Shown here: positions 1 to 59,030 of the stretch, in pieces | How the letters are laid out: every line of letters begins with the position of its first letter | How positions within the stretch are numbered: the first letter of the stretch is position 1 | Translations under genes and position numbers: made by a program | Assembly (NCBI GenBank): GCA_927405585.1 | Contig: CAKMJS010000016.1 | Location: 1 to 59,030, forward strand | Source: an uncultured Desulfosporosinus sp. | GTDB taxonomy: Bacteria > Bacillota > Desulfitobacteriia > Desulfitobacteriales > Desulfitobacteriaceae | Direction of reading: 5' to 3' | DNA length: 59,030 nucleotides | The notes under the pieces: generated by a model | Told to the model about the DNA's origin: nothing | The model's database searches: none | What the model saw: only the letters and a program-made list of their open reading frames with translations

Positions 1-55
1 AATTATTACAATCTCCTTTGGTATAGAAAATAGAAGAAGAGAGGATTTAATCTAA

Positions 56-202
56 ATGAACATACTCCAATACGAATCAAACATCTGGGCAACTGCCGAC
101 CTGTTACGCGGTTGCGGTATCAAAGAATCCGAATGGCCGTCATTTATGATGCCATTTTTTGCACTTGCTATGATCCCCGTTCATCAGATATCTGTGGTTT
201 GA
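56..202 (+). pseudogene. hsdM: Type I restriction methylase HsdM, 5' fragment
   Basis: The ATG follows a GA-rich ribosome site. The first ~39 codons (NIWATADLLRG, KESEWPSFMMPFFALAM) look like the N-terminal helical domain of HsdM-type adenine methylases, recognised from memory. Similarity stops near base 170, where the frame enters tyrosine-recombinase DNA; a stop follows at 200-202. The methylase core is absent, so this is a dead 5' stub, apparently broken by the neighbouring recombinase element or by a deletion. Confidence 0.55.
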
Positions 203-674
203 CGTTTGAAAATTTGCTTTGGTCACAGAACCTTATTGTCCTTATTCAGGAAAAAACAAAAAAACGGGTCGATCTCCCACTTCTTACCGAAGTCGGAAAT
301 TCCATCATTGACTATGTTAATATGGACGCCCAGTATCAGATCTACCTTATGTGTTCCTGCATGCGAATCATGGTTTCCGTAAGCTTCAGGAGCCCACATT
401 GCATAGCATTGTCTGTTACTACATGCGCCTTGCAGGAATAGCCAATGTAAATGCTAAAAAACATGGCCCACATGCATTGCGTCATAGCCTCGCAGGATTC
501 CTTCTTGAGAATAAAACACCTCTTCCTGTCATATCAGAAGTGCTTGGTCATACCAGCACAGAATCCACCAAAACATACATACGAATTGATATGGGTTCGC
601 TGCGCCAGTGTGCCCTTGAAGTCCCTCACGTAAATAACAGCTACTATCAGAAAGGGGGCTTCTGCAATGGATGA
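170..674 (+). pseudogene. Tyrosine recombinase, first of a RIT trio (RitA-like), truncated and frameshifted
   Basis: Two frames together give the C-terminal catalytic half of a phage-type integrase. The first frame carries the RSSDICGLTFENL strand. After a frameshift near 349 the second frame gives HALRHSLAGFLL (H-x-x-R) and VLGHTSTESTKTYIRID (H and the nucleophilic Tyr). The N-terminal DNA-binding half is missing. The stop overlaps the next recombinase start, as expected for the three-gene RIT arrangement. Not functional as it stands. Confidence 0.75.
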
Positions 675-1626
675 TTTCAGGAGCAGCATGGCCTCTCTCA
701 TACAATCTTATGTGGATTTCAAACGCAGTCTTGGATACAAGTTTCAATATACGTATGTTTTTGGCAATCTGGACAGGTTTCTTTGTGAACAGGCGTATGA
801 ATCACTGGGTCTAAGTGAAGAAATATTACGCAAATGGAGTGAACGACGTTCCAATGAAACTGATGTTACATGGTATAAAAGGGTTGATGACATAAGGAAT
901 TTAGCCATCTATCTGAATGGAATTGGGTATCCGTCTTATGTCCCCCGATTGCCAAGACGATATACAACAACGTTTAAACCCTATATCTTTACGGATGAAG
1001 AACTCCAGCGTTTCTTTGAAGCATGCGATAACATGGAATATAACAGCAACTACCAGTCGCTTTATCATGTCTGCCCCGCGTTATTTAGGCTTTTATACGG
1101 AAGTGGACTGCGTGTAAATGAAGCTCTTTCCTTGAAATGTGAAGATGTTAACCTGACGGAGGGCTTCATTATCATTCATGAAACGAAAAACGGAGAGGAG
1201 CGTCAATTGCCACTTTCAGAGTCATTAAAAAATGTACTAATACATTACTATGACTATTGTCGCAGTAATGCGAACAACCAGGATTACTTCTTTGTGAAAA
1301 ATAATGGTGAGAAATGCTCATCTAACACTATCTATAAAAAGTTTCGGAAAATGCTGTATTATGCCAAGATATCACATGGAGGAAAGGGACATGGCCCTCG
1401 TGTTCATGATTTCAGGCATTCGTTCAGTGTCCACTCACTGGCAAATATGGCCGAGCATGGATTGGATCTTTATTACTGCCTTCCGTTGTTATCAAAATAC
1501 CTTGGACATAAATCACTTGCAGCTACAGATAATTATGTTAGGCTGACAGCAGATATGTACCCAAAGCTTATGAATGATGTAAACCAGATATGCGCTTTCA
1601 TCTTTCCAGAGGTGAAGCAGCCATGA
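667..1626 (+). CDS. Tyrosine recombinase, second of a RIT trio
   Basis: A 319-residue phage integrase-family recombinase that would cut and rejoin DNA through a 3'-phosphotyrosine. It has an N-terminal core-binding region. The catalytic domain contains LYGSGLRVNEALSL (first Arg), VHDFRHSFSVH (H-x-x-R) and YLGHKSLAATDNYVRL (H, Tyr nucleophile). The ATG overlaps the end of the first recombinase by 8 nt, and its stop overlaps the ATG of the third. This tight overlap of three different recombinases is the hallmark of RIT elements. The gene looks intact. Confidence 0.85.
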   Translation: MDDFRSSMASLIQSYVDFKRSLGYKFQYTYVFGNLDRFLCEQAYESLGLSEEILRKWSERRSNETDVTWYKRVDDIRNLAIYLNGIGYPSYVPRLPRRYTTTFKPYIFTDEELQRFFEACDNMEYNSNYQSLYHVCPALFRLLYGSGLRVNEALSLKCEDVNLTEGFIIIHETKNGEERQLPLSESLKNVLIHYYDYCRSNANNQDYFFVKNNGEKCSSNTIYKKFRKMLYYAKISHGGKGHGPRVHDFRHSFSVHSLANMAEHGLDLYYCLPLLSKYLGHKSLAATDNYVRLTADMYPKLMNDVNQICAFIFPEVKQP

Positions 1627-2642
1627 AACCAACGGATTTCGCTTATTATCTGACCAGCTTCTTTATAAAGTATCTTCCAGTTGAACGCGGTGTAAGTCCA
1701 AACACTATTTCGTCTTACCGAGACACATTCCTGCTTTTTATTGCATTTGTCAGGGATGAGAAAGGCAAAGCAATCGAACGGCTTCACCTAAAAGATATTA
1801 ATAAAGAACTCATTACAGACTTCCTTAGCTGGATTGAGACTGGCAGGAAATGTTCAATACCAACGAGGAATGTCCGACTAACTGCCATCCATTCGTTCTT
1901 TCAATATCTGCAGTATGAATATCCGGATTTTCTGCTTGAATGGCAGAAGATACTCTCTATTCCAGTGAAAAAAGGTGAGCGTGGAACCTTGAACTATACG
2001 TCACTTGAAGGAATAAAGCTTCTTCTCTCAATGCCGGATCAACGCACAAAATCAGGAAGACGGGATTTGGCTCTTCTGTCACTGATGTATGATACGGGAG
2101 CAAGGGTTCAGGAAATTGCAGATCTCACACCTGCAATGGTTCGTCTTTCCAAACCGAGTACCATTAAGCTTATTGGAAAAGGCAATAAAGCCCGTATAGT
2201 TCCACTAATGGAAAAGCAGGTTGATATTCTCAACTGCTACATGATCGAGAATAAACTGGAGGCTCCCTATGCTAACCAGTATCCGCTGTTTTCTAACAAC
2301 AGAAAGGAAAAACTTACCCGTGCAGGAATCGGTTATATACTCGATAAATATGTGACTATGGCTAGACTCGAGGATGCATCACTAATACCGAAAAAATTTA
2401 GTTGCCATTGCATGAGACATAGCAAAAGCATGCATTTACTTCAATCAGGAGTTAATCTTGTCTATATTCGGGATATGCTTGGACATGTATCCGTACAGAC
2501 CACAGAAATTTATGCGAGAGCCGATTCCCGGAAGAAACGCGAAGCAATTGAGCAAGCCTACACTGATGTAACTCCTGATGCAAAGCCACAGTGGGAAAGT
2601 AATCATGATCTTATTGAATGGCTGAAGTCATTCAATAAGTGA
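1623..2642 (+). CDS. Tyrosine recombinase, third of a RIT trio
   Basis: A 339-residue tyrosine recombinase starting at the ATG inside an ATGA overlap with the preceding gene. Residues ~1-110 form a SAM-like core-binding domain. The catalytic part shows YDTGARVQEIADL (Arg), CHCMRHSKSMHL (H-x-x-R) and MLGHVSVQTTEIYARAD (H, Tyr). Full length for the family. It presumably acted with its two upstream partners on the repeat-rich DNA just downstream. Confidence 0.85.
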   Translation: MKPTDFAYYLTSFFIKYLPVERGVSPNTISSYRDTFLLFIAFVRDEKGKAIERLHLKDINKELITDFLSWIETGRKCSIPTRNVRLTAIHSFFQYLQYEYPDFLLEWQKILSIPVKKGERGTLNYTSLEGIKLLLSMPDQRTKSGRRDLALLSLMYDTGARVQEIADLTPAMVRLSKPSTIKLIGKGNKARIVPLMEKQVDILNCYMIENKLEAPYANQYPLFSNNRKEKLTRAGIGYILDKYVTMARLEDASLIPKKFSCHCMRHSKSMHLLQSGVNLVYIRDMLGHVSVQTTEIYARADSRKKREAIEQAYTDVTPDAKPQWESNHDLIEWLKSFNK

Positions 2643-2647
2643 CAGTG

Positions 2648-2760
2648 GAATGAAAATGTAAAGTGAATCCAAAAGAACCTCTTATTTTATGAGGGTTTCA
2701 TCGACTTACTTTACATTTTCATTTACTTTACATAGCCGCGAATATGTAAAGCTTTACATA
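2648..2760 (+). repeat. Repeat-rich end of the RIT element
   Basis: The motif AATGAAAATGTAAAGT (about 2650) recurs inverted as ACTTTACATTTTCATT (about 2708). A further TTTACAT copy and a perfect 18-bp palindrome, TATGTAAAGCTTTACATA (2743-2760), follow. Such clustered inverted copies directly after the third recombinase fit the recombinase-binding terminal region of a RIT element. The transposase fragment begins immediately after it. Confidence 0.5.
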
Positions 2761-2762
2761 TT

Positions 2763-3350
2763 AAAGGGAAGGTAGAGCGTCTGAACCGTGTGGTTCAAAG
2801 CTTCCTCAATGAAGTCCTGCTCGAAAAGCCGAAAACATTGGATCGCCTTAACACCTGGTTTCAAGCATGGCTTAGCGAATGCCACCAAAACAAGCCTCAC
2901 ACGGCACTCGGAGAAACGACGAGTCCCGAAATTGCGTATCGGAGTGATCGCTCACCACTGCGATTCGTAGAACCTGAAATCTTAACGAATGCCTTCCTTC
3001 ATAGCGAAGAGCGCAAAGTGGACAAGTCCGGTTGCATTAGCTTTATGGGAAAAAAATATGAGGTAGGGCTACTATTCATCGGAAGAAAGGTTCAGCTCGT
3101 GTACGATCCCGCTGACATCACAGAATTGACCATCGAATACGAGGGTCATGCACCTTGGACGGTTCGTGAGCAAGTCATCAGGGAATGGTCTGGAAAGCGT
3201 CCGGCGTTGCCGGATCACATGCAACCAGAAAAAGCGGATGAATCGCGTTTACTTCGTGCAGCCGAGGAGCAGAATAAGCAACGAAACGAACGGCAAGCCC
3301 CTGCCGTCTCCTACCGAACAGTTCGGAAGGAGGTAAACAAGCATGTATGA
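2763..3350 (+). pseudogene. DDE transposase (Mu/IS481-type C-terminal part), 5' truncated
   Basis: The reading frame opens with KGKVERLNRVVQSF, which carries the last acidic residue (E) of a DDE catalytic triad. It continues through a Mu-transposase C-terminal beta-barrel-like region (GCISFMGKKYEVG, RKVQLVYDP). The N-terminal HTH and the first two catalytic Asp are absent, so the gene was beheaded where the RIT repeats now lie. The stop overlaps the start of the AAA+ partner by 8 nt. A GTG at 2790 could start a residual protein of 186 aa, but it would be catalytically dead. Confidence 0.75.
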
Positions 3351-4143
3351 ATCGTTCTACGGGCTGAGTCACACGCCCTTCTCAAGGGATATTCCCACCG
3401 ATAAATTGTACCTATCGAGCATACTGGAAGAAACACTCGGCAGGCTCGAATATGCAGCAGAGCGTCAGTTGTTTGCCGTCATCACTGGCGACTGTGGGAC
3501 AGGAAAAACGACGACGATTCGCCGGTTTGCGAAAACGCTTGATCCAGCGAAGTATAGGATTTTATACCTATCGGATTCTAAGTTAACACCTCGTCACTTT
3601 TACAAAGGAATGCTTGAGCAACTTGGATACGAGTCGAAGTTCTATCGTGGCGATGCCAAACGCCAACTGCATCGGGAGATTGAATTGATGCGCGGAATTC
3701 ATCAATTACAGGTAGTTGTCGTCGTGGACGAAGCACATTTGCTAGATAAAGAGATGCTGGAGGAAGTTCGCTTTCTACTTAATATGAAGATGGATGCCGA
3801 GAGCCCCATGGCACTCATTCTTGTCGGTCAGAACGAGCTATGGGATCGTCTTCACCTGCAGGCTTACACCGCAATTCGCCAACGTATCGATTTACAATGC
3901 AAGCTGTCACACTATGATCGTGCAGAGGCACAGTCCTATATGAAACAGCACTTAGCCTATTCGGGTGCAACCAGCGACATTTTTTCAGACCAAGCGATCG
4001 ACGATATTTATCGTTACTCCAGCGGTGCCGCCCGACTCATTAACAAGTTATGTACCCATTGCCTCCTCTACGGTTCACAGAACGGTCACCGGATTATTGA
4101 TGACCGGATGGTAAAACGTGTGATCGAGGGGGAATTGTCATGA
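3343..4143 (+). CDS. ExeA/TniB-like AAA+ ATPase, transposase partner
   Basis: A 266-residue AAA+ protein with an N-terminal YESFYGLSHTPFSRD region, Walker A GDCGTGKTT (residues 49-57), Walker B VVVVDEAHLL, sensor-1-like ALILVGQNE and an arginine-rich IRQRIDL stretch. Families with this opening partner DDE transposases and help choose target DNA. The start has an AGGAGG 11 nt upstream and overlaps the transposase. Because the transposase is truncated, the gene is probably orphaned. Confidence 0.8.
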   Translation: MYESFYGLSHTPFSRDIPTDKLYLSSILEETLGRLEYAAERQLFAVITGDCGTGKTTTIRRFAKTLDPAKYRILYLSDSKLTPRHFYKGMLEQLGYESKFYRGDAKRQLHREIELMRGIHQLQVVVVVDEAHLLDKEMLEEVRFLLNMKMDAESPMALILVGQNELWDRLHLQAYTAIRQRIDLQCKLSHYDRAEAQSYMKQHLAYSGATSDIFSDQAIDDIYRYSSGAARLINKLCTHCLLYGSQNGHRIIDDRMVKRVIEGELS

Positions 4144-4415
4144 ACCGACCAGGCTTGGAAGACTATTTCATAAAAACTGGGTTCTATGATCTCCTGCCGA
4201 TGGCCTTGAAATTAGCGAGGACCCAAGGATATGACCATTTTGAGATGATTGAAGCCATCTGTAAAGTCCATGATAAGTTTAATCAGTATCCACCGACTAA
4301 AAACCGGAGCGCTTGGTTTAGACAGGTTTTCGATGAAAAGTTGAAAGAGGCCAGGGCGGATATTCTGGCCTTCAGGGCAAAACCTGACCCTCTGCGGGAA
4401 AAAGCGAGTACATAA
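4140..4415 (+). CDS. Small third gene of the transposition operon, unknown function
   Basis: A 91-residue soluble, helical, charged protein starting at an ATG that overlaps the ATPase stop (ATGA). I do not recognise a domain. Its position suggests a small accessory protein of the transposase/ATPase element. The sequence (LMALKLARTQ-like helices, KNRSAWFRQVFDEKLKEAR) shows no membrane segment and no cysteine motif. Confidence 0.55.
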   Translation: MNRPGLEDYFIKTGFYDLLPMALKLARTQGYDHFEMIEAICKVHDKFNQYPPTKNRSAWFRQVFDEKLKEARADILAFRAKPDPLREKAST

Positions 4416-4522
4416 GAACGCCTATGTTTAATCGTTACTAGAACAGTCGCGAACTGATGTAGATTGATGTTGTGCTGATGCATAAGTGCTCATCCCTTGC
4501 ACCAAAATGAGGAGGGAAAAAG

Positions 4523-4708
4523 GTGCCCAGACAATCGATTGAACTACCTGAAACAGTAAAAAAAGGGCTTGACCAAATGGCTACAGCGTTTGGAATGACG
4601 CAAAATGCTCTTATTAGTCTTGCCGTCGCCACCATGGTTGTAAAATATGAGGCTGAAGGAATGAGGATTTTCTTTGATCTGATTTCACTACCAACAAAAC
4701 CTAAATAG
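4523..4708 (+). CDS. Small ribbon-helix-helix-like protein
   Basis: A 61-residue product from a GTG with AGGAGGG just upstream. SIELPETVKKGLDQMATAFG followed by a helix (TQNALISLAVATMVV) resembles the beta strand plus two helices of CopG/Arc-type DNA-binding proteins. It may be a regulator of the adjacent element. A strong terminator follows. The family assignment is an inference from pattern only. Confidence 0.5.
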   Translation: MPRQSIELPETVKKGLDQMATAFGMTQNALISLAVATMVVKYEAEGMRIFFDLISLPTKPK

Positions 4709-4736
4709 TCTGTTGTTAATATTAACTATATATAGA

Positions 4737-4772
4737 GAGAGAACCCTTTAGTGAAGGTTCTCTCTTGGTTTA
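4737..4772 (+). terminator. Intrinsic terminator
   Basis: Stem GAGAGAACC / GGTTCTCTC with an inner TT/AA pair, followed by a T-rich tract (TTGGTTTATT). It closes the small transposition operon. Confidence 0.75.
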
Positions 4773-4806
4773 TTACTCTTGTTTTTCTTATTTCTCAGTA
4801 ACGAAT

Positions 4807-4842
4807 GACGGACGGACTGACTGACTGACTGACTGACTGACG
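4807..4842. repeat. Tetranucleotide microsatellite (GACG)2(GACT)6(GACG)
   Basis: Nine perfect 4-bp units in a row in a non-coding stretch between the terminator and the HTH/zinc gene. Such a run is prone to slippage. No gene crosses it. Confidence 0.9.
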
Positions 4843-4983
4843 GAAACCAGTTATTGATATTTGGTCAGTTTATCCGTCTAAAGCGGGACACATTACACCA
4901 TCAATCTTTGGAAGTTAAACAGCGTCATTAACAGCCATCGCCCAAATTCATATAAAACCTTAAAGCTGCAAAACTGATAAACT

Positions 4984-5024
4984 GTGGGACCTGTAGAGTA
5001 ACATCTACAGGTCTCACTTTTTTT
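4984..5024 (+). terminator. Intrinsic terminator or attenuator
   Basis: A long stem (GGACCTGTAGA with TCTACAGGTCTCAC) and a 7-T run lie only ~17 nt before the start of the recombination module. It probably insulates that operon from upstream transcription, or acts as an attenuator. Confidence 0.8.
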
Positions 5025-5041
5025 GCAAAGGAGTGACCACT

Positions 5042-5491
5042 ATGACTTTATTTCAAAAGGAACAGGTACGCCGGATGCGTTGTGAAGGAAAAAGCTACTC
5101 GATAATTGCCGGTTTCCTTGGTATATCAGAAAATACCATAAAATCATTCTCCCAAAGAAATAACCTCGGTGGTATGAACGCTACTTTAAAAGCGGAACAA
5201 GTGGATACCGAGAAAGAGGACCTAAACTTTTGTAAAAACTGCGGTAAGTATATTGAGCAGCAACCTGGTAAGAAGCCGCGTAAATTCTGCTCAGATGAAT
5301 GCCGTATAGCTTGGTGGAACACTCATATAGACCTAGTCTCTCAAAAGTCAATCTACCATTTAGAATGCTTGGGATGCAAAAAGCCGTTTGACAGCTATGG
5401 AAACAAGAATCGAAAATACTGCACTCATGCTTGTTATATTAAAGATCGGTTCATGAAACAGACGCAGTTGGAAGTGAGGAATCAAGGATGA
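5042..5491 (+). CDS. HTH protein with zinc fingers, associated with serine recombinases
   Basis: 149 residues from the ATG placed 8 nt after AAAGGAG (a GTG 9 nt earlier sits on the ribosome site and is rejected). The N-terminus is a sigma-factor-like or resolvase-like HTH (GKSYSIIAGFLGISENTIKS). The C-terminal half has two Cys clusters (FCKNCGKY...FCSDEC and CLGCKKPF...YCTHAC), each fit to hold zinc. Genes of this type commonly precede large serine recombinases in Clostridia elements. A role in controlling or assisting recombination is inferred. Confidence 0.65.
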   Translation: MTLFQKEQVRRMRCEGKSYSIIAGFLGISENTIKSFSQRNNLGGMNATLKAEQVDTEKEDLNFCKNCGKYIEQQPGKKPRKFCSDECRIAWWNTHIDLVSQKSIYHLECLGCKKPFDSYGNKNRKYCTHACYIKDRFMKQTQLEVRNQG

Positions 5492-5649
5492 CACCAGAGC
5501 AATTCGACCGTGAAAAGGCTTATCGTATTACACTGTCTCTTGCTAAAACTATGCTCAAAAGAGGATTGATAACTGAACAAGACTATATAAAAATAGGTGA
5601 AATGATGCTTGAAAAATACCGCCCTTTATTAGGTGTGATATGGCCTTGA
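5488..5649 (+). CDS. SHOCT-like small protein
   Basis: A 53-residue product. Its ATG overlaps the stop of the preceding gene. The segment AKTMLKRGLITEQDYIKIGEMMLEKY, read in shorter pieces (LKRGLITEQDY, MMLEKYRP), has the 'L..G.IT..EY...K..LL' pattern of SHOCT domains, often found as a short oligomerisation module. It sits between the HTH/zinc gene and the recombinase gene, in one operon. Confidence 0.6.
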   Translation: MTPEQFDREKAYRITLSLAKTMLKRGLITEQDYIKIGEMMLEKYRPLLGVIWP

Positions 5650-5707
5650 TATAACTTGCTATATATAGGTATCAGAGCTAACATGTGATACTGAAAGGAG
5701 GGTTTTT

Positions 5708-7015
5708 ATGGAACGAATCATCAAGAAAATGTCGCCGACAAAGCCGATGCTGCCAAAGAAAAAGCGTGTGGCCGCCTACGCCAGAGTATCCACCAGCAAA
5801 GATGCCATGCTCCATTCGCTCTCTGCTCAGGTCAGCTATTACAGCGACTATATCCAGAAGCGTCGAGACTGGCAATATGTTGGCGTTTATGCCGATGAAG
5901 CATCGACCGGAACAAGCGATGACCGAGAACAATTCCAAAAACTTCTTGAGGATTGCCGTGTAGGACTCATCGATATGGTTATTACAAAATCCATATCGCG
6001 ATTTGCTCGAAACACTGTGACCTTGCTTGAAGTGGTACGAGAATTGAAAGAGATCAAGGTTGATGTGTTCTTTGAAAAGGAGAATATTAATACTCTCAGC
6101 GGGGATGGCGAGTTGATGCTCACCATCCTCGCTTCTTTTGCACAGGAGGAAAGCCGTTCGGTCAGTGAAAACTGCAAATGGCGGATACGAAAGCAATTTG
6201 AGGATGGAGAGATTGTTAATTGGCGATTTATGTTCGGATATCGCAGCGTGAATGGCAGAATGGAAATAGACCCAAAGGAAGCAGAGATTGTCCGCTCGAT
6301 CTTCCGTGACTACATTAACGGCATAAGCACAGCATCAATTGCCCGCAGGCTTCAAGGTGAAGGCATACCCACAAGGTTCGGAGGCCAATGGTCAGTCAGA
6401 CGTATCATCGATATGATTCGGAATGAGAAATACGCAGGAAACGCCCTCTTGCAAAAGAAATATGTATTGGACCACCTGACTAAACTCCTTAAGTTGAATC
6501 GTGGTCAGCTCCCCATGTATTACGTCGAAGGTACCCATGAAGCCATAATTAATGAGAAGATCTTTCGCCAGGCGCAAGTGATCTATGAACAGAACAAGGA
6601 AAAAGCTGCTACCAAACGTCCGACAACTCAACGCTACCCGTTTTCGAGCGTAATTAGTTGTCCGCACTGTGGCAAGAATTACAAACGCAAGATTACTCAC
6701 GACAGGGTGTCGTGGAACTGTGCGACCTTTCTTAAAGAGGGAAAAGCAGTATGTCACACAAAGCAAATCCCGGAAGAAACCTTGTTCGAAATAACCACCG
6801 AAGTCTTAGGACTTTTGCAGTTTGATGAGACGGTTTTCAAAAAGATCATACGAGAAATCATAATTCCGGAGTTTAACACTCTGGTTTTTGTTTTTAATGA
6901 CGGACACCACATCAAGCGCGTTTGGCAAGATCGCCCACGTAACGAAAGGTGGACCGAAGAGTTAAGACAGAAAGCACGGGAACGGGAAATTAAAAGAAGG
7001 AGGAAAAGCAAATGA
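5708..7015 (+). CDS. Large serine recombinase (site-specific integrase)
   Basis: A 435-residue member of the large serine recombinase family. The resolvase domain opens with VAAYARVST (catalytic Ser) and includes ITKSISRFARNT. The recombinase domain spans about 160-260. A zinc ribbon CPHCGKNYKRK with later Cys residues follows, then a basic tail. The start has GAAAGGAGG 6-7 nt upstream and the stop overlaps the next recombinase by 4 nt. Paired recombinases like these integrate and excise ICEs. This one looks intact. Confidence 0.9.
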   Translation: MERIIKKMSPTKPMLPKKKRVAAYARVSTSKDAMLHSLSAQVSYYSDYIQKRRDWQYVGVYADEASTGTSDDREQFQKLLEDCRVGLIDMVITKSISRFARNTVTLLEVVRELKEIKVDVFFEKENINTLSGDGELMLTILASFAQEESRSVSENCKWRIRKQFEDGEIVNWRFMFGYRSVNGRMEIDPKEAEIVRSIFRDYINGISTASIARRLQGEGIPTRFGGQWSVRRIIDMIRNEKYAGNALLQKKYVLDHLTKLLKLNRGQLPMYYVEGTHEAIINEKIFRQAQVIYEQNKEKAATKRPTTQRYPFSSVISCPHCGKNYKRKITHDRVSWNCATFLKEGKAVCHTKQIPEETLFEITTEVLGLLQFDETVFKKIIREIIIPEFNTLVFVFNDGHHIKRVWQDRPRNERWTEELRQKAREREIKRRRKSK

Positions 7016-7773
7016 GAGCAGCAAGAGCAGTTACTATTATTCCAGCAACAACCACACAATTTTCCCCACTTCGGCTGGGGGTGGCCGCCAAGAAACGAGT
7101 GGCTGCTTATGCCCGAGTTTCGACGGATACCGAAGAACAGCATTCAAGTTATGAAGCCCAAGTTGATTATTACACACGCAATATTCAAGAAAATGAAAAC
7201 TGGGAGTATATTGATGTTTATACGGATGAGGGCATTTCGGCCACCAACACCAAACGGCGAGGCGGCTTTAACCGGATGATTGCCGATGCTTTAAACGGCA
7301 AACTCGATATGATTATCACCAAGTCGGTTTCACGGTTTGCTCGTAATACAGTCGATACGCTAACAAACGTCCGGCTGCTTAAGGAAAAAGGCGTAGAGGT
7401 CTACTTTGAAAAAGAAAACATCTATACTATGGACAGCAAGGGCGAACTGCTGATTACCATCATGTCGAGCCTTGCGCAGGAGGAAAGCCGAAGCATCTCT
7501 GAAAATGTTACTTGGGGTCAAAGAAAGCGTTTTGCAGACGGGAAGGTCAGCCTGCCATATGGACAGTTCCTTGGTTACGAGAAGGGGAAGGATGGCTTGC
7601 CAAAGATTGTGGAATCGGAAGCCGTAACCATTCGGGTGATTTATCGGCTATTCCTTGAAGGAAAGACCCCTTCAGGTATTGCAAACCACCTCACTCAAAG
7701 CGAAGTGCCAACACCATCCGGCAAACTAAAATGGCCCGTTAGCACGGTAGAGAGTATTCTCACTAATGCGTGA
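7012..7773 (+). pseudogene. Second large serine recombinase, 3' truncated
   Basis: The catalytic domain is intact (VAAYARVSTDTEEQ, ITKSVSRFARNT) and so is the start of the recombinase domain (TPSGKLKWPVSTVESILTN). After ILTN the expected EKY-type continuation is replaced by one alanine and a stop. The zinc ribbon and coiled-coil part, roughly half of a full protein, are missing. The break marks a DNA junction, possibly the insertion point of the ICE that follows. The remaining 253 aa could fold as a catalytic domain but would lack DNA-binding parts. Confidence 0.8.
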
Positions 7774-7779
7774 GTTATA

Positions 7780-7843
7780 ATAGGCATAAATCAGTAGAAC
7801 CCAGTAAACAAGCGGGTTTCCACCGATTTATGCCTATTTTTTT
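7780..7843 (+). terminator. Long inverted repeat with T-run next to the recombinase break
   Basis: Arms ATAGGCATAAATC (7780-7792) and GATTTATGCCTAT (7825-7837) are perfectly complementary over 13 bp. An inner AACCC/GGGTT stem and a run of T follow. It works on paper as a terminator upstream of parA. Its place, 7 nt after the truncated gene, means it could also be part of the element end. Confidence 0.65.
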
Positions 7844-7901
7844 ACGCCTTTTTCAAAGGCAAAAATCAGCAATTTTAAACGATAAGGAGGAAAGGTGAAA
7901 A

Positions 7902-8699
7902 ATGTGCAAAATAATTACTGTTGCAAATCAGAAAGGTGGTGTATCCAAAACAACAAGTGTCCGCAATCTTAGCTACACTCTGGCCGAGTTAGGCTATCGA
8001 GTTTTGGCGGTCGATTATGATCCCCAATCGAACTTAACGGCTTCTCTTGTATTGGAAGATGAAAATGAAGATGCCCCGAAAATTCATACAACGATAGCAA
8101 ACTTAATGACAATGGCAATGGATGAGGAAAAACTGCCGCCTAAGAGTGAGTATGTTTACCGGCGTGGGAAGTTTGACTTTATCCCCAACGATATCCATCT
8201 GTCGGTTGTCGAATCCAACCTGCGGTTGGAGATGGGGAGCGAAAAATTGCTTTTCAACATCCTTGAGCCTTTGTGTGGAGACTATGACTATATTCTCATT
8301 GATACAAATCCCTCCCTTGGCCCGCTGACTATCAACGCCCTTTCAGCAGCCGACAGCGTTCTTATTACAATCAACCCTGAGTTTTACGCCACTATAGGAC
8401 TTCAAGACTTAACTAAGACCATTCTTAAAATCAAACGCAGGATTAACCCTAAAATTGAATTTGAGGGTATCCTTATGACCATGTGCGATATGCAGACTAA
8501 TTTGCACAAGGAAATCAGTGCAGAGGTGAATGAAGCATATCGTGGAGGTATGAGAGTTTTCAAAACATCCATTCCCCGCTCCATCAGGGTAGGTGAAGCT
8601 AATCGCTGCGGAATGAGCATCATGGAATACGACCCAAAATCCAAAGCCGGCTTTGCCTATATGGAATTTGCAAAGGAGTTGAGTGGATATGCCGGATAG
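7902..8699 (+). CDS. parA: ParA-family partition ATPase
   Basis: A 265-residue ParA/Soj-type protein. Walker box KGGVSKTT (residues 11-18), YDPQSNLTASL (switch/A' region) and DTNPSLGPLTINAL (Walker B region) are all present. The usual glycine before the catalytic Lys (KGGVGKT) is Ser15 here, a small but notable change in the ATP loop. It overlaps ParB by 11 nt and is preceded by AAGGAGG. It should stabilise the element in its circular state together with ParB. Confidence 0.9.
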   Translation: MCKIITVANQKGGVSKTTSVRNLSYTLAELGYRVLAVDYDPQSNLTASLVLEDENEDAPKIHTTIANLMTMAMDEEKLPPKSEYVYRRGKFDFIPNDIHLSVVESNLRLEMGSEKLLFNILEPLCGDYDYILIDTNPSLGPLTINALSAADSVLITINPEFYATIGLQDLTKTILKIKRRINPKIEFEGILMTMCDMQTNLHKEISAEVNEAYRGGMRVFKTSIPRSIRVGEANRCGMSIMEYDPKSKAGFAYMEFAKELSGYAG

Positions 8700-9702
8700 A
8701 CCTGCACCGAAACGGATTAAATCAATGGACGAGCTGCTTATGGCAGTGGAACCGGAGAGTCAAACAACCAATATAAAAAACGGTGTGGTCCGCTTGAAGT
8801 TTTCTCAGGTAGACTCATACTCCAATCATCCTTTTCGCCTGTACAGCGGTGAGCGTTTGGACGATATGGTTGCAAGCATCAGCAATTATGGCATCCTGAC
8901 CCCAATGATTGCCCGCACCAAGGATAACGGAAGATATGAAATGCTTGCGGGGCACAACCGCATGAACGCCGGCACACTGGCAGGCCTTGACGAAGGCGAC
9001 TTTATTATCAAGGAAAACCTGTCGGACGAGGAAGCGTGGATGTATGTCATTGAAACCAATGTCATGCAGCGCTCCTTTACCGACATGCTGCCGTCTGAAA
9101 AGGCGGCGGTACTCGCTTTGCGACATTCAAAAATGTTCTCCCAGGGCAAGCGCAACGATATTATTGCAGAGCTTATTAAGCTTGAAAAATCCCATGAAAT
9201 CAAGGAAGTCGAAACTTCTGCCCCAGTGGGGCAGAAGTTGACAAGCAGAGATAAAGTCGGGCTGGAATATGGGCTTTCAAAAAACACAGTTGCCCGTCTT
9301 TTGAGAGTTGACAAACTGGACAACGACCTGAAAATACGTGTGGATAACAGTGAAATTTCGATCCGTTGTGCAGTTGACCTCTCTTATCTTGCAGAAGCTG
9401 AACAAGTAGAGGTTAATAAGGTTTTGACAGAGAACGAGTATAAAGTTGATATGAAAAAGACCGATATGCTCCGCAACTACTCCGAAAACAGTAAACTGAA
9501 CGAGAAAACCGCCTATCAGATCCTTTCGGGTGAAGTCAATAAAAAACCGAAATCAACCACACCGCCTCCTGTCAAAATCAAGCACAAGGTCTATTCTAAG
9601 TATTTTCCCGCAGACACAAAGGCGAGTGAGATCGAAAAAATCGTTGACGAGGCCCTGGAATGGTATTTTTCCAGCAAGGTCAAAGAGGGGACGCCTAAAT
9701 GA
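8689..9702 (+). CDS. parB: ParB-like partition protein
   Basis: 337 residues from the ATG at 8689, which has AAAGGAG 10 nt upstream; a GTG two codons earlier is possible. The ParB/Srx domain (residues ~30-115) includes LRLYSGERLDDMV-like and LAGHNRMNAGTLAGL motifs. A helix-turn-helix region (GLEYGLSKNTVARLLRVDKL) follows at ~190-215. It should bind a centromere-like site on the ICE and stimulate ParA. No obvious parS palindrome lies beside it; the palindromes near 24.86 kb are candidates. Confidence 0.85.
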   Translation: MPDRPAPKRIKSMDELLMAVEPESQTTNIKNGVVRLKFSQVDSYSNHPFRLYSGERLDDMVASISNYGILTPMIARTKDNGRYEMLAGHNRMNAGTLAGLDEGDFIIKENLSDEEAWMYVIETNVMQRSFTDMLPSEKAAVLALRHSKMFSQGKRNDIIAELIKLEKSHEIKEVETSAPVGQKLTSRDKVGLEYGLSKNTVARLLRVDKLDNDLKIRVDNSEISIRCAVDLSYLAEAEQVEVNKVLTENEYKVDMKKTDMLRNYSENSKLNEKTAYQILSGEVNKKPKSTTPPPVKIKHKVYSKYFPADTKASEIEKIVDEALEWYFSSKVKEGTPK

Positions 9703-9899
9703 CAAGAAATGTCTTGACTTGTGCGAAGTGTGGAGGCAATGACTTTAAGGTATCCTACGGCACCGACTGCTCCCACGACAAAAAAGGAAATGAAAATTGG
9801 GAGCTGGCGCTGGTCTGCAACCACTGCGGCTACTTGACAACCATAGCCCGCACCAAGGGATACATAGCGAAAATCGAGCCTGTTAACGCAAGGAGGTGA
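9699..9899 (+). CDS. Small zinc-ribbon protein
   Basis: A 66-residue product whose ATG overlaps the ParB stop. The pairs CAKCGG and CNHCGY form a classic two-CxxC zinc ribbon. Function unknown. It lies between the partition genes and the giant polyprotein gene, probably in one operon. Confidence 0.65.
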   Translation: MTRNVLTCAKCGGNDFKVSYGTDCSHDKKGNENWELALVCNHCGYLTTIARTKGYIAKIEPVNARR

Positions 9900-9903
9900 A
9901 ATT

Positions 9904-12900
9904 TTGAGAAAGGATGAAAGACTGAGGACGGTCTATGAAACTATAGCGCCCCACATTACCCGAACCGAGGGCGCATGGCGGGATTATCTCGGTTTTGCGG
10001 CACGGTTTTATAAATACAGCTTTGACAACGCCCTGCTGGTGTACGCGCAAAATCCAAACGTCACCATGCTTGCCACCACACCGATATGGAACAAATTCGG
10101 CAGATACATCGATAAAGGCGCGACAGGACTGGCGGTCTGTGAGTATGACAATGCCAGGTTGACCATCAAGCACCTGTTCGATATCTCTCAGACGAACGGC
10201 CGGGAGATCATTCCGACAAACTGGCAGCTTGATGATAAGATAAAAACAGAGCTGACCAGCCGCCTTTCCTATGCTCACAATCTTACATCCTCCGGTTTTA
10301 CCGAGTGCCTGAACCAATTAGCGGAAGAATCGGTTGCCGAGCGCCTGGACGATTATCTGCAAGATTTTGACTTTGATATTGAAGGCCACCTGTTTTCACA
10401 ATTACCCCAGGACGGACTACTCAGTCAAATCCAGGAGATTGTCAAAGACAGCGTAACCTATTTTATCTGCAAGCGATGCAGCCTTGCGGACGATGAAATC
10501 CATACCGGCGACGGGATGATGACCATTGCCCATTTCGACAGCATTCCGCTGATCGCAAGGCTCGGACACACCGTAACCGACATCTCCAAAGGTATACTTT
10601 GGGAAATGGAACGGACAATCAGAATCATTGAACGGGAAAGGAGGATGACGCATGAGCAAAATCGAGATGATCTACACAGAGAAGGATGGAGTGCTGCTCC
10701 CGAACCTTCAAATCTCCAACAACAGCGAGGACGACAACCAGCCCCTGGGCAAGTATGGCAGAATGGCGATGGAGTACCTGCACGAAAACCATCCGCAGCG
10801 GTTTATGATTTTGAAAATGGATGGCACACTGATGGAGAAAATGCATCGGGTCCACAGGGAAGCGGTGGAGAAAATCGAGTACATCACCCAGCAGATGCTG
10901 GAGGCCGAACCGATGCCGGTAACGGAGGACATCATGGAGAAGACCCGCCACCTGAACAGCCTGCGGTCGGCAGCGGAGGAAATCGTGCTGAACGAGATCA
11001 TATTCAAGGTGAGGTAAGCCCGCCGCCCCCAAACAGTCAAAATGCAGAGCCACCCGAAAGCGAACAGGAGTCGCCGCCGGACAGCTCTTTTTTTGTGCAA
11101 AAAACACAGAGCTTGCAAGAGCGATGGGCCGACAGGCTAACGGAAAATGTGCTCCCCATCCCCATTGAGGAAGGAGTACCCACACCGAAAAAAGTGGCGG
11201 TTGTTAGAGAGTGGCTGCAAAAAAACAGCGATATCTATTTCCCTGTCTATGCCGTGATGTATCATGCCACAGGCTCAAAGCTTCCGATTTTGGAGGAAGG
11301 TCTGCTGCCCACCAGCGAAGCAAGGCGGCGGTCCTATCAAAGTACAAGCGGGTATGTTTACCTTGCCAATACCCCTGAACGGGCAAAAAACTTTGGCGAT
11401 CTTGGAAATATGTCGGATTCGACGGTTTATGAGGTTATCATCCCCATCCACAAGCTGCTGGCAGACATCGACCAATTGAACAATCAGAGAGCCACGGGTA
11501 AAAAAGTGGGTAACAGTGTCGCCGAGAGCATCGTATATGGCGGCGGAGCAAGAGTAAAGGGCACTATCGCGCTGTGGCAGATTAAAGCCTTTGACTATGA
11601 GGCATACAGCAATTCCAAGGATGAGGCAACGAAGCAGGCCGAGCTAAAAGCTTCCTATATAAATATAGAATATACGGACGAACAGGTACGGGAATATTAC
11701 GAAGGCATTTTAAAAAGCACCGATCTTTATCCTCTTGAAATGTATGAAAAAATTCAGGCGCTTTTCGCAACCGACATGCCTCTTGAAGACAAGGCGGTCG
11801 CTCTATCCAAAATTTACGAGGACTACGGCAATGCGGAATATCAGGCGGACGTGCTGCTAAAAACCACTCACCGGGGCGCAGACGGGATGTCGTTTTCCTT
11901 CGGGGACGGCTATACACACATACCTTGGCATACCATCGCCAACATCATAAGAATGCTCATTGACGAAGGCGAATATCCGGTGTCTATTTCGGAGGAAAGC
12001 CTCGCGGACCGAATCGGCGACTTTAATATCCCCGATGAGATTGATGAAATGCGCATCGTAGACGGGGAAGTTTCTCCCATTGCCCATGAAAAAGAGGAAT
12101 CGAGCGAGCAGGAGCTGTATGCCTGTGTGGACAGCTATCTTTGCAATATGCAAATCGTATATAAAGGCTGGCATGGTGAAATAGCGGCGGAGCTTGCCAA
12201 TGACAATGAAATAGATAAATATCTGATGACCGACTATTTCCGGGACCTGGATGAACGCGAAACGCGGATTGACGATCACGTTGTCACCTGTGCTGTAGAG
12301 GATAACGGCGTTGAATTCCTGATTGACCACTATGTTGTCGGGCTGTCCTGGACGGAGCTGGCTGAAAGGATAAAAATCCTGGTCGAAACCGACGCTTTCC
12401 CCGTGACTCAGACCTTAGAAACAAAAAAAGAAGAACAGCAGCCATTTATCAATGTCCTGGTGGTAGAACTGGAGATAGAGCCCTATCTCACCGCCATCCC
12501 AAGAGGAAACAATGCCTTACAGGAAAAAGTCGGCGGTCTGATTACCACCATTGAAATCGGGGACGGCATAGATGCCGTCTGCGCCGATGATGCCGACTTT
12601 GAAACCACGCCTATCAACCGCATGATCGACGGCCAGCCCATCTTCGGCACCTTTGTTGTGGCACGGGTGGACTACAACACAGGAAAATATGAATCTCTGC
12701 AAGACACCGATATCAAAAAGTACATGGCTGAATTCGCCACTCCGCTTGTGGACATTACCAGACTGGCTGCGGAGTATGAGGAAATGGAAGCGGCACAGGA
12801 AGACGCCGAGCCGGATATTGAAGCGACGGGCTTTTATCCCCCGCAGCCCGCGAAAAAGCAACCAGGCTATGAGGAAGACCCTAGTATCCGCGGCAGTACT

Positions 12901-15900
12901 GACTTTACACAAATTGAGGATATATCTAGGTCTGACGAAATAGAACCCCTTGTACCTAAGCCTGTTGCCAATCAGCAAATAAACCTGTTCGATATGGAAG
13001 CTATCCCGAAGGATAAAGAAGCAGAGCTTATTGAATATGTGCTGCTGGAGGGCAGCCGAGTCGCCGGAGGCAAACAGCGTATCTATAAATTTGCTATGAC
13101 CCAACCCACCGGCTCTGACTTTGAAAAAATGTTAAAGAACGAATACGGCATTGGCGGCCATACCGTCGGCAAGCATGGCATCGGTTTTGAAAACCATGAC
13201 AGCAAGGGAATCGTATTTGACTGGACCGATGATAAAGGAGAAAAGCACGAAACCAAAATAACATGGATTCGGGCAGCTATTGGCATTCAAAGGCTCATTG
13301 ATCAGGGACGGTATATCGGAAAACCCGCACCCGCTCGTACATTTGAGACTGTACCCTCGGCAGAAACCGAGCCCGTTGCAAAGCTTATTCCAAAACCCCG
13401 CCCTGTTAAAACCAATTTCCGTTATTCCGAGGACTATGCCCTCTATCCAAACGGTGTGAAAACCAAGTACAAAAACAATGTGGAAGCAATCAAGCTACTA
13501 AACAAAATCGAAAGCGAAAAACGGCTTGCCACAACCGATGAACAGATTGTCCTGGCCCGGTATGTGGGCTGGGGCGGCCTTGCCAATGCCTTTTCCGATA
13601 CGGCCAGCGGCTGGGAGAAGGAATACCACGAATTGAAGCACCTGCTGGATGAAAAGGAATACGCAGATGCCTTAAATTCGGTTGTCACCGCCTACTATAC
13701 AGAACCGGAGCTAATCAGGCGTATCTACAATGCCTTTGAAAACTTTGGCTTTACAGGCGGAGAGGGTAGGAAAATACTTGACCCCGCGATGGGAACGGGA
13801 AACTTTTTTTCCGTGCTTCCCGAAAGCTATGAGGGAACGCCCCTGTATGGCGTGGAATTGGACAGCATCACAGGCAGGATCGCAAGGCAGCTTTATCAAA
13901 CGGCGAATATCCAGGTACAGGGCTTTGAAACCACTCGTTTTGAGGACAACTCCTTTGACATTGCCATCGGGAACATCCCCTTTAACAACATCAAGCTCTA
14001 TGATAAGCGATATGATAACGAGGATTTTCTGATCCATGATTATTTTATTGCCAAATCCCTTGACCTTGTAAAGCCCGGCGGCATCATCGGCTTTATCACA
14101 AGTAAAGGCACGATGGATAAAAAAGATACCAGTGTCCGTGAATACATTGCCCGCAGAGCCGACCTGATCGGCGCCATCCGGCTACCGAACACAGTGTTTA
14201 AGGCTCTTGCCGGGACGGAGGCTACGGCGGACATCCTGTTCTTTCAAAAGCTGGAGTCTCAGCGTACCGTAGATAAATATTTCCTGCCCGATTGGGTGTT
14301 CGTCAATTCCAGAAAGCCCGATTACATGAATATGAACCAATATTTCATCGACCATACGGAGATGGTATTGGGTGAAATGCAGTTTAGCAGGAATATGTAT
14401 GGGCGTGAGGATGGTACGGCCTGTATTGCTCCCGAAGGGCAGGACCTTTACGCGGAGCTTGACATAGCCATAGGAAATCTGCACGCCACCTTTAACGCCG
14501 AAGCAGACCAGCCCTTTGAGGAAATTGAGGAGGCCGAAGATGGAAACACTGGTGAGCTGGACGCACCCGAAGGGACGAAAAATTATACCTATGTGGTGCA
14601 GGACGATCGGATTTACTACTGCGAGCGTAACAAGCTGATACCGCAGGACTACACCGGCAAACGCGCCGAGCGCATCAAAGGACTGTGCGAAGTCAGGACG
14701 GCACTGCTGGAAGTCATCCGAATTCAGACCCATGATTACGCGCCTGACGAATTGAAGCAGGCGCAGAAAACCTTGAACGGGGTGTATGACCGCTTTGTAA
14801 GACAGTGCGGGGCCATCAATGACAAGGCCAACATCGCCGTATTCTCCGATGACGACCAGTTCCCTCTGCTTCGTTCCATTGAGGATCAGAGCAAGGATAA
14901 AAAATCATGGAACAAGGCCCCCATTTTCCATAAGGCCACCATCAAATCCTATCGCCGTCCCACCCATGCCGAAACAGCCAAGGAAGCCCTTGAAATATCG
15001 TTGAACCAAAAAATGAAGGTTGATTTGCCGTATATGGAAAAGTTGACCGGCAAATCGGCAGATGAACTTATCAATGAGCTTGGGGATCGCACCTATCTCA
15101 ATCCGCAGAAATACTACGGCAATTATTATGAAGGCTGGGAACTGAATGAGGAATATCTGAGCGGACAGGTGTGGGATAAGCTGCTCTATGCCAAACAGAA
15201 GGCCGAAGAATATCCCGAACTGTTTGAGAGAAATGTGCAGGCCCTTGAAGCGGTGCAGCCCAAATGGCTGGAACCCTCCGAGATTGACTTCCGCATCGGA
15301 AGTCCCTGGATACCCATTGAATATTTCCAGCATTTCATGCACGAGACCTTTGGCACTACGGATTATCTAAGGGACTCAATTACGGTTGACTATATGGAAT
15401 ACACCACCACCTGGCGCATCAACGGAAAGACAAGGGAGCCCACCTCCGTCAAGGTCAACAACACCTACGGCACAAAACGGGTCAATGCTTATCAGATTTT
15501 CGAGGATTGCCTCAATCTCCAACCCACCACGGTGCGCGATCCGGTCCCCTATGTGGACAATAACGGTAAAAGCCAGGTGCGGTACGTGGTCAATGCCAAT
15601 GAGACCATGATTGCACGGGCAAAGCAGACTCAAATCAAGGAAGCCTTTGCCTCATGGCTGTTTAAGGATACGGACAGAGCTGATATCCTGCTTAAAATAT
15701 ACAATGAGAAATTCAATACCATTCGCCCCCGTGTCTATGACGGCAACCACCTTATCTTTCCCGGCATGAGCGAGGAAATGGAGCTAAGACCCCATCAAAA
15801 GAACTTTGCGGCACGGGTTATCTATTCCGGTACGGGACTGGCCGGTCATGTTGTGGGTGCGGGGAAAACGGCGGCGATGATTGCGGCGAGCATGTATCTC

Positions 15901-18270
15901 AAAAATATTGACGCCATCAAGAAACCCGTCTATGTGGTGCCCAACCACCTGACTGAGCAGTGGGCAAAGGAGTTTTACCGGTTCTTCCCGCAGGCCAACA
16001 TCCTTGTTACCACCAAAAAAGATTTTGAAGCGAAGAACCGGAACAAGTTTGTTTCCAAAATCGCTATGGGTGAGTATGATGCGGTGATCATCGGCCATTC
16101 CCAGTTTGAAAAAATACCTATTTCCAAAGAACGGCAGGAAGCGCAGATCAATAACGAGATCAACCAGCTTTCCTATATCATCAAAAAGATAAAAGAAGAA
16201 AAGGGAGAAAATTGGGCGATCAAGCAAATGGTCATCTTTCAGAACAACCTTAAAGCCCGCCTCGACAGGCTGGCGGCAGAGGGAAAGAAGGATGACCTTT
16301 TGAATTTTGAGCAGCTTGGCGTGGATTATATGTTTGTGGACGAGGCCCATGCCTATAAGAACTGCTTTACCTACACTAAAATGCGCAATGTGGCAGGCAT
16401 TGGCCGGTCTGCAAGCCAGCGGGCGACGGATATGCTTTTGAAATGCCAGTATTTGCAGGAAATGGGCAGTGGTAAAGGCGTAGTATTCGCTACCGGCACA
16501 CCTATCTCCAACAGCATGAGTGAAATGTTCGTCCTGCAGCGGTATTTGCAGCCGCAGATGCTGGCAAGATTGGGACTCAACTATTTCGATTCCTGGGCGG
16601 CAACCTTTGGTGAAGTGATATCGTCTCTGGAAATCACGCCGGAAGGCTCCGGCTACCGTATGCGGAATCGCTTCGCGAAATTCCACAACCTGCCGGAGTT
16701 GATGAACATCTTTCAGCTTGTGGCGGATATCCAGACCGCCGATATGTTGAACCTGCCTGTTCCCGAAATCAAGGACGGCAAGGCCACCATTATTGCCACC
16801 GAAGCTACACCCTTCCAGAAGATGATTATGGAAAGCTTTGTGGAGCGTGCGGAGAAAATCCGCAACCGTGAAGTTGAGCCAGATGAAGATAACATGCTCA
16901 AACTCACCGGTGAAGCGAAACTGATGTCCATTGATCCCCGCCTGGTCTACGAAGATGCACCTAATGACCCGGACAGCAAATTGAATATAGCCATTGGAAA
17001 CGTCTTTGATATCTGGCAGGAAAGCTCTGAGCAAAGACTGACACAGCTTGTGTTCTGCGACAGCGGTACGCCAAAGCCCGGACAGTTTAACGTCTACGAT
17101 GAAATGAAAAGGTGTTTGACGGAAAAAGGTGTTCCGACCGATGAAATCGCCTTTGTCCATGACGCTAAAACCGACGAGCAAAGAGAAAACCTATTTGAAA
17201 AGGTGCGCATGGGTGAAATCCGAATCCTGCTGGGCAGCACAAGCAAGCTTGGCACCGGAACCAACGTACAGGACAAACTGGTTGCGGTCCATCACCTGGA
17301 CTGCCCGTGGCGCCCATCGGATATCGAGCAGCGCGACGGCAGGATACTTCGCCAGGGCAATCAAAACCCTGTTGTCAAAATCCTGCGGTATGTCACGAAG
17401 GGTACGTTTGATGCTTATCTCTGGCAGATTCAGGAGCAAAAATTGAAGTACATCTCACAGGTGATGACGGGCAAGAGCATTTCCCGCTCCTGTGAGGATA
17501 TGGATGAAACGGTGCTTTCCGCTGCCGAGGTCAAGGCGATTGCGACCTCCAATCCTCTGCTGGCAGAAAAAATGGAAGTGGACAACGAGCTTATACGGCT
17601 GAAGCTGTTAAAAGGCAACTGGAACAATGAACGTCTGACCCTGGAACGAAATATTAAGGATCAATACCCCGATACCATTGCCTATTGTGAAAAGAAGATT
17701 GCGAGCATCCGTAAAGACATGGAATTGCGGGAGAAAACCGAGGGGAAAGACTTTTCGGCAGTGATTGATGGCAAAACCTATGATGAGCGTGTCAAGGCTG
17801 GAGAGCAGCTCCTGCTGATGATGAAGCTCCATGACATTGCGATAAACGGCGAACCTTTGCCTGTCGGTGAATACAGGAGCTTCCGTCTCTTTCTTGTCCT
17901 GAATGCCTTTAAACAACTGGAACTGTTGGTAAAAGGCGACAACACCTACAGCACACCCCTTGGCGATTCATCCCTTTGCGGTATCACAAGGCTTGAAAAC
18001 GTGGTTGAAAAGATACCGGTGGTGCTGATGAATATGGAGCAAAAGCTGGCGGATACCCAAACTCAGCTTGAAGAAGCCAGGAAGGAAGTCCAAAAGCCCT
18101 TTGAGTATGAACAGCGCCTGAACGAGTATTCGGCGCGGCAGGCGGAGATCAATACCAGGCTGGAGTTTAAGGAGTTTCAAAAACAAGAGGAAGTCATATT
18201 TGAAGAAAAAACCGCGGCTGAGACAGAGAAGGCTTGTAATAAAGAAGCCTGGGAGGCGGAATATGCTTAA
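9904..18270 (+). CDS. Giant polyvalent protein: adenine methylase plus SNF2-type helicase
   Basis: 2788 residues from a TTG with GGAGGTG upstream. Residues 1-240 are an ArdC-like ssDNA-binding type region. Residues ~250-371 are a Pro/Gly/Asp-rich linker that also encodes tnpV in another frame. At ~440-560 a domain with YHATGSK (H454-A-T456) and GYVYLANTPERAKNFGD resembles ADP-ribosyl/phosphotransferase folds (inference). A DUF3846-like block lies near 860-970 and an LPD-type block near 1045-1140. N6-adenine methylase motifs are DPAMGTGNFF (1293) and NIPF (1357). Helicase motifs are VGAGKT (1984-1989), VDEAH (2145-2149) and GRILRQG (2479-2485). Such 'phage-like barrier protection' proteins are thought to shield incoming ICE DNA from host restriction. 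It is intact. Confidence 0.85.
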   Translation: MRKDERLRTVYETIAPHITRTEGAWRDYLGFAARFYKYSFDNALLVYAQNPNVTMLATTPIWNKFGRYIDKGATGLAVCEYDNARLTIKHLFDISQTNGREIIPTNWQLDDKIKTELTSRLSYAHNLTSSGFTECLNQLAEESVAERLDDYLQDFDFDIEGHLFSQLPQDGLLSQIQEIVKDSVTYFICKRCSLADDEIHTGDGMMTIAHFDSIPLIARLGHTVTDISKGILWEMERTIRIIERERRMTHEQNRDDLHREGWSAAPEPSNLQQQRGRQPAPGQVWQNGDGVPARKPSAAVYDFENGWHTDGENASGPQGSGGENRVHHPADAGGRTDAGNGGHHGEDPPPEQPAVGSGGNRAERDHIQGEVSPPPPNSQNAEPPESEQESPPDSSFFVQKTQSLQERWADRLTENVLPIPIEEGVPTPKKVAVVREWLQKNSDIYFPVYAVMYHATGSKLPILEEGLLPTSEARRRSYQSTSGYVYLANTPERAKNFGDLGNMSDSTVYEVIIPIHKLLADIDQLNNQRATGKKVGNSVAESIVYGGGARVKGTIALWQIKAFDYEAYSNSKDEATKQAELKASYINIEYTDEQVREYYEGILKSTDLYPLEMYEKIQALFATDMPLEDKAVALSKIYEDYGNAEYQADVLLKTTHRGADGMSFSFGDGYTHIPWHTIANIIRMLIDEGEYPVSISEESLADRIGDFNIPDEIDEMRIVDGEVSPIAHEKEESSEQELYACVDSYLCNMQIVYKGWHGEIAAELANDNEIDKYLMTDYFRDLDERETRIDDHVVTCAVEDNGVEFLIDHYVVGLSWTELAERIKILVETDAFPVTQTLETKKEEQQPFINVLVVELEIEPYLTAIPRGNNALQEKVGGLITTIEIGDGIDAVCADDADFETTPINRMIDGQPIFGTFVVARVDYNTGKYESLQDTDIKKYMAEFATPLVDITRLAAEYEEMEAAQEDAEPDIEATGFYPPQPAKKQPGYEEDPSIRGSTDFTQIEDISRSDEIEPLVPKPVANQQINLFDMEAIPKDKEAELIEYVLLEGSRVAGGKQRIYKFAMTQPTGSDFEKMLKNEYGIGGHTVGKHGIGFENHDSKGIVFDWTDDKGEKHETKITWIRAAIGIQRLIDQGRYIGKPAPARTFETVPSAETEPVAKLIPKPRPVKTNFRYSEDYALYPNGVKTKYKNNVEAIKLLNKIESEKRLATTDEQIVLARYVGWGGLANAFSDTASGWEKEYHELKHLLDEKEYADALNSVVTAYYTEPELIRRIYNAFENFGFTGGEGRKILDPAMGTGNFFSVLPESYEGTPLYGVELDSITGRIARQLYQTANIQVQGFETTRFEDNSFDIAIGNIPFNNIKLYDKRYDNEDFLIHDYFIAKSLDLVKPGGIIGFITSKGTMDKKDTSVREYIARRADLIGAIRLPNTVFKALAGTEATADILFFQKLESQRTVDKYFLPDWVFVNSRKPDYMNMNQYFIDHTEMVLGEMQFSRNMYGREDGTACIAPEGQDLYAELDIAIGNLHATFNAEADQPFEEIEEAEDGNTGELDAPEGTKNYTYVVQDDRIYYCERNKLIPQDYTGKRAERIKGLCEVRTALLEVIRIQTHDYAPDELKQAQKTLNGVYDRFVRQCGAINDKANIAVFSDDDQFPLLRSIEDQSKDKKSWNKAPIFHKATIKSYRRPTHAETAKEALEISLNQKMKVDLPYMEKLTGKSADELINELGDRTYLNPQKYYGNYYEGWELNEEYLSGQVWDKLLYAKQKAEEYPELFERNVQALEAVQPKWLEPSEIDFRIGSPWIPIEYFQHFMHETFGTTDYLRDSITVDYMEYTTTWRINGKTREPTSVKVNNTYGTKRVNAYQIFEDCLNLQPTTVRDPVPYVDNNGKSQVRYVVNANETMIARAKQTQIKEAFASWLFKDTDRADILLKIYNEKFNTIRPRVYDGNHLIFPGMSEEMELRPHQKNFAARVIYSGTGLAGHVVGAGKTAAMIAASMYLKNIDAIKKPVYVVPNHLTEQWAKEFYRFFPQANILVTTKKDFEAKNRNKFVSKIAMGEYDAVIIGHSQFEKIPISKERQEAQINNEINQLSYIIKKIKEEKGENWAIKQMVIFQNNLKARLDRLAAEGKKDDLLNFEQLGVDYMFVDEAHAYKNCFTYTKMRNVAGIGRSASQRATDMLLKCQYLQEMGSGKGVVFATGTPISNSMSEMFVLQRYLQPQMLARLGLNYFDSWAATFGEVISSLEITPEGSGYRMRNRFAKFHNLPELMNIFQLVADIQTADMLNLPVPEIKDGKATIIATEATPFQKMIMESFVERAEKIRNREVEPDEDNMLKLTGEAKLMSIDPRLVYEDAPNDPDSKLNIAIGNVFDIWQESSEQRLTQLVFCDSGTPKPGQFNVYDEMKRCLTEKGVPTDEIAFVHDAKTDEQRENLFEKVRMGEIRILLGSTSKLGTGTNVQDKLVAVHHLDCPWRPSDIEQRDGRILRQGNQNPVVKILRYVTKGTFDAYLWQIQEQKLKYISQVMTGKSISRSCEDMDETVLSAAEVKAIATSNPLLAEKMEVDNELIRLKLLKGNWNNERLTLERNIKDQYPDTIAYCEKKIASIRKDMELREKTEGKDFSAVIDGKTYDERVKAGEQLLLMMKLHDIAINGEPLPVGEYRSFRLFLVLNAFKQLELLVKGDNTYSTPLGDSSLCGITRLENVVEKIPVVLMNMEQKLADTQTQLEEARKEVQKPFEYEQRLNEYSARQAEINTRLEFKEFQKQEEVIFEEKTAAETEKACNKEAWEAEYA
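10652..11017 (+). CDS. tnpV: TnpV-like protein nested inside the giant gene
   Basis: 121 residues in a different frame from the enclosing gene. AAAGGAGG lies 7 nt before the ATG, an excellent ribosome site. The sequence (PLGKYGRMAMEYLHENHP, MEKMHRVHREAVEKIEYI, HLNSLRSAAEEIVLNEII) matches my memory of transposon-encoded TnpV proteins: a 'GKYG' start, a long helix and a C-terminal 'N.IR..A.EIV...LIY' helix. The enclosing frame reads through as a low-complexity linker, so both products appear to be made. TnpV is regarded as an accessory of excision; function unproven. Confidence 0.75.
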   Translation: MSKIEMIYTEKDGVLLPNLQISNNSEDDNQPLGKYGRMAMEYLHENHPQRFMILKMDGTLMEKMHRVHREAVEKIEYITQQMLEAEPMPVTEDIMEKTRHLNSLRSAAEEIVLNEIIFKVR

Positions 18271-18292
18271 ACCGCTTTCCCAGGCTTTGCTT

Positions 18293-18961
18293 TTATTGTC
18301 CGTTCTGGTTCTCCAGAGCATCCTCTAAAGCAGCCCTCAATTTTGAAAACCTATATTCAAAATTAGCACTGAGAATTTTCTTTGGAATAACCCGTTGTCC
18401 ATGTATTAACATCTCCGCCATTTGACCTAATACTATTTTCAACAAAATCTCTGGAACTGGTAACCATGATGGTCTATTTAGAACTTCGCCTAGAACCTTG
18501 TATGCTTCTTTTTCCCAATCTCGGCAAACTTGAGCTAGGAAATCCTGACCAACTTCATCAGACTCTGTTAGCTCATCATCCTCACGGGGTCCATAATATC
18601 CAACTGCTGAAGCGTTAATTAGAACTTTTGGCTGAATAGTACCATTATTGATAGCCGTAACAATTGCTCTAGTAGTTCTAATCCTACTTGCTAAAATCTC
18701 ATCTTTCACTGAGTTGATCCATCGACGATTACCGATTGACTCACCCGCTAAGTTGATCACTACGTCAGTTTGCTGTAGCTCATAAATCGAAGATAGAGGA
18801 GAAACATTGTCCCATTCTATTACCTTAACTTTATTTTCAAAGCTGCTGGCAGTTTTTTGGGGATTTCTCGTTACAACATATACCTGATATCCATTCTTAA
18901 GTAATTCCCCTATAAGATTTCTTCCGACGAAACCCGTCCCACCAAAAATTAACACATTCAT
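18293..18961 (-). pseudogene. TIGR01777-type SDR epimerase with internal deletion
   Basis: It opens with the Rossmann motif GGTGFVGRN and contains VVINLAGESIGNRRW and INASAVGYYGP, typical of the YfcH/TIGR01777 epimerases. The family is about 300 aa. Here 222 aa remain because the sequence jumps in frame from DWEKEAYK to VLGEVLNRPSWLPVP, losing the middle ~75 residues of the substrate domain. The C-terminus (EYRFSKLRAALEDAL) is normal. It is oriented against the ICE operon and is likely non-functional. Confidence 0.75.
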
Positions 18962-19112
18962 CTTTCCACCTCCGAAATGGCGTCTAACGTTAGGCGGCGG
19001 ACTATGCCCCTTTATTCAGAGACGACCATGGACGGGAGTCCCTTTGAACTTCTCCCGAACTGTATTAATGCACTAAATAAGAAGATTGCGTAACAATTTT
19101 TGCTTGGTTTTT

Positions 19113-19497
19113 CTACTGTAAAAGTACGAATTTAGTATTTTCCTTTACATAAGGTATTTCCTGCTCAATTATTAATGTGTGCTCAGCAATACCAAATACG
19201 TAACTTTCACCTCCTCCAGAAGAGGTTAAAACCAGCTTATTATTATCTACTGTATAAGTACCTTCGATAGACATACCAATTCCCAATTCAAATTTGAATT
19301 CATTATTGTCTTTTAAAGTAAGAATTGGCAAAAACGAGGAAGTTATACTATATGGCTTTCCAAAATATTTTCCTATCGCAATAGTTTTTGAGCTAATATT
19401 ATCATTGCCTTTATTTATTGGTCTATCATTAACACACCCTACCAAAAAGAAATACTGCTAAGATTCCAAAAATTAATAATAATAATTGTTTTTTCAT
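19113..19497 (-). pseudogene. Small lipoprotein gene with a homopolymer frameshift
   Basis: An ATG at 19497 starts a signal peptide (MKKQLLLLIFGILAVF). A 5-T run on the coding strand (plus-strand A run 19444-19448) throws it out of frame. With one T fewer the protein reads LLVGC, a proper lipobox, and continues through 107 aa (GTYTVDNNKLVLTSSGGG, a lipocalin-like or META-like beta pattern). It may be a pseudogene, phase-variable or a sequencing slip. Function unknown. Confidence 0.65.
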
Positions 19498-19624
19498 TTT
19501 CACCTTTACCTTCACCTCTATCGACTGAATAGAAATTATATTAATTTCGTAATTTCCTACTGTTGTGCCACAAGCGATTAACTAATTATACCATAAATAT
19601 CAAATAAAATTTTTTCAACGAACT

Positions 19625-19655
19625 AAGCTGCTACCATGTGGGCGGCTTTTTTGTA
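19625..19655 (+). terminator. Putative intrinsic terminator
   Basis: AAGCTGC and GGCGGCTT arms with a 6-T run directly after. It separates the minus-strand lipoprotein locus from the next ICE gene. Confidence 0.55.
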
Positions 19656-19708
19656 TTCAAAGTTAATAAAGATCTGTAACTATATCTCTTAGAAAGGATG
19701 TGATACCC

Positions 19709-20602
19709 ATGCCGATGGTGGCAACACAGAGGCCCTACACCCTGTTTGTTGTACCCGATGACGAGCCGACAAATCCGCGCGAAGAATGGGAGAATTTCGG
19801 TACAATGGTTTGCTTCCACAGGCGGTACACGCTGGGCGACGAACATCACTACGATGGTGCGGAAGAATTCTTTCAAAAGCTGGTACAGGACAGTATCCCG
19901 GATCAAGATGTTATTTCTTATATTAAGAATGGCAATGTGGATGGTTTGAAGTTGGAATATAACAAGTCCACTCATGAATGGGAGCTTAATCCTTACTCTG
20001 ATTTTTTCAAGAAGTGGTATACCGAATATACCCTCTCCGCACCGTTAAAAGGCAGCGAGCTCGAACTGAGCGAAGTGATCCTTGAGCAAATGCAGTGGCA
20101 GGACTTGAAAACACTGTCTGAAAAAGCATATTGTATTCTGACTGTCTATATGTACGACCATAGCGGCTTGACGGTAAACACGACCGGATTTAGCTGCCCT
20201 TGGGACAGCGGACTTTTAGGGTGGATTTATGCTCCCCACGATAAGATAAAGGAGGAATTTGGAGAGGTTACGCCTGAAACCATTAAAAAGGCTGAAAAGC
20301 TGTTGGACGGTGAAGTGAAGGAATATGACTACTACCTTACCGGCCAATGCTATGGCTTCAAGTTGTATGAAAATGCCGAGGAAGTGGATAGCTGCTGGGG
20401 TTTCCTGGGCGATTTTCGGGACGTGCAGGCCAGTATCAAAGAGCACCTACCTGATGAGTGCAAGGATATTGTGGAAATTCTGCAAGAACGTTGGGACAAC
20501 GCCAGCGTGGAGGATATCCTGGAGGAAATTCAGGAACATGAAGATAAGGACGAGCTAGATTGCGGCTTGGATGATGAGCTTACCGATGAAATGGAAATGT
20601 AG
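19709..20602 (+). CDS. ICE accessory protein with acidic tail, unknown function
   Basis: 297 residues from the ATG preceded by GAAAGGA. Conserved-looking core motifs are FSCPWDSGLLGWIYA and YLTGQCYGFKLYE, soluble alpha/beta in character, with no membrane segment. I do not recognise the family, though such proteins recur in Firmicutes ICEs, often near antirestriction genes. The C-terminus is strongly acidic (LDDELTDEMEM), one of the tails shared by many proteins of this element. Confidence 0.7.
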   Translation: MPMVATQRPYTLFVVPDDEPTNPREEWENFGTMVCFHRRYTLGDEHHYDGAEEFFQKLVQDSIPDQDVISYIKNGNVDGLKLEYNKSTHEWELNPYSDFFKKWYTEYTLSAPLKGSELELSEVILEQMQWQDLKTLSEKAYCILTVYMYDHSGLTVNTTGFSCPWDSGLLGWIYAPHDKIKEEFGEVTPETIKKAEKLLDGEVKEYDYYLTGQCYGFKLYENAEEVDSCWGFLGDFRDVQASIKEHLPDECKDIVEILQERWDNASVEDILEEIQEHEDKDELDCGLDDELTDEMEM

Positions 20603-20646
20603 GTGGGACATGTGTTGAGACGACCGTTCATTTATATAATAAAAAT

Positions 20647-20670
20647 ATGGGAGACAACTCAGTCTCCCAT
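20647..20670. terminator. Bidirectional hairpin between convergent genes
   Basis: ATGGGAGAC / GTCTCCCAT, a perfect 9-bp stem with a 6-nt loop, AT-rich on both sides. It lies between the + strand accessory gene and the minus-strand repressor. Confidence 0.65.
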
Positions 20671-20768
20671 GTAATAGAACTTCTGATTTATGTAGTAAAC
20701 GCCATCTATGCTCAATTTATACTGCAATTTTGGAATCTGCAAAATACACCTCAATGAACACTTACCGC

Positions 20769-21020
20769 TTATTTGAACGTTAGAAGCTGGCTTGGATCAA
20801 CGTCAAGAGCTTGCGCTATCCTAAATATAGAAATGATAGATACACCATAGACAGAGGTGCTTTCGAGGTGGCTAATGGTGGTATAACTTAATTCTGATTT
20901 TTCGGCAAGCTCATTTTGACTGAGACCTCGTTGTTTCCGAAAAAATTGGATTTTGAACCCGATGTTTCTTAGAAATTGTTTTTCATCCGCTTTGTACGAC
21001 TTGCTTTTGCTGGGGGGCAT
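20769..21020 (-). CDS. XRE-family transcriptional regulator
   Basis: 83 residues with a single Cro/C1-type HTH: FFRKQRGLSQNELAEKSEL (helices 1-2), YTTISHLEST (recognition helix) and the typical IFRIAQALDVDPSQLL ending. It faces away from the response-regulator gene across a 190-nt gap with a large inverted repeat, so it probably represses both directions, including itself. Confidence 0.85.
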   Translation of the reverse strand: MPPSKSKSYKADEKQFLRNIGFKIQFFRKQRGLSQNELAEKSELSYTTISHLESTSVYGVSIISIFRIAQALDVDPSQLLTFK

Positions 21021-21034
21021 TATGATTCCTCCAT

Positions 21035-21108
21035 TTTTAGATAAAACAATATTTTATACCATTTTATCTAAAACATAATTGCAATAATACGCTATTTTAA
21101 GGTATAAT
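21035..21108 (+). promoter_or_regulatory. Divergent control region: operator repeat and promoter
   Basis: TTTTAGATAAAA (21035-21046) and TTTTATCTAAAA (21062-21073) form a perfect 12-bp inverted repeat just upstream of the XRE start. A promoter for the rightward genes follows: TTGCAA (21079-21084), an 18-nt spacer and TATAAT (21103-21108). ATTGCAAT occurs twice, at 21078 and 21120. The repressor from the adjacent XRE gene is the likely ligand. Confidence 0.65.
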
Positions 21109-21209
21109 GTTGTAGTCATATTGCAATTTGGAAATGTCTGTATATTAATATTCCCTAAATAGCCGGTTTGATAAATAAAATTAATTCATTTTAGAGAGGA
21201 GTGGATATA

Positions 21210-21608
21210 ATGCTTAATATTGCTATATGTGACGACAGGCCCATCCAGCGGAAACTTCTAAATTTACTGATCCATGAGTATGAGGAACAAAATGGAGCGC
21301 GCTTTAATCTTTATGAATTCGAGAGTGGAGAAGAAATTATTGAGAAATTTGATGAAAATAAATTTTTTTTCGATCTTTTCTTTCTGGACAACTTTATGAA
21401 AAAGCTGACCGGACTTCAGACCGCTTTAAGGATTCGGGACGACAACACAGCGTGTCACATCGTTTTTGTAACGGCATCCGATAAGCAACTGCAACATGCT
21501 TTTATGGCGGCCTCACCGCTTGAGATACTGTTCAAACCGCTCCAACAAGAAGATATAAATAAAATATTAGATAAAGTATTAGCCGGGAAAGTTGGCGAAA
21601 GGCCGTAG
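21210..21608 (+). CDS. Stand-alone response-regulator receiver (AgrA/LytR type)
   Basis: 132 residues from the ATG 9 nt after GAGAGGAG. LNIAICDDRPIQRKLL carries the acidic pocket, FFLDNFM the phospho-accepting Asp, and IVFVTAS and ILFKPL the conserved Thr/Ser and Lys. This matches the receiver half of AgrA/LytTR regulators, but there is no LytTR DNA-binding domain. It may act as a phosphate sink or by protein contact. No histidine kinase gene lies nearby. Confidence 0.75.
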   Translation: MLNIAICDDRPIQRKLLNLLIHEYEEQNGARFNLYEFESGEEIIEKFDENKFFFDLFFLDNFMKKLTGLQTALRIRDDNTACHIVFVTASDKQLQHAFMAASPLEILFKPLQQEDINKILDKVLAGKVGERP

Positions 21609-21644
21609 CAGATAGGGGAAAAGGGATAAAAAGGCGATAAATCA

Positions 21645-21690
21645 AAGGCAGGTGCTCCATACCTCATGGAACTCCTGCCTTCTTATTATT
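21645..21690 (+). terminator. Intrinsic terminator
   Basis: AAGGCAGG...CCTGCCTT outer stem with a TCCAT/ATGGA inner stem, followed by TCTTATTATTT. It ends the receiver gene transcript. Confidence 0.7.
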
Positions 21691-21755
21691 TAGGCTAACA
21701 TATTTAGTTCTCTCTTTCCCCCTACCGAAATTGAAGAAGAACTGGAGGTGGACTA

Positions 21756-21812
21756 ATGGCAACAAGTGTCAGGTTCCAGCTTTATGAAAGGAAGGAGGAA
21801 TATAATGTCTGA
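21756..21812 (+). CDS. Possible 18-residue leader peptide
   Basis: A short reading frame with GGAGGTG 10 nt upstream ends 8 nt inside the next gene, whose own ribosome site (AAGGAGG) lies within it. It may couple translation. The ribosome site itself is embedded in a remnant coding tail (TEIEEELEVD, 21724-21756). Product function unknown; it may not be real. Confidence 0.3.
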   Translation: MATSVRFQLYERKEEYNV

Positions 21813-22653
21813 AACAAATCTAAGCATTTTCGATAAAGCAATCGCAATCATACACAACACGCAAGACGGCAATCTGCTCTGTCCAACTCATTTAAAGCTT
21901 ACCGAAATGGCTGTGAACGGTTTTTTGAATGACAGAGGCATCGAGGCATTTAACAAGCTGTATGAGGAAGTTATAAGCGGCGAATATAAACAGCCGTTTC
22001 TTCACGGCGTCGAACACATGACGCAGGACCATGAGGGATATATCCTGTTCAAGGGGAAAGCAGTTGAGCATTATTCAAGCCCGTGGATACATTCACTTGA
22101 CGCCAGAAATTCGCTTTTAAAGATTCAACAGCAATGCCTGTTTCTGGAGAGTAAGGGCATTACACCTGACAGTATGAACATTGTATGGCGCTGGAAAGAT
22201 GATAACGAATTCGGCGAGTACCAAAAAGCAAAGTTAGACGATTTGATTACCGCAGATAACAGTAAAATTGTATTTTCTGAAATCACCCTGAACAACAACG
22301 ATAGTCAGATCGTAACCTTTTTTATGCCTGGAAATCCCCATGACACGATGATTTATGACAAAGACGATTACATCAACTTTACGGAGCGCCACTGCGACAA
22401 CGGCGGAAAAGACTTCTTTATTCAGTCCCATACCTTTTCCTACGGTGAAGGTGAAGAACGGGAAGCAACAGAGGATGAGCTGAAAATCATACTCTCCTGC
22501 TTCGATTATCTGAAAGGCAAAGACCTTTTGAAAGCAGAAGCCGTTAGTGAATATGGCTCAAAGGGATACAGTCGTTTTTATGAAGATGATCCCGAGCTTT
22601 CAGAGGAACAGGAGGAACAGGAGGAACAGGATGAGTACGATGATGAGATTTGA
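21805..22653 (+). CDS. ICE accessory protein with acidic tail, unknown function
   Basis: 282 residues from the ATG 8 nt after AAGGAGG. Soluble, acidic and rich in aromatic residues (YSSPWIHSLDARN, NIVWRWKDDNEFGEYQ). No family recognised. The end is a Glu/Gln/Asp repeat (EEQEEQEEQDEYDDEI), encoded by near-identical GAGGAACAG units. Its stop overlaps the start of the next gene by 23 nt. Confidence 0.7.
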   Translation: MSETNLSIFDKAIAIIHNTQDGNLLCPTHLKLTEMAVNGFLNDRGIEAFNKLYEEVISGEYKQPFLHGVEHMTQDHEGYILFKGKAVEHYSSPWIHSLDARNSLLKIQQQCLFLESKGITPDSMNIVWRWKDDNEFGEYQKAKLDDLITADNSKIVFSEITLNNNDSQIVTFFMPGNPHDTMIYDKDDYINFTERHCDNGGKDFFIQSHTFSYGEGEEREATEDELKIILSCFDYLKGKDLLKAEAVSEYGSKGYSRFYEDDPELSEEQEEQEEQDEYDDEI

Positions 22654-23683
22654 GAATGTGGATGTGATAGACACCCTGCGGAAAATCATGCAGCACAACA
22701 CTGAGCATTATCAGTCCGATTTTGAGTTTGACGTCGAAAGGCTGCAAAGAGCCGCGGAGGACAGCCGCGGCAGCCGGTGTTTCCTGTGGCTGTCCCGTGG
22801 GTTCGGCACCTGGTGTTTTGAAGAACGGGACGTCTATATCCGAAACACCCACGCCTTTAACACCTGGGACTATTACAATCATTCCAGCGAAAACGTTAAA
22901 GCCTTCGCGGTAGAGATCGAAGCCTTGCAGGACAAAGCTGTCGTCGGCCATGTTTTTGAGCTGGACTACAAAACGCATATCGAGGATGTGCGGAAAAACT
23001 GCTTCAACGCAAAATCGGTTGATGCGGTTTTCAAGCACCCCGACAGCAACAACGGATACATCCGCAAGTTTGACATCGACGAGTACAACACTAACTGGTA
23101 CAGCATAGGCCAGCGTTACGGTGAGATTGAAACCCTGCGCTATGAGGTAGGTGATGAACAGCAGCTGCAAGATGTTCTGTGCAAAGCAAGGCAGATACGA
23201 ATATTAAATACCACCGCCGGAAACCTGGACGAATACATTGCCGCCATGGTAAAGAAACGCTTCCACAGCTACGGCTACACCAGTGATGATATGGTATTCA
23301 CCACACCCGGAGACGTTTTTGACGCCCTAGAGCATAAGGTTCCCGTTTACATGCTGTCCAAAGACAACATCAGGGAACCTGTCACCAGCACCGATGAAAT
23401 CAGCTATCATATCTTTCACAAGGGTATTTTCGGCATGGCGCCGGAAGACAAACGGCTGCTGGAATACCTGTTGGCTCTGCCTGAAAATCGGGCAGAGCTT
23501 TTTAATCGGACAGAGTTAAATCAGATTTACACCCTAGCCATTGCCGCCGGACAATCGAGCGACCTGGATAAAACTGCGCTTAAAACCCTGGAAGCTATCG
23601 TATATAAGCTGGACAGGGTGCTTCCTGCCCCTCTTGAACCTGCAGAAAATGTGCGGGAGATTGATCACGAACTGGAGGTGTGA
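22631..23683 (+). CDS. ICE protein, LPD28-like, unknown function
   Basis: 350 residues from an ATG inside the end of the previous gene, where the repeated GAGGAAC tail supplies the ribosome site. The segment RCFLWLSRGFGTWCFEERDV resembles a domain seen in large polyvalent ICE proteins (inference). The middle (YIAAMVKKRFHSYGYTSDDM) and C-terminal parts are unassigned. It ends in EIDHELEV, whose codons GAACTGGAGGTG contain the ribosome site of the next gene. Confidence 0.65.
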   Translation: MSTMMRFENVDVIDTLRKIMQHNTEHYQSDFEFDVERLQRAAEDSRGSRCFLWLSRGFGTWCFEERDVYIRNTHAFNTWDYYNHSSENVKAFAVEIEALQDKAVVGHVFELDYKTHIEDVRKNCFNAKSVDAVFKHPDSNNGYIRKFDIDEYNTNWYSIGQRYGEIETLRYEVGDEQQLQDVLCKARQIRILNTTAGNLDEYIAAMVKKRFHSYGYTSDDMVFTTPGDVFDALEHKVPVYMLSKDNIREPVTSTDEISYHIFHKGIFGMAPEDKRLLEYLLALPENRAELFNRTELNQIYTLAIAAGQSSDLDKTALKTLEAIVYKLDRVLPAPLEPAENVREIDHELEV

Positions 23684-23691
23684 CGCAGCCT

Positions 23692-24753
23692 ATGGCACAA
23701 ACGGCAACAAAACCCCTTCGCTTCACCGAGGAACAGATCGAACAGGCCAACCGGGTCAGCCTGGTGGAGCTTGCCCAGCAGTACGGCTTCAAGCTGGAAC
23801 AGGGAGGGCGCAAAGCCTTCCATGCCCAAAATTCCGGCGGTCTCTACATCTTCAAGGACAGCAACCGCTTTTACCACTGGACCTCTAATTCAAAGGGCGG
23901 TGCCATTGATTTTGTGATGAAGTATGACGGCAAAACCTTTACCGAAGCGGTGGCACAGTTAATTGGCGAAAGCTACGAGCCGTATGTCCGGGAGCGTATC
24001 CCCTACGTAAAAGCAGAAAAAGGTCCCCTTGTCCTGCCCGACAAGGCCGCCAATTTCAAACGGGCCTATTGGTATCTGGTAAGTATCCGGGGAATTGCAC
24101 CGGAGGTTGTCTCCCTGCTGATGAACGAGCGAAAAATCTATCAGGAAGCGAAATACGGCAACTGCGTGTTTGTAGGCTATGACAGGGACAAAAACCCGAA
24201 ATACTGCTCCATGCGGGCGGCCCGAACGGAAAGCGATTTTAAGCAGGATAAAGAGAATTCCGACAAGAGCTATCCCTTCTATGTGGAGGGCATAAGCGAT
24301 ACCGTCATCGTTTCCGAAAGCCCGATTGACCTGATGAGCCATGCCACCCTTGCCAAGATGCACGGTCTGGACTGGAAGCAGGATCACCGCATATCCCTCG
24401 GCTGCACCTGGGACGGTGCCCTGGAGAGATACCTGAAGGACCACCCTGAAATCAAAAGAATCGTCTTTGCCCTGGACAATGACTTCAACACAAGGGATAA
24501 GGACGGTAAGCGGGCGCCCAATTACGGACAGATGGCAGCCGCGAAATATTGTGACCAATACGGCGAACAGGGCTATGCCTGCGCCATCCACCGGCCCCAC
24601 CTCAAAGACTTCAACCAGGATCTGACGGAAATTCGCAAAGGCAAGAGCCCAAAGGAACTGGACGTCATGCGGGTTTCCATTCTGGAAGCCGAATTTGAAA
24701 GCGAGGCACGGGACGAGCCGGAGGAAGAATCGGAGGATGAACTGGAGCCCTGA
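23692..24753 (+). CDS. Toprim (DUF3991-type) primase-like protein
   Basis: 353 residues. The N-terminal zinc-free primase-like part has GLYIFKDSNRFYHWTSNSKG, the CHC2/DUF3991 pattern. Then come the toprim motifs: VSESPIDLMSHA (catalytic Glu) and FALDNDFNTRDKDG (DxD). It is probably a primase-related enzyme for ICE strand synthesis after transfer. The C-terminus is acidic (EEESEDELEP). The start is 11 nt after GGAGGTG. Confidence 0.75.
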   Translation: MAQTATKPLRFTEEQIEQANRVSLVELAQQYGFKLEQGGRKAFHAQNSGGLYIFKDSNRFYHWTSNSKGGAIDFVMKYDGKTFTEAVAQLIGESYEPYVRERIPYVKAEKGPLVLPDKAANFKRAYWYLVSIRGIAPEVVSLLMNERKIYQEAKYGNCVFVGYDRDKNPKYCSMRAARTESDFKQDKENSDKSYPFYVEGISDTVIVSESPIDLMSHATLAKMHGLDWKQDHRISLGCTWDGALERYLKDHPEIKRIVFALDNDFNTRDKDGKRAPNYGQMAAAKYCDQYGEQGYACAIHRPHLKDFNQDLTEIRKGKSPKELDVMRVSILEAEFESEARDEPEEESEDELEP

Positions 24754-24780
24754 CAAATTTTCTTTTCATTGGTACACTCC

Positions 24781-24840
24781 TTCCCCATTCGGGGAAGCCC
24801 GAAACGAAAAAAACGAAGGTCGCAAGACCCTCGTTTTTTT
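24781..24840 (+). terminator. Double hairpin terminator
   Basis: TTCCCC/GGGGAA is followed by AAAAAACGAAGGTC / GACCCTCGTTTTTT with a GCAA tetraloop and 7 Ts. It ends the primase operon. Confidence 0.8.
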
Positions 24841-24857
24841 CAGTTAAGGCAGGAATA

Positions 24858-24904
24858 GATTTGTTGAACAAATCGTCAAAACGGCTTGCCGACAGTGTCG
24901 GCAA
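24858..24904. promoter_or_regulatory. Two adjacent perfect palindromes of unknown role
   Basis: GATTTGTTGAACAAATC (17 bp) and TTGCCGACAGTGTCGGCAA (19 bp), each perfect around one central base, lie 11 nt apart in the only sizeable non-coding gap of this operon. They could be a protein-binding centre (parS, operator) or part of oriT. No direct evidence decides. Confidence 0.5.
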
Positions 24905-24961
24905 CGTTGTTAAAACCCTATATATATTGTTAGTTTTTTGTTAAAGCGAAAGGCGGTGTTC

Positions 24962-25927
24962 ATGGAACGCTGGCAGTTGGTACAGCGCCAGAGTCTCCCG
25001 CTTGAAGCAAAGATAATATTAACAGAGCAAAGAATCCGGGAGTGGGTGGATTACTATGGCCTTTACGGAACCTATGTAAGCTATTCCGGCGGCAAGGATT
25101 CCACTGTTCTCCTGGATATTTGCCGCCGCTTGTATCCGTCCATGACGGCGGCGTTTTGTGATACAGGCCTGGAGTATCCCGAAGTGCGGGAGCATGTAAA
25201 GCAGATGCCCAACGTGGAATGGTTGAAACCTAAAGTCCCTTTTAAGGAAGTCTTGCAGAAATACGGCTATCCCATTATCTCCAAGGAGTATGCCGACTAT
25301 ATCCACCGGCTGCAGCGTTCGCCGGACAATGAGGCGATCCGCAATAAAGTGATTAACGGGATCTGCGTCAGCGGACGGCCAACCAGCTTTAAGCTCCCGC
25401 AAAAGTGGCATTATCTCATTGACAGCGGAATCAAAATCAGCGCGGACTGCTGCGGAGTAATGAAGAAATCGCCGCTGAAATCGTTTGAAAAGAAAAACGG
25501 CGTGTTTCCCATTCTCGGTATTATGGCGGCTGAGAGCAAACGCCGGGAACAGAATTATCTGAAAGACGGCTGCAACGCCTTCAAGTTGAAGCGGCCCCAA
25601 TCCCGCCCCATCTCCATCTGGACGGAGCAGGATGTTTTACAGTATATCGTCATAGAAAAGCTGCCCATTGCTAAATGCTACGGTGAAGTCGTACCAGAAA
25701 GCAGGCAGCTTTCTTTATTTGACCCGCCCCTACTGGAAACAACCCTATGCAAACGTACCGGCTGCATCTTCTGCGGCTTTGGCTGCCATCTTGAGAAAGA
25801 GCCGAACCGATTTCAACGGCTGAAAGTGACGCACCCGAAGATTTGGGAGTATTGCATGAAGCCTGTGGAAACAGGCGGGCTGGGGATGAGGCCGGTGTTG
25901 TTTGCCTATGGCGTAAAAATCGAATAA
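24962..25927 (+). CDS. PAPS reductase-like PP-loop protein
   Basis: 321 residues from the ATG after AAAGGCGG. The ATP-pyrophosphatase loop YSGGKDST (41-48) and FCDTGLEYPEVREHV match phosphoadenosine-phosphosulfate reductase/DndC-like enzymes. Near the C-terminus the cluster CKRTGCIFCGFGC could bind Fe-S or zinc. Such proteins are frequent in ICEs and phages, and DNA-sulfur or nucleotide-modification roles have been discussed. No dnd partner genes are present, so the substrate is unknown. Confidence 0.75.
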   Translation: MERWQLVQRQSLPLEAKIILTEQRIREWVDYYGLYGTYVSYSGGKDSTVLLDICRRLYPSMTAAFCDTGLEYPEVREHVKQMPNVEWLKPKVPFKEVLQKYGYPIISKEYADYIHRLQRSPDNEAIRNKVINGICVSGRPTSFKLPQKWHYLIDSGIKISADCCGVMKKSPLKSFEKKNGVFPILGIMAAESKRREQNYLKDGCNAFKLKRPQSRPISIWTEQDVLQYIVIEKLPIAKCYGEVVPESRQLSLFDPPLLETTLCKRTGCIFCGFGCHLEKEPNRFQRLKVTHPKIWEYCMKPVETGGLGMRPVLFAYGVKIE

Positions 25928-25945
25928 ACCAAAGGAGTTTTCACG

Positions 25946-26227
25946 ATGATGAAACAAGAATCTGCAATCAAGCAAAAAGTCTATGAAAGAGCTTCCCGGC
26001 TTTTAGAGAAGCTCTTTGAAGTTGATTCGGATATCACGGAACAAATCAACAGAGGCCTCCAAGATTACGGAGCCAATGGGTTTTTCAGAAACCTTGAGAC
26101 TTTCGGTTTTTCAGAAGATATTTTTGAAAAGCTGAAGGCGGTCAGAATGGTGCTGTTTGGAATGGGAGAAGAAGCAGTACCTGATTTGCAAAAGCTTGAA
26201 AAGCCGGGAGGGAGTGCAAAACCGTGA
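25946..26227 (+). CDS. Small helical ICE protein, unknown
   Basis: 93 residues with AAAGGAG 7-8 nt before tandem ATGs. All-helical, charged (YERASRLLEKLFEVDSD). It overlaps the RadC-like gene start by 4 nt. No recognised domain. Confidence 0.55.
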   Translation: MMKQESAIKQKVYERASRLLEKLFEVDSDITEQINRGLQDYGANGFFRNLETFGFSEDIFEKLKAVRMVLFGMGEEAVPDLQKLEKPGGSAKP

Positions 26228-27003
26228 AGAATAACTATGATGAGGCTCACGCCTCCAGCTTCATAAAAGGTATCACTCGCCTTACGGGAATTGCCGAAAG
26301 CAAGTTGAAAAAATATGCGGCTGAAAACAATCTCTTCAATGTGCTGGAGCATCCCAATACCATCGACCCTAATAAACAGCAGCTTGAAAAAATCCATGTC
26401 CTGAACGAATTTATCTCTATTTATCGGCTCCTCAAGCTACAGGAGAACGAAAACAAGCTGGTACTTGATTCCTCTAAGGTGGCGGGAGAATACTTTGCAT
26501 CCTTATTGGGCGGCATTAAGGATAGGGAGAAGTTTATGGCTGCTTTTCTGGATACCGGCAACAACATCATCGAGACCAGGATCTTCTCCGAGGGAAGCAT
26601 CGGAGAAGCAGCCGTTTATCCGAGAATGATCTTGAAAGCAGCCCTTGACTGCGATTGCACGTCCATCCTCCTGGCACACAATCATCCTGGGGGAAGTCGG
26701 ATTCCGTCAATTCAAGACAGGGATATCACCGAAAGACTGATATCCATTTTTGCGCCGCTCCAGATCAGCGTATTGGACCATATTATTGTCGCCAATAGCC
26801 AATATCACTCCATGGCCGAAAAGGAGGGTATGCCGCAGCCCTCCAGGGATGTAAGCTACGATGTTATTCGTCTGGATAACAATAAGGCGCTCGGGGAGGG
26901 TAAAGCAGATTTTCATGCAGATATTTCGGATTTTGATGAATCAGATCTTGATGAGTTTAATCTTATAGAACCGGACGACCTGGAGGATGAATGGGAGCTT
27001 TGA
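26224..27003 (+). CDS. radC: RadC-like JAB/MPN-domain protein
   Basis: 259 residues from a GTG after GGAGGGAG. The C-terminal half carries the JAMM metal site AHNHPGGSRIPSIQD (H152, H154, D165), as in RadC/UPF0758 proteins common on mobile elements. The N-terminal ~75 residues are a helical adaptor rather than the usual HhH region. The acidic tail DDLEDEWEL belongs to the shared tail set. The biochemical role of RadC-like proteins is unsettled. Confidence 0.8.
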   Translation: MKNNYDEAHASSFIKGITRLTGIAESKLKKYAAENNLFNVLEHPNTIDPNKQQLEKIHVLNEFISIYRLLKLQENENKLVLDSSKVAGEYFASLLGGIKDREKFMAAFLDTGNNIIETRIFSEGSIGEAAVYPRMILKAALDCDCTSILLAHNHPGGSRIPSIQDRDITERLISIFAPLQISVLDHIIVANSQYHSMAEKEGMPQPSRDVSYDVIRLDNNKALGEGKADFHADISDFDESDLDEFNLIEPDDLEDEWEL

Positions 27004-27034
27004 TTGACGAACAATAAGGAAAGGAGCGTGTCCT

Positions 27035-27532
27035 ATGGCAAAAGCCAGCAAACAACAGGTCGAAAAAATTACCACGTCCATCTATCTTACAAAAAATATG
27101 TGCGATGAAATTGATAAAAAGGCGGACCGGGAGCATATTTCCCGCAACGAGCAAATCCGCAAGTATATAGAAAAGGGCCTGGCGATTGAAAGCTACGAGG
27201 AAAACATCGACCTCATCACCGCTATTATCCACCAGGAAATCGACGTGTCCATCAAGGCGCTGGGCAATCGCCTGGCCGGGATGATCAACCGCATGACCAT
27301 CATATCGGCGGCAGGCTACTATGCCAATATTGCTCTAATTGCCGACCTCATCGATACCGACCGTTATTCCTCCTTTGAAAAAATCGAACGCCTGGCCCGG
27401 AAGCGTGCCCTGGCCTACGCCAACATGAAAAGCGGCGATGCCCTCAAAGCCTTTCTGGATGACGAGGAAATGAAAAAGGCGGTCAGCGAGCTCAAAGGAG
27501 GAACCCCGGCATATGTCGATTTTGATGTATAA
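27035..27532 (+). CDS. Ribbon-helix-helix relaxosome auxiliary protein (MobC-like)
   Basis: 165 residues. TTSIYLTKNMCDEIDKKAD then HISRNEQIRKYIEKGL is a ribbon-helix-helix DNA-binding unit. The rest is helical (DVSIKALGNRLAGMINRM). It lies directly before the relaxase and overlaps it by 20 nt, the usual arrangement of an oriT-binding accessory protein. Confidence 0.75.
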   Translation: MAKASKQQVEKITTSIYLTKNMCDEIDKKADREHISRNEQIRKYIEKGLAIESYEENIDLITAIIHQEIDVSIKALGNRLAGMINRMTIISAAGYYANIALIADLIDTDRYSSFEKIERLARKRALAYANMKSGDALKAFLDDEEMKKAVSELKGGTPAYVDFDV

Positions 27533-28748
27533 GCAGCGGTTCAGAAACCCCAATTACAGGAAGACCCCCAAATGCAACTACGCCCATATCGGCTATATCG
27601 CCACCCGCCCCGGCGCCTCCAAAAACGAGGGGATGCGGCACGGGCTGTTCGGCAAGCTTTCCCCCGGCGAGTTGGTGGAGTTTCAGACCTGGCAGGAGGT
27701 TGCCAGAGAGGTTCGGGAGCTGTCATATAAAAAAGTCAACATCTTCCGCAGCATTATTTCCTTTGCTCCCAAAACTGCCGCGGAATTGGGGCTGAACGAC
27801 CACAAGGCATGGGAGCAGTACATCGAGCGGCATATCCAAACCCTGGCGCAGAAAAACGGCATCAGCGTAAAAAACCTGTCCTGGGTATGCGCCCACCACA
27901 ATGAGCGCAGCCATCCGCATAGCCACGTCGTCTTTTGGGACAAAAACCAAAGAGTGATGAAAAACTACGTCCACCCCAAAATCCCCGACAGCATCCGCAT
28001 ACAGCTCATCAAGGAAACCTTTGCGGATAAGATCGAGCAGTATTGTAGGGCGAAGGACAAAGCCAAAGGCGACATCAAGGCCGTCACCGATGAATTGGTA
28101 TCTGAATTTGATGAGTACGTTAGGGCGGCCCATCCGAAGGAATACAAACGGTTAAAGGAGCTGGTGGGACGGATTGACGCGGACGAGTTGGGCGCGGCAT
28201 CCCTGGACGGCATCCTCGGAGACGCAGATTTATCCCCGCTGATTGTCAAACTGATCGACCTGAAAGATAATATGCCGAAGAAAGGCCGCCTGTATTACAA
28301 GCTACTGCCCGAAGAAGTCAAAGCCGAGGTGGACGCCTTTGTTGACCAACTGAAAAACGGCAACGAGTATATCCGCAGCCTGATCGACGATTACGCGGAC
28401 AGCAAGTGCGCCATGGCAATGCTCTACAACACCGACCCTGAGAATACGGAAAAACACCGGCAAAAAGCAGTCAAGGAAGCGGAAAAGCTGATTGCCAACA
28501 AGCTGCTGGGTGTGATTAAAGCCATGCTGAACAAGGAACGTGAATTGTCCCATATGGAGCACACTGAGGCCAGGAAGCATTACTATACTGAGCAGATGAT
28601 CTGTGAAATCCTGATGATGCTGGAACAGAACATCGTAAGCCTTGATATGGAATATGACGACAAGCAGAAAGCCATGAGTACCGAGCTTTCAAAAGCGGCA
28701 AAAAAGGAATGGTACTTGCAGCATAAGGACAGGGGCCTGGAACGGTAA
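27513..28748 (+). CDS. Conjugative relaxase (MobP-type, MobP3-like)
   Basis: 411 residues from an ATG after AAAGGAGG. The metal-binding triple-His motif is CAHHNERSHPHSHVVFWD (H134, H136, H138). The N-terminal region CNYAHIGYIATRPG contains the candidate catalytic Tyr. The rest is a long helical domain. It should nick oriT and lead the strand to VirD4. The gene is intact; it ends in GLER. Confidence 0.85.
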   Translation: MSILMYKQRFRNPNYRKTPKCNYAHIGYIATRPGASKNEGMRHGLFGKLSPGELVEFQTWQEVAREVRELSYKKVNIFRSIISFAPKTAAELGLNDHKAWEQYIERHIQTLAQKNGISVKNLSWVCAHHNERSHPHSHVVFWDKNQRVMKNYVHPKIPDSIRIQLIKETFADKIEQYCRAKDKAKGDIKAVTDELVSEFDEYVRAAHPKEYKRLKELVGRIDADELGAASLDGILGDADLSPLIVKLIDLKDNMPKKGRLYYKLLPEEVKAEVDAFVDQLKNGNEYIRSLIDDYADSKCAMAMLYNTDPENTEKHRQKAVKEAEKLIANKLLGVIKAMLNKERELSHMEHTEARKHYYTEQMICEILMMLEQNIVSLDMEYDDKQKAMSTELSKAAKKEWYLQHKDRGLER

Positions 28749-28793
28749 CCGTGAAAATCCTGGAAACCTTTTTACAGATAGAGGAGAACGATT

Positions 28794-28895
28794 ATGTTGA
28801 GAAACTTTTGGAGAAAGACTCTGGGTAAAGAAGATGTGCAGAAACCGGAACAATCTGGCTGGGAATTCAATTATGCCATGGACTTTGTACGGTAA
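28794..28895 (+). CDS. 33-residue ICE peptide
   Basis: GAGGAG sits 7 nt before the ATG. The product MLRNFWRKTLGKEDVQKP... has no signal peptide and no known family. The good ribosome site, and its place just after the relaxase, are the only support. Confidence 0.4.
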   Translation: MLRNFWRKTLGKEDVQKPEQSGWEFNYAMDFVR

Positions 28896-28924
28896 ATCTT
28901 TACTGTAAAAACATGGCAATGTAT

Positions 28925-29130
28925 AATAATTGTAAGAATATCTTCTACGCGAAAGAAGGAACTGGTCAAGATGGCGACAAAGCTATCTCATCCGGAGATG
29001 TTCATGTTGATCTGCTGACAACCGGTGCCTTGAGTGAAAGCTTCTTAAAAGAATTTACGGTGAGGAAGAGTTGCTCTATACTGAAGAAGATAGATTAATA
29101 TGGGCTTTGGAAAGTATTCGATTTGATAGA
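28925..29130 (+). pseudogene. Remnant of a nucleotidyltransferase-like gene
   Basis: Two frames together read VHVDLLTTGALSESFLKEF then YGEEELLYTEEDRLIWALES, the pattern of the C-terminal end of MNT-type proteins ('VDLLT...L...F...ILKE...LLY'). One T is missing at the junction and there is no catalytic GSxARG part. A scrap only; low certainty. Confidence 0.35.
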
Positions 29131-29146
29131 AATGGGGGACTCAAAA

Positions 29147-29488
29147 ATGCACACGCCAACAACTATCAATATAATAGTTGCCCTATTGGCAAATAAAGCG
29201 AAAGAAATTGCAAGCGATAAACTTGTTAAAGTTATACTATACGGTTCCTATGCGCGTGGTGATTATGAAGAATGGTCGGACATTGATATCATGGTCCTTG
29301 TCAATGGCGATGATCATACAACTAAACTTTTTGAACAGGAGCTGTGGAAATACTGTAATGATTTAGAACTAAATTATGATGTTGTCCTATCCGTAATAGT
29401 AAAGGACTATAATCATTTCCAAAACTGGAAGAATGTATTACCTTTCTATGCAAACGTGCAAAACGAGGGAGTTGTAGTTAATGACTGA
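29147..29488 (+). CDS. MNT-domain nucleotidyltransferase antitoxin
   Basis: 113 residues from the ATG with a G-rich site upstream. LYGSYARGDYEEWSDIDIMV is the minimal nucleotidyltransferase motif (GS at 33-34, D45, D47). In MNT/HEPN pairs this enzyme adds AMP to the HEPN RNase partner and silences it. It overlaps the HEPN start by 8 nt. It appears intact although its partner is broken. Confidence 0.8.
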   Translation: MHTPTTINIIVALLANKAKEIASDKLVKVILYGSYARGDYEEWSDIDIMVLVNGDDHTTKLFEQELWKYCNDLELNYDVVLSVIVKDYNHFQNWKNVLPFYANVQNEGVVVND

Positions 29489-29929
29489 TTATAGTAAAGA
29501 AGAATTATCACGGTATAGGCTGCAAAAGGCTAAAGAGGATTTAGAAACAGCAAAACATGATTTTAGCGCTGGTCATTTTTTAGCCTGTATAAACAGGGCT
29601 TATAATCCATGTTCCACACCATTCGCGCCTTATTGATTCTCGACGGTATGGATTTTAAGAAACACTCTGCAGTTATTGCAAATTTTCGAAAGGACTATAT
29701 TAAAACCGGTGTTTTTGATTCCACCTACTCCAGCATGATTGGGGATGCCAGCAGGCTCAGAGAGAAAAGCGACTATGATGATTTTATACAAATCAGCCAG
29801 GAAGAAGCAAAAAGCCAGATTGATAACGCGGTAGTTTTTTACAATACCATACAACCTTTCATCATGCAGAAAACAGAGCAAAGAGAGCTAACGACTGATC
29901 AGTCAAATGAAGAAGAACTGGAACGATAA
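29481..29929 (+). pseudogene. HEPN-domain toxin, frameshifted
   Basis: The first frame gives MTDYSKEELSRYRLQKAKED...FLACINRAYN, then a stop. The second frame resumes with MFHTIRALLILDGMDFKKHS to the end. Adding one base near 29607 rebuilds R-x6-H (NRAY..MFH), the catalytic HEPN RNase motif. So the toxin is split by a 1-nt loss. Its end is SNEEELER, an acidic tail like others here. Confidence 0.75.
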
Positions 29930-30146
29930 ATTTTTAGACAATTGAGACAAAAGTGGATGGTCAGTACGTCAACAAAGTTCCTTGGCTCACCATTATGAAC
30001 CGGTGATCATCTTTTATCTTAACGACGATACCCCGATCCTGGCCTTCACCACCACAGAATATGCCCTGGCGTAAAAGCCGGGGTATTTTATTTTTCTAAA
30101 AACCTGAAAAACTGTGAGAGCAATTGCGAAAGGAGTGATACTTGCC

Positions 30147-30332
30147 ATGAAAGAACTGAGCGAACCGCTTTTTAGAGCGTTTGTCAGGAGGGTGCAGAAG
30201 CTGGGTTATACGGACTTAAAAAATATGACCCAAAGGCTTGAAAAGCTTGTTGTTGACATGCAGCTCAAGAATCGGAGCTTGAACAGGAATCCGAAAACGA
30301 ATTGGAGGTGTGACCATGCGCAGCAAGATTGA
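30147..30332 (+). CDS. Small ICE protein with frameshifted tail
   Basis: 61 residues from the ATG: KELSEPLFRAFVRRVQKLGY then TQRLEKLVVDMQ. After this the frame slips. In the neighbouring frame the DNA encodes AQESELEQESENELEV and a stop, the shared acidic tail. The natural protein therefore probably lost one base near 30261. Function unknown. Confidence 0.5.
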   Translation: MKELSEPLFRAFVRRVQKLGYTDLKNMTQRLEKLVVDMQLKNRSLNRNPKTNWRCDHAQQD

Positions 30333-30999
30333 TTTTTACAAGCAGTTTTTTGAGCAGCTTTCCAGGCGGGGCTTTGAGGTGAAGCGTTCCGATTCCTCCG
30401 ACTACCTTGCCGACATCTACTATAAAAAGCAGCTTATTGCCTTTTACACCAAAGCCGACACCATAGAGAAAAATCCCTTTGTAGCGGTCAAGGACAAGGT
30501 TTTGAACCTCATCAACGATACTGCGAGGACCACGGCGGTCAGAGCTGGTATTTGCTCCGAGCGCCCCTTCACCGACGCCAATGAAAAACTCCCCAACGGC
30601 TCCTACAAGCTGGCCGAGTACAACGGCGTGGTGCTGGCCTGCAAATTCCACCATCTGTTTGACTATGTGTTTTCTACATACCGCCTAGGCCCCGAAAACG
30701 ACCAGGCGGTGCAGCGGCAGTTTTTCTACAACAAGGAGGCCGCCACACAGGATTTTGCCGTCCGAAGCAGCTTGGTGGACGAAAAGGCTCTGTTTTCCGA
30801 AACCGAACTGATGGTGCTTCACTCTAACCTGGTAAAGCTGACGCTACTGGACAACAATCTTGCCAATGACGACATGATTTCCGTCGGGCAGATGATTGAC
30901 AAAATCGAGGACATTGTGCCCGAACTCAAAGGCAGGGAGTATGATTTCGACTTTGAAGGCGAATTCCGGCAGGACATGGATGCGGAGATTGGAGGGTGA
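30316..30999 (+). CDS. ICE accessory protein, unknown
   Basis: 227 residues from the ATG 6 nt after GGAGGTG. Alpha/beta, soluble. Motifs KLAEYNGVVLACKFHHLFDYV and LVKLTLLDNNLANDDM. Not recognised. The tail is mildly acidic (DMDAEIGG). It is the first of four closely spaced genes leading into the coupling-protein gene. Confidence 0.65.
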   Translation: MRSKIDFYKQFFEQLSRRGFEVKRSDSSDYLADIYYKKQLIAFYTKADTIEKNPFVAVKDKVLNLINDTARTTAVRAGICSERPFTDANEKLPNGSYKLAEYNGVVLACKFHHLFDYVFSTYRLGPENDQAVQRQFFYNKEAATQDFAVRSSLVDEKALFSETELMVLHSNLVKLTLLDNNLANDDMISVGQMIDKIEDIVPELKGREYDFDFEGEFRQDMDAEIGG

Positions 31000-31002
31000 A
31001 GC

Positions 31003-31302
31003 ATGGGCAGCAAAAGAAACCAGACCATTGCTATAGCGCGGTTTTTGGCCTATAAGAACGACTTGAACAAACGGCTGTGGAATATGACGGACGAACAGTA
31101 CTTGAAAAAGCCCATCGGTCTCGAGGTTGGGCAGTATGTGGAGGATCTGCTGAAATACTGCCCCGAAAGTACGGTGGATACGGTGTTAAAGCATCAGGAC
31201 GATTTGATTTTGCGGCTGGGCGAGGATTATCTGAGCATTGTCGCCTTTATGCCGTATGCGGAGGGAGGCGGAATCCATGCCGGAAAGCAGGCCCAACGCT
31301 AA
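31003..31302 (+). CDS. Small ICE protein, unknown
   Basis: 99 residues, ATG after GGAGGGTG. Helical, with KPIGLEVGQYVEDLLKYCP. Its 3' end overlaps the next gene by 26 nt. No domain recognised. Confidence 0.6.
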   Translation: MGSKRNQTIAIARFLAYKNDLNKRLWNMTDEQYLKKPIGLEVGQYVEDLLKYCPESTVDTVLKHQDDLILRLGEDYLSIVAFMPYAEGGGIHAGKQAQR

Positions 31303-31633
31303 CCTATGGGGCAATATCATCACCTGTGGTGAAATAGCTTTTGGCATCTATGAGATTGTGGGCGATAAAAACAAGGGCATTATGATGTCAAAGGCGGATG
31401 CCGAAAAAATACTGCCCGAAGCAGTTGTCGCCAGAGGTGAGCCGGAGGGCGAAAACCTCTGCTTTACCGATGAACTTTCCACTTCCCTGGTGGGAGACGA
31501 GCTGGTCCGGCAGGGACTGGTCACCGACCCGGAGTTTATTGCAAGGCAGGAAGCCCTGAAGCAGCTTGATGACGCGGAATACGATACGGGTTTTGAAACC
31601 TTCAACGAGATCGAATTTGAACTGGAACTGTGA
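31277..31633 (+). CDS. ICE protein with acidic tail, unknown
   Basis: 118 residues from the ATG after GGAGGCGG. The start WGNIITCGEIAFGIYEIVGDK suggests a beta-rich domain. The end is NEIEFELEL, the clearest example of the recurrent acidic C-terminus. Ten nt separate it from the coupling-protein gene. Confidence 0.6.
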   Translation: MPESRPNANLWGNIITCGEIAFGIYEIVGDKNKGIMMSKADAEKILPEAVVARGEPEGENLCFTDELSTSLVGDELVRQGLVTDPEFIARQEALKQLDDAEYDTGFETFNEIEFELEL

Positions 31634-31642
31634 GATGACGCT

Positions 31643-32143
31643 ATGAAAACAAGACCCAAACTGATGATATGCGCCCTGATATTTTTGACCGGCGGTTTTG
31701 TCAATCTCTTTTTCTCAACCGCCCTTCATGGGCTGCTGTCAAGGCAGATGACGGTATTGAAGCTGCTGCCCATCGGTGAATGCCTTGCCAGTCTTTTTTC
31801 AAGCAAACAGCATCTTCTTCTTTATCTTTGCGTGCAGGGCTTCATGCTGATTCTGGCGGTGATGTACTTTCTCACCAACCTGCGGCCCTATCAGTCGGAT
31901 TTGACGGAAATTACCCCGGATATCAAAACACCCGTTGCGGTGGGACAGTACCAACACGGTTCGGCAAGATGGCTTAAAGACGCCGAAAAGGACAAAGCCT
32001 TTGCAAGCTTTGCCTTAAATCCCCACAACAAGGTTATCAAGGCGCTTATCAAGGGCGGCTATGATAATATAGACTTTCTGAAAAACAAGAAGGACAAGGA
32101 AAAGGAGGTTGAGGACGATAGTTCATCCCAAGACAATCCCTAA
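31643..32143 (+). CDS. virD4: VirD4-type coupling protein, N-terminal membrane part
   Basis: 166 residues with two transmembrane helices (~7-30 and ~55-75), then LRPYQSDLTEITPDIKTPVAVGQ and YQHGSARWLKD, the usual N-terminal region of Clostridia-type VirD4 proteins that normally continues straight into the ATPase domain. Here it stops at DSSSQDNP and the ATPase continues in another frame. Probably one gene broken by a frameshift. Confidence 0.8.
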   Translation: MKTRPKLMICALIFLTGGFVNLFFSTALHGLLSRQMTVLKLLPIGECLASLFSSKQHLLLYLCVQGFMLILAVMYFLTNLRPYQSDLTEITPDIKTPVAVGQYQHGSARWLKDAEKDKAFASFALNPHNKVIKALIKGGYDNIDFLKNKKDKEKEVEDDSSSQDNP

Positions 32144-33698
32144 ACCAAAACCGGAACCCATTGAAAACGCCGCCTTTGCTTTACGCGAGGGCGGCGTTGT
32201 GATTGGCATGAAAAAGGAGGGCGATAACGAGCACATCTATTATGTGGGCGAGGACAGCCATCTGCTGTGTATCGGCGCCACCCGCAGCGGCAAGACCCGC
32301 AACCTGGTGGTGCAGTCCATCTGCACCCTGGGATTGGCCGGGGAATCCATCGTGGTCAGTGACCCGAAAGCGGAGTTGTACGACTACACCGCGGAATTTC
32401 TCGAAAAACTCGGCTACCGGGTGCTGGTGCTGGATTTTAAAACTCCCGCCAAAAGTATGCGCTACAACCTGTTGCAGCCTATTATCAATGCGGTCAACCA
32501 TGACGACACCGACAGGGCGGAAATGCTGGCCTGGGATCTGACCAACAACTTTGTCGGCAAGCCGGAAGGCGAAAAAATCTGGACAAACGGCGAATGCTCC
32601 ATCATTGCCGCTGCCATCCTCTGCGTGGTGTGCGATAACAAACGCCGGCCCGATTACCAGAACCTCACCAATGTCTACTGGTTTATCGCCGAAATGGTGA
32701 AGATGATCGGAAACAAAATGCCCCTCTTAGAGTACGTCAAAAAACTTCCACCCTCACATCCCGCCAAGGCGCTGCTTTCCATTTCCGATGTAGCGCCGTC
32801 AAGGACAAGGGGCAGCTTCTACACCTCCGCTTTGACAACCCTCAGATTGTTCACTTCAAGGTCCATCTATTCCATCACCCATACCAGCGACTTTGAATTG
32901 CAGGACATCGGGCAGGAAAAGCAGACATTGTTCATCATATTGCCGGACGAAAAGACCACCTTTTATCCTGTAGCCTCCCTCATCGTGTCGCAGCAGTATG
33001 AGCTTTTGGCGAATCTGGCAGATACAAGAGGTGGACGGCTCAAGCAGCGGGTCAACTTCATGCTGGACGAATTCGGAAATTTCACCACCATAAGTGATTT
33101 TGCGAACAAACTCACAGTCGGCGGTGGGCGCGGGATGCGGTTCAACCTGTTTATTCAGTCCTTCTCCCAACTGAAAGAAAAGTACGATGAGAACATCTCG
33201 GATACCATCAAGGCCAACTGCCAGACCTGGGTTTATCTACAGGCTGATGACCTGGACACCCTGCGGGAGATCAGCGAAAAGCTAGGCACTTACACCGTTT
33301 CCAGCTATCAGCTATCGGCCAATCACGCGAAGTACACCACCCCGTCAAGCTCCCACAGCATCAGCTTGATTGAACGCAAGCTTTTAAATGTGGACGAAGT
33401 GCGGCGGGTTTCCCGTCCCTACCAGATCGTCACGTCCCGGACCCATCCCGCCATCATGTTTTCTCCCGACCTGTCGGAGTGGTATTTTAACAAAATGCTG
33501 GGCCTGGGGGATAAGGAGCATAACCGGAAACTGCGGGTGGAACGGGAGCAGAAACGCCCGGTCATCACCGACGTGGGCAAGGAAATCGCCCTGTGGAATA
33601 TCTGGGTCTACTACCAGAAGGACATCCTGCGCAAGCTCCAGCAAAAGGCCGCGGAGGGTAAAGGCCAATCAGTGGCCAGAGAAGCGGATATGGATTGA
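32109..33698 (+). CDS. virD4: VirD4/TraG coupling ATPase domain
   Basis: Up to 529 residues. Walker A GATRSGKT (56-63), Walker B region RVNFMLDEFGNF, and FILPDEKTTFYPVASL. It brings the relaxase-DNA complex to the transfer channel. The only upstream start, TTG 32109, directly abuts AAGGAGG, too close for initiation. This supports a frameshift that split a single coupling protein; a GTG or ATG near 32196-32208 would trim the N-terminus. Confidence 0.8.
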   Translation: MRTIVHPKTIPKPKPEPIENAAFALREGGVVIGMKKEGDNEHIYYVGEDSHLLCIGATRSGKTRNLVVQSICTLGLAGESIVVSDPKAELYDYTAEFLEKLGYRVLVLDFKTPAKSMRYNLLQPIINAVNHDDTDRAEMLAWDLTNNFVGKPEGEKIWTNGECSIIAAAILCVVCDNKRRPDYQNLTNVYWFIAEMVKMIGNKMPLLEYVKKLPPSHPAKALLSISDVAPSRTRGSFYTSALTTLRLFTSRSIYSITHTSDFELQDIGQEKQTLFIILPDEKTTFYPVASLIVSQQYELLANLADTRGGRLKQRVNFMLDEFGNFTTISDFANKLTVGGGRGMRFNLFIQSFSQLKEKYDENISDTIKANCQTWVYLQADDLDTLREISEKLGTYTVSSYQLSANHAKYTTPSSSHSISLIERKLLNVDEVRRVSRPYQIVTSRTHPAIMFSPDLSEWYFNKMLGLGDKEHNRKLRVEREQKRPVITDVGKEIALWNIWVYYQKDILRKLQQKAAEGKGQSVAREADMD

Positions 33699-33713
33699 GG
33701 AAAGGAGGATTTT

Positions 33714-34073
33714 ATGAAACCGAAAAGCGCAACCAAAAAGGCCGCAAGGCTTTTAAAGAAAGTCCGGGCCTCCGCTGTCGTTTTAGCGGCAACGGCAATG
33801 ATGGCGGTGCCGGCTTACGCCGCTGACGGCGTTCAGGGCAGCAAGATTGTCACGGGGACGGAAAAGCTGATCGGCGATGTCACCACCTGGCTGATGGTGC
33901 TGGCTCCAGTGGTGGCGGGCCTACTAATCATCTATTTCTTCATCCGCCGCAGCGCCGCCGACGAGATGGACACGAAAAAGTGGAACAACCGTATTGTGGT
34001 TGCCATTGTGTCCTGTATCGGTGCCGTACTCGGCTCGGCCACCCTGAACCTGATTATCGGTTACTACAAGTAG
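33714..34073 (+). CDS. VirB2-like small membrane protein of the conjugation apparatus
   Basis: 119 residues with a basic leader and hydrophobic stretch ending AVPAYAADG (signal peptidase I-type site near residue 40). Two membrane helices follow (TTWLMVLAPVVAGLLIIYFF and IVVAIVSCIGAVLGSATLNL). This is the VirB2/pilin layout. AAAGGAGG precedes the ATG. Confidence 0.7.
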   Translation: MKPKSATKKAARLLKKVRASAVVLAATAMMAVPAYAADGVQGSKIVTGTEKLIGDVTTWLMVLAPVVAGLLIIYFFIRRSAADEMDTKKWNNRIVVAIVSCIGAVLGSATLNLIIGYYK

Positions 34074-34090
34074 CCTAGGCAGAAATATGA

Positions 34091-34120
34091 AAAAGCAGTG
34101 TTTTCGTACACTGCTTTTAT
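34091..34120 (+). terminator. Intra-operon hairpin
   Basis: AAAAGCAGTG / CACTGCTTTT, a 10-bp stem ending in Ts between the VirB2-like and Maff2-like genes. It may lower downstream expression or protect the upstream mRNA end. Confidence 0.6.
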
Positions 34121-34146
34121 CAAACATATTGAAGGAGGATTTTTCT

Positions 34147-34377
34147 ATGCAAAACCTTATTAATAAGGTACAGGTAAAAACGGCGGTGGCTCTTGTCAGG
34201 GCGAAGGCCGCCCTTTCCAACCGGAGCGGCCAGGGAGCCCTTGACACGGCTATCCAAGTTTTAATTTCGATTGTCTTGGGAGCCCTTATCCTTGGCGGCC
34301 TGTATCTCATTTTAAATGCTACGGTGCTGCCCACCATCACGGACCGCATCAAGGATATGTTTAACTATCATGGATGA
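34147..34377 (+). CDS. Maff2/DUF6133-like small membrane protein, possible pseudopilin
   Basis: 76 residues. A basic 30-residue leader ends RSGQG, then ALDTAIQVLISIVLGALILGG, a single hydrophobic helix. The G30/A31 junction and the Asp two residues on resemble a type IV prepilin cleavage site. RSGKG-YID in the pseudopilin gene at 41660 is alike. The A24 prepilin peptidase of the same operon could process both (inference). GAAGGAGG precedes the ATG. Confidence 0.65.
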   Translation: MQNLINKVQVKTAVALVRAKAALSNRSGQGALDTAIQVLISIVLGALILGGLYLILNATVLPTITDRIKDMFNYHG

Positions 34378-34456
34378 TTACCAGCAGTAGAATTATTGTA
34401 TCTGATCGCAGGGGCACGTTGCTCCTGCTTATTTTATTTTACGGAGGATTTTGAAA

Positions 34457-34756
34457 ATGAAGATTAAAGCTGAAATCAGGAACATTTTTCAGGACAGCGG
34501 CAAGCTGAAAGCCGTATCCAACCTTGTGATCGAGGACTGCTTCGTCGTGAAAAACGTGCGGGTGATCGATGGCAAAAACGGCCTGTTTGTGTCCCTGCCG
34601 AGCCGTCAAAATGCCGACGGCAAATATTCCGACATCTGCTTCCCCATCCGGTCCGAGGTGCGAGAGCAAATCGAAAAAGAGGTACTGGACGCCTACCATG
34701 AGGCACTTGCAAAGGGCGAACAGGCTGGGGACGGAACGGACAGCGACGCTTCGTAA
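34457..34756 (+). CDS. spoVG: SpoVG-family protein
   Basis: 99 residues. KIKAEIRNIF, KAVSNLVIEDCFVVKNVRVID, GLFVSLPSRQNADGKYSDICFPI and a C-terminal helix match SpoVG, an RNA/DNA-binding regulator of septation and gene expression. ICE copies with this placement among transfer genes are common; what it controls here is not known. Confidence 0.85.
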   Translation: MKIKAEIRNIFQDSGKLKAVSNLVIEDCFVVKNVRVIDGKNGLFVSLPSRQNADGKYSDICFPIRSEVREQIEKEVLDAYHEALAKGEQAGDGTDSDAS

Positions 34757-34825
34757 AGTAAAATCCTAGAGGGGAGTGCTGCGCTATGCTGTGCGGTATT
34801 CCCCCGAAAGGGAGGGGAAACCAAT

Positions 34826-35659
34826 TTGGAAGTGCTCCTGGTATTGCTTATCGTCGCGCTGTTAAACGGAGCTATTGCCTATATTAACGACCTTTTGACC
34901 GGGATTGTGCCCATGACCCTGTATGCGGAGCAGTACATGACCACCTTGTCCGGCTCCAATATCGCGGATACGCTTTTTAACATCCTGTTCGGCTTCGGCG
35001 TGTCTCTCATCGTATTGAAGTTTCTTAAAAAAGGCTTTGAAACCTATATACTTTGGAGCGACGGAGACGCGGACGAAGAACCCCTTTCTTTGCTGACCAA
35101 CTTTTTTAAGGCGCTGGCGGTGGCCGTCTGCTTTCCCACTCTGTATCAGTGGATGGCAGACATTGTGGAGGATATGACCAACCAACTGCTGACCGCCATC
35201 GGGGTAACAACGAATTACGGCTGGCAGGCATGGGTGAATGGTATTTCCTCCATGGGGCTTGTGACAGCCATCTTCGGGCTGATTTTTATCATCTGCTATT
35301 TCATGCTGTACTTCCAGTTTCTCATGCGGGGCCTTGAAATCTTTATCCTGCGGGTGGGCGTTCCCCTTGCCTGCGTGGGACTCCTGGACAACGACAAAGG
35401 CGTTTTCAAGGCGTATCTCAACAAGTTTTTCCAGTCCATGCTGGCCGTGGTGGTGCAGATTGTCCTCGCTAAGCTCGGCGTGGGGCTGATGCTCAACATG
35501 CACGTCTTTTGGGGCCTGGCCTGCATGATGCTTGCCATCCGGACGCCGCGCTTCTTGCAGGACTTCCTCATTACGACGGGCGGCGGTGGTGGCGGGGTTA
35601 TCAACAATGTGTACCATTCCGTGAGGCTGGTCGGTATGGCGCAAAAATTAGCAAAGTAA
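34826..35659 (+). CDS. VirB6/TrbL-like polytopic conjugation protein
   Basis: 277 residues from a TTG after GGGAGGGG. Several membrane segments (near 1-20, 40-65, 135-170, 180-200, 205-235) and a C-terminal Gly run. The pattern is that of the VirB6-like channel component in Firmicutes ICEs. A short frame (34786-34887) overlaps its start and could be a translational leader. Confidence 0.7.
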   Translation: MEVLLVLLIVALLNGAIAYINDLLTGIVPMTLYAEQYMTTLSGSNIADTLFNILFGFGVSLIVLKFLKKGFETYILWSDGDADEEPLSLLTNFFKALAVAVCFPTLYQWMADIVEDMTNQLLTAIGVTTNYGWQAWVNGISSMGLVTAIFGLIFIICYFMLYFQFLMRGLEIFILRVGVPLACVGLLDNDKGVFKAYLNKFFQSMLAVVVQIVLAKLGVGLMLNMHVFWGLACMMLAIRTPRFLQDFLITTGGGGGGVINNVYHSVRLVGMAQKLAK

Positions 35660-35684
35660 AGGCGGTGGATGGATATTGGTCACT

Positions 35685-35888
35685 ATGGACGACATTTCCA
35701 AGGCGATTATCATCCTTGTCCGCCTGGGTGCCGTCGCAAGGTTTATTTACTGCATGATCAGGCTCTCCGGTGCAGAGGAAGAACAGACGCAGTATACGAA
35801 GCGGGCGAAGAATACCGTCATTTTCTATGTGCTGGCAGAGTGTATCTGGCAGATTAAGGACCTGGTGCTGTATTACTATACCCCATGA
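35685..35888 (+). CDS. Small membrane protein of the transfer operon
   Basis: 67 residues with one or two hydrophobic segments (AIIILVRLGAVARFIYCMI and NTVIFYVLAECIW). It lies between the VirB6-like and PrgI genes. Conserved position, function unknown. Confidence 0.6.
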   Translation: MDDISKAIIILVRLGAVARFIYCMIRLSGAEEEQTQYTKRAKNTVIFYVLAECIWQIKDLVLYYYTP

Positions 35889-35940
35889 CGCATTATGTAA
35901 CGCAACGGCATAATGACGATTATTGGAAAAGGAGGGTTTT

Positions 35941-36261
35941 ATGGAGGATGAAAAGCTGTATATCCCTATGGGGGTAAAGGCTGAAGCCGAGCTTTTCCCC
36001 GGTTTTGGAAAAAGGCAGCTCCTGCAATCGGTGATTGGTTCGCTGGGCGCGGGAGTTGTTTCTGCTTTTGTATGGCTGCTTTCGCAAAGCGTCACCTTCA
36101 CTGTCATCGGCGTGCTGGCCGGAATTGTCGGCTCCGTGATGATGACCACCAAGGACCAGACCAATCTATCGGTGGTGGATCAGGTGCAGAATATGACCCG
36201 GTTTGCGAAAAGTCAGAAAACATATCCGTACCGTTACGGGGATGAATGGAGGTTGAGATGA
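35941..36261 (+). CDS. prgI: PrgI-family conjugation protein
   Basis: 106 residues. A cytosolic N-terminus (LYIPMGVKAEAELFPGFGKR), two membrane helices (~30-70) and a basic C-terminus characterise PrgI/VirB3-like proteins, which normally sit directly before VirB4. Here a ten-gene pilus block separates them. AAAGGAGG precedes the ATG. Confidence 0.8.
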   Translation: MEDEKLYIPMGVKAEAELFPGFGKRQLLQSVIGSLGAGVVSAFVWLLSQSVTFTVIGVLAGIVGSVMMTTKDQTNLSVVDQVQNMTRFAKSQKTYPYRYGDEWRLR

Positions 36262-36262
36262 T

Positions 36263-36409
36263 GTGCGCAATGGGCTTGCTGCCGTTGGTATTTCAAGAGC
36301 TGCTGTCAGCCGCAACATGCACCTTCTGCGGGAAAACGGGCTGATTGAAATTACCCCCCAACTTACCGATGACGGTGGCAAGCTTGCGAACAAGTATATT
36401 TTAAAGTGA
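36263..36409 (+). CDS. Small winged-helix fragment
   Basis: 48 residues from a GTG with GGAGG 10 nt upstream: VGISRAAVSRNMHLLRENGLIEI looks like the recognition helix and wing of a MarR/Rep-type winged helix, followed by a short C-terminal strand. Too short for a full regulator, so it may be a remnant or a very small DNA-binding protein. Confidence 0.45.
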   Translation: MRNGLAAVGISRAAVSRNMHLLRENGLIEITPQLTDDGGKLANKYILK

Positions 36410-36431
36410 CAGGAGGTGTATATACGGAGCC

Positions 36432-36887
36432 ATGATGAACGGACCGATATGGAAGGGCGTGCTGTTTTCGACTTTGCTCCTTACAGCGGCGGTTTGGGAT
36501 ATCCGAAGGCGTGAGATCCCCGATTGGATACCGCTGCTTATCTTTCTAACAGGTATTCCACAAATGAATCCGCCGACCGCCTTTTCCGGGCTTGTGGTGA
36601 CAGGACTGCCGTATCTTACTGCGGCAGTCCTGTCCTATAAAAGAGAAGGTTTTTCAATAGGCGGCGGCGACATCAAGCTGATGGCCGCCTGCGGCTTTGT
36701 TTTGGGTGTTTGGGGCGGTATCCTTCAAAGTATTGCAGCACTGACCCTTTCCCTTGCCATCGGGTTCGGTATCTGCATTTATCGGGGAACGAAAAAGCTG
36801 AATACCGTCACCCTGCCCCTTGCACCGTTCTTCTGTGCAGGGGGTATCTTTTCTTACGGTGCGCTGCTCTTTAGCGCCGCAATCTAA
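36432..36887 (+). CDS. Type IV prepilin peptidase (A24, TadV/CpaA-like)
   Basis: 151 residues, multi-pass. The catalytic aspartates are seen in VWDIRRREIPD (D23) and SIGGGDIKLM (D80, the GxGD motif). No N-terminal methylase domain, as in TadV/CpaA. It should cut leader peptides of the pseudopilins encoded nearby. Confidence 0.85.
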   Translation: MMNGPIWKGVLFSTLLLTAAVWDIRRREIPDWIPLLIFLTGIPQMNPPTAFSGLVVTGLPYLTAAVLSYKREGFSIGGGDIKLMAACGFVLGVWGGILQSIAALTLSLAIGFGICIYRGTKKLNTVTLPLAPFFCAGGIFSYGALLFSAAI

Positions 36888-36910
36888 AAAAAACAGGAGG
36901 ACTTGCGATT

Positions 36911-37735
36911 ATGAAATTAAGCATTTTCAAAAACAGGACCGTGATCGGCCTGAGCTGCATCATCCTTTCCCTGATCATTTGTTTTGGACTGACGCCGCTT
37001 TGGGGCAGCGCGGTACGCGCCCAAACGGAAATCGTGCGGATTACGGATACCGTCAAAAAGGGCGAGGTGATTACCGCCAATAAGCTGGAAACGGTACAGG
37101 TTGGCGCATACAACCTGCCGAGCAACCTGGTGAAAAACAAAAATGAGGCCATCGGCAAATACGCCGCCGCCGATCTGCAAAAGGGGGATTACATCCTTTC
37201 CACCAAATTATCCGGGACGCCCCTTGCCGAATTTGAATACCTGACCGGGCTTGACGGTACAAAACAGGCCATGTCCATCACCATCAAATCGTTTGCGGCG
37301 GGACTGTCGGGCAAGCTGGAGCTGGGCGACATCATATCCCTGATTTCCGCGAGTTCCGGCAATACGGGGATTATCGTGACACCACCGGAGTTAAAGTATG
37401 TCAAGGTGCTGGCGGTCACGCTGGGCACGGGAGTGGACAAGGAATACAAGGCGAGTGGGGACAAGAGCGGCGACGTGGAAAAGAAACTCCCCGCCACCCT
37501 GACCATGCTGGTAAATTCCGCCCAGGCCAAGGTGCTGGCCGGACTTGAGCAAAACGGAAACCTCCAGGTAACCCTTGTCTATCGCGGGGCAAAGGCCAAT
37601 GCGGATAAATTTTTAACGGCGCAGGATCAGTACTTTGAAACGGGTAAAATCGCAGTTGCCGGCATCATTGAAAGCAGCCCGCTGCCGGAAAAAGCAGAAA
37701 ACGCAGCCCAGGGGGATAACAGCAATGCCAAATAA
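36911..37735 (+). CDS. CpaB/RcpC-like SAF-domain protein
   Basis: 274 residues with an N-terminal signal anchor (VIGLSCIILSLIICFGL). A SAF-like region follows (ITDTVKKGEVITANKLETVQVG, YAAADLQKGDYILSTKL), as in CpaB/RcpC pilus assembly proteins of Tad systems. It is exported and probably works outside the membrane. It overlaps the next gene by 11 nt. Confidence 0.75.
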   Translation: MKLSIFKNRTVIGLSCIILSLIICFGLTPLWGSAVRAQTEIVRITDTVKKGEVITANKLETVQVGAYNLPSNLVKNKNEAIGKYAAADLQKGDYILSTKLSGTPLAEFEYLTGLDGTKQAMSITIKSFAAGLSGKLELGDIISLISASSGNTGIIVTPPELKYVKVLAVTLGTGVDKEYKASGDKSGDVEKKLPATLTMLVNSAQAKVLAGLEQNGNLQVTLVYRGAKANADKFLTAQDQYFETGKIAVAGIIESSPLPEKAENAAQGDNSNAK

Positions 37736-38477
37736 GGGAAAGCAGATTCTGGCGGTCTGGGGCAGCCCGTCCAGCGGCAAAACCGTAACGGCTGTGAAAA
37801 TCGCAAGGGAGTTGTCCCTGAACAGGAAAAATGTGGCGGTGGTTTTTTGCGACGCGGTGTGCCCCGCCCTGCCCACTGTGCTGAAAACCAAGAAGCTGGT
37901 GGAGGGCTCCCTCGGCGAAGTGCTGTCCGCACCCAACGTAACGCAGGAGCTTATCTTGAAAAACTCTGTATGCCCTGCCAAAAATTCGTATCTCAGCTTT
38001 CTCGGCTACAAGGCGGGAGAAAATGTCTTTACCTACGCGGAATATGCGAAGGAACGCGCGGTGGACCTGCTGGTGCTGCTGCGCCATATTGCCGACTGTG
38101 TGGTGGTGGACTGCACAAGCAGTCTCACCGACAGCATCCTGTCCACGGCGGCCCTGGAGGTGGCCGACGCGGTACTGCGGCTGGGAAGCTGTGATTTAAA
38201 AGGCGTGTCCTACTTCATGTCCAGCCTGCCCCTCATTGCCGACCGCCGGTTCAAACCGGAGAAGCACATCAGGGTGCTGTCCAATGTAAAGTCCCGGCAG
38301 GATTCGGGCGGGTACGAAAACGCCTACGGTGGCGTTTCCTACAAACTGCCCCATGTGGATGCCATCGAGGAACAGTTTTATTCTCTTTCCCTGCTGGACG
38401 GTCTTTCCGGCAAAGAGGCAAAAGCGTATGAGTTCGTTATCCGGGAAATTGCAGAGGGGGTGTTTGGAAATGGCTAA
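37725..38477 (+). CDS. CpaE/TadZ-like MinD-family ATPase
   Basis: 250 residues from the ATG inside the previous gene. Nucleotide loop WGSPSSGKTVTAVKIA (12-27). DCVVVDCTSSLTDS fits the Walker B region of MinD-type proteins. In Tad systems such proteins localise the pilus. It overlaps CpaF by 8 nt. Confidence 0.75.
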   Translation: MPNKGKQILAVWGSPSSGKTVTAVKIARELSLNRKNVAVVFCDAVCPALPTVLKTKKLVEGSLGEVLSAPNVTQELILKNSVCPAKNSYLSFLGYKAGENVFTYAEYAKERAVDLLVLLRHIADCVVVDCTSSLTDSILSTAALEVADAVLRLGSCDLKGVSYFMSSLPLIADRRFKPEKHIRVLSNVKSRQDSGGYENAYGGVSYKLPHVDAIEEQFYSLSLLDGLSGKEAKAYEFVIREIAEGVFGNG

Positions 38478-39822
38478 GAACATCGGCCTTTTCTTCAACA
38501 CGGCAAAGCACCAAAAGCCGTTTTCTGAGGTGCTGCAGGAGGTGCAGGAATACATCTCCAGCAAGTATGCCACCGTGATTGCGGGTAATCCGGCGGAGCA
38601 AAAACAGCAGATCATCGCCTACATCTCCAAGTACCTGACCGATTACAGCCTGGGTGTGGAGGGCTTGACGCCGGATGAGCTTGTGGAAAGGCTCTACAGT
38701 GAAATGGCAGAGTTTTCGTTTTTGACTCCCTACCTTTTTGCCACCAATATTGAGGAAATTAACATCAATTCCTGGAAGGACGTAAAAATCACCTATTCCG
38801 ACGGCAGAGTGGTTCCATCCGATGAAAAATTCAACAGCCCCGAACATGCCGTTGATGTGGTGCGGCGTCTTCTGCATAAATCCGGTATGATTCTGGACCA
38901 TTCGCAGCCTGCTGTCGTAGGGCATTTGAGCAACAAAATCCGCATCACCGTCCTGGGCAACCCGCTGACCGACCATGGCAAGGGGGTTGCGGCTTCCATC
39001 CGGATTGTCAACCCGCAGAAACTGGCGCGGGAGGACTTTATCCGCAATGGGACCTCCACCGCCGAAATGCTGGACTTTTTAAGCATCTGCCTGCGGTACG
39101 GCCTTTCCATGTGCGTCACCGGTTCCACGGGCAGTGGAAAAACCACGCTAATGAGCTGGCTTTTGTCCACCATTCCCGATGATAAGCGTGTGTTTACGAT
39201 TGAAAACGGCTGTCGTGAATTCGACCTGGTTAAAGAGGACGAAAACGGCCATGTGGTCAATAACGTGGTGCATACCGTCACCCGGTATTCCGAGGAGAAA
39301 AGGCAGAATATCGACCAGGAAAAACTGCTGGAGTATGCCCTGACCTGCAATCCCGACGTGGTGTGCGTGGGCGAAATGAAATCAGCCGAAGCGTTTGCGG
39401 CGCAGGAGGCGGCCCGGACCGGTCACGCCGTCATTACCACTACCCACGCCAATAGCTGCAATGCCACCTACTACCGCATGGTGACGCTTTGCACGCAAAA
39501 ATACGACCTGGGCGATCGGACGCTGTATAACCTTGTCACCGAGGCGTTCCCCATTGTCCTGTTTGTAAAAAAGCTGGAGGACAGCTCAAGGAAGTGCATG
39601 GAAATAACAGAATGTGAGATTTTGCCGGACGGAGAAAGAAAGATTCATACGCTTTTCCGCTATCACGTTGCGGAGAATGCGATGGTGGGCGGCAAGGTAA
39701 GCGTCCGCGGGGAATTCCAGAGGGTGAACACCCTGTCCGAGAGCTTGCAGAAAAGGCTGCTGGAAAACGGGATGCCGGTGAGCCTTCTGAACAAAATCAC
39801 GAAAGGAGACGATGCTGCATGA
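38470..39822 (+). CDS. cpaF: CpaF/TadA secretion ATPase
   Basis: 450 residues of the type II/IV secretion ATPase family: Walker A GSTGSGKTT (218-226), Walker B region NPDVVCVGEMKSAEAF, and the His box TTTHANSCNATYYR. The N-terminal FSFLTPYLFATNIEEININ region is typical of CpaF. It powers pilus assembly across the membrane with TadB/TadC. Confidence 0.9.
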   Translation: MAKNIGLFFNTAKHQKPFSEVLQEVQEYISSKYATVIAGNPAEQKQQIIAYISKYLTDYSLGVEGLTPDELVERLYSEMAEFSFLTPYLFATNIEEININSWKDVKITYSDGRVVPSDEKFNSPEHAVDVVRRLLHKSGMILDHSQPAVVGHLSNKIRITVLGNPLTDHGKGVAASIRIVNPQKLAREDFIRNGTSTAEMLDFLSICLRYGLSMCVTGSTGSGKTTLMSWLLSTIPDDKRVFTIENGCREFDLVKEDENGHVVNNVVHTVTRYSEEKRQNIDQEKLLEYALTCNPDVVCVGEMKSAEAFAAQEAARTGHAVITTTHANSCNATYYRMVTLCTQKYDLGDRTLYNLVTEAFPIVLFVKKLEDSSRKCMEITECEILPDGERKIHTLFRYHVAENAMVGGKVSVRGEFQRVNTLSESLQKRLLENGMPVSLLNKITKGDDAA

Positions 39823-40748
39823 CATTTCTCATTATGCTGGCGTTCATCGGCCTGATCGCTGGTAGTTTCCTGCTTCTGAGGCTTTCCCCCTTTGAGTTTG
39901 CCGAAAGCATCATCAGGCCGCTGCAAAGCCGGAAAAAACCCATCGGAAAGCAGATTGAGGAAGCAAAATTTTCCAGGCAGGCACGGGGCATTCGTAAGAC
40001 CATCCAAGAAACCAAAGAAGTGCTGGCGCTCACAGGCAAAAGCACAAAATTTGGAGCTTTGTGCGTCCTTTCCTTTTTCCTGCTTGTGGTTGGCGTACTG
40101 GTTTCCCTGCTGATGGAAAATTTCTTTATGGTGCCCGTGGCGGCGGCGGGGATGGCGCTGCTGCCTTTCTGGTACATCCTGTTCACGTCTCACTCCTATA
40201 AAAAGCAGATGAACGCCGAGCTGGAAACCGCCTTGTCCATCATTACCACCTCCTACATCCGAAATGAGAGCGTCATCACGGCGGTGGAGGAAAACCTCAG
40301 CTATTTGAACCCGCCGGTCGCGGATGTTTTCCAGGGCTTTCTTGCCGACACCAAATTGATCAGCGTCAATGTGAAGCAGGCCCTTCAAGCCATGAAGCCC
40401 CGGCTGAACAACGATGTGTTCCATGAGTGGCTGGACGCCATGACCGCCTGCCAGGAGGATAAAACCTTGAAAACCACATTGACCCCTATAATTTCAAAGC
40501 TGTCAGACGTGCGGGTGGTATCGGCGGAGCTGGATTATATGATGTATGAGCCCTTAAAGGAGTTTATCACGATGGCGCTGCTGCTGGTCGGCAACATACC
40601 GTTAATCTATTTTCTCAACAAGGACTGGTACTCCGCGCTGGTTGACACGTCCTTCGGCAAGGCGATCCTGGCAGTCTGCGGTGCAGTGATCTTCGTGTCC
40701 CTGGCCGCGGTGATCAGGCTGACAAAGCCGGTTGAATATAAGCGATAA
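39819..40748 (+). CDS. TadB-like type II secretion F-domain protein
   Basis: 309 residues with N-terminal, central and C-terminal membrane helices, and a cytosolic T2SF domain (ETALSIITTSYIRNESVITAVEENL, EWLDAMTACQED). The start overlaps CpaF by 4 nt. It forms the inner-membrane platform with the next gene product. Confidence 0.8.
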   Translation: MTFLIMLAFIGLIAGSFLLLRLSPFEFAESIIRPLQSRKKPIGKQIEEAKFSRQARGIRKTIQETKEVLALTGKSTKFGALCVLSFFLLVVGVLVSLLMENFFMVPVAAAGMALLPFWYILFTSHSYKKQMNAELETALSIITTSYIRNESVITAVEENLSYLNPPVADVFQGFLADTKLISVNVKQALQAMKPRLNNDVFHEWLDAMTACQEDKTLKTTLTPIISKLSDVRVVSAELDYMMYEPLKEFITMALLLVGNIPLIYFLNKDWYSALVDTSFGKAILAVCGAVIFVSLAAVIRLTKPVEYKR

Positions 40749-40774
40749 TAAAATTCTGAAATGAGGTGAAACCC

Positions 40775-41647
40775 TTGTATGCCATTCTATTTTTCTTCGT
40801 CCTGTTCTTCGCGGCAGGGGCGTATCTTGTCCTTGCCGACGTATTGAAGCTGCCGACCCTTGCAACTACAAAGGCGGTCTTGACGGTGGCAAGGCAGGAT
40901 AAAAAACAGACCATGAACCTTGAAACAGTTGTCTTTGAGCTTTCATCCAGGTTTTCCGGGCTTATCAGACTGGATGGCTACAAGCGCCGCAAGCTGGAGG
41001 CCGCTTTGAAATCCGCGGGGATGAAGCTGACTCCCGAAACCTATATCACCAGGGCCTGGGTAAAGGCAGGGCTGATAGCGCTTTTGATTTTCCCGTTGCT
41101 GCCCATCTTCCCGATTTTATGCCCTGTCGTTTTGTTTCTGGCGGTGGCGGTCTTTTTCAGGGAGCAGCGGGTGGCCGACGAAATTGTGAGACAGAAACGT
41201 GAAAGGATTGAATATGAGCTGCCGAGGTTCGTTTCTACCGTTTCCCAGGAGCTAAAGGTTTCCCGCGATGTGCTGTCCATTTTGAATTCCTATCAAAAGA
41301 ATGCGGGGGAGAGCTTTCGTCAGGAGCTTGAAATCACCATCGCCGACATGAAATCAGGCAATGAGGAAACGGCGCTGACAAGATTGGAGGCAAGAATCGG
41401 GAGCACCATGCTGTCCGATGTGGTTCGGGGGCTTATTTCCGTCAAGCGTGGCGACAACGGCGCAGTCTACTTTGAAATGTTGAGCCACGATTTTAAGCTG
41501 CTGGAATTGCAGCGGCTGAAGCTCATCGCCATGAAGCAGCCGGGCAAGGTGCGGAAGTATTCCTTCTTTTTGCTGGGCTGCTTTCTCCTGATGTATCTCG
41601 GCGTTCTTGGGTATGAAATTATGAACGCCTTTGGAAAGCTGTTTTAG
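40775..41647 (+). CDS. TadC-like type II secretion F-domain protein
   Basis: 290 residues from a TTG 6 nt after GAGGTG. Membrane helices lie at the N-terminus, at ~95-130 and at the C-terminus. A T2SF domain contains LPRFVSTVSQELKVSRDVLSI and SDVVRGLISVKRGDN. It is the usual partner of TadB. Confidence 0.8.
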   Translation: MYAILFFFVLFFAAGAYLVLADVLKLPTLATTKAVLTVARQDKKQTMNLETVVFELSSRFSGLIRLDGYKRRKLEAALKSAGMKLTPETYITRAWVKAGLIALLIFPLLPIFPILCPVVLFLAVAVFFREQRVADEIVRQKRERIEYELPRFVSTVSQELKVSRDVLSILNSYQKNAGESFRQELEITIADMKSGNEETALTRLEARIGSTMLSDVVRGLISVKRGDNGAVYFEMLSHDFKLLELQRLKLIAMKQPGKVRKYSFFLLGCFLLMYLGVLGYEIMNAFGKLF

Positions 41648-41659
41648 GGAGGTGGAGCC

Positions 41660-42055
41660 ATGCTAAAAGTGCTTAAATCCAGAAGCGGAAAAGGATATAT
41701 TGATGCGGTCGTGGTGGTCCTTGCGGTAATGATGGTACTTGCTCTGGTGGTCAGGGTTGCGCCGGTGTTTGTTGCTAAACAGCAGCTTGACACCTTTGCG
41801 GCGGAGCTTTGCCGCACGGCTGAAATCGCCGGGCGCGTGGGGAGCGAAACCACGGCACGAGCCAACCGGCTTAAAGATGAAACCGGCCTGGACCCGGCCA
41901 TCAGTTGGTCGAAAACCGGCAACATTCAGTTGAACGAAGAATTTACCGTAACACTTACCACCACGGTTAATATCGGTTTATTCGGTGATTTTTCTTCCTT
42001 CCCCATTACCCTGACCGCGAAGGCAACGGGCGTATCGGAGGTGTATCACAAATAA
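41660..42055 (+). CDS. DUF4320-like pseudopilin
   Basis: 131 residues. A 12-residue basic leader ends RSGKG, followed by YIDAVVVVLAVMMVLALVV, so the hydrophobic helix begins right at a prepilin-like cleavage point (G12/Y13, Asp at +3). The beta-rich C-terminus is exposed. It sits exactly where Tad minor pilins are encoded. Confidence 0.75.
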   Translation: MLKVLKSRSGKGYIDAVVVVLAVMMVLALVVRVAPVFVAKQQLDTFAAELCRTAEIAGRVGSETTARANRLKDETGLDPAISWSKTGNIQLNEEFTVTLTTTVNIGLFGDFSSFPITLTAKATGVSEVYHK

Positions 42056-42600
42056 TGGCAAGAATAAAGAAAACTCTCCGGCACACCTCCGGCAATTCTG
42101 CCCCTTTGACACTGGCGATTGTCCTTGTCGTGATTATCCTGTCCTGCGCGGTCTTTGAATATATGCGGCTGATGGTCATAGCAAGCGGTGTGCGGGACGC
42201 GGTTCAGTCCGCGGTGATTGACGTTGCCACCGAGAATTGGGACGACGCCTACAACGGACTGCGCGAGGGCTACAGCGGAGGCTATACCTTGAGCGGGACG
42301 GATTGGGTGGTTAAGCTGGACAGCGGGGATGTGTACTCCCGCCTGGAAAGCACCTTGGGCGTAAAAAATGAAAACTCAAAATATGTAAAATACACAGGCT
42401 CCGATGTGGAATACACATTGTCCAGTCTTTCCGTCAGTATGCAGAACGCGCCTCTTGCCCCGGCCAGCACCGGTGGCATCTCCCAGCTATCGGCGACGGG
42501 GACGGTGGATGTGGAAGTGCCCCTATCCTTTGGATGGGGGCATCTTCCATCCTTAAAAATTACCATGAAGCTGAAAGGAGGATTTACACCAAAATTCTAG
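42055..42600 (+). CDS. TadE-like pseudopilin
   Basis: 181 residues. A short basic leader (ARIKKTLRHTSGNS) precedes the helix LTLAIVLVVIILSCAVFEY. A larger Ser/Gly-rich exported domain follows. The layout is that of TadE/TadF pseudopilins. Its ATG overlaps the previous stop. Confidence 0.7.
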   Translation: MARIKKTLRHTSGNSAPLTLAIVLVVIILSCAVFEYMRLMVIASGVRDAVQSAVIDVATENWDDAYNGLREGYSGGYTLSGTDWVVKLDSGDVYSRLESTLGVKNENSKYVKYTGSDVEYTLSSLSVSMQNAPLAPASTGGISQLSATGTVDVEVPLSFGWGHLPSLKITMKLKGGFTPKF

Positions 42601-42649
42601 AAGGATTGTGCATTTTAACCCCGTAGGATGGGAAAATTATAGGACTAAT

Positions 42650-42685
42650 GGCCGCTAGACGCGGCCTAAATGGTAATGGTATAAT
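42650..42685 (+). promoter_or_regulatory. Hairpin and extended -10 promoter candidate
   Basis: GGCCGC-TAGAC-GCGGCC forms a 6-bp hairpin. Fourteen nt later TGGTATAAT is an extended -10 element, 58 nt before the next gene. It could restart transcription within the long operon. No good -35 box. Confidence 0.4.
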
Positions 42686-42742
42686 ATGTATGAAAATATA
42701 CTTCGATTTTTATAGACAAACCCTATGAAGGAGGTTAATCTT

Positions 42743-43309
42743 ATGAGCAAATTAAGTGCCAAAACCCAAAAGAGGCTGTTGGTTTCAGGACTTGCCGCCC
42801 TATGTGTCGTTCTGGTCATCGCCGTTTCCTCCTTTGTCGGAGGTAGCAGTGAAAAGGATAAATCAAATATCGCAAATAACATAAGCAATAACGTAACAGT
42901 GGATGATATAAAAACCGACGACAAGGCCGGGGTATCCGTTCCCAATATTACGTCACCCACCAACGGGACGGAAAGCCAGACATCAAGCAATGTAGTCCTC
43001 GATATCGGCAAGCAGCAGGACGTTGAAGTACCGATTGCAGCAACCCCACAAAAACCGGCTGAACCGGAAAAACCAGTGGTCAAGGATGCAGGTGCCCTGA
43101 AAAATCCCGATACGCCGCCTGTCTATGATAAAGAGCAGACCACTGTGGAGAAAAAGAGCAGCGAACCTAAAAGTGGGGACAAAAAGGACGGTAAGGTATA
43201 TATCCCCGGCTTTGGATGGGTAACAGATGAAGGCGGAGGCAGCAAGGGTGTAATAGTTGGCAACGAAGGTGACAAGCTAACAGGAAACAAAGTTGGTAAG
43301 ATGGATTGA
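42743..43309 (+). CDS. Membrane-anchored ICE protein, unknown
   Basis: 188 residues from the ATG after GAAGGAGG. One N-terminal helix (LLVSGLAALCVVLVIAVSSF), then a long Pro/Lys/Asp-rich extracytoplasmic tail of low complexity (NKSEPKSG-type repeats). Probably a stalk or linker in the envelope that works with the next, secreted protein. A terminator follows. Confidence 0.6.
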   Translation: MSKLSAKTQKRLLVSGLAALCVVLVIAVSSFVGGSSEKDKSNIANNISNNVTVDDIKTDDKAGVSVPNITSPTNGTESQTSSNVVLDIGKQQDVEVPIAATPQKPAEPEKPVVKDAGALKNPDTPPVYDKEQTTVEKKSSEPKSGDKKDGKVYIPGFGWVTDEGGGSKGVIVGNEGDKLTGNKVGKMD

Positions 43310-43330
43310 ATATAGCCGTAATAAATCGTT

Positions 43331-43367
43331 GGAGTATGGTATAAAAAGCCATACTCCTTTTTATTTT
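43331..43367 (+). terminator. Intrinsic terminator
   Basis: GGAGTATGG / CCATACTCC, a perfect 9-bp stem, then TTTTTATTTT. Confidence 0.85.
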
Positions 43368-43383
43368 GACTGGAGGTGCTCAT

Positions 43384-45111
43384 TTGAAAAGAATTATGTC
43401 CTTCATACTATGCCTTGTGCTGCTTTTCTGCTTTTCGCCAATGGTCGCTCGTGCCGATACGGGCGGTAGTGGAAATATTGATGGAGGTGGCGGCGGTCTT
43501 GGAGGAGGAAGTGATGAAAACTATTGGAACGGCGGTAATGACGGGGTTCGTGTAACGGTTGTCAATGCGAATACGGGTTCGCCTGCAACAGTATCTATTG
43601 ACATCACTAATATAACGCCAACAGTACAGTATCATTTTGGAAAGATCAGTAAAATCCAATACCAAAATGGGACATCATTGTCGCTTGAAACAAACACATA
43701 CACGTATGCAAATCCATCTATAGAAATGCCGAGAATTGTTAGCACGGATGGTAGCGTTAATATTGACGCAATTAAAGCATATTTTTGTGATGAAATTATT
43801 GTCCGCTATGTTTCTCAACTTACAGGGATTGAATACCAGTCCCTCATTAGCGGAGAATACAAACTCTTCTTAGAGCCGATTGCCTATTTTACTTTTCAAG
43901 GGCTGAAAATAGCCATGACCGCAACGGAAGCCGCCATGTACGACAATTTACTAAGCGGTAGTCTGGGCTCCAAGATGGGCTCTTTGACCCACAAAAACCT
44001 GCCTTTATCGATGTTTCTGGAAACCCCGGACCTGGGTTTTACCGCCTATTCCGGCGCAACGGGCCAAAACCAGTCTAACGATACCATTATCGCCTGTCTC
44101 GGACTGGGCATCGTGCGGTTTGCCGGACAACCCCCAACCCCGGCTCCTGAGACAAGCTATGATTACGAATACAGGGTTGATACCGATGTCATCACCCCGG
44201 TCACGCTCTATGCTTCAGGGGAAATCAACCCCGACAGTCCCGCAAAAGTGACTTTCAGGATCAAGGGCAGTACGTACACCGTCAGCAATATCGTTATACC
44301 CGCAGGCGAAAGCCAGCTTGTGTGGTGCAAATGGCACACGCCTTCCAGCCCAGATGAAATTACTATTACGGTAAGCAGTACAAAAGGCACATTAAGCCAG
44401 ACTTCGATACAAGCAAAGATTATTCGCTTGGACGAAAATGAGCCGCCGAATCCCGTGGCAACTGACAGGAACGACGATTTTTCGACAGTCAGTATTCCGC
44501 CAAGGGAATTGAAGACCTCGGCCTCTTGGGGTGTCTGGTGGGCGCAATGGCATCCCTATTGGGTATGGATATCCCATTGGGTGTGGGTTGGCGGTGAGGA
44601 CGGAAGCTGGGAAGATCATGGCTGGTGGGAGGACCACGGCTGGTATGATTTTTTCAGAGACAACTATTTCGCATCCCTTTCCGGCAGTATGAGCCTTTTG
44701 CCGGATGATAAAGTGCCCACCGCCAGCGGCAGCACTATGAAATCGGGCTATGGAGTAAAAACCACCGTCAATGCACAGTTTACAACCAACGCGCCGTCCT
44801 CCCATGTGACGGGTGCGCAGACGGCGACAGCCTATTTTCCTGAATTCCATTACAAGGATTACTGGCGCTTGCTGGACCGGACTGCAAACGGATACTCCGC
44901 GCAGTTTCAGTTTAAGACAAACAGGTATTCCACCTACAACCGCAGGGTGCATTTTCTTCCGATTTGGTATCCCAACGGACAATACACGGTGGATACCTAC
45001 ATCCAGGACGCCTGGACCCCTGCCGGTATGCTCTCAATCAGCATAAGGGATGATGTAAGCATTTCCGGCTCACTCTATGACGATTGGCACCTTGCGCCCC
45101 TTAACCCATAA
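43384..45111 (+). CDS. Large secreted protein with Trp/His-rich belt
   Basis: 575 residues from a TTG after GGAGGTG. A signal peptide (RIMSFILCLVLLFCFSPMVARAD) is followed by a Gly-rich spacer (GGGGGLGGGS) and beta-rich regions. Near residues 380-425 lies a striking Trp/His/Asp segment (SWGVWWAQWHPYWVWISHW, then WEDHGWWEDHGWYDFF). No sortase motif or membrane anchor. Encoded at the end of the pilus block, it is a candidate tip adhesin or surface-contact protein (inference). Confidence 0.65.
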   Translation: MKRIMSFILCLVLLFCFSPMVARADTGGSGNIDGGGGGLGGGSDENYWNGGNDGVRVTVVNANTGSPATVSIDITNITPTVQYHFGKISKIQYQNGTSLSLETNTYTYANPSIEMPRIVSTDGSVNIDAIKAYFCDEIIVRYVSQLTGIEYQSLISGEYKLFLEPIAYFTFQGLKIAMTATEAAMYDNLLSGSLGSKMGSLTHKNLPLSMFLETPDLGFTAYSGATGQNQSNDTIIACLGLGIVRFAGQPPTPAPETSYDYEYRVDTDVITPVTLYASGEINPDSPAKVTFRIKGSTYTVSNIVIPAGESQLVWCKWHTPSSPDEITITVSSTKGTLSQTSIQAKIIRLDENEPPNPVATDRNDDFSTVSIPPRELKTSASWGVWWAQWHPYWVWISHWVWVGGEDGSWEDHGWWEDHGWYDFFRDNYFASLSGSMSLLPDDKVPTASGSTMKSGYGVKTTVNAQFTTNAPSSHVTGAQTATAYFPEFHYKDYWRLLDRTANGYSAQFQFKTNRYSTYNRRVHFLPIWYPNGQYTVDTYIQDAWTPAGMLSISIRDDVSISGSLYDDWHLAPLNP

Positions 45112-45136
45112 GTACGGAAGGAGGTTTTTTATTTTT

Positions 45137-45589
45137 ATGGAAAACAAAACGGAACTAAAAAAACTTCGTGTTTTGATTGTAGAGCCTGAAAAGCCGCCTT
45201 ATGTTGCTGAAATTGAAAACAATCTCCGGTCCTTGCAGGAGATTGTGGGCGTAAATATACAGTATGTCGAACTTGACAGAGACACCTTCTTCTACTGCAA
45301 TGAGGAAGGCAAGCTGTTGAGGCTTCCAGGAAATCGCAAGCTGGATAACGGTGATATTGTGGCGGGGACTTTTATCATCTGCCGTGAAGATGGAACAGGT
45401 GAAGAAGCTTCTCTTACGGATGAACAAATCGAAAAATACATGCGACGATTTAGGGAGCCGGAATTATATACTGTCCAAGAGGTCGAGGACGCGAACTATG
45501 TCAGTGTTAAATCTTACAATAGCAGTGACGACTTCTTGAAGGCTCTTTATAATGACGAAGATGAGGACGAAGACGAAATGGAGCTATAA
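45137..45589 (+). CDS. DUF3846-like protein with acidic tail
   Basis: 150 residues. KKLRVLIVEPEKPPYVAEIENNL and GKLLRLPGNRKLDNGDIVAGTFIIC match the DUF3846 pattern also seen inside the giant polyprotein. The tail is DEDEDEMEL. GGAGG lies 11 nt before the ATG. Function unknown; the double occurrence in one ICE suggests a common partner. Confidence 0.7.
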   Translation: MENKTELKKLRVLIVEPEKPPYVAEIENNLRSLQEIVGVNIQYVELDRDTFFYCNEEGKLLRLPGNRKLDNGDIVAGTFIICREDGTGEEASLTDEQIEKYMRRFREPELYTVQEVEDANYVSVKSYNSSDDFLKALYNDEDEDEDEMEL

Positions 45590-45604
45590 TAAGCAGGGCT
45601 TTCG

Positions 45605-45640
45605 GGGCTGTACCTAAACGGGTGCAGCTCTTTTTTTATC
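45605..45640 (+). terminator. Intrinsic terminator
   Basis: GGGGCTGTACC pairs with GGGTGCAGCTC (one G-T pair), then 7 Ts. After it, 45667-45735 carries a stopless remnant tail (GIQEIEESEVEMA) that holds the ribosome site of the next gene. Confidence 0.7.
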
Positions 45641-45732
45641 TGGAGGTGGTTACGCCTGGGGCATTGAAGCATATTTAAATCGGTAGATGGCGAAGGCATT
45701 CAGGAAATCGAAGAAAGCGAGGTGGAAATGGC

Positions 45733-46422
45733 TTGATTTTCCCAATCATTATGATTATGGTGTGCGCTGCCCTGGGGGGCGGCGCTTTTCTTTTCATCAG
45801 GTTGTCGGACACAAGGAAAAAACAGGCTGCGGCAGCGGACGGCCAGCAAAAGACAGCCAATGAGTTTGTCAACGTCAAGGACATCAAAGGCAAGTATCTC
45901 TACACAAGAGACCAGCTTGTCCTCTGTTATCTGAAAATAAACCCCATCACCATCGACCTGTTCAGCAAGGGCGAAAAACAGCAACTGGTCAAGCAGCTTA
46001 CAGCGAATATGTCCGGCATACAGCACCCCTTTAAATTTCTTGCCGTATCCCGTCCGGTGGACATTACGCCCCTGATCTCCGAGCTGTCGACGGCGCTTGC
46101 CACCTCCGACCCCAAGCAAAAAGAACTTCTCAAACAGGAAATCCTGGAGATGACCACCTTTGCCCTGTCCGGCGAGGTGGTGGAGCGACAATTTTACATC
46201 GTTCTCTGGGAAAAAGCCGACGAGGGCGCCGAAAAGGAGTTGCTGGTGAAGGCAAAGGATTTTGTGGGAAACCTCGACGACTGCGGGATAGGCAGCGAAA
46301 TCCTGGAACAGCAGAATATTGTACGGCTCTGTAACCTCATCAACAACCCCGCCTACATGCACCTGGAGGACACGGACTTTACGCCTTCCATTCCCATTTT
46401 AGGCGGAGGTGTTGTATTTTGA
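45733..46422 (+). CDS. VirB4-associated membrane protein of the T4SS
   Basis: 229 residues from a TTG after GAGGTGG. One N-terminal helix (PIIMIMVCAALGGGAFLF), then a soluble domain (DQLVLCYLKINPITIDLF, HPFKFLAVSRPVDITPL) resembling the N-terminal domain of VirB4-type proteins made as a separate chain. It overlaps the VirB4 gene by 4 nt. Confidence 0.7.
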   Translation: MIFPIIMIMVCAALGGGAFLFIRLSDTRKKQAAAADGQQKTANEFVNVKDIKGKYLYTRDQLVLCYLKINPITIDLFSKGEKQQLVKQLTANMSGIQHPFKFLAVSRPVDITPLISELSTALATSDPKQKELLKQEILEMTTFALSGEVVERQFYIVLWEKADEGAEKELLVKAKDFVGNLDDCGIGSEILEQQNIVRLCNLINNPAYMHLEDTDFTPSIPILGGGVVF

Positions 46423-48260
46423 TAGGAATCTCAAGAAAAAAGACCGAGTTTGTACCGGTTAATGAGGCCCTGTTAAACGTCATTTCTCCGATGGGGCTTG
46501 AAATCAAGAGAAATAGCCTGGTGATCGGTGAAAACACGGGAAAGATTTACGGCGTTGTCCGCTATCCGCAAAAGGTGGATTCAGGCTGGCTGAGTAAAAT
46601 CACCAACATACCGGGCACCCTTGTTTCCATCGGCATCCAGCCGGTGGACAACAGTGCATTGATTTCAGCCATATCCAAGAGCATTATTCAAAACCGGGCT
46701 GCCGCCGACGGCGCAAAAGACCCCTTGACCCGGCAGAGAAGCGAAAAAGCCGCAGAGGACGGGGAGCGGATCATGCTCCAAATCGACCAAAACGGCGAAA
46801 CTGTGGCGTTGATGAGCCTTGTCATCATGCCGGTGGCCCATGACGAAAAAAGCTTTGTCAAGGGGTGCCGAAGGGTGGAGAGTGTCGTCAACGTTATGAA
46901 ATGCAAGGTCAGAACCCTTGCCAACCTGCAAAAAGAGGGCTTGCAGACCATTTCCCCGACCTATCCCTCCAATCCGGTTGTGGAGAGCATTGTGCAGAGG
47001 ATTATCCCCATGAGCACCTTTGTGGGCGGATTTCCCTTTGCAAGCTCCGGTTTCAATGACGGCACCGGGTACTATTTTGCGAAGGACAACAACGGCGGAT
47101 TGATCATAGTAGACACCTGGAAGCGCGGCAATGACCGCACCAATTCCAATATGGTCATCATGGGTGTTGCCGGTGTGGGTAAGTCCACCGCCGTCAAGCA
47201 TATTGCCCTGGCCGAATACATGAAAGGCACCAAGCTGATTTTCATCGACCCCGAATCGGAATACCGGGACCTGTGCCTGAATTTGAACGGCGACTGGATT
47301 AACGCGGGGGGTGGAGCCAACGGCAAAATCAATCCCCTGCAAATCCGGCCTGCGCCGAGGGACAGCGAGGATGAGCCGGATGAAAAGGGCGGTAAGCTGT
47401 ACCGGGACGAGGGCAACGGCATGTCGGACATGGCGCTCCATGTTAAGAATCTGGAAATCTTCTTCAATCTCTACCTGCCCAGTCTCACGGACATGCAGAA
47501 GGCCATCCTGAAACAGAGCGTCATCGAGCTTTACAACCGCTTCGGCATCTATTGGAACACGGATATAACCACCCTGTCCAACACACAGTTTCCCACCTTC
47601 AGCGATCTGCATAAGTTGATTTCCGAAAAAGCGGAGAAGGACAGCAACAATCCCGTCTATCGTGACCTGGCCTTGTTGCTCTATGATGTAGCCAACGGCA
47701 GCGACAGTTTTTTATGGAACGGACACACCGCCGTTGAAACCCATTCCCGCTGCATTTGTTTGGACACCCATTCCCTGCAAAACACAAGCGAAAACATCAA
47801 AAGGACGCAATACTTCAACCTGTTGACCTGGTGCTGGGAGCAGATGTCCAAAGACAGAAGCGAGCGGGTACTGCTCATTTGCGATGAGGCCTACCTGATG
47901 ATCGACCCCCAGGTGCCGCAGAGCCTTGTGTTTTTGCGCAATGTGGAAAAACGGGCCAGAAAATATGAAGCAGGACTAATCATCATCTCCCACAGTGTCG
48001 TGGATTTTCTTTCCCCTGAAATCAAGATGTATGGGCAGGCCCTGCTGGACATCCCCTGTATCAAAATCATTATGGGTACGGACGGAAAGAATTTGCAGGA
48101 AACAAAGGAACTTTACAATCTTACCGAAGCGGAGGAAGAATTGCTGGAAAGCAAGAAACGAGGCCACGCCTTATTTGTGATCGGTTCCAAGCGTCTGCAC
48201 GTCAATTTTGAGATACCTGAATACAAGTTTGACTATATGGGTAAGGCTGGAGGAAGATAA
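46419..48260 (+). CDS. virB4: VirB4-like conjugation ATPase
   Basis: 613 residues with Walker A GVAGVGKST (249-257), FIDPESEYRDLC, Walker B LLICDEAYLMIDPQ and IIISHSVVDFLSPE, all typical of VirB4/TraC ATPases that energise the transfer channel. It has the TTG start of an ATGA-like overlap with the previous gene. Full length. Confidence 0.9.
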   Translation: MIGISRKKTEFVPVNEALLNVISPMGLEIKRNSLVIGENTGKIYGVVRYPQKVDSGWLSKITNIPGTLVSIGIQPVDNSALISAISKSIIQNRAAADGAKDPLTRQRSEKAAEDGERIMLQIDQNGETVALMSLVIMPVAHDEKSFVKGCRRVESVVNVMKCKVRTLANLQKEGLQTISPTYPSNPVVESIVQRIIPMSTFVGGFPFASSGFNDGTGYYFAKDNNGGLIIVDTWKRGNDRTNSNMVIMGVAGVGKSTAVKHIALAEYMKGTKLIFIDPESEYRDLCLNLNGDWINAGGGANGKINPLQIRPAPRDSEDEPDEKGGKLYRDEGNGMSDMALHVKNLEIFFNLYLPSLTDMQKAILKQSVIELYNRFGIYWNTDITTLSNTQFPTFSDLHKLISEKAEKDSNNPVYRDLALLLYDVANGSDSFLWNGHTAVETHSRCICLDTHSLQNTSENIKRTQYFNLLTWCWEQMSKDRSERVLLICDEAYLMIDPQVPQSLVFLRNVEKRARKYEAGLIIISHSVVDFLSPEIKMYGQALLDIPCIKIIMGTDGKNLQETKELYNLTEAEEELLESKKRGHALFVIGSKRLHVNFEIPEYKFDYMGKAGGR

Positions 48261-48261
48261 A

Positions 48262-48300
48262 AAAAGAAGCAGGCTGTATATCTCATGCAGCCTGCTTTTC
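48262..48300. terminator. Bidirectional terminator
   Basis: AAGCAGGCTG / CAGCCTGCTT flanked by As on the left and Ts on the right. It ends both the VirB4 transcript and the convergent XRE transcript. Confidence 0.85.
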
Positions 48301-48612
48301 TCACTTTGTCTTTAAGTCCTTAATAATAGCCAGAAGATGCTCCAACTGGCCATCGTTTAGCTTCTTTAACTCATCAATTAAGTCATTTAATTTTGTCGGA
48401 AAGCTTACTTCGTCATCAAAGAAATCCTTTGGAGGGACATTCAGATATTCGCAGATATAAAAAAATCCTGTCATGGACGGCAACGACTTTTTGTTCTCAA
48501 TTTTATTGATATAGCTTTCGCTTTGACCTAAAGACAGGCTCATATCCCTTGCGGAAACCCCTTTTTGTGTGCGGAGCCTAGTTAATCTTTCGTAAAACAA
48601 ATCCTCATACAT
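48301..48612 (-). CDS. XRE-family repressor
   Basis: 103 residues: RLTRLRTQKGVSARDMSLSLG / SESYINKIENKKSLPSM is a clear Cro/C1 HTH. A helical tail (LNDLIDELKKLNDGQLEHLL) probably dimerises. Divergent from the SLOG gene across a palindromic operator, so autoregulation and control of that gene are likely. Confidence 0.85.
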   Translation of the reverse strand: MYEDLFYERLTRLRTQKGVSARDMSLSLGQSESYINKIENKKSLPSMTGFFYICEYLNVPPKDFFDDEVSFPTKLNDLIDELKKLNDGQLEHLLAIIKDLKTK

Positions 48613-48658
48613 TACAATTCACCACCTTGTATATATGATTATAGACAATACATCGGTT

Positions 48659-48720
48659 CATTATACGGAATTACAGCATATGTTTCTATTGACATAGGGA
48701 AATGTATTCCATATAATGTA
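48659..48720 (+). promoter_or_regulatory. Consensus sigma-A promoter with paired operator
   Basis: TTGACA (48689-48694), a 17-nt spacer and TATAAT (48712-48717), matching the consensus in every position. CATTATACGGAAT (48660-48672) and ATTCCATATAATG (48707-48719) are inverted copies with one mismatch, each covering the -10 of one divergent promoter. The adjacent XRE protein is the expected ligand. Confidence 0.8.
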
Positions 48721-48772
48721 AGAAAATATATGCCTTAATTCCTTATTATTATGAGAAAGGTGGTTGTATAAA

Positions 48773-49330
48773 ATGACGATGCTTATTAAAGAAGCCAATA
48801 TAAGGCCTGCCTGCTGCTTTGCGGGACCCCGCCTTCAAAGCCTTCCCCTTGGGTTCGACGAAGAAAACGCCGGTTGCCTGCGGTTGAAGCAGGTACTGAA
48901 GGAACAGGCGGTCTATTTGATTGAAGCTTTGGGAGTTACTCATTTCATCAGCGGTGTTGATTTAGGTGTCGGCCAGTTTGCCGCAGAAATCGTCCTTGAC
49001 CTCAAAAGAGACTATCCCGAAATTACCCTGGAGTGCGTTATTCCCTGTGAGGATCAGGCGGCAAAATGGACGATAGCGCAGCGTGACAGGTACTTTTCTA
49101 TTGTGGAACGATGCGATAAGGAAACCCTTTTACAGCGTCATTACACTAAGGATTGCATCAAAAAGAAAAAGGAATACATGGTTAAGCAAAGTAATTATGT
49201 GCTTGCGGTATGGAACGGCAAACCCGGCGGCGCGGGCAACATCCTTGCTTTTGCCCGCACCCTGGGAAAGACTGTGATTTTGATTGACCCCAATACCTTT
49301 GAAGTGCGAACTGATTCTAATAAACACTAG
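48773..49330 (+). CDS. SLOG-family (DUF1273-like) protein
   Basis: 185 residues from the ATG after AAAGGTGG. ACCFAGPRLQSLPLGFDE, then HFISGVDLGVGQFAAEIVLDL and VLAVWNGKPGGAGNILAFA follow the YpsA/DprA-like SLOG pattern (nucleotide-derivative binding). ICE copies are common and may sense a signalling nucleotide. Regulated by the promoter and operator just upstream. Confidence 0.75.
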   Translation: MTMLIKEANIRPACCFAGPRLQSLPLGFDEENAGCLRLKQVLKEQAVYLIEALGVTHFISGVDLGVGQFAAEIVLDLKRDYPEITLECVIPCEDQAAKWTIAQRDRYFSIVERCDKETLLQRHYTKDCIKKKKEYMVKQSNYVLAVWNGKPGGAGNILAFARTLGKTVILIDPNTFEVRTDSNKH

Positions 49331-49351
49331 CGACACAGCCCAATGAACCGT

Positions 49352-49380
49352 AAAGGCGCTCCTGACAGGAGCGCCTTTTA
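49352..49380 (+). terminator. Intrinsic terminator
   Basis: A perfect 12-bp stem AAAGGCGCTCCT / AGGAGCGCCTTT with a 3-nt loop, then Ts. Confidence 0.85.
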
Positions 49381-49400
49381 AATGGAGGTGATTTGATTTT

Positions 49401-50216
49401 ATGGTTGATCCGGCAACGGCAAAGCTTCTTGCCCAGGCGGCCATAAAGCTTGCATCCGATGAAGAAGCAAGAAAAAAGCTGCTGATGATTATTCTTACTC
49501 CCATTCTGTGTGTAGTTCTCATCCTGACGGCCTTCGTTTATATCCTTACTCACCCGCTGGAATTCTTGGGTGAGTTTTTCGATAGCCGGGCCATTACTGA
49601 GGTAGAGCGGCTGCAAAACGACTACGGGATGTACCAGTACCTTGCGGCAACGAATTATGAAAGCGGCGTAACATCCTATAAGAGCGTGATCTTCACCGAT
49701 GGAGCCACACCGGTGGTCTACTATAACCAAGGAGATGAACGATATAAAGACATGCCTTACGGGACAGACAACATCGGCGGCTATGGCTGCGGCCCTACCG
49801 CAATGGCTATGGTAGTATCCAGCCTGACGGGTAAAACAGTTGACCCTGTGGAAATGGCAAAATGGTCTTATGATAACGGGTATTGGGCTCCCGGCGGCGG
49901 TTCCTACCATTCCCTTATTCCGGGCGCAGCGAAAGCCTTTGGTTTGCAGGCGGAAGGTTGCTCGGCAAAAGAACCGCAAAAAATCGTTGATGCACTGTCC
50001 TCCGGTAAGCTGGTGGTCGCCCTGATGAGCAAGGGGCATTTTACGTCCAGCGGGCATTTCATCGTACTCAGGGGCGTGACCGCCGGGGGAAAAATCCTAG
50101 TGGCGGACCCGGCCAGCAAAAAGCGCAGCGAACAGGAGTGGGACTTATCCATCATACTGAACGAAGCCCATAAAAGCGCCGAAGCGGGCGGCCCATTCTG
50201 GATTATATCGACATAA
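49401..50216 (+). CDS. Membrane-anchored C39-like cysteine peptidase
   Basis: 271 residues. A cytosolic ~25 residues, one membrane helix (~28-49), then an extracellular domain with GYGCGPTAMAMVVSSLTG (C130), GHFIVLRG (H219) and ADPAS (D236), the C39-like papain-fold triad. It takes the place of the cell-wall hydrolase usually found in ICEs and may trim the wall or process exported pilus parts (inference). GGAGGTG precedes the ATG. Confidence 0.75.
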   Translation: MVDPATAKLLAQAAIKLASDEEARKKLLMIILTPILCVVLILTAFVYILTHPLEFLGEFFDSRAITEVERLQNDYGMYQYLAATNYESGVTSYKSVIFTDGATPVVYYNQGDERYKDMPYGTDNIGGYGCGPTAMAMVVSSLTGKTVDPVEMAKWSYDNGYWAPGGGSYHSLIPGAAKAFGLQAEGCSAKEPQKIVDALSSGKLVVALMSKGHFTSSGHFIVLRGVTAGGKILVADPASKKRSEQEWDLSIILNEAHKSAEAGGPFWIIST

Positions 50217-50260
50217 CAAGCACTTTACTTTGGTTGAGTATTTTAATACGGAGGTAGACA

Positions 50261-50410
50261 ATGAATAACCGAAAAAAATTGATTGAATTGTTTATCTATA
50301 TACTGATTGTGGTAATCGGGATCATCCTGCTCTTTTCTGCAAATCTCAAAAAGCAGGAAAACAAGCCCTATGACGGAGGTGTGAGCGTTGCTGCTGTATC
50401 TTTCGAGTAA
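50261..50410 (+). CDS. Small single-span membrane protein
   Basis: 49 residues with GGAGGT 8 nt upstream. One helix (LIELFIYILIVVIGIILLF). The end overlaps the next gene by 23 nt and supplies its ribosome site. Probably a small envelope component of the transfer machine. Confidence 0.6.
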   Translation: MNNRKKLIELFIYILIVVIGIILLFSANLKKQENKPYDGGVSVAAVSFE

Positions 50411-51404
50411 TGGGAAAAGCGGACTGACCGACTTTATGGAAGGGCAGGAGCTTGTAATAAAGAAGCTCATCGGCAGGTTTTCCTTGAAGCTTTTTGCCTC
50501 AAAGGACATGCGGAACTATATAGGCTGCAAGTATCTCCTTGTGGATGTTTCCTGCATAGAAGAACAGCTTGGCGATTTCATCGTTGCCCTCCAATCCATG
50601 CAAATGATGCTCAATATGAGAATCATCCCCATCCTTTCGGATATGGCAAATGCAGACGCCTATATCGGCAGGCTGGTGGATATCGGCGTAACGGATATTG
50701 TGACTGCCGACAGCATGGACGGTATCAGGGATGAGCTTGCCGAGTGTCTCTCGGAGGATGGTAGGCAAAGGTATAAGAGGCCACCGGAAAGCTTTATGCA
50801 GGATGTCGCTCTTCTCGAAGCCTTGATACCAAAAGAAATTGTCAAATACAGGTGGGACGCCCGAAATGTGAAGTTTGCCGTTGCCGGTACACAGCGGCGC
50901 AGCGGCGTTACCGTCACCGCCTTTAACCTGGCGGCCTGGCTCATTGCGCGGGGGGCTTCCGCCTGCTATGTGGAGGCCAATACCAACCGGCATTTGAACT
51001 GGATCATAAATATCTATGATGCGGAAAAAGACGGAGAAACCTATCCTGTCGGCGGTGTTGACTGCTATTTTACCAATGAACTTGATAAAGACTACAACTT
51101 TATCATCTACGACTGCGGGGAAATCAAAGAACCACCCACGATATTCAGGGAGGCGGACATCCGTCTGCTCTGCGGATGCATCTTGCCCCATGAGGCAAAA
51201 GACTATCTGCAAGTACTAAATGCTTGTAAGGATATAGATATTCATAAATTGGGTTTGTGTGTACCGAAGCCATTGCAGGAATTTTGCCGAGAATCGTTAA
51301 ACAAGGATATTCTGATAGCAGAATCCTCCCATGACCTGTTTGAGAACAATGTTAACGGACATATCTATCTGCCGATGGTAAAGAGGTTCATTATAAATAT
51401 ATAA
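50388..51404 (+). CDS. MinD/CpaE-like protein with degenerate nucleotide loop
   Basis: 338 residues from a TTG after GGAGGTG. A receiver-like N-terminal half is followed by VKFAVAGTQRRSGVTVTAFNLAA read in parts (GTQRRSGVTVTAF): the position of a MinD P-loop but without the GK[ST] lysine. CYVEANTNRHLN and FIIYDCGEIK complete the fold. It resembles TadZ/CpaE and is likely ATPase-dead, a scaffold for pilus or conjugation placement. Confidence 0.65.
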   Translation: MLLYLSSNGKSGLTDFMEGQELVIKKLIGRFSLKLFASKDMRNYIGCKYLLVDVSCIEEQLGDFIVALQSMQMMLNMRIIPILSDMANADAYIGRLVDIGVTDIVTADSMDGIRDELAECLSEDGRQRYKRPPESFMQDVALLEALIPKEIVKYRWDARNVKFAVAGTQRRSGVTVTAFNLAAWLIARGASACYVEANTNRHLNWIINIYDAEKDGETYPVGGVDCYFTNELDKDYNFIIYDCGEIKEPPTIFREADIRLLCGCILPHEAKDYLQVLNACKDIDIHKLGLCVPKPLQEFCRESLNKDILIAESSHDLFENNVNGHIYLPMVKRFIINI

Positions 51405-51435
51405 GTTTGGTTGAGAATTAGTTGTAGCTTTTGCT

Positions 51436-51621
51436 ATGTTCGGAATTAGACTATTTTTCTTAGGTGTTCAGCAAGCATTTTTGCCGAGCAAAAAAGCCTT
51501 TGCATATAAGATGAGGCTTCAAGGACAGAGAACGTATTTAACTTCTCAACCAATGGTTGAGAAGTCTATAAGTTCAGATTTGTTGGGCGAAAAGCAGGCG
51601 AAAGCGGAAGGTAAATCGTAA
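51436..51621 (+). CDS. Doubtful small basic protein
   Basis: 61 residues, basic, ending just before the replication pseudogene. No clear ribosome site and no family recognised. It may be a remnant. Confidence 0.25.
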   Translation: MFGIRLFFLGVQQAFLPSKKAFAYKMRLQGQRTYLTSQPMVEKSISSDLLGEKQAKAEGKS

Positions 51622-51624
51622 CTA

Positions 51625-51792
51625 ATGGGATATTTTACTTCGCTATATTCCTCTGAGCTGCCGCACAGGGCGGTGGCCGTGTATATGTACCTCTGTGACC
51701 GGGCTGACAAAGACAGCAAATGTTATCCGGCTATTGGTACCATCGCCAGGGAATTAAAGCTGTCATGACGCATTGTGAAAAGAGCCATTTAG
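51625..51792 (+). pseudogene. ICE replication initiator (HTH), broken by stops
   Basis: MGYFTSLYSSELPHRAVAVY then CYPAIGTIARELKLS is the start of the winged-helix replication initiator typical of these ICEs. A TGA at 51766 interrupts it. Homology continues as RIVKRAI to a second stop, TAG 51790-51792, after which it ends. The first TGA probably arose from an Arg codon. The gene is dead and its 3' part is missing. Confidence 0.7.
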
Positions 51793-51948
51793 AGTTATCG
51801 TCAATTCGGGAAAGCGTGGAAGTCATTAAGAATAGCGGACTTGCTCATGAGTTCAATAAATATAATATAATATTTGCGGCACTGTTAATTATTCCTGCAC
51901 TTGACCAAGTATTGCCTATGTGATACATTTAATTTGCAAATTTAATAG

Positions 51949-52111
51949 ATGAGCAAGCGATTTTTCTTAGCCGAGAAATCATAACAGGGAAGCTGGTGTA
52001 AATCCGGCGCGGTCCCGCCACTGTAACGGGGAGTTTGTGCCACATCCACTGAGGAAACTTGGGAAGGAGGTGATAAACGAGGAACCTAAGTCAGGAGACC
52101 TGATTGCTCAT
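51949..52111 (+). promoter_or_regulatory. Cobalamin riboswitch 1
   Basis: Contains GGGAAGCTGGTGTAAATCC, the B12-box core GGTCCCGCCACTGTAA and AGTCAGGAGACCTG, the conserved elements of the cobalamin riboswitch in order. ATGAGCAA (51949) pairs with TTGCTCAT (52104) as P1. A terminator hairpin follows 44 nt later, so high B12 should stop transcription. Confidence 0.93.
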
Positions 52112-52154
52112 ATGCTTTACTCACGATGAATGGGTGGCAGGAATTATTTAATTC

Positions 52155-52182
52155 AGCCCTTCATATTTTGGAGGGCTTTTAT
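52155..52182 (+). terminator. Riboswitch 1 terminator
   Basis: AGCCCT / AGGGCT with an 11-nt loop and TTTTA after. Expected expression platform of the first riboswitch. No convincing gene follows it before the second riboswitch. Confidence 0.7.
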
Positions 52183-52309
52183 ATATTTGGATGTGTACAT
52201 AAAATGGTTTCCCGAGGGAAACTGACCTGCAGGGTAAATGCCTTGTTCAAGCGGGATCTGCTTTCAAAAATGCGAATGCGACTTGAAAGCGGAGGAGAAC
52301 GCGCCGTCC

Positions 52310-52372
52310 GAGACAATCGATACATTGCTGTCTTTATGACTAGTGATAAGAGGTTGTCTCTTTATTTTTTTA
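52310..52372 (+). terminator. Second terminator between the riboswitches
   Basis: GAGACAAT pairs with GTTGTCTC (long loop), followed by TTTATTTTTTT. The stretch 52183-52310 also holds small hairpins (GTTTCCC/GGGAAAC; CTTTCAA/TTGAAAG) but no recognisable gene. Confidence 0.5.
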
Positions 52373-52484
52373 TAAGGAAAGGGGAGAAACATACATATTG
52401 CAGAAGGGATGCCACCAGTGACTAATGCAATTTGCAATTGGGTACAGTGTAGGCAAAATAACTAAAAACTAAATACATAGGAAA

Positions 52485-52643
52485 TTTAGGTACCGAAGTT
52501 TGAGAACTTCAGTTTAAAAGGGAAGCAGGTGTAATTCCTGCATGGTCCCGCCGCTGTGATGGGGAAATGTTTCATTTATACCACTGGTTGAGACTGGGAA
52601 GGTATGAAACATTGATGATCCAGAGTCAGAAGACCTGCCTGAA
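52485..52643 (+). promoter_or_regulatory. Cobalamin riboswitch 2
   Basis: GGGAAGCAGGTGTAATTCC, GGTCCCGCCGCTGTGAT and AGTCAGAAGACCTG appear in order. TTTAGG (52485) and CCTGAA (52638) close P1. It diverges in sequence from riboswitch 1, so this is not a recent duplication. It lies 192 nt before the nifH-like gene. Confidence 0.92.
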
Positions 52644-52716
52644 TGCTACACGCCAATACTCTACGAGCGATGGAGGAGGTATTATTAGTGCTGAACAAAT
52701 GCTGATCAGTATTTTT

Positions 52717-52749
52717 AGCCTCTTGACCAATCGGTTGAGAGGCTCTTTG
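52717..52749 (+). terminator. Riboswitch 2 terminator
   Basis: AGCCTCTTGACC / GGTTGAGAGGCT, a 12-bp stem with G-T pairs and a 4-nt loop, with a modest T tract. It sits between the aptamer and the nitrogenase-like operon, the expected off-switch. Confidence 0.65.
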
Positions 52750-52834
52750 CGTCGAGTGGCTTATTCTTTTGCGGGATGTATCAAGCGTTTAATGGCTAGA
52801 TATTGTAGTTTTACGGAATAGTGAGGAAATTGAG

Positions 52835-53686
52835 ATGAATGCACAAAAAGAGAGAAACTGTTTGAGGATCGCGTTCTATGGAAAAGGCGGAATCGGAAAA
52901 TCGACAGTGGCTGCCAATATTTCTGCAGCATTGGCAATGCAAGGACTTAAGATATTGCATATCGGGTGCGATCCTAAGGCGGATTCCGCAAGATGCCTCG
53001 TAGGGCGCAAAATCCCTACGGTCTTGCAACAATTGCATACCAAGCAGGATGGCATTTCCCTGCAGGATATTGTATTTCTCGGTTTTAGCGGGGTTAACTG
53101 CATTGAAGCGGGAGGCCCCGAAGCCGGCATTGGTTGTGCGGGTAGGGGAATTATCACCATGATGGAGGAATTGAAATATCTGGAACTATGGGATGAAGTC
53201 TGGGACGCCGTTGTTTATGATGTCCTCGGTGATGTCGTGTGCGGTGGCTTTTCGGTTCCGATGCGTGAAGGGTATGCAGATACAATTTATATTGTAACAT
53301 CATCAGAATTTATGTCGATCTATGCTGCCAACAATATCATGAAGGCGATCAGCAGAAGCCAGGGGACAAGGCCAGTGACACTGGGGGGATTAATTCACAA
53401 CTGCAGAAATGGCGAGTCGAGTAGGGCGGCAGTTGAGCAGTTCGCCATTTTGACGGGTACTCGGGTAGTGGCTGATGTCCCTTTCAGCCGGGAAATTGCC
53501 CTTTCGGAACTCGAAGGCAAAACAGTTCTAGAAAAGTTCCCAGATTCACAGGCAGCTTGTTTCTTTAAGGATTTGGCGGGTGTTATCACTGAGAATCAGG
53601 GTTATAGGCGAGTAAAAGCACTTGATGATGATGAACTGGAAAAATTCAGTCACTACATGCTTGATCTGGAATTGCGAAAAGCATAG
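52835..53686 (+). CDS. NifH/BchL/CfbC-like iron protein (nitrogenase-like reductase)
   Basis: 283 residues. P-loop GKGGIGKST (16-24), GCDPKADS (44-51). The two cysteines that hold the bridging [4Fe-4S] cluster in the dimer are C101 (GIGCAGRG) and C136 (DVVCGGFSVP). R104 matches the site ADP-ribosylated in NifH. So it is an ATP-driven electron donor, shared design with nitrogenase, chlorophyllide/protochlorophyllide and F430-precursor reductases. Weak family features in the C-terminus. First gene after the two B12 riboswitches. Confidence 0.9.
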   Translation: MNAQKERNCLRIAFYGKGGIGKSTVAANISAALAMQGLKILHIGCDPKADSARCLVGRKIPTVLQQLHTKQDGISLQDIVFLGFSGVNCIEAGGPEAGIGCAGRGIITMMEELKYLELWDEVWDAVVYDVLGDVVCGGFSVPMREGYADTIYIVTSSEFMSIYAANNIMKAISRSQGTRPVTLGGLIHNCRNGESSRAAVEQFAILTGTRVVADVPFSREIALSELEGKTVLEKFPDSQAACFFKDLAGVITENQGYRRVKALDDDELEKFSHYMLDLELRKA

Positions 53687-53719
53687 GTAGACGGGTGCTG
53701 GAAATTGGAGGAAATGAAA

Positions 53720-54964
53720 TTGTCTTGCACGGGATATATAAGAACAAGCAGCAGTGAAGAAAAGATCAAACTTGCGGATATCGCGGATAAAATGCCGCTG
53801 GACAGCTTTTTTGATAGGGGTATAGCGGACGATGATTGTGGGGAACTGGTCAATTTGGCCTTATGTGTACCGGGCATTGATGTAGTGGCGGCAGGTCCCT
53901 CATCCTGCTCAAGAGTATTATATTTTAGGGCTGAGAAAAAGGGCTTAAACGAAAATCTATTCCTGCTCCCGGTATCCAGCAACGATTTTGCTACCGGGAA
54001 GCATCTAGAAAAATTGGAAGAGGCGCTAGAAGGTCTTGTGACTTCGCGCCAGCCAAAAGCGATCATCCTTTATCTTACCTGTGCCGATATTCTGACGGGT
54101 ACTGAGTTTGTAAGCATAACAAAACGAATAGAAAGCCGTTATGGGATACCGGTAAAGGTTTTTGAGCGGGGGCCGCTTTCTCGGAGAAGGACACTTCCTA
54201 AAGCTCGGCTAGGTGATATTTTTATCGATTTGATGCAAAGGGGCGTCCTGCAAGAGACGAAAAGCCACATCAATGTGTTGGGAGACTCAGGAAAACTTCC
54301 TAAGGATTTCGGCCTGAGGCAGATACTCATGAATTATTGCTCTAGTGTGGAAATCAGAGAATTTGCCGCGCTGGACTCCTACGGAGAATTTAAGGACCTA
54401 GCAAATGGAAAGTTGAACATCGCCTTGGATCGTTTTGGTTACGATTTGGCGGTGCGTATGCAAGAAAAATGGGACATTCCCTTCCTATACTTGCCTGTTC
54501 GATACAACATGAAAGAGATTAGGAATAACTATGCAGCGCTAATGGAGGGGCTTCAGGTCACTTGGGATTTTAGCCAGGATGCCAAAGAGTACCACAAAGT
54601 TGCTTCTAAAGTAGCTGTGGCATTGGTTGGAAAACGAATTGCAGTGGGGATTGGGCCAAGGTCTTTCGAGCTTGCCTATGTGCTGGAGTTGATCGGCCTT
54701 CCTGTTGCTGCAATATTTGCCGAAACAGTGAACAAGCAAGAAATGACGTATATTCACGCGCTCTCCGCCACGGGAAGCCAGGCGGAGGTTTATTTGGTTT
54801 CAAACGTAAACGTTGAAACACAGACGGGCGGGTTTGAAGGAATAGATATCGCTATTGGAGAAAAAGCATCGTTTTATTGTATAAAAGCAAAAGAAATATT
54901 GGTGAGTGCCGACTATCGTTTCGGATATGAGGGGATCATGGAAATTTTGGAGGGTATGCGATGA
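53720..54964 (+). CDS. Nitrogenase component 1-like subunit, NifD/NifE side
   Basis: 414 residues from a TTG 8 nt after GGAGG; an ATG at 53714 is too close to it and a TTG at 53705 is the longest option. From the chosen start, C40, C63 (in AAGPSSC) and C121 (YLTCAD) match the three NifD cysteines that hold the P-cluster or a [4Fe-4S] cluster. The stretch matching NifD's Cys275 region (LNIALDRFGYDLAVRMQEKW) has Leu there, so no FeMo-cofactor ligand. It is ~60-70 aa shorter than NifD, closer to the tetrapyrrole-reductase-like members. It overlaps the next gene (ATGA). Confidence 0.85.
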   Translation: MSCTGYIRTSSSEEKIKLADIADKMPLDSFFDRGIADDDCGELVNLALCVPGIDVVAAGPSSCSRVLYFRAEKKGLNENLFLLPVSSNDFATGKHLEKLEEALEGLVTSRQPKAIILYLTCADILTGTEFVSITKRIESRYGIPVKVFERGPLSRRRTLPKARLGDIFIDLMQRGVLQETKSHINVLGDSGKLPKDFGLRQILMNYCSSVEIREFAALDSYGEFKDLANGKLNIALDRFGYDLAVRMQEKWDIPFLYLPVRYNMKEIRNNYAALMEGLQVTWDFSQDAKEYHKVASKVAVALVGKRIAVGIGPRSFELAYVLELIGLPVAAIFAETVNKQEMTYIHALSATGSQAEVYLVSNVNVETQTGGFEGIDIAIGEKASFYCIKAKEILVSADYRFGYEGIMEILEGMR

Positions 54965-56205
54965 GAAAATTTTTGACCAGCGTGCCTTCGTTGGCAAGTG
55001 ACTATTCTGGAGCCTGTTCTGTTCTCTTTGCTCTGCCTTCACTTAACCTGCTGTACTCGCCCGGCGGGTGTAGCAGCGCAGTCATTGAATGTGATGAGAT
55101 CAGGGATTTGCGGCAGACCTTGTTCTTCAGTTCCAAGCTGGGGGAGATGGAAGCCGTCATGGGCGCAGAAGACGAATTCCTGTATCATGCGGAAAGGCTC
55201 TGGGCGCAAAATAAGCAGGCTGAATTCATCGCAGTTATAGGTACGCCGGTCCCAGCTTTGACGGGAGTCGATATCGGGGCAATTGCGGATAGGCTGAGCA
55301 GTCGGACAGGCTTGACTGCCTTGGCGCTTCCTACGGAGGGATTTGAGACCTACTACTCTGGCGTTTACTATACGTTGTTAACCTTGGGAAAACGTTTTCT
55401 GGAAAGGAGAGAAAAGAAGAACAATCAAGTAAATATCGTCGGGTATACACCCCTAAGTCTGGGCAAGGAAACACATTTAGCCGAACTCATGGACGAACTG
55501 GAGCAGTTCGGTCTTGAAATCAATGGTTCGCCAGTAGGGAAAATAGACATAGAAACTTTTAAGAAAATGTCCTCTGCTGCTTTGAACCTAGTCGTGTCAC
55601 ATGAGGGCTTAGGGCTTGCCCAATATATGCAAAAAGAATATTCAATACCTTATGTCATGAGTGTGCCAGTAGGTTTATGGGGTATGCAGCGGTTGTTTCA
55701 GGTTCTGGCGGAGATAGTAGATATTCCTATGGACTACACAAACAAGCAACGATACGCCCCAAAGGGCACAGCTCAGCCTGAACAAAGAGCCGTCGTGATA
55801 GGCGAACCTCTATTTGCTTCCTGCATCGCATCTTGCCTGCATAACGACTTTGGGCTTGACTATGTTGAAACAACCAGCTTGATGAAAATGGATAGACGAA
55901 TGAAGAAAGTATATCAGGAAGAGGCGCTTTCCGGTGTTCACTTGTTTGAAGGCGAGGAAGCGTTGGCCCAGTGGATTGATAGAATACAGCCGGATATTAT
56001 TGTCGGCGACCCTCTGTATCAGAGACTTCTAGGCGAAAGCGGTACCCAGTATGTGCCTATCCCGCATGTAGGGTTGAGTGGCCCTATATATGCCAGTGCG
56101 CATTACGAGTTCATCGGAAGTTCTTTTGTGGCTTCCCTCGATTGCTCTGCCAATTTTTTAACTTCTTCAGCTACAACGGCAAACCCACGACCTTGTCAGG
56201 TTTAA
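54961..56205 (+). CDS. Nitrogenase component 1-like subunit, NifK/NifN side, altered C-terminus
   Basis: 414 codons. C19 and C37 (LLYSPGGC) match the first two NifK cluster cysteines; C44 is nearby. The third is absent (AVIGTPVPALTG at the NifK Cys153 position). The family sequence runs to about AHYEFIGS (base 56120). The last ~28 residues are the antisense of a chemotaxis receptor gene, so the true C-terminus has been lost or replaced. Whether the remaining protein works is open. Confidence 0.8.
   Translation: MRKFLTSVPSLASDYSGACSVLFALPSLNLLYSPGGCSSAVIECDEIRDLRQTLFFSSKLGEMEAVMGAEDEFLYHAERLWAQNKQAEFIAVIGTPVPALTGVDIGAIADRLSSRTGLTALALPTEGFETYYSGVYYTLLTLGKRFLERREKKNNQVNIVGYTPLSLGKETHLAELMDELEQFGLEINGSPVGKIDIETFKKMSSAALNLVVSHEGLGLAQYMQKEYSIPYVMSVPVGLWGMQRLFQVLAEIVDIPMDYTNKQRYAPKGTAQPEQRAVVIGEPLFASCIASCLHNDFGLDYVETTSLMKMDRRMKKVYQEEALSGVHLFEGEEALAQWIDRIQPDIIVGDPLYQRLLGESGTQYVPIPHVGLSGPIYASAHYEFIGSSFVASLDCSANFLTSSATTANPRPCQV
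56121..56195 (-). pseudogene. Fragment of a methyl-accepting chemotaxis protein gene
   Basis: Read on the minus strand, the DNA encodes QGRGFAVVAEEVKKLAEQSR and ends in EATKE, the hallmark of the MCP signalling hairpin. Both ends of the gene are missing. It lies inside the 3' end of the NifK-like frame, marking a rearrangement breakpoint. Confidence 0.85.
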
Positions 56206-56331
56206 CTTTTCAAAGTGCATTTCAGGTTGATTTCAGATTAGTCAATTATAGTTAACGTCAACGCATCCCAATTGAGGAGATGTGAGAGTCAAAGCGGATA
56301 TAGAAAGGCGCATAGAAGAGGAGGAGAAAGC

Positions 56332-57642
56332 ATGTTTGAGATTACGACTACTTATCCAACCCCTTTATTGCAGGACTTTAGGAGGTTTATGGATAGCCTG
56401 AAGACGGAGGAAACAGTATTATCTCCTAAAAAACGGTATATGTCTAAGGAACTCTTATGGGGATTAAATCAACTCATGTGTTTTAAGACAGAAAATGCTA
56501 ACTCAAAGCCTGATCAGGGATCATATCCCCTGTTGCATATGTTTTGTCAATTAGCGTTGGGTGGTAAATTGGTAGTTATGATGCCAAGTAAGGGCGGGAG
56601 ATATCATCTAAAGGTATCAGAACGCTACGAAGAATACTTAAAATTGACGATGACCGAGCAGTACTTCTTTCTTCTAGAGACACTTTGGGTCGATGCTGAT
56701 TGGGAAGCTCTGCAAAAAGTGACATATGGACGTATCCTAAATGTTCGCATTATATCCTCTGTTTGGCAAGAGTTAGCTTGTGTTAAAGCAGGAAAAACGT
56801 TAAATGTTAATGGAACGGAGTCTTCTTGGCACAGCTGGTTATGGGATTGGGGAAATTTTCTCTGGTACTTCACGTACTTTGGCTTTTGGCAGTTTACCCT
56901 CGATGAAGAGGCTCAGAACGAATCACGACGTAACATTGAGGCTAAAACCCTAACACCGGCAGAATTCGGAGTAAATATAGCACCAATTTTGTATAAATAC
57001 AGGGACTACCTAGACTGGAATCGAGTGAATATACGAAAGGGCGTCTTGACATCGCAAGTTGTCCTTGAAGGTCTGGAAGTTATAATGCGGAGTATGGGTA
57101 AGATACTGCATAGTTTTACTGAATTGGCTCAAGCCCGGCAAGAAAGCTTAGAAGAACCGTTTTATAAGAAATTCGTCTCTTTGGTTCCCAAAGGTGAACT
57201 AATGCATACCCTTGCTCGAGATCACTTTGATATCACAGAAAGCACGTACTTATTCAAAGTATCGTTAAGTAGAGGGAAATGGCGAAAAATTAAAATGGCA
57301 GCAAAACATAATCTTCATCAATTGCATTTAGCGATCCAAGAGGCTTTTGAATTCGACGATGAGCACTTGTATAGCTTCTTTATGGATAATAAGAAATGGT
57401 CATATGATCGGAATGAGTCACCTAGCGATGAAAGGCCCCACGCTGACAAAGTTGCGATTGAGGAATTGGGATTATACCCAGGTAAAACCTTTCTTTACCT
57501 CTTTGATTTTGGTAATGAATGGAAGTTTAAGGTGGAAGTGGAGGAAATAAACTCATATAAGCCGTTGCCTTTAATTCCTCAGGTTGATGGTAGGCGTGGT
57601 GAGGCACCGGACCATACAGGCATGAGTAAGTATTCGAATTGA
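56332..57642 (+). CDS. pRiA4b ORF-3 family protein
   Basis: 436 residues from the ATG after GAGGAGGAG. The first ~290 residues are an uncharacterised helical domain with many Trp. The C-terminal ~130 residues (YLFKVSLSRGKWRKIKMAAKH, LHLAIQEAFEFDDEHLYSFF, FLYLFDFGNEWKFKVEVE) match the plasmid pRiA4b ORF-3 domain, often found in transposon passengers. Its role is not known. Unrelated to the nitrogenase-like operon; probably carried in by mobile DNA. Confidence 0.75.
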   Translation: MFEITTTYPTPLLQDFRRFMDSLKTEETVLSPKKRYMSKELLWGLNQLMCFKTENANSKPDQGSYPLLHMFCQLALGGKLVVMMPSKGGRYHLKVSERYEEYLKLTMTEQYFFLLETLWVDADWEALQKVTYGRILNVRIISSVWQELACVKAGKTLNVNGTESSWHSWLWDWGNFLWYFTYFGFWQFTLDEEAQNESRRNIEAKTLTPAEFGVNIAPILYKYRDYLDWNRVNIRKGVLTSQVVLEGLEVIMRSMGKILHSFTELAQARQESLEEPFYKKFVSLVPKGELMHTLARDHFDITESTYLFKVSLSRGKWRKIKMAAKHNLHQLHLAIQEAFEFDDEHLYSFFMDNKKWSYDRNESPSDERPHADKVAIEELGLYPGKTFLYLFDFGNEWKFKVEVEEINSYKPLPLIPQVDGRRGEAPDHTGMSKYSN

Positions 57643-57963
57643 CACTCCCCACAGATGAATCTGGGGGATCCCTGGGGATTAAACGAGAACAGACTTCACG
57701 AAGAGCTAGATCAAAAGCCTTTTCATCCCTTAAATGGTCAAGAACCTGAAGAGTTTTTACACGGGTCGTTGCCCAACTCTCTCCCTATGGACACTGGGGA
57801 GAAACCAATTAAGGCTGGCGCTCCCTCGATCCTCCGTGATCCGATGGTATTTATGCGCAAGCGATCCTTGGATTTTAATGTAATTTATAGTAAATCAAAG
57901 AAAAGTTGACAAACTAAATTCTTTAACATATAGTAATAAAAATTACTGTAATTGAATATTTTA
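57643..57963. other. Non-coding stretch with a hairpin, possible insertion-sequence end
   Basis: CACTCCCCACAGATGAATCT with GGGGG after it forms a hairpin (CAGAT/ATCTG, CCCC/GGGG) directly after the preceding stop. Hairpins of this look occur at ends of IS200/IS605-type elements (memory-based). An 84-codon frame (57655-57909) crosses the region but resembles no protein. Nothing else seen. Confidence 0.3.
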
Positions 57964-58055
57964 CAAATAGAGCAGGCGATACACTTTCTTGAAGTGTGTG
58001 GGGCTGGGCTGGCTAAAGAGCTGGCAGCAGGAAAAATACCTGTGGGACTATAATT
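57964..58055 (+). promoter_or_regulatory. NiCo (czcD) riboswitch, putative
   Basis: AGCAGGC, a hairpin (ACACTT/AAGTGT), GGGCTGG, a second hairpin arm and CCTGTGGGACTAT follow the order of the nickel/cobalt czcD motif (GAGCAGGC ... GCAGCCGGGCTGC ... CTGTGGGACA, from memory). ATAG (57967) and CTAT (58048) can close P1. The right part overlaps the long terminator hairpin that follows, so ligand-bound aptamer and terminator exclude each other. Metal binding should turn the next gene on. Confidence 0.7.
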
Positions 58056-58090
58056 CTAATAAAATTATAGTCCCACAGGTATTTTTGTAA
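58032..58090 (+). terminator. 24-bp perfect hairpin, terminator of the NiCo riboswitch
   Basis: Left arm 58032-58055, loop of 7 nt, right arm 58063-58086, no mismatch, ending ATTTTTG. The left arm contains the 3' side of the aptamer (CCTGTGGGACTATAATT). The next gene starts 17 nt after the hairpin. Confidence 0.8.
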
Positions 58091-58106
58091 ATTGGAGTTG
58101 GTATTT

Positions 58107-58367
58107 GTGAATTTATTTCGTTTTAATGTCATAAGAAAAAATAAATTGCTTGTGATTATAGCGCTCATATTATTCTCGTTGCTGTCTGTGTCTATGCCTC
58201 ATGGCTCTGTTGAGACATATCACCATCACCATCATCAGCATGAGAGCCTATTTAAACAAGTTATGAATAATAACAAACCAGAAGCCAAATTAAAAAAAAT
58301 ACTCAAAAAAATAAAGACATTTTTACTTAGTATAATATCTAGACTGCCACAATTTTCATTGATGTGA
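58107..58367 (+). CDS. Small His-rich membrane or exported protein
   Basis: 86 residues from a GTG after TTGGAG (a TTG 15 nt earlier would begin on the ribosome site). Basic N-terminus, one hydrophobic segment (LLVIIALILFSLLSVSMPHG), then TYHHHHHQHES, a compact metal-binding cluster, and a basic amphipathic C-terminus. Its place directly behind a NiCo-type riboswitch suggests handling of nickel or cobalt at the envelope. No family recognised. Confidence 0.65.
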   Translation: MNLFRFNVIRKNKLLVIIALILFSLLSVSMPHGSVETYHHHHHQHESLFKQVMNNNKPEAKLKKILKKIKTFLLSIISRLPQFSLM

Positions 58368-58422
58368 GGAAAACTGCAGCAAAAACAGAACTCAAAGCTG
58401 CCTTTTGTTTGTCAATAACCAT
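58339..58422 (-). pseudogene. Cation diffusion facilitator gene, 5' fragment
   Basis: An ATG with AGGAG upstream on the minus strand encodes 27 residues (DKQKAALSSVFAAVFLTSMK, then IVAV and a stop), matching the first helix of CDF metal exporters. The rest of the ~300-residue transporter is absent. CDF genes are the usual targets of NiCo riboswitches, so the riboswitch and this stub may come from one rearranged locus. Confidence 0.65.
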
Positions 58423-58682
58423 AATCTGCCCACTCCTATTAACTTACTGAATTCATCAATGTCTTGCTATTATGTCGCTGTGATTATATTTAGGCACAGC
58501 AAAAAACACTTCTGATCTTCCACATAAAAAGTGGAATAGTTACGCACAATGGTTCGATATTTTTAAACGGCCATTAAAGGTAAAGAATCAGAGTGCTTCA
58601 TACTATGCTTGAATTTACTCCCATGAAAGTAGCTACATAAGAAAACAATAATAATTTGGTTTGATAGCATATCATGCCACTA
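58423..58682. other. Non-coding AT-rich stretch with hairpins
   Basis: Two hairpins are visible: GCTGTG/CACAGC (~58479-58502) and TTCCAC/GTGGAA (~58518-58535). No gene with a ribosome site was found on either strand. Confidence 0.4.
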
Positions 58683-58795
58683 GCAATAAAAGTGGATTCA
58701 CGCCTTACAAATGAATTGAGGATTAAGAGGGGATTCATGCCTTAAACCTGACTTGGGGATGCAATAAGAGGGGTTTTATGCCTTACAACTAAATT
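58683..58795. repeat. Three degenerate tandem repeats of about 40 bp
   Basis: Units at 58683, 58724 and 58761 share AATAAGAGGGG-ATTCATGCCTTA-like blocks followed by TGAATTGGGGAT-like ends. Each differs by several bases. No spacer/repeat alternation, so not a CRISPR. Origin unknown. Confidence 0.6.
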
Positions 58796-58877
58796 ATTAT
58801 AGTTCATTAGTATTGATTTATCATAATATATCAAAATATTTTTTAGTAAGTAAATGATAAGAATAAGAATTAATTGA

Positions 58878-59030
58878 CGTTATCACCTTCATAAAATTGT
58901 TATAGGTGAAATCGTCCTGGACTATGACAATTTGAGTATAAATGGGCCAGATCTTCAGATTGAATTGCCCAAAAAAGAATTTCTGTTACTTTTCAAATTG
59001 TTAAGCTATCCCAAGCGAATTTTTACAAGG
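58878..59030 (+). pseudogene. OmpR/PhoB-type response regulator, DNA-binding domain fragment
   Basis: From 58905 the frame reads GEIVLDYDNLSINGPDLQI, ELPKKEFLLLFKLLSYPKRI, FTR, the start of a winged-helix Trans_reg_C domain, and runs off the window. Upstream there is a stop (58875-58877) and no receiver domain, so the gene appears 5' truncated; the rest lies outside the window. Confidence 0.7.

Follow-up and report, generated by a model that had tools for sequence, protein, structure and literature searches.

The locus described here raises the question of whether one stretch of bacterial DNA can encode two proteins, each of a known family, in two frames of the same strand. The window, a Desulfosporosinus contig stretch of 59,030 nucleotides, contains a tnpV reading frame at 10652-11017 (366 nt including the inner stop codon, 121 aa) lying wholly inside a methylase-helicase gene, the open reading frame at 9904-18270 (2788 aa, TTG start at 9904). 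Both frames are open, and the inner codons are in the +1 frame relative to the outer codons, i.e., offset by one base. The sequence AAAGGAGG at 10637-10644 precedes the inner ATG at 10652 by 7 nt, while the outer gene has its own Shine-Dalgarno sequence, AAGGAGGTGA, at 9890-9899, upstream of the TTG. A sequence-only reading of the window had described the two open frames of 366 nt, the inner TnpV and its Shine-Dalgarno sequence 7 nt before the ATG, all of which was confirmed. The features of the locus are as follows.

9890 to 9899, plus strand: Shine-Dalgarno sequence of the outer gene, AAGGAGGTGA, before the TTG at 9904 (from the sequence)
9904 to 18270, plus strand: outer gene, 2788-aa polyvalent-type protein with N6 DNA methylase and SNF2 helicase domains (open reading frame, Pfam)
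9904 to 10689, plus strand: folded N-terminal domain of the outer protein, aa 1-262, without Pfam match (AlphaFold model)
10637 to 10644, plus strand: internal Shine-Dalgarno sequence AAAGGAGG for tnpV (from the sequence; kept in relatives)
10652 to 11017, plus strand: tnpV, 121 aa, nested, +1 relative to the outer codons (PF14198, E=1.2e-26; substitution phase)
10705 to 11199, plus strand: linker of the outer protein (aa 268-432), predicted to be disordered and for the most part encoded by tnpV DNA (pLDDT; composition selected)
12448 to 12735, plus strand: DUF3846 domain of the outer protein, aa 849-944 (Pfam)
13657 to 14271, plus strand: N6 adenine DNA methylase domain of the outer protein, aa 1252-1456 (Pfam)
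15835 to 16362, plus strand: SNF2 ATPase domain of the outer protein, aa 1978-2153 (Pfam)
17110 to 17358, plus strand: Helicase_C domain of the outer protein, aa 2403-2485 (Pfam)

The inner protein matched the whole Pfam model of TnpV (PF14198), the family of Tn4451 and Tn6104, with residues 8-117 aligned to model positions 2-111 of 111 and a score of 93.3 bits (E=1.2e-26) above the curated cut-off of 27 bits, which makes it a member of the family and the sole TnpV copy in the source genome. The outer polypeptide carries an N6 adenine methylase followed by a SNF2-type helicase and thus belongs to the polyvalent methylase-helicases. It has a DUF3846 domain, and no LPD domain was found in it. 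A Pfam search with its N-terminal domain (aa 1-262) returned no match; this N-terminus may resemble ArdC. The union of an N6 methylase and a SNF2 helicase in one giant conjugative-element protein recalls the DarB-like polyvalent methylase-SWI2/SNF2 dyad, as presented in the available part of Iyer et al. 2017 (PMC5512222), and a relative (L063) carries an LPD25 domain. The difference is that the linker doubles as a gene in our case, and the text of PMC5512222 contains no mention of TnpV.

We propose, with a probability of roughly 0.92, that one DNA stretch gives rise to two proteins, the nested TnpV by internal initiation and the methylase-helicase by reading through the linker. Translation from TTG 9904 would yield the 2788-aa polyvalent methylase-helicase, in which 10651-11019 encodes a disordered linker that is acidic and rich in Gly, whereas ribosomes entering the same mRNA at the internal AAAGGAGG and its ATG would produce the 121-aa TnpV in the other frame. 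Selection would keep the amino acids of TnpV, and its synonymous sites would be used in such a way that the outer frame stays open, acidic and devoid of Cys and of most Lys and aromatic residues. The nested arrangement would be inherited as a unit through much of the methylase-helicase family in Bacillota. The nesting, the constraint in both frames, the conserved internal ribosome binding site and the co-inheritance emerge from the comparison of related sequences given below; translation of both frames, internal initiation and function are what we infer.

A TnpV family search in 73 genomes of the order and 398 of the phylum, together with a scan of named genomes, yielded 118 loci. The broad TnpV alignment was too divergent for the contig scan and a closer one was substituted, giving 65 loci; since nested copies served as the query, these 65 lean towards nested Clostridia copies and the counts are no estimate of the frequency of nesting. 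Eighty of 108 full-length TnpV matches were flagged as sitting in an open reading frame of at least 150 aa in the -1 frame. Dereplication at 95% DNA identity left 82 copies, of which 56 are nested in open reading frames of 700 aa or more; the other 26 include three (L035, L039 and L043) that appear to be nested copies whose outer gene is broken. Among the hosts of nested copies are Syntrophomonas wolfei, Ruminococcus bicirculans, Blautia hansenii, Coprococcus catus, Agathobaculum desmolans and Emergencia timonensis, and nested copies also occur on plasmids of Cohnella herbarum and Monoglobus pectinilyticus. The TnpV of L063 used as a query retrieved 1 plasmid and 2 phage records, that of L104 34 plasmid and 47 phage records.

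The linkage was also examined with queries other than TnpV. The outer N-terminus alone retrieved 22 and 21 places at E<1e-20, 37 of them distinct and one cut by a contig end, and tnpV lay immediately downstream in the +1 frame in 36 of the 36 that could be assessed. Among these, the assessment of G270:C18, G165:C5 and G165:C18 used only coordinates and the open frames reported for them, and G021 has a single TAG within the outer N-terminus. With the methylase domain as query, the 398 genomes contained 25 strong places, one starting at a contig edge; 21 of the remaining 24 have a TnpV over the Pfam cut-off (30.6 bits in G109), two (G106 and G394) a weak TnpV-like open reading frame nested in the same frame, and one (G222) none. 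Purine-rich, Shine-Dalgarno-like sequences stand upstream of the inner ATGs in G109, G106 and G394. The same nesting, in frame and in place, occurs in many Bacillota.

Two of the loci deserve separate mention. In L184 (G394) a 4028-aa protein has the same methylase domain, and its nested, weakly TnpV-like open reading frame (111 aa, minus strand) is in the same frame. On the minus strand of L186 (G344), two TnpV-like open reading frames occur about 660 bases apart without a large enclosing one.

Selection on the inner frame was assessed in 18 close pairs with no member in common, although a few pairs belong to the same clades. Of the substitutions, outer codon positions 1, 2 and 3 received 23/21/56% upstream of tnpV, 52/26/22% over tnpV and 29/19/53% downstream of it. 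Since inner third positions coincide with outer first positions, this switch of phase indicates that the amino acids of TnpV are the main constraint there, and the inner frame is under purifying selection. The phase flips exactly over tnpV. Of the 56 nested copies, 45 have a Shine-Dalgarno sequence of 6 nt or more ahead of the inner ATG, compared with 70 of 3561 other out-of-frame ATGs (2%); at a length of at least 5 nt, the figures are 51 of 56 against 262 of 3561 in the same genes. This count takes the best of several candidate tnpV starts and each background ATG singly, which favours tnpV somewhat.

These data bear on the alternative that only the outer protein is real and that the tnpV-like frame is an untranslated relic of an inserted tnpV. 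TnpV does occur as a separate gene, but a relic accounts neither for substitutions falling at inner third positions exactly over tnpV in the 18 pairs, nor for the retention of the internal Shine-Dalgarno sequence and ATG. Moreover, among outer N-termini scoring above 200 bits and reaching past tnpV, no locus with an intact outer gene and a broken tnpV was found, and we consider the relic explanation very improbable.

Dual coding also predicts constraint on the outer frame. Synonymous permutation of the tnpV of the contig gave a mean of 2.62 outer-frame stops and a chance of 0.022 of having none. Summed over the 56 dereplicated nested copies, 152 outer stops were expected and 0 seen, but this sum is circular because nesting was defined by openness. 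A non-circular test was therefore based on residues outside the definition of nesting, with expectations set by the TnpV amino acids and by codon usage in the rest of the outer gene. In nested copies (seen/expected), the outer frame is depleted in Cys (1/144), Lys (81/264), Tyr (63/240) and Phe (35/88) and enriched in Asp (646/377), Glu (489/286), Gly (931/695) and Gln (454/340), with no shift in Trp (51/49). Twenty divergent representatives have 0 outer Cys against 44.9 expected. In the same frame of the 23 non-nested copies, neither the avoidance of Cys, Lys, Tyr and Phe nor the acidic bias was present: stops were 120/124, Cys 69/81, Lys 126/102, Tyr 85/101, Phe 61/60, Asp 108/109 and Glu 107/116, and some other residues deviated moderately, e.g., Pro (138/177). 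The outer frame is thus under selection over the overlap as far as composition is concerned, and the residue avoidance and acidic bias suggest that its translation continues across tnpV and that selection favours an acidic, disordered linker.

The same composition weighs on the opposite alternative, in which tnpV is the only gene, codon use happens to leave the outer frame open, and the N-terminus and the methylase-helicase portion are either distinct proteins or remnants of a pseudogene. A few non-nested copies (L052, L082, L118 and L103, with one stop each) also have few stops in this frame, and some public records, whose feature tables are incomplete, list TnpV and not the enclosing open reading frame. 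However, chance openness does not explain residue preferences confined to nested copies, full-length outer N-termini joined to tnpV, or continuous outer open reading frames of about 2000-2800 aa in most long loci, so that this reading too has only a very small likelihood. As a separate observation, the tnpV genes of L052, L082 and L118 are free-standing, and their single stop compares with 3-4 expected, a possible trace of past nesting.

The favoured reading, translation of both frames, is also in line with the predicted structure of the outer protein. In the AlphaFold model, aa 1-262 are folded with high pLDDT, and aa 268-432 have pLDDT below 50 except for one residue; the tnpV DNA spans outer aa 250-372. 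The earlier description of a disordered Gly/Asp-rich linker joining folded parts therefore agrees with the model. Residue-level conservation of the linker was also considered and set aside: at 35-45% inner identity, linker identity in pairs was 27.2% against 23.2% expected from the inner frame alone, only slightly above the level forced by the inner frame, so that selection acts on composition and hardly on sequence. The further claim that the linker exists because of tnpV stands in part. Its sequence is mostly dictated by tnpV, but the methylase-helicase homologue G222 (L183), which has no tnpV, nonetheless has a linker, 98 aa long, Ser/Thr/Pro-rich and with the other frames closed. G222 is a possible outgroup.

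The sequence-only reading had considered homologues with stops in one frame as evidence against dual coding. Such stops occur in few homologues, always with an intact tnpV: L033 has one outer-frame stop within the overlap and L035 and L039 have outer stops soon after it, which means that these loci either can do without the outer protein or have let it decay, while L042 has a frame change upstream in the outer gene and L043 is without the outer N-terminus. Its conclusion of real dual coding is otherwise borne out by the inner phase flip, the conserved Shine-Dalgarno sequence and an outer composition selected in nested copies only, and comparison among relatives points to a dual coding that is real and old.

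A different kind of interruption was seen at L057:16365-16800 and L064:7850-8275, where the outer genes are broken at the 11-bp TTTTGCGGACA and the inserted DNA carries its own free-standing tnpV right at the border. In the accessible part of PMC9815147, this 11-bp sequence is reported for mobilizable elements in snf2.

Regarding the age of the arrangement, distances between inner proteins and between outer N-termini were correlated in 20 divergent copies (r=0.80, with 0 of 5000 permutations as high), indicating that the nested pair travelled together. On the TnpV tree, 5 label changes are required to account for the free-standing copies, at least 2 of them forced by well-supported branches, nested copies fall on both sides of the midpoint root, and grouping all free-standing copies in one clade is rejected, though weakly (AU p=0.0245); the tree was built from short sequences with long branches, a midpoint root and a sampling that leans towards nested copies. 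Its pattern is compatible with repeated escape of free-standing TnpV from a nested ancestor. We tentatively suggest, as a possibility that is rather doubtful at present, that TnpV was overprinted in the methylase-helicase linker or present since the family root, and that the TnpVs of Tn4451-like and resistance-bearing mobilizable elements escaped several times. If true, a gene born by overprinting would have become independent and spread widely among mobile elements.

Viruses offer well-known examples of long genes fully nested on the same strand, with selection acting on both frames; to our knowledge, such genes have seldom been shown in bacteria. The tnpV/methylase-helicase pair appears to be a bacterial case of dual coding that is rarely so well conserved. 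The two proteins are members of known families, the pair is found in many Bacillota genera and the non-nested inner copies provide a natural control, which makes it a good system for studying how two proteins can share one sequence and how genes born by overprinting originate or escape. It also illustrates that annotation can miss one of two genes, as two plasmid records list TnpV without the enclosing open reading frame (2077 or 2184 aa; feature table incomplete). The TnpVs of Tn4451 and Tn6104 are treated as separate genes in the accessible published descriptions, whereas in our contig and many relatives tnpV lies wholly inside another gene, and the freely accessible portions of the TnpV literature (PMC3158075, PMC10782964, PMC9815147, PMC11913394, PMC12323340, PMC6435816, PMC5633684) make no mention of its nesting. 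Another mobile-element gene hidden within a gene is ardD in tniA of Tn5053 (PMC3533173, available part), but ardD is antisense, on the opposite strand, while the nesting of tnpV is on the same strand, +1 and conserved across many genera.

Finally, we considered the function of TnpV. Its fold, predicted with high confidence (pLDDT 90.9), comprises two strands and five helices. A sequence search against solved structures gave nothing below E 0.08, Foldseek against PDB and BFVD showed no clear structural relative, and VIA-align reached a best Z of 5.5, with nothing clear; the lambda Xis fold was not among the matches listed in the fold searches. TnpV matched a family of unknown function in PHROGs and reached an E of only 0.0096 in PADLOC. 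The sequence-only reading had tied excision control to expression of the DNA-protection protein, i.e., TnpV would be an excisionase whose level is linked to the outer protein, a functional claim compatible with dual coding. DNA protection is the published view of methylase-SNF2 polyvalent proteins (PMC5512222, available part), a role in excision was postulated for the Tn4451 TnpV on the strength of a remote similarity to lambda Xis (PMC3158075, accessible text), and serine recombinase genes are present at 5708-7773. However, the title of Lyras et al., as cited in PMC3783163, names TnpX as the only transposon protein needed for Tn4451/3 transposition, and the structure searches offered no clear match; the excision link is not supported, and an excisionase role seems unlikely. 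We weakly favour, as the likeliest role, that of a small accessory protein acting early, when the element enters a cell or is maintained there. As the message is common to both, TnpV would be co-expressed with the methylase-helicase, and the existence of free-standing TnpVs indicates that it can work without the outer protein.

The same contig stretch encodes ParA, ParB, a T4SS coupling protein, TrbL and a VirB4/TraG-type ATPase, as well as a relaxase-like protein with a score just below the Pfam cut-off; on the basis of this gene set, the surrounding DNA is most likely an integrated conjugative element. The two serine recombinase genes overlap by 4 bases, and the second, which matches just half of the Recombinase domain, may be truncated. 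Close to the contig end, a nitrogenase-like operon at 52835-56205 encodes a NifH-like protein (PF00142, E=2.3e-87) followed by two nitrogenase component 1-type oxidoreductases (PF00148).

Follow-up and report, generated by a model that had tools for sequence, protein, structure and literature searches.

A NifH/NifD/NifK-like operon preceded by two complete cobalamin riboswitches is present in the window, by which is meant the whole 59,030-nt stretch of contig CAKMJS010000016.1 and not only the operon. Its products belong with an uncharacterised group of nitrogenase relatives, a branch of which is distinguished by B12 control, and relatives carry the operon together with an importer. The reading tentatively preferred here is of a B12-repressed uptake-and-reduction operon, for whose substrate we infer a corrinoid or other cobalt tetrapyrrole. 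The literature search, confined to open-access papers, yielded no description that links enzymes of the nitrogenase type to cobalamin riboswitches in such a way.

Tandem cobalamin riboswitches

The region ahead of the structural genes has the following features.

51901–51929, forward strand: promoter-like site before RS1 (TTGACC-17-TACATT, TG-extended; consensus match only)
51938–52121, forward strand: cobalamin riboswitch aptamer 1, RS1 (RF00174, 103.3 bits, E 8.6e-25)
52155–52177, forward strand: hairpin 1 after RS1, terminator-like with a U-rich tail (z −4.1; found by terminator scan)
52471–52656, forward strand: cobalamin riboswitch aptamer 2, RS2 (RF00174, 110.2 bits, E 9e-27)
52717–52744, forward strand: hairpin 2 after RS2, strong (z −3.0), with the short U-tract CUUUGCG

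Both aptamers are full length (positions 1–189 of the RF00174 covariance model, gathering cut-off 31.5 bits) and fall in different supported clades of an aptamer tree, so the two complete but dissimilar B12 riboswitches of the original prediction stand. It had also placed a terminator-like hairpin after each switch, which holds for hairpin 1 with its U-tract; hairpin 2 is absent from the terminator-scan output and its U-tract is short, making a second intrinsic terminator only possible. The promoter-like site is a weak candidate, since the scan found four such sites where 2.5 are expected by chance.

Identity between each aptamer and its counterpart elsewhere in Desulfosporosinus is 81–90%, RS1 having orthologues at five other loci of the genus and RS2 at four, and on this separate orthology recent duplication was rejected. 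In one relative an EamA transporter gene and part of NikE have the two switches on either side, which together with their separate conservation indicates that the tandem pairing may be due to operon shuffling. The original prediction had proposed that switches in tandem might make the response tighter or graded, which is conjectural.

A nitrogenase-like operon

Nitrogenase-like enzymes are known for N2, chlorophyll, F430 and C–S chemistry, and to our knowledge most of those in Group IV are without a known substrate. The genes relevant here are these.

52835–53686, forward strand: NifH-like ATPase/reductase component (H), 283 aa (PF00142, E 2.3e-87)
53705–54964, forward strand: NifD-like component-1 subunit (D), 419 aa, TTG start (PF00148, E 2.6e-16)
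54961–56205, forward strand: NifK-like component-1 subunit (K) (PF00148, E 4.1e-37), native to about 56120, C-terminus replaced
56121–56205, reverse strand: scar, part of a gene for a methyl-accepting chemotaxis receptor, joined to the K end (GRGFAVVAEEVKKLAEQSREATKEL in translation)

With these profile matches, and with open frames in one orientation that overlap or are closely spaced, the predicted NifH/NifD/NifK-like operon is borne out; as to its integrity, all three genes are open, but the 3′ end of K is replaced. PF00148 scores of 59.9 bits for D and 128.4 for K (gathering cut-off 28.6), combined with a component-1 fold, place both subunits in the component-1 superfamily, and dN/dS values of 0.08–0.22 for the window genes against relatives signify purifying selection.

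The cysteine set of D and K is DPOR-like: it retains one cysteine of K and, in D, the positions equivalent to NifD C88 and C154. The predicted cluster cysteines are D-Cys68, D-Cys126 and K-Cys37, with D-Cys45 in addition in the window clade, and fused D–K homologues keep only two D positions and one K position. K is without a third cysteine (GTPVPA), leaving the P-cluster set of six, three per subunit, incomplete. In profile alignment the equivalents of NifD C275 and H442 are not conserved, D having non-Cys/non-His residues there, and in K the residue aligned with Cys275 is Ser. The AlphaFold model of D (pLDDT 83) matches MarD, BchB and NifE at Z about 22–23.5, while the predicted K fold is nearest BchB of DPOR (Z 28–32, most at least 31) as against 28 or less for NifN, AnfK and MarK. 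Sequence positions and fold agree with a putative DPOR-like type, which would have an interface [4Fe-4S] cluster, no large cofactor and a BchB-like fold.

Comparison with known systems

DPOR (BchL/BchN/BchB) is similarly built from a NifH-like ATPase and two component-1 subunits, and the likeness extends to the predicted [4Fe-4S] site free of nitrogenase cofactor and to the K fold; the window system, however, is in a separate clade (58.5 bits with the BchB model, cut-off 490), systems of its type have a B12 riboswitch and importer genes, and no BchB was found in the host genome with TIGR01278. CfbCD provides a precedent for corrin-like tetrapyrrole substrates, and the curated model nearest to H is that of CfbC (327.8 bits, cut-off 402; the nifH model gave 310, cut-off 394). 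Unlike CfbCD, the window system is bacterial, B12-regulated and has two distinct component-1 genes; the CfbD model (TIGR03282) reached 22.3 bits, against a cut-off of 268.4, for K of one relative (L041), and window D and K had no listed match to it.

A Group IV-type HDK operon is common to MarHDK, IsrHDK and the window system (PMC11423573, PMC12552129), and in fold D matches MarD about as closely as it does some others. The differences are that D and K of the window lack the full six P-cluster cysteines and the [Fe8S9C] ligands, that no MarB/IsrB-like radical-SAM gene was seen in the window-type operon and that the sole Mar/Nfa-type pair in the tree groups with NifD/NifK, away from the window clade. 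Nitrogen fixation was rejected because of the absence of cofactor ligands in the window proteins and of a separate host nif cluster on another contig (C111).

In the tree the window D and K are in a supported clade (SH-aLRT 99 and 98) apart from NifDK, NifEN, Anf, BchNB and one Mar/Nfa-type pair, the only one of its type included, with CfbD and IsrDK sequences outside the sampling. That the operon specifies a known enzyme, whether nitrogenase, DPOR/COR, CfbCD or methylthio-alkane/isethionate reductase, is scarcely credible: the component-1 and NifH folds are in common, but every curated model, that of CfbD included, is far below its cut-off, the clades are separate in this IsrDK-free tree, the cofactor Cys and His are missing and the host has its own nitrogenase genes elsewhere. 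The original proposal, that B12 controls a nitrogenase-like enzyme of uncharacterised type, is sustained: the enzyme is in none of the characterised clades tested.

B12 control as a trait of the clade

The window clade is nested in a larger assemblage of NifHDK-like operons, likewise uncharacterised, whose common feature is linkage to importers of the FecCD/BtuCD type. Homologues free of a B12 riboswitch had been envisaged as telling against the prediction; this was checked for close homologues, and each of the 11 loci found for the clade, of which 8 are intact, 1 is frameshifted and 2 are remnants, has a cobalamin riboswitch (RF00174) upstream. With at least four lineages represented among their aptamers, these loci have retained B12 control or gained it anew on several occasions. 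Among some 26 sister loci none has RF00174 in front of HDK, and in the two where it precedes another gene (L047, L055) a Moco switch is in between. Taken together these comparisons, which are of sequence, mean that B12 control is a trait of the window clade and not of the whole importer-linked family. A plasmid search gave distant relatives only.

The mode of control need not be uniform. Low AdoCbl would let transcription proceed past the switches; in one genome (G086), where 14 nt separate the end of the aptamer from the start codon, it is probably translation that would be let through.

Transport and corrinoid genes in relatives

What accompanies the enzyme? In relatives HDK is followed by genes for a substrate-binding lipoprotein (SBP), a BtuC-like permease and an ATPase, the trio being after K in L041, L063, L065, L066, L067, L068 and L106. 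CobA, the corrinoid adenosyltransferase, comes after the importer in L064 (TIGR00708, 167.7 against a cut-off of 167.75, full length) and after K remnants in L109 and L110; this linkage is known only from Desulfosporosinus loci with a decaying operon. A divergent, independent locus (L196) has a cobalamin riboswitch and then SBP, permease, ATPase and a protein in which domain I of D is fused to K. The partners thus have the parts of BtuFCD with CobA/BtuR, including a PF01497-type SBP, but differ in that the three transporter parts score below equivalog cut-offs and are missing from the window. The best curated match of the permease is BtuC (244 bits, cut-off 461); the SBP, which has a close solved relative in 4ovk, gave 41 bits with the BtuF model (cut-off 234), with matches of about equal quality to binders of heme and siderophores; for the trio, models for vitamin B12, heme, F420-0 and siderophore transport all matched below cut-off.

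Some relatives' operons also have NikABCDE-like or EamA transporter genes: in L063 NikA-type (Opp5A) genes separate the switch from HDK, and NikE remnants are in L064 and L106. Sister importer-linked operons adjoin a Moco riboswitch with MoeA, HydE/HydF-like or HypDEF genes, and so go with Moco and [FeFe]- or [NiFe]-hydrogenase genes, not with tetrapyrroles. A TonB receptor in L195 scores as siderophore-type, and B12-receptor models gave no match to it.

Cobalamin riboswitches are regulators of cobalt uptake too, and an alternative is that the importer takes up a cobalt-metallophore complex with the enzyme reducing either the kinetically inert Co(III) complex itself or its ligand, thereby freeing cobalt for B12 synthesis. 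The Nik-type genes, the L195 receptor and the metal-specific theme of the sister operons are in keeping with this; CobA within the operon of some species, a permease nearest BtuC, a K fold nearest a tetrapyrrole reductase and the lack of any recognised metallophore biosynthesis gene nearby are against it, and we consider it unlikely, yet a live rival. Cobalamin riboswitches repress B12-independent isoenzymes in other systems, and the original prediction had also entertained an enzyme substituting when a B12-dependent reaction fails. Conserved B12 control is compatible with this, but the conserved linkage is to a BtuCD/FecCD-type importer, CobA and NikA-type transporters and not to any metabolic pathway, which renders it very improbable.

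The state of the window copy

Homology of K ends at about 56120 (codon ~387), from where the frame runs about 28 codons further into unrelated DNA that includes the reverse-strand chemotaxis-receptor fragment (GRGFAVVAEEVKKLAEQSREATKEL in translation), whose family was recognised by a conserved motif, not by profile. Some 12 native C-terminal residues are gone and so is the importer: no NikE, EamA, BtuC/D or CobA remnants were found in the window save one weak BtuC match at 22.7 kb. ABC genes elsewhere in the host genome were considered as a source of the partner and set aside, the best SBPs being 25–28% identical and no close one being found. By alignment to its relatives, the window locus is a 3′-truncated copy of the operon that they carry with the importer.

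Whatever the clade does, it is quite possible that this particular copy is a decaying relic without current function. Consistent with decay are the replaced K terminus, the importer loss and the copies of other Desulfosporosinus that have a frameshift (L064) or have lost most of their length (L109, L110); on the other side, H, D and K are open apart from this, and the window lineage resembles those of its relatives in nonsynonymous change.

Proposed import and reduction

On the preferred reading the ABC transporter would import a corrinoid or another cobalt tetrapyrrole, which would bind beside the D/K [4Fe-4S] cluster as the substrate does in DPOR; with ATP, an H dimer would push low-potential electrons to that cluster, and reduction at cobalt, a Co–ligand bond or the ring would yield a product that CobA could adenosylate. 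A precedent for ATP-driven delivery of electrons, in the manner of nitrogenase, to a metal held in a tetrapyrrole is the methyl-coenzyme M reductase activation complex (PMC12176620), an analogy only, as the proteins are different.

Counted in favour were the 11 of 11 riboswitches, the importer trio, CobA, L196, the cysteine set, the BchB-like fold and purifying selection. Counted against were the equal fit of the SBP to heme and siderophore binders, the siderophore-type L195 receptor, sister operons whose Moco/hydrogenase genes favour a metal-complex theme, CobA linkage from decaying loci only and a window copy without importer. Of the earlier expectation of action on a corrinoid or tetrapyrrole, the substrate class survives as the favoured one: low-potential reduction of a corrinoid is predicted, or possibly of a cobalt complex.

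Component 1 might instead be mainly a binding scaffold or chaperone for an imported cofactor, as with NifEN, and not an ATP-driven reductase. In place of the 419 aa of D in the window, L041 and L068 have ~273 aa, and L195 and L196 have ~160 aa in fusion with K; one genome (G361) has the fused protein and no full-length NifH relative (best PF00142 match 56 bits), so ATP-dependent reduction may not be universal. Yet intact clade members all have a conserved NifH directly upstream with cluster cysteines and P-loop, and another genome (G199) keeps NifH elsewhere; a scaffold role is thus improbable. The more specific version of the reductive reading, a nitrogenase-like ATP-dependent corrinoid reductase forming the B12-repressed branch among several importer-linked branches tied to metal cofactors, is possible, if rather doubtful.

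Meaning

The results suggest that the nitrogenase-relative family includes an undescribed enzyme processing imported B12-like or cobalt compounds, with some anaerobic bacteria, when short of B12, turning on a nitrogenase relative together with a B12-type uptake pump. With a riboswitch of known ligand, conserved transporters and CobA, the candidates for the substrate come down to corrinoids and cobalt compounds, and one orphan Group IV enzyme thereby becomes testable. The sister operons with Moco and MoeA, HydE/HydF-like and HypDEF genes suggest a wider rule tying nitrogenase-like enzymes to metal-cofactor supply. If the reading is true, a reaction on a corrinoid or cobalt complex would join those of the nitrogenase superfamily and anaerobic B12 salvage would gain a new step.

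Switches, genes and state of the locus

The expectation of two complete B12 riboswitches ahead of a nitrogenase-like operon is borne out, with the genes for NifH-, NifD- and NifK-like proteins (H, D and K below) lying co-oriented downstream of both. A terminator-like hairpin had been proposed after each switch; this is good for the first, while the second is a strong hairpin but with a poor U-tract.

Features of the locus in the window
51938-52121, + strand: first cobalamin riboswitch aptamer (RS1), full-length RF00174 match, 103.3 bits
52155-52177: hairpin 3' of RS1, good terminator-like
52471-52656, + strand: second aptamer (RS2), full-length RF00174 match, 110.2 bits
52717-52744: hairpin 3' of RS2, strong, poor in U-tract
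52835-53686, + strand: NifH-like gene
53705-54964, + strand: NifD-like gene
54961-56205, + strand: NifK-like gene

The three genes are under purifying selection (dN/dS 0.08-0.22). Homology of K to all relatives stops at ~56120 (K codon 387), past which the frame stays open for ~28 codons, crossing part of a chemotaxis-receptor gene on the reverse strand. This copy is without importer genes, and no close substrate-binding lipoprotein was found elsewhere in the genome. It may have been recently impaired, or may rely on a different importer; as the window spans an entire contig in a draft assembly, misassembly is also possible. That it may be a relic is a reading about this genome alone and does not compete with readings of clade function.

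Genes of a conjugative or integrative element occupy 1590-51404, with the operon just past their end; they include a tyrosine integrase, serine recombinases, a 2788-aa methylase-helicase, a VirD4/TraG-type coupling protein (32109-33698) and a TraG/VirB4-like ATPase (46419-48260). Near the contig end a nickel/cobalt (NiCo) riboswitch (62.5 bits) stands ahead of a gene for a small, His-rich, membrane-like protein that matches nothing in Pfam (region 57958-58052 / 58092-58367). On another contig of the same genome, C82, a cobalamin riboswitch precedes genes for a UbiD-family decarboxylase and hydantoinase/oxoprolinase A (L060:5897-9793).

A new clade and its riboswitches

When 76 component-1 sequences, CfbD and IsrDK not among them, are placed in one tree, the D and K proteins each fall in a new eight-locus clade (SH-aLRT 99 and 98), nested within a broader group of NifDK-like pairs linked to importers and apart from NifDK, NifEN, AnfDK, BchNB and one Mar/Nfa-type pair. 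On placement, the original idea of an uncharacterised reductase agrees with the tree as regards NifEN, BchNB and that Mar/Nfa-type pair. The long branch of BchN joins at the D group, which leaves the order of the deepest splits uncertain but does not touch the clade itself. The closest relatives are in Desulfosporosinus (L063, L064, L065, L106), Propionispora sp. 2/2-37 (L067), a Peptococcaceae MAG (L066), genome G086 (L041) and Clostridium simiarum (L068). Within Desulfosporosinus, 7 of ~29 genomes have the locus, at least as a remnant; L064 is a damaged copy (H and K interrupted, permease mostly gone), and G406 (L109) and G410 (L110) have K remnants only.

An Rfam scan ahead of all homologues had been suggested. 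B12 control is conserved in the clade, where RF00174 lies upstream in all 11 loci (eight intact, one frameshifted and two reduced to remnants) and H is between 14 nt (L041) and 5.8 kb (L063, NikABCDE-like genes intervening) away, but RF00174 was found directly upstream of the operon in none of ~26 sister loci scanned, that is, other importer-linked NifHDK-like operons. (L047 and L055 have it ahead of a different gene, and a Moco switch intervenes.) RS1 clusters with its counterparts in five Desulfosporosinus loci (support 100/99), RS2 with those in four (93/91). The tandem arrangement is therefore an old one in the genus, and recent duplication of one switch is rejected. As the aptamers of L065, L066 and L067 are placed elsewhere in the aptamer tree, B12 control was probably acquired on several occasions.

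Operon partners

After K, seven relatives (L041, L063, L065, L066, L067, L068, L106) encode a PF01497-type substrate-binding lipoprotein, whose close solved relative is 4ovk (443 bits), a FecCD/BtuC-type permease (nearest curated model BtuC, whose cut-off it misses at 244 bits) and an ATPase. A gene for the corrinoid adenosyltransferase CobA comes after the importer in L064 and after what remains of K in L109 and L110. NikA-type transporter genes stand between switch and H in L063, and NikE remnants persist in L064 and L106, the latter's fragment lying with an EamA gene between its two switches. In two distant genomes the gene directly ahead of H encodes an EamA transporter and has a cobalamin switch to itself (L106:6462-7532, L041:11653-12711); a B12-related role for this transporter is possible. 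Just upstream of two Desulfosporosinus operon remnants, Moco riboswitches sit amid molybdate-type transport genes (L109:1705-5681, L110:3990-4122).

An independent case is provided by genome G361 (L196), where a cobalamin riboswitch precedes lipoprotein, permease and ATPase genes and then a D-K fusion, consisting of a ~160-residue D domain I and a complete K; no full-length NifH relative was found in this genome (best match 56 bits). The same fusion occurs in G199 (L195) with a siderophore-type TonB receptor, lipoprotein and permease; no RF00174 was found at that locus, and NifH is encoded elsewhere in the genome. D shortens stepwise, from ~419 to 273 to ~160 residues, the shortest form being fused to K, and domain I with two cluster cysteines is retained throughout (L041:9747-10568, L068:8183-9001, L195:6926-8569, L196:7576-9291); long D-K fusions are also present in L050 and L056.

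The sister operons mostly carry FecCD/PF01497 importers, some accompanied by Moco riboswitches (L047, L055, L069, L071, L111, L112, L172; in L047 also by MoeA), HydF and a radical-SAM HydE-like gene (L045, L048, L054) or HypF/HypD/HypE genes (L050, L054, L056), and each branch seems bound to its own metal cofactor. Such linkage to other metal cofactors, and the siderophore-type receptor of L195, speak for the main rival account of the clade, uptake of a metallophore with its cobalt followed by reductive cobalt release, which we consider less likely than the corrinoid reading given below.

Cysteines and fold

By profile alignment D-Cys68 and D-Cys126 correspond to NifD Cys88 and Cys154, and K-Cys37 to the corresponding K-subunit position; all three are retained across the aligned importer-linked sequences, fused forms included. 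Conservation does not extend to the nitrogenase cofactor ligands Cys275 and His442, and the third P-cluster cysteine is missing from K. D-Cys45 and K-Cys19 are invariant among the eight intact clade members. Judged by alignment, this set resembles the single [4Fe-4S] site of dark-operative protochlorophyllide reductase (DPOR; BchL/BchN/BchB) and appears unlike the P-cluster and [Fe8S9C] of nitrogenase and methylthio-alkane reductase (PMC12552129). For predicted D (pLDDT 83), MarD, BchB and NifE are near-equal matches (Z 22-23.5). Predicted K (pLDDT 77) has its best match in BchB (Z mostly at least 31, overall 28-32; other families at most 28), a shared fold being no demonstration of function.

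What the operon may do

In the limited set of open-access literature searched, no description of a cobalamin-riboswitch-controlled nitrogenase-like operon was found. The reading we tentatively prefer, at somewhat less than an even chance, is that B12 shortage would turn on the operon, the importer would take up a corrinoid or cobalt tetrapyrrole for reduction by H and DK, and CobA would adenosylate the product.
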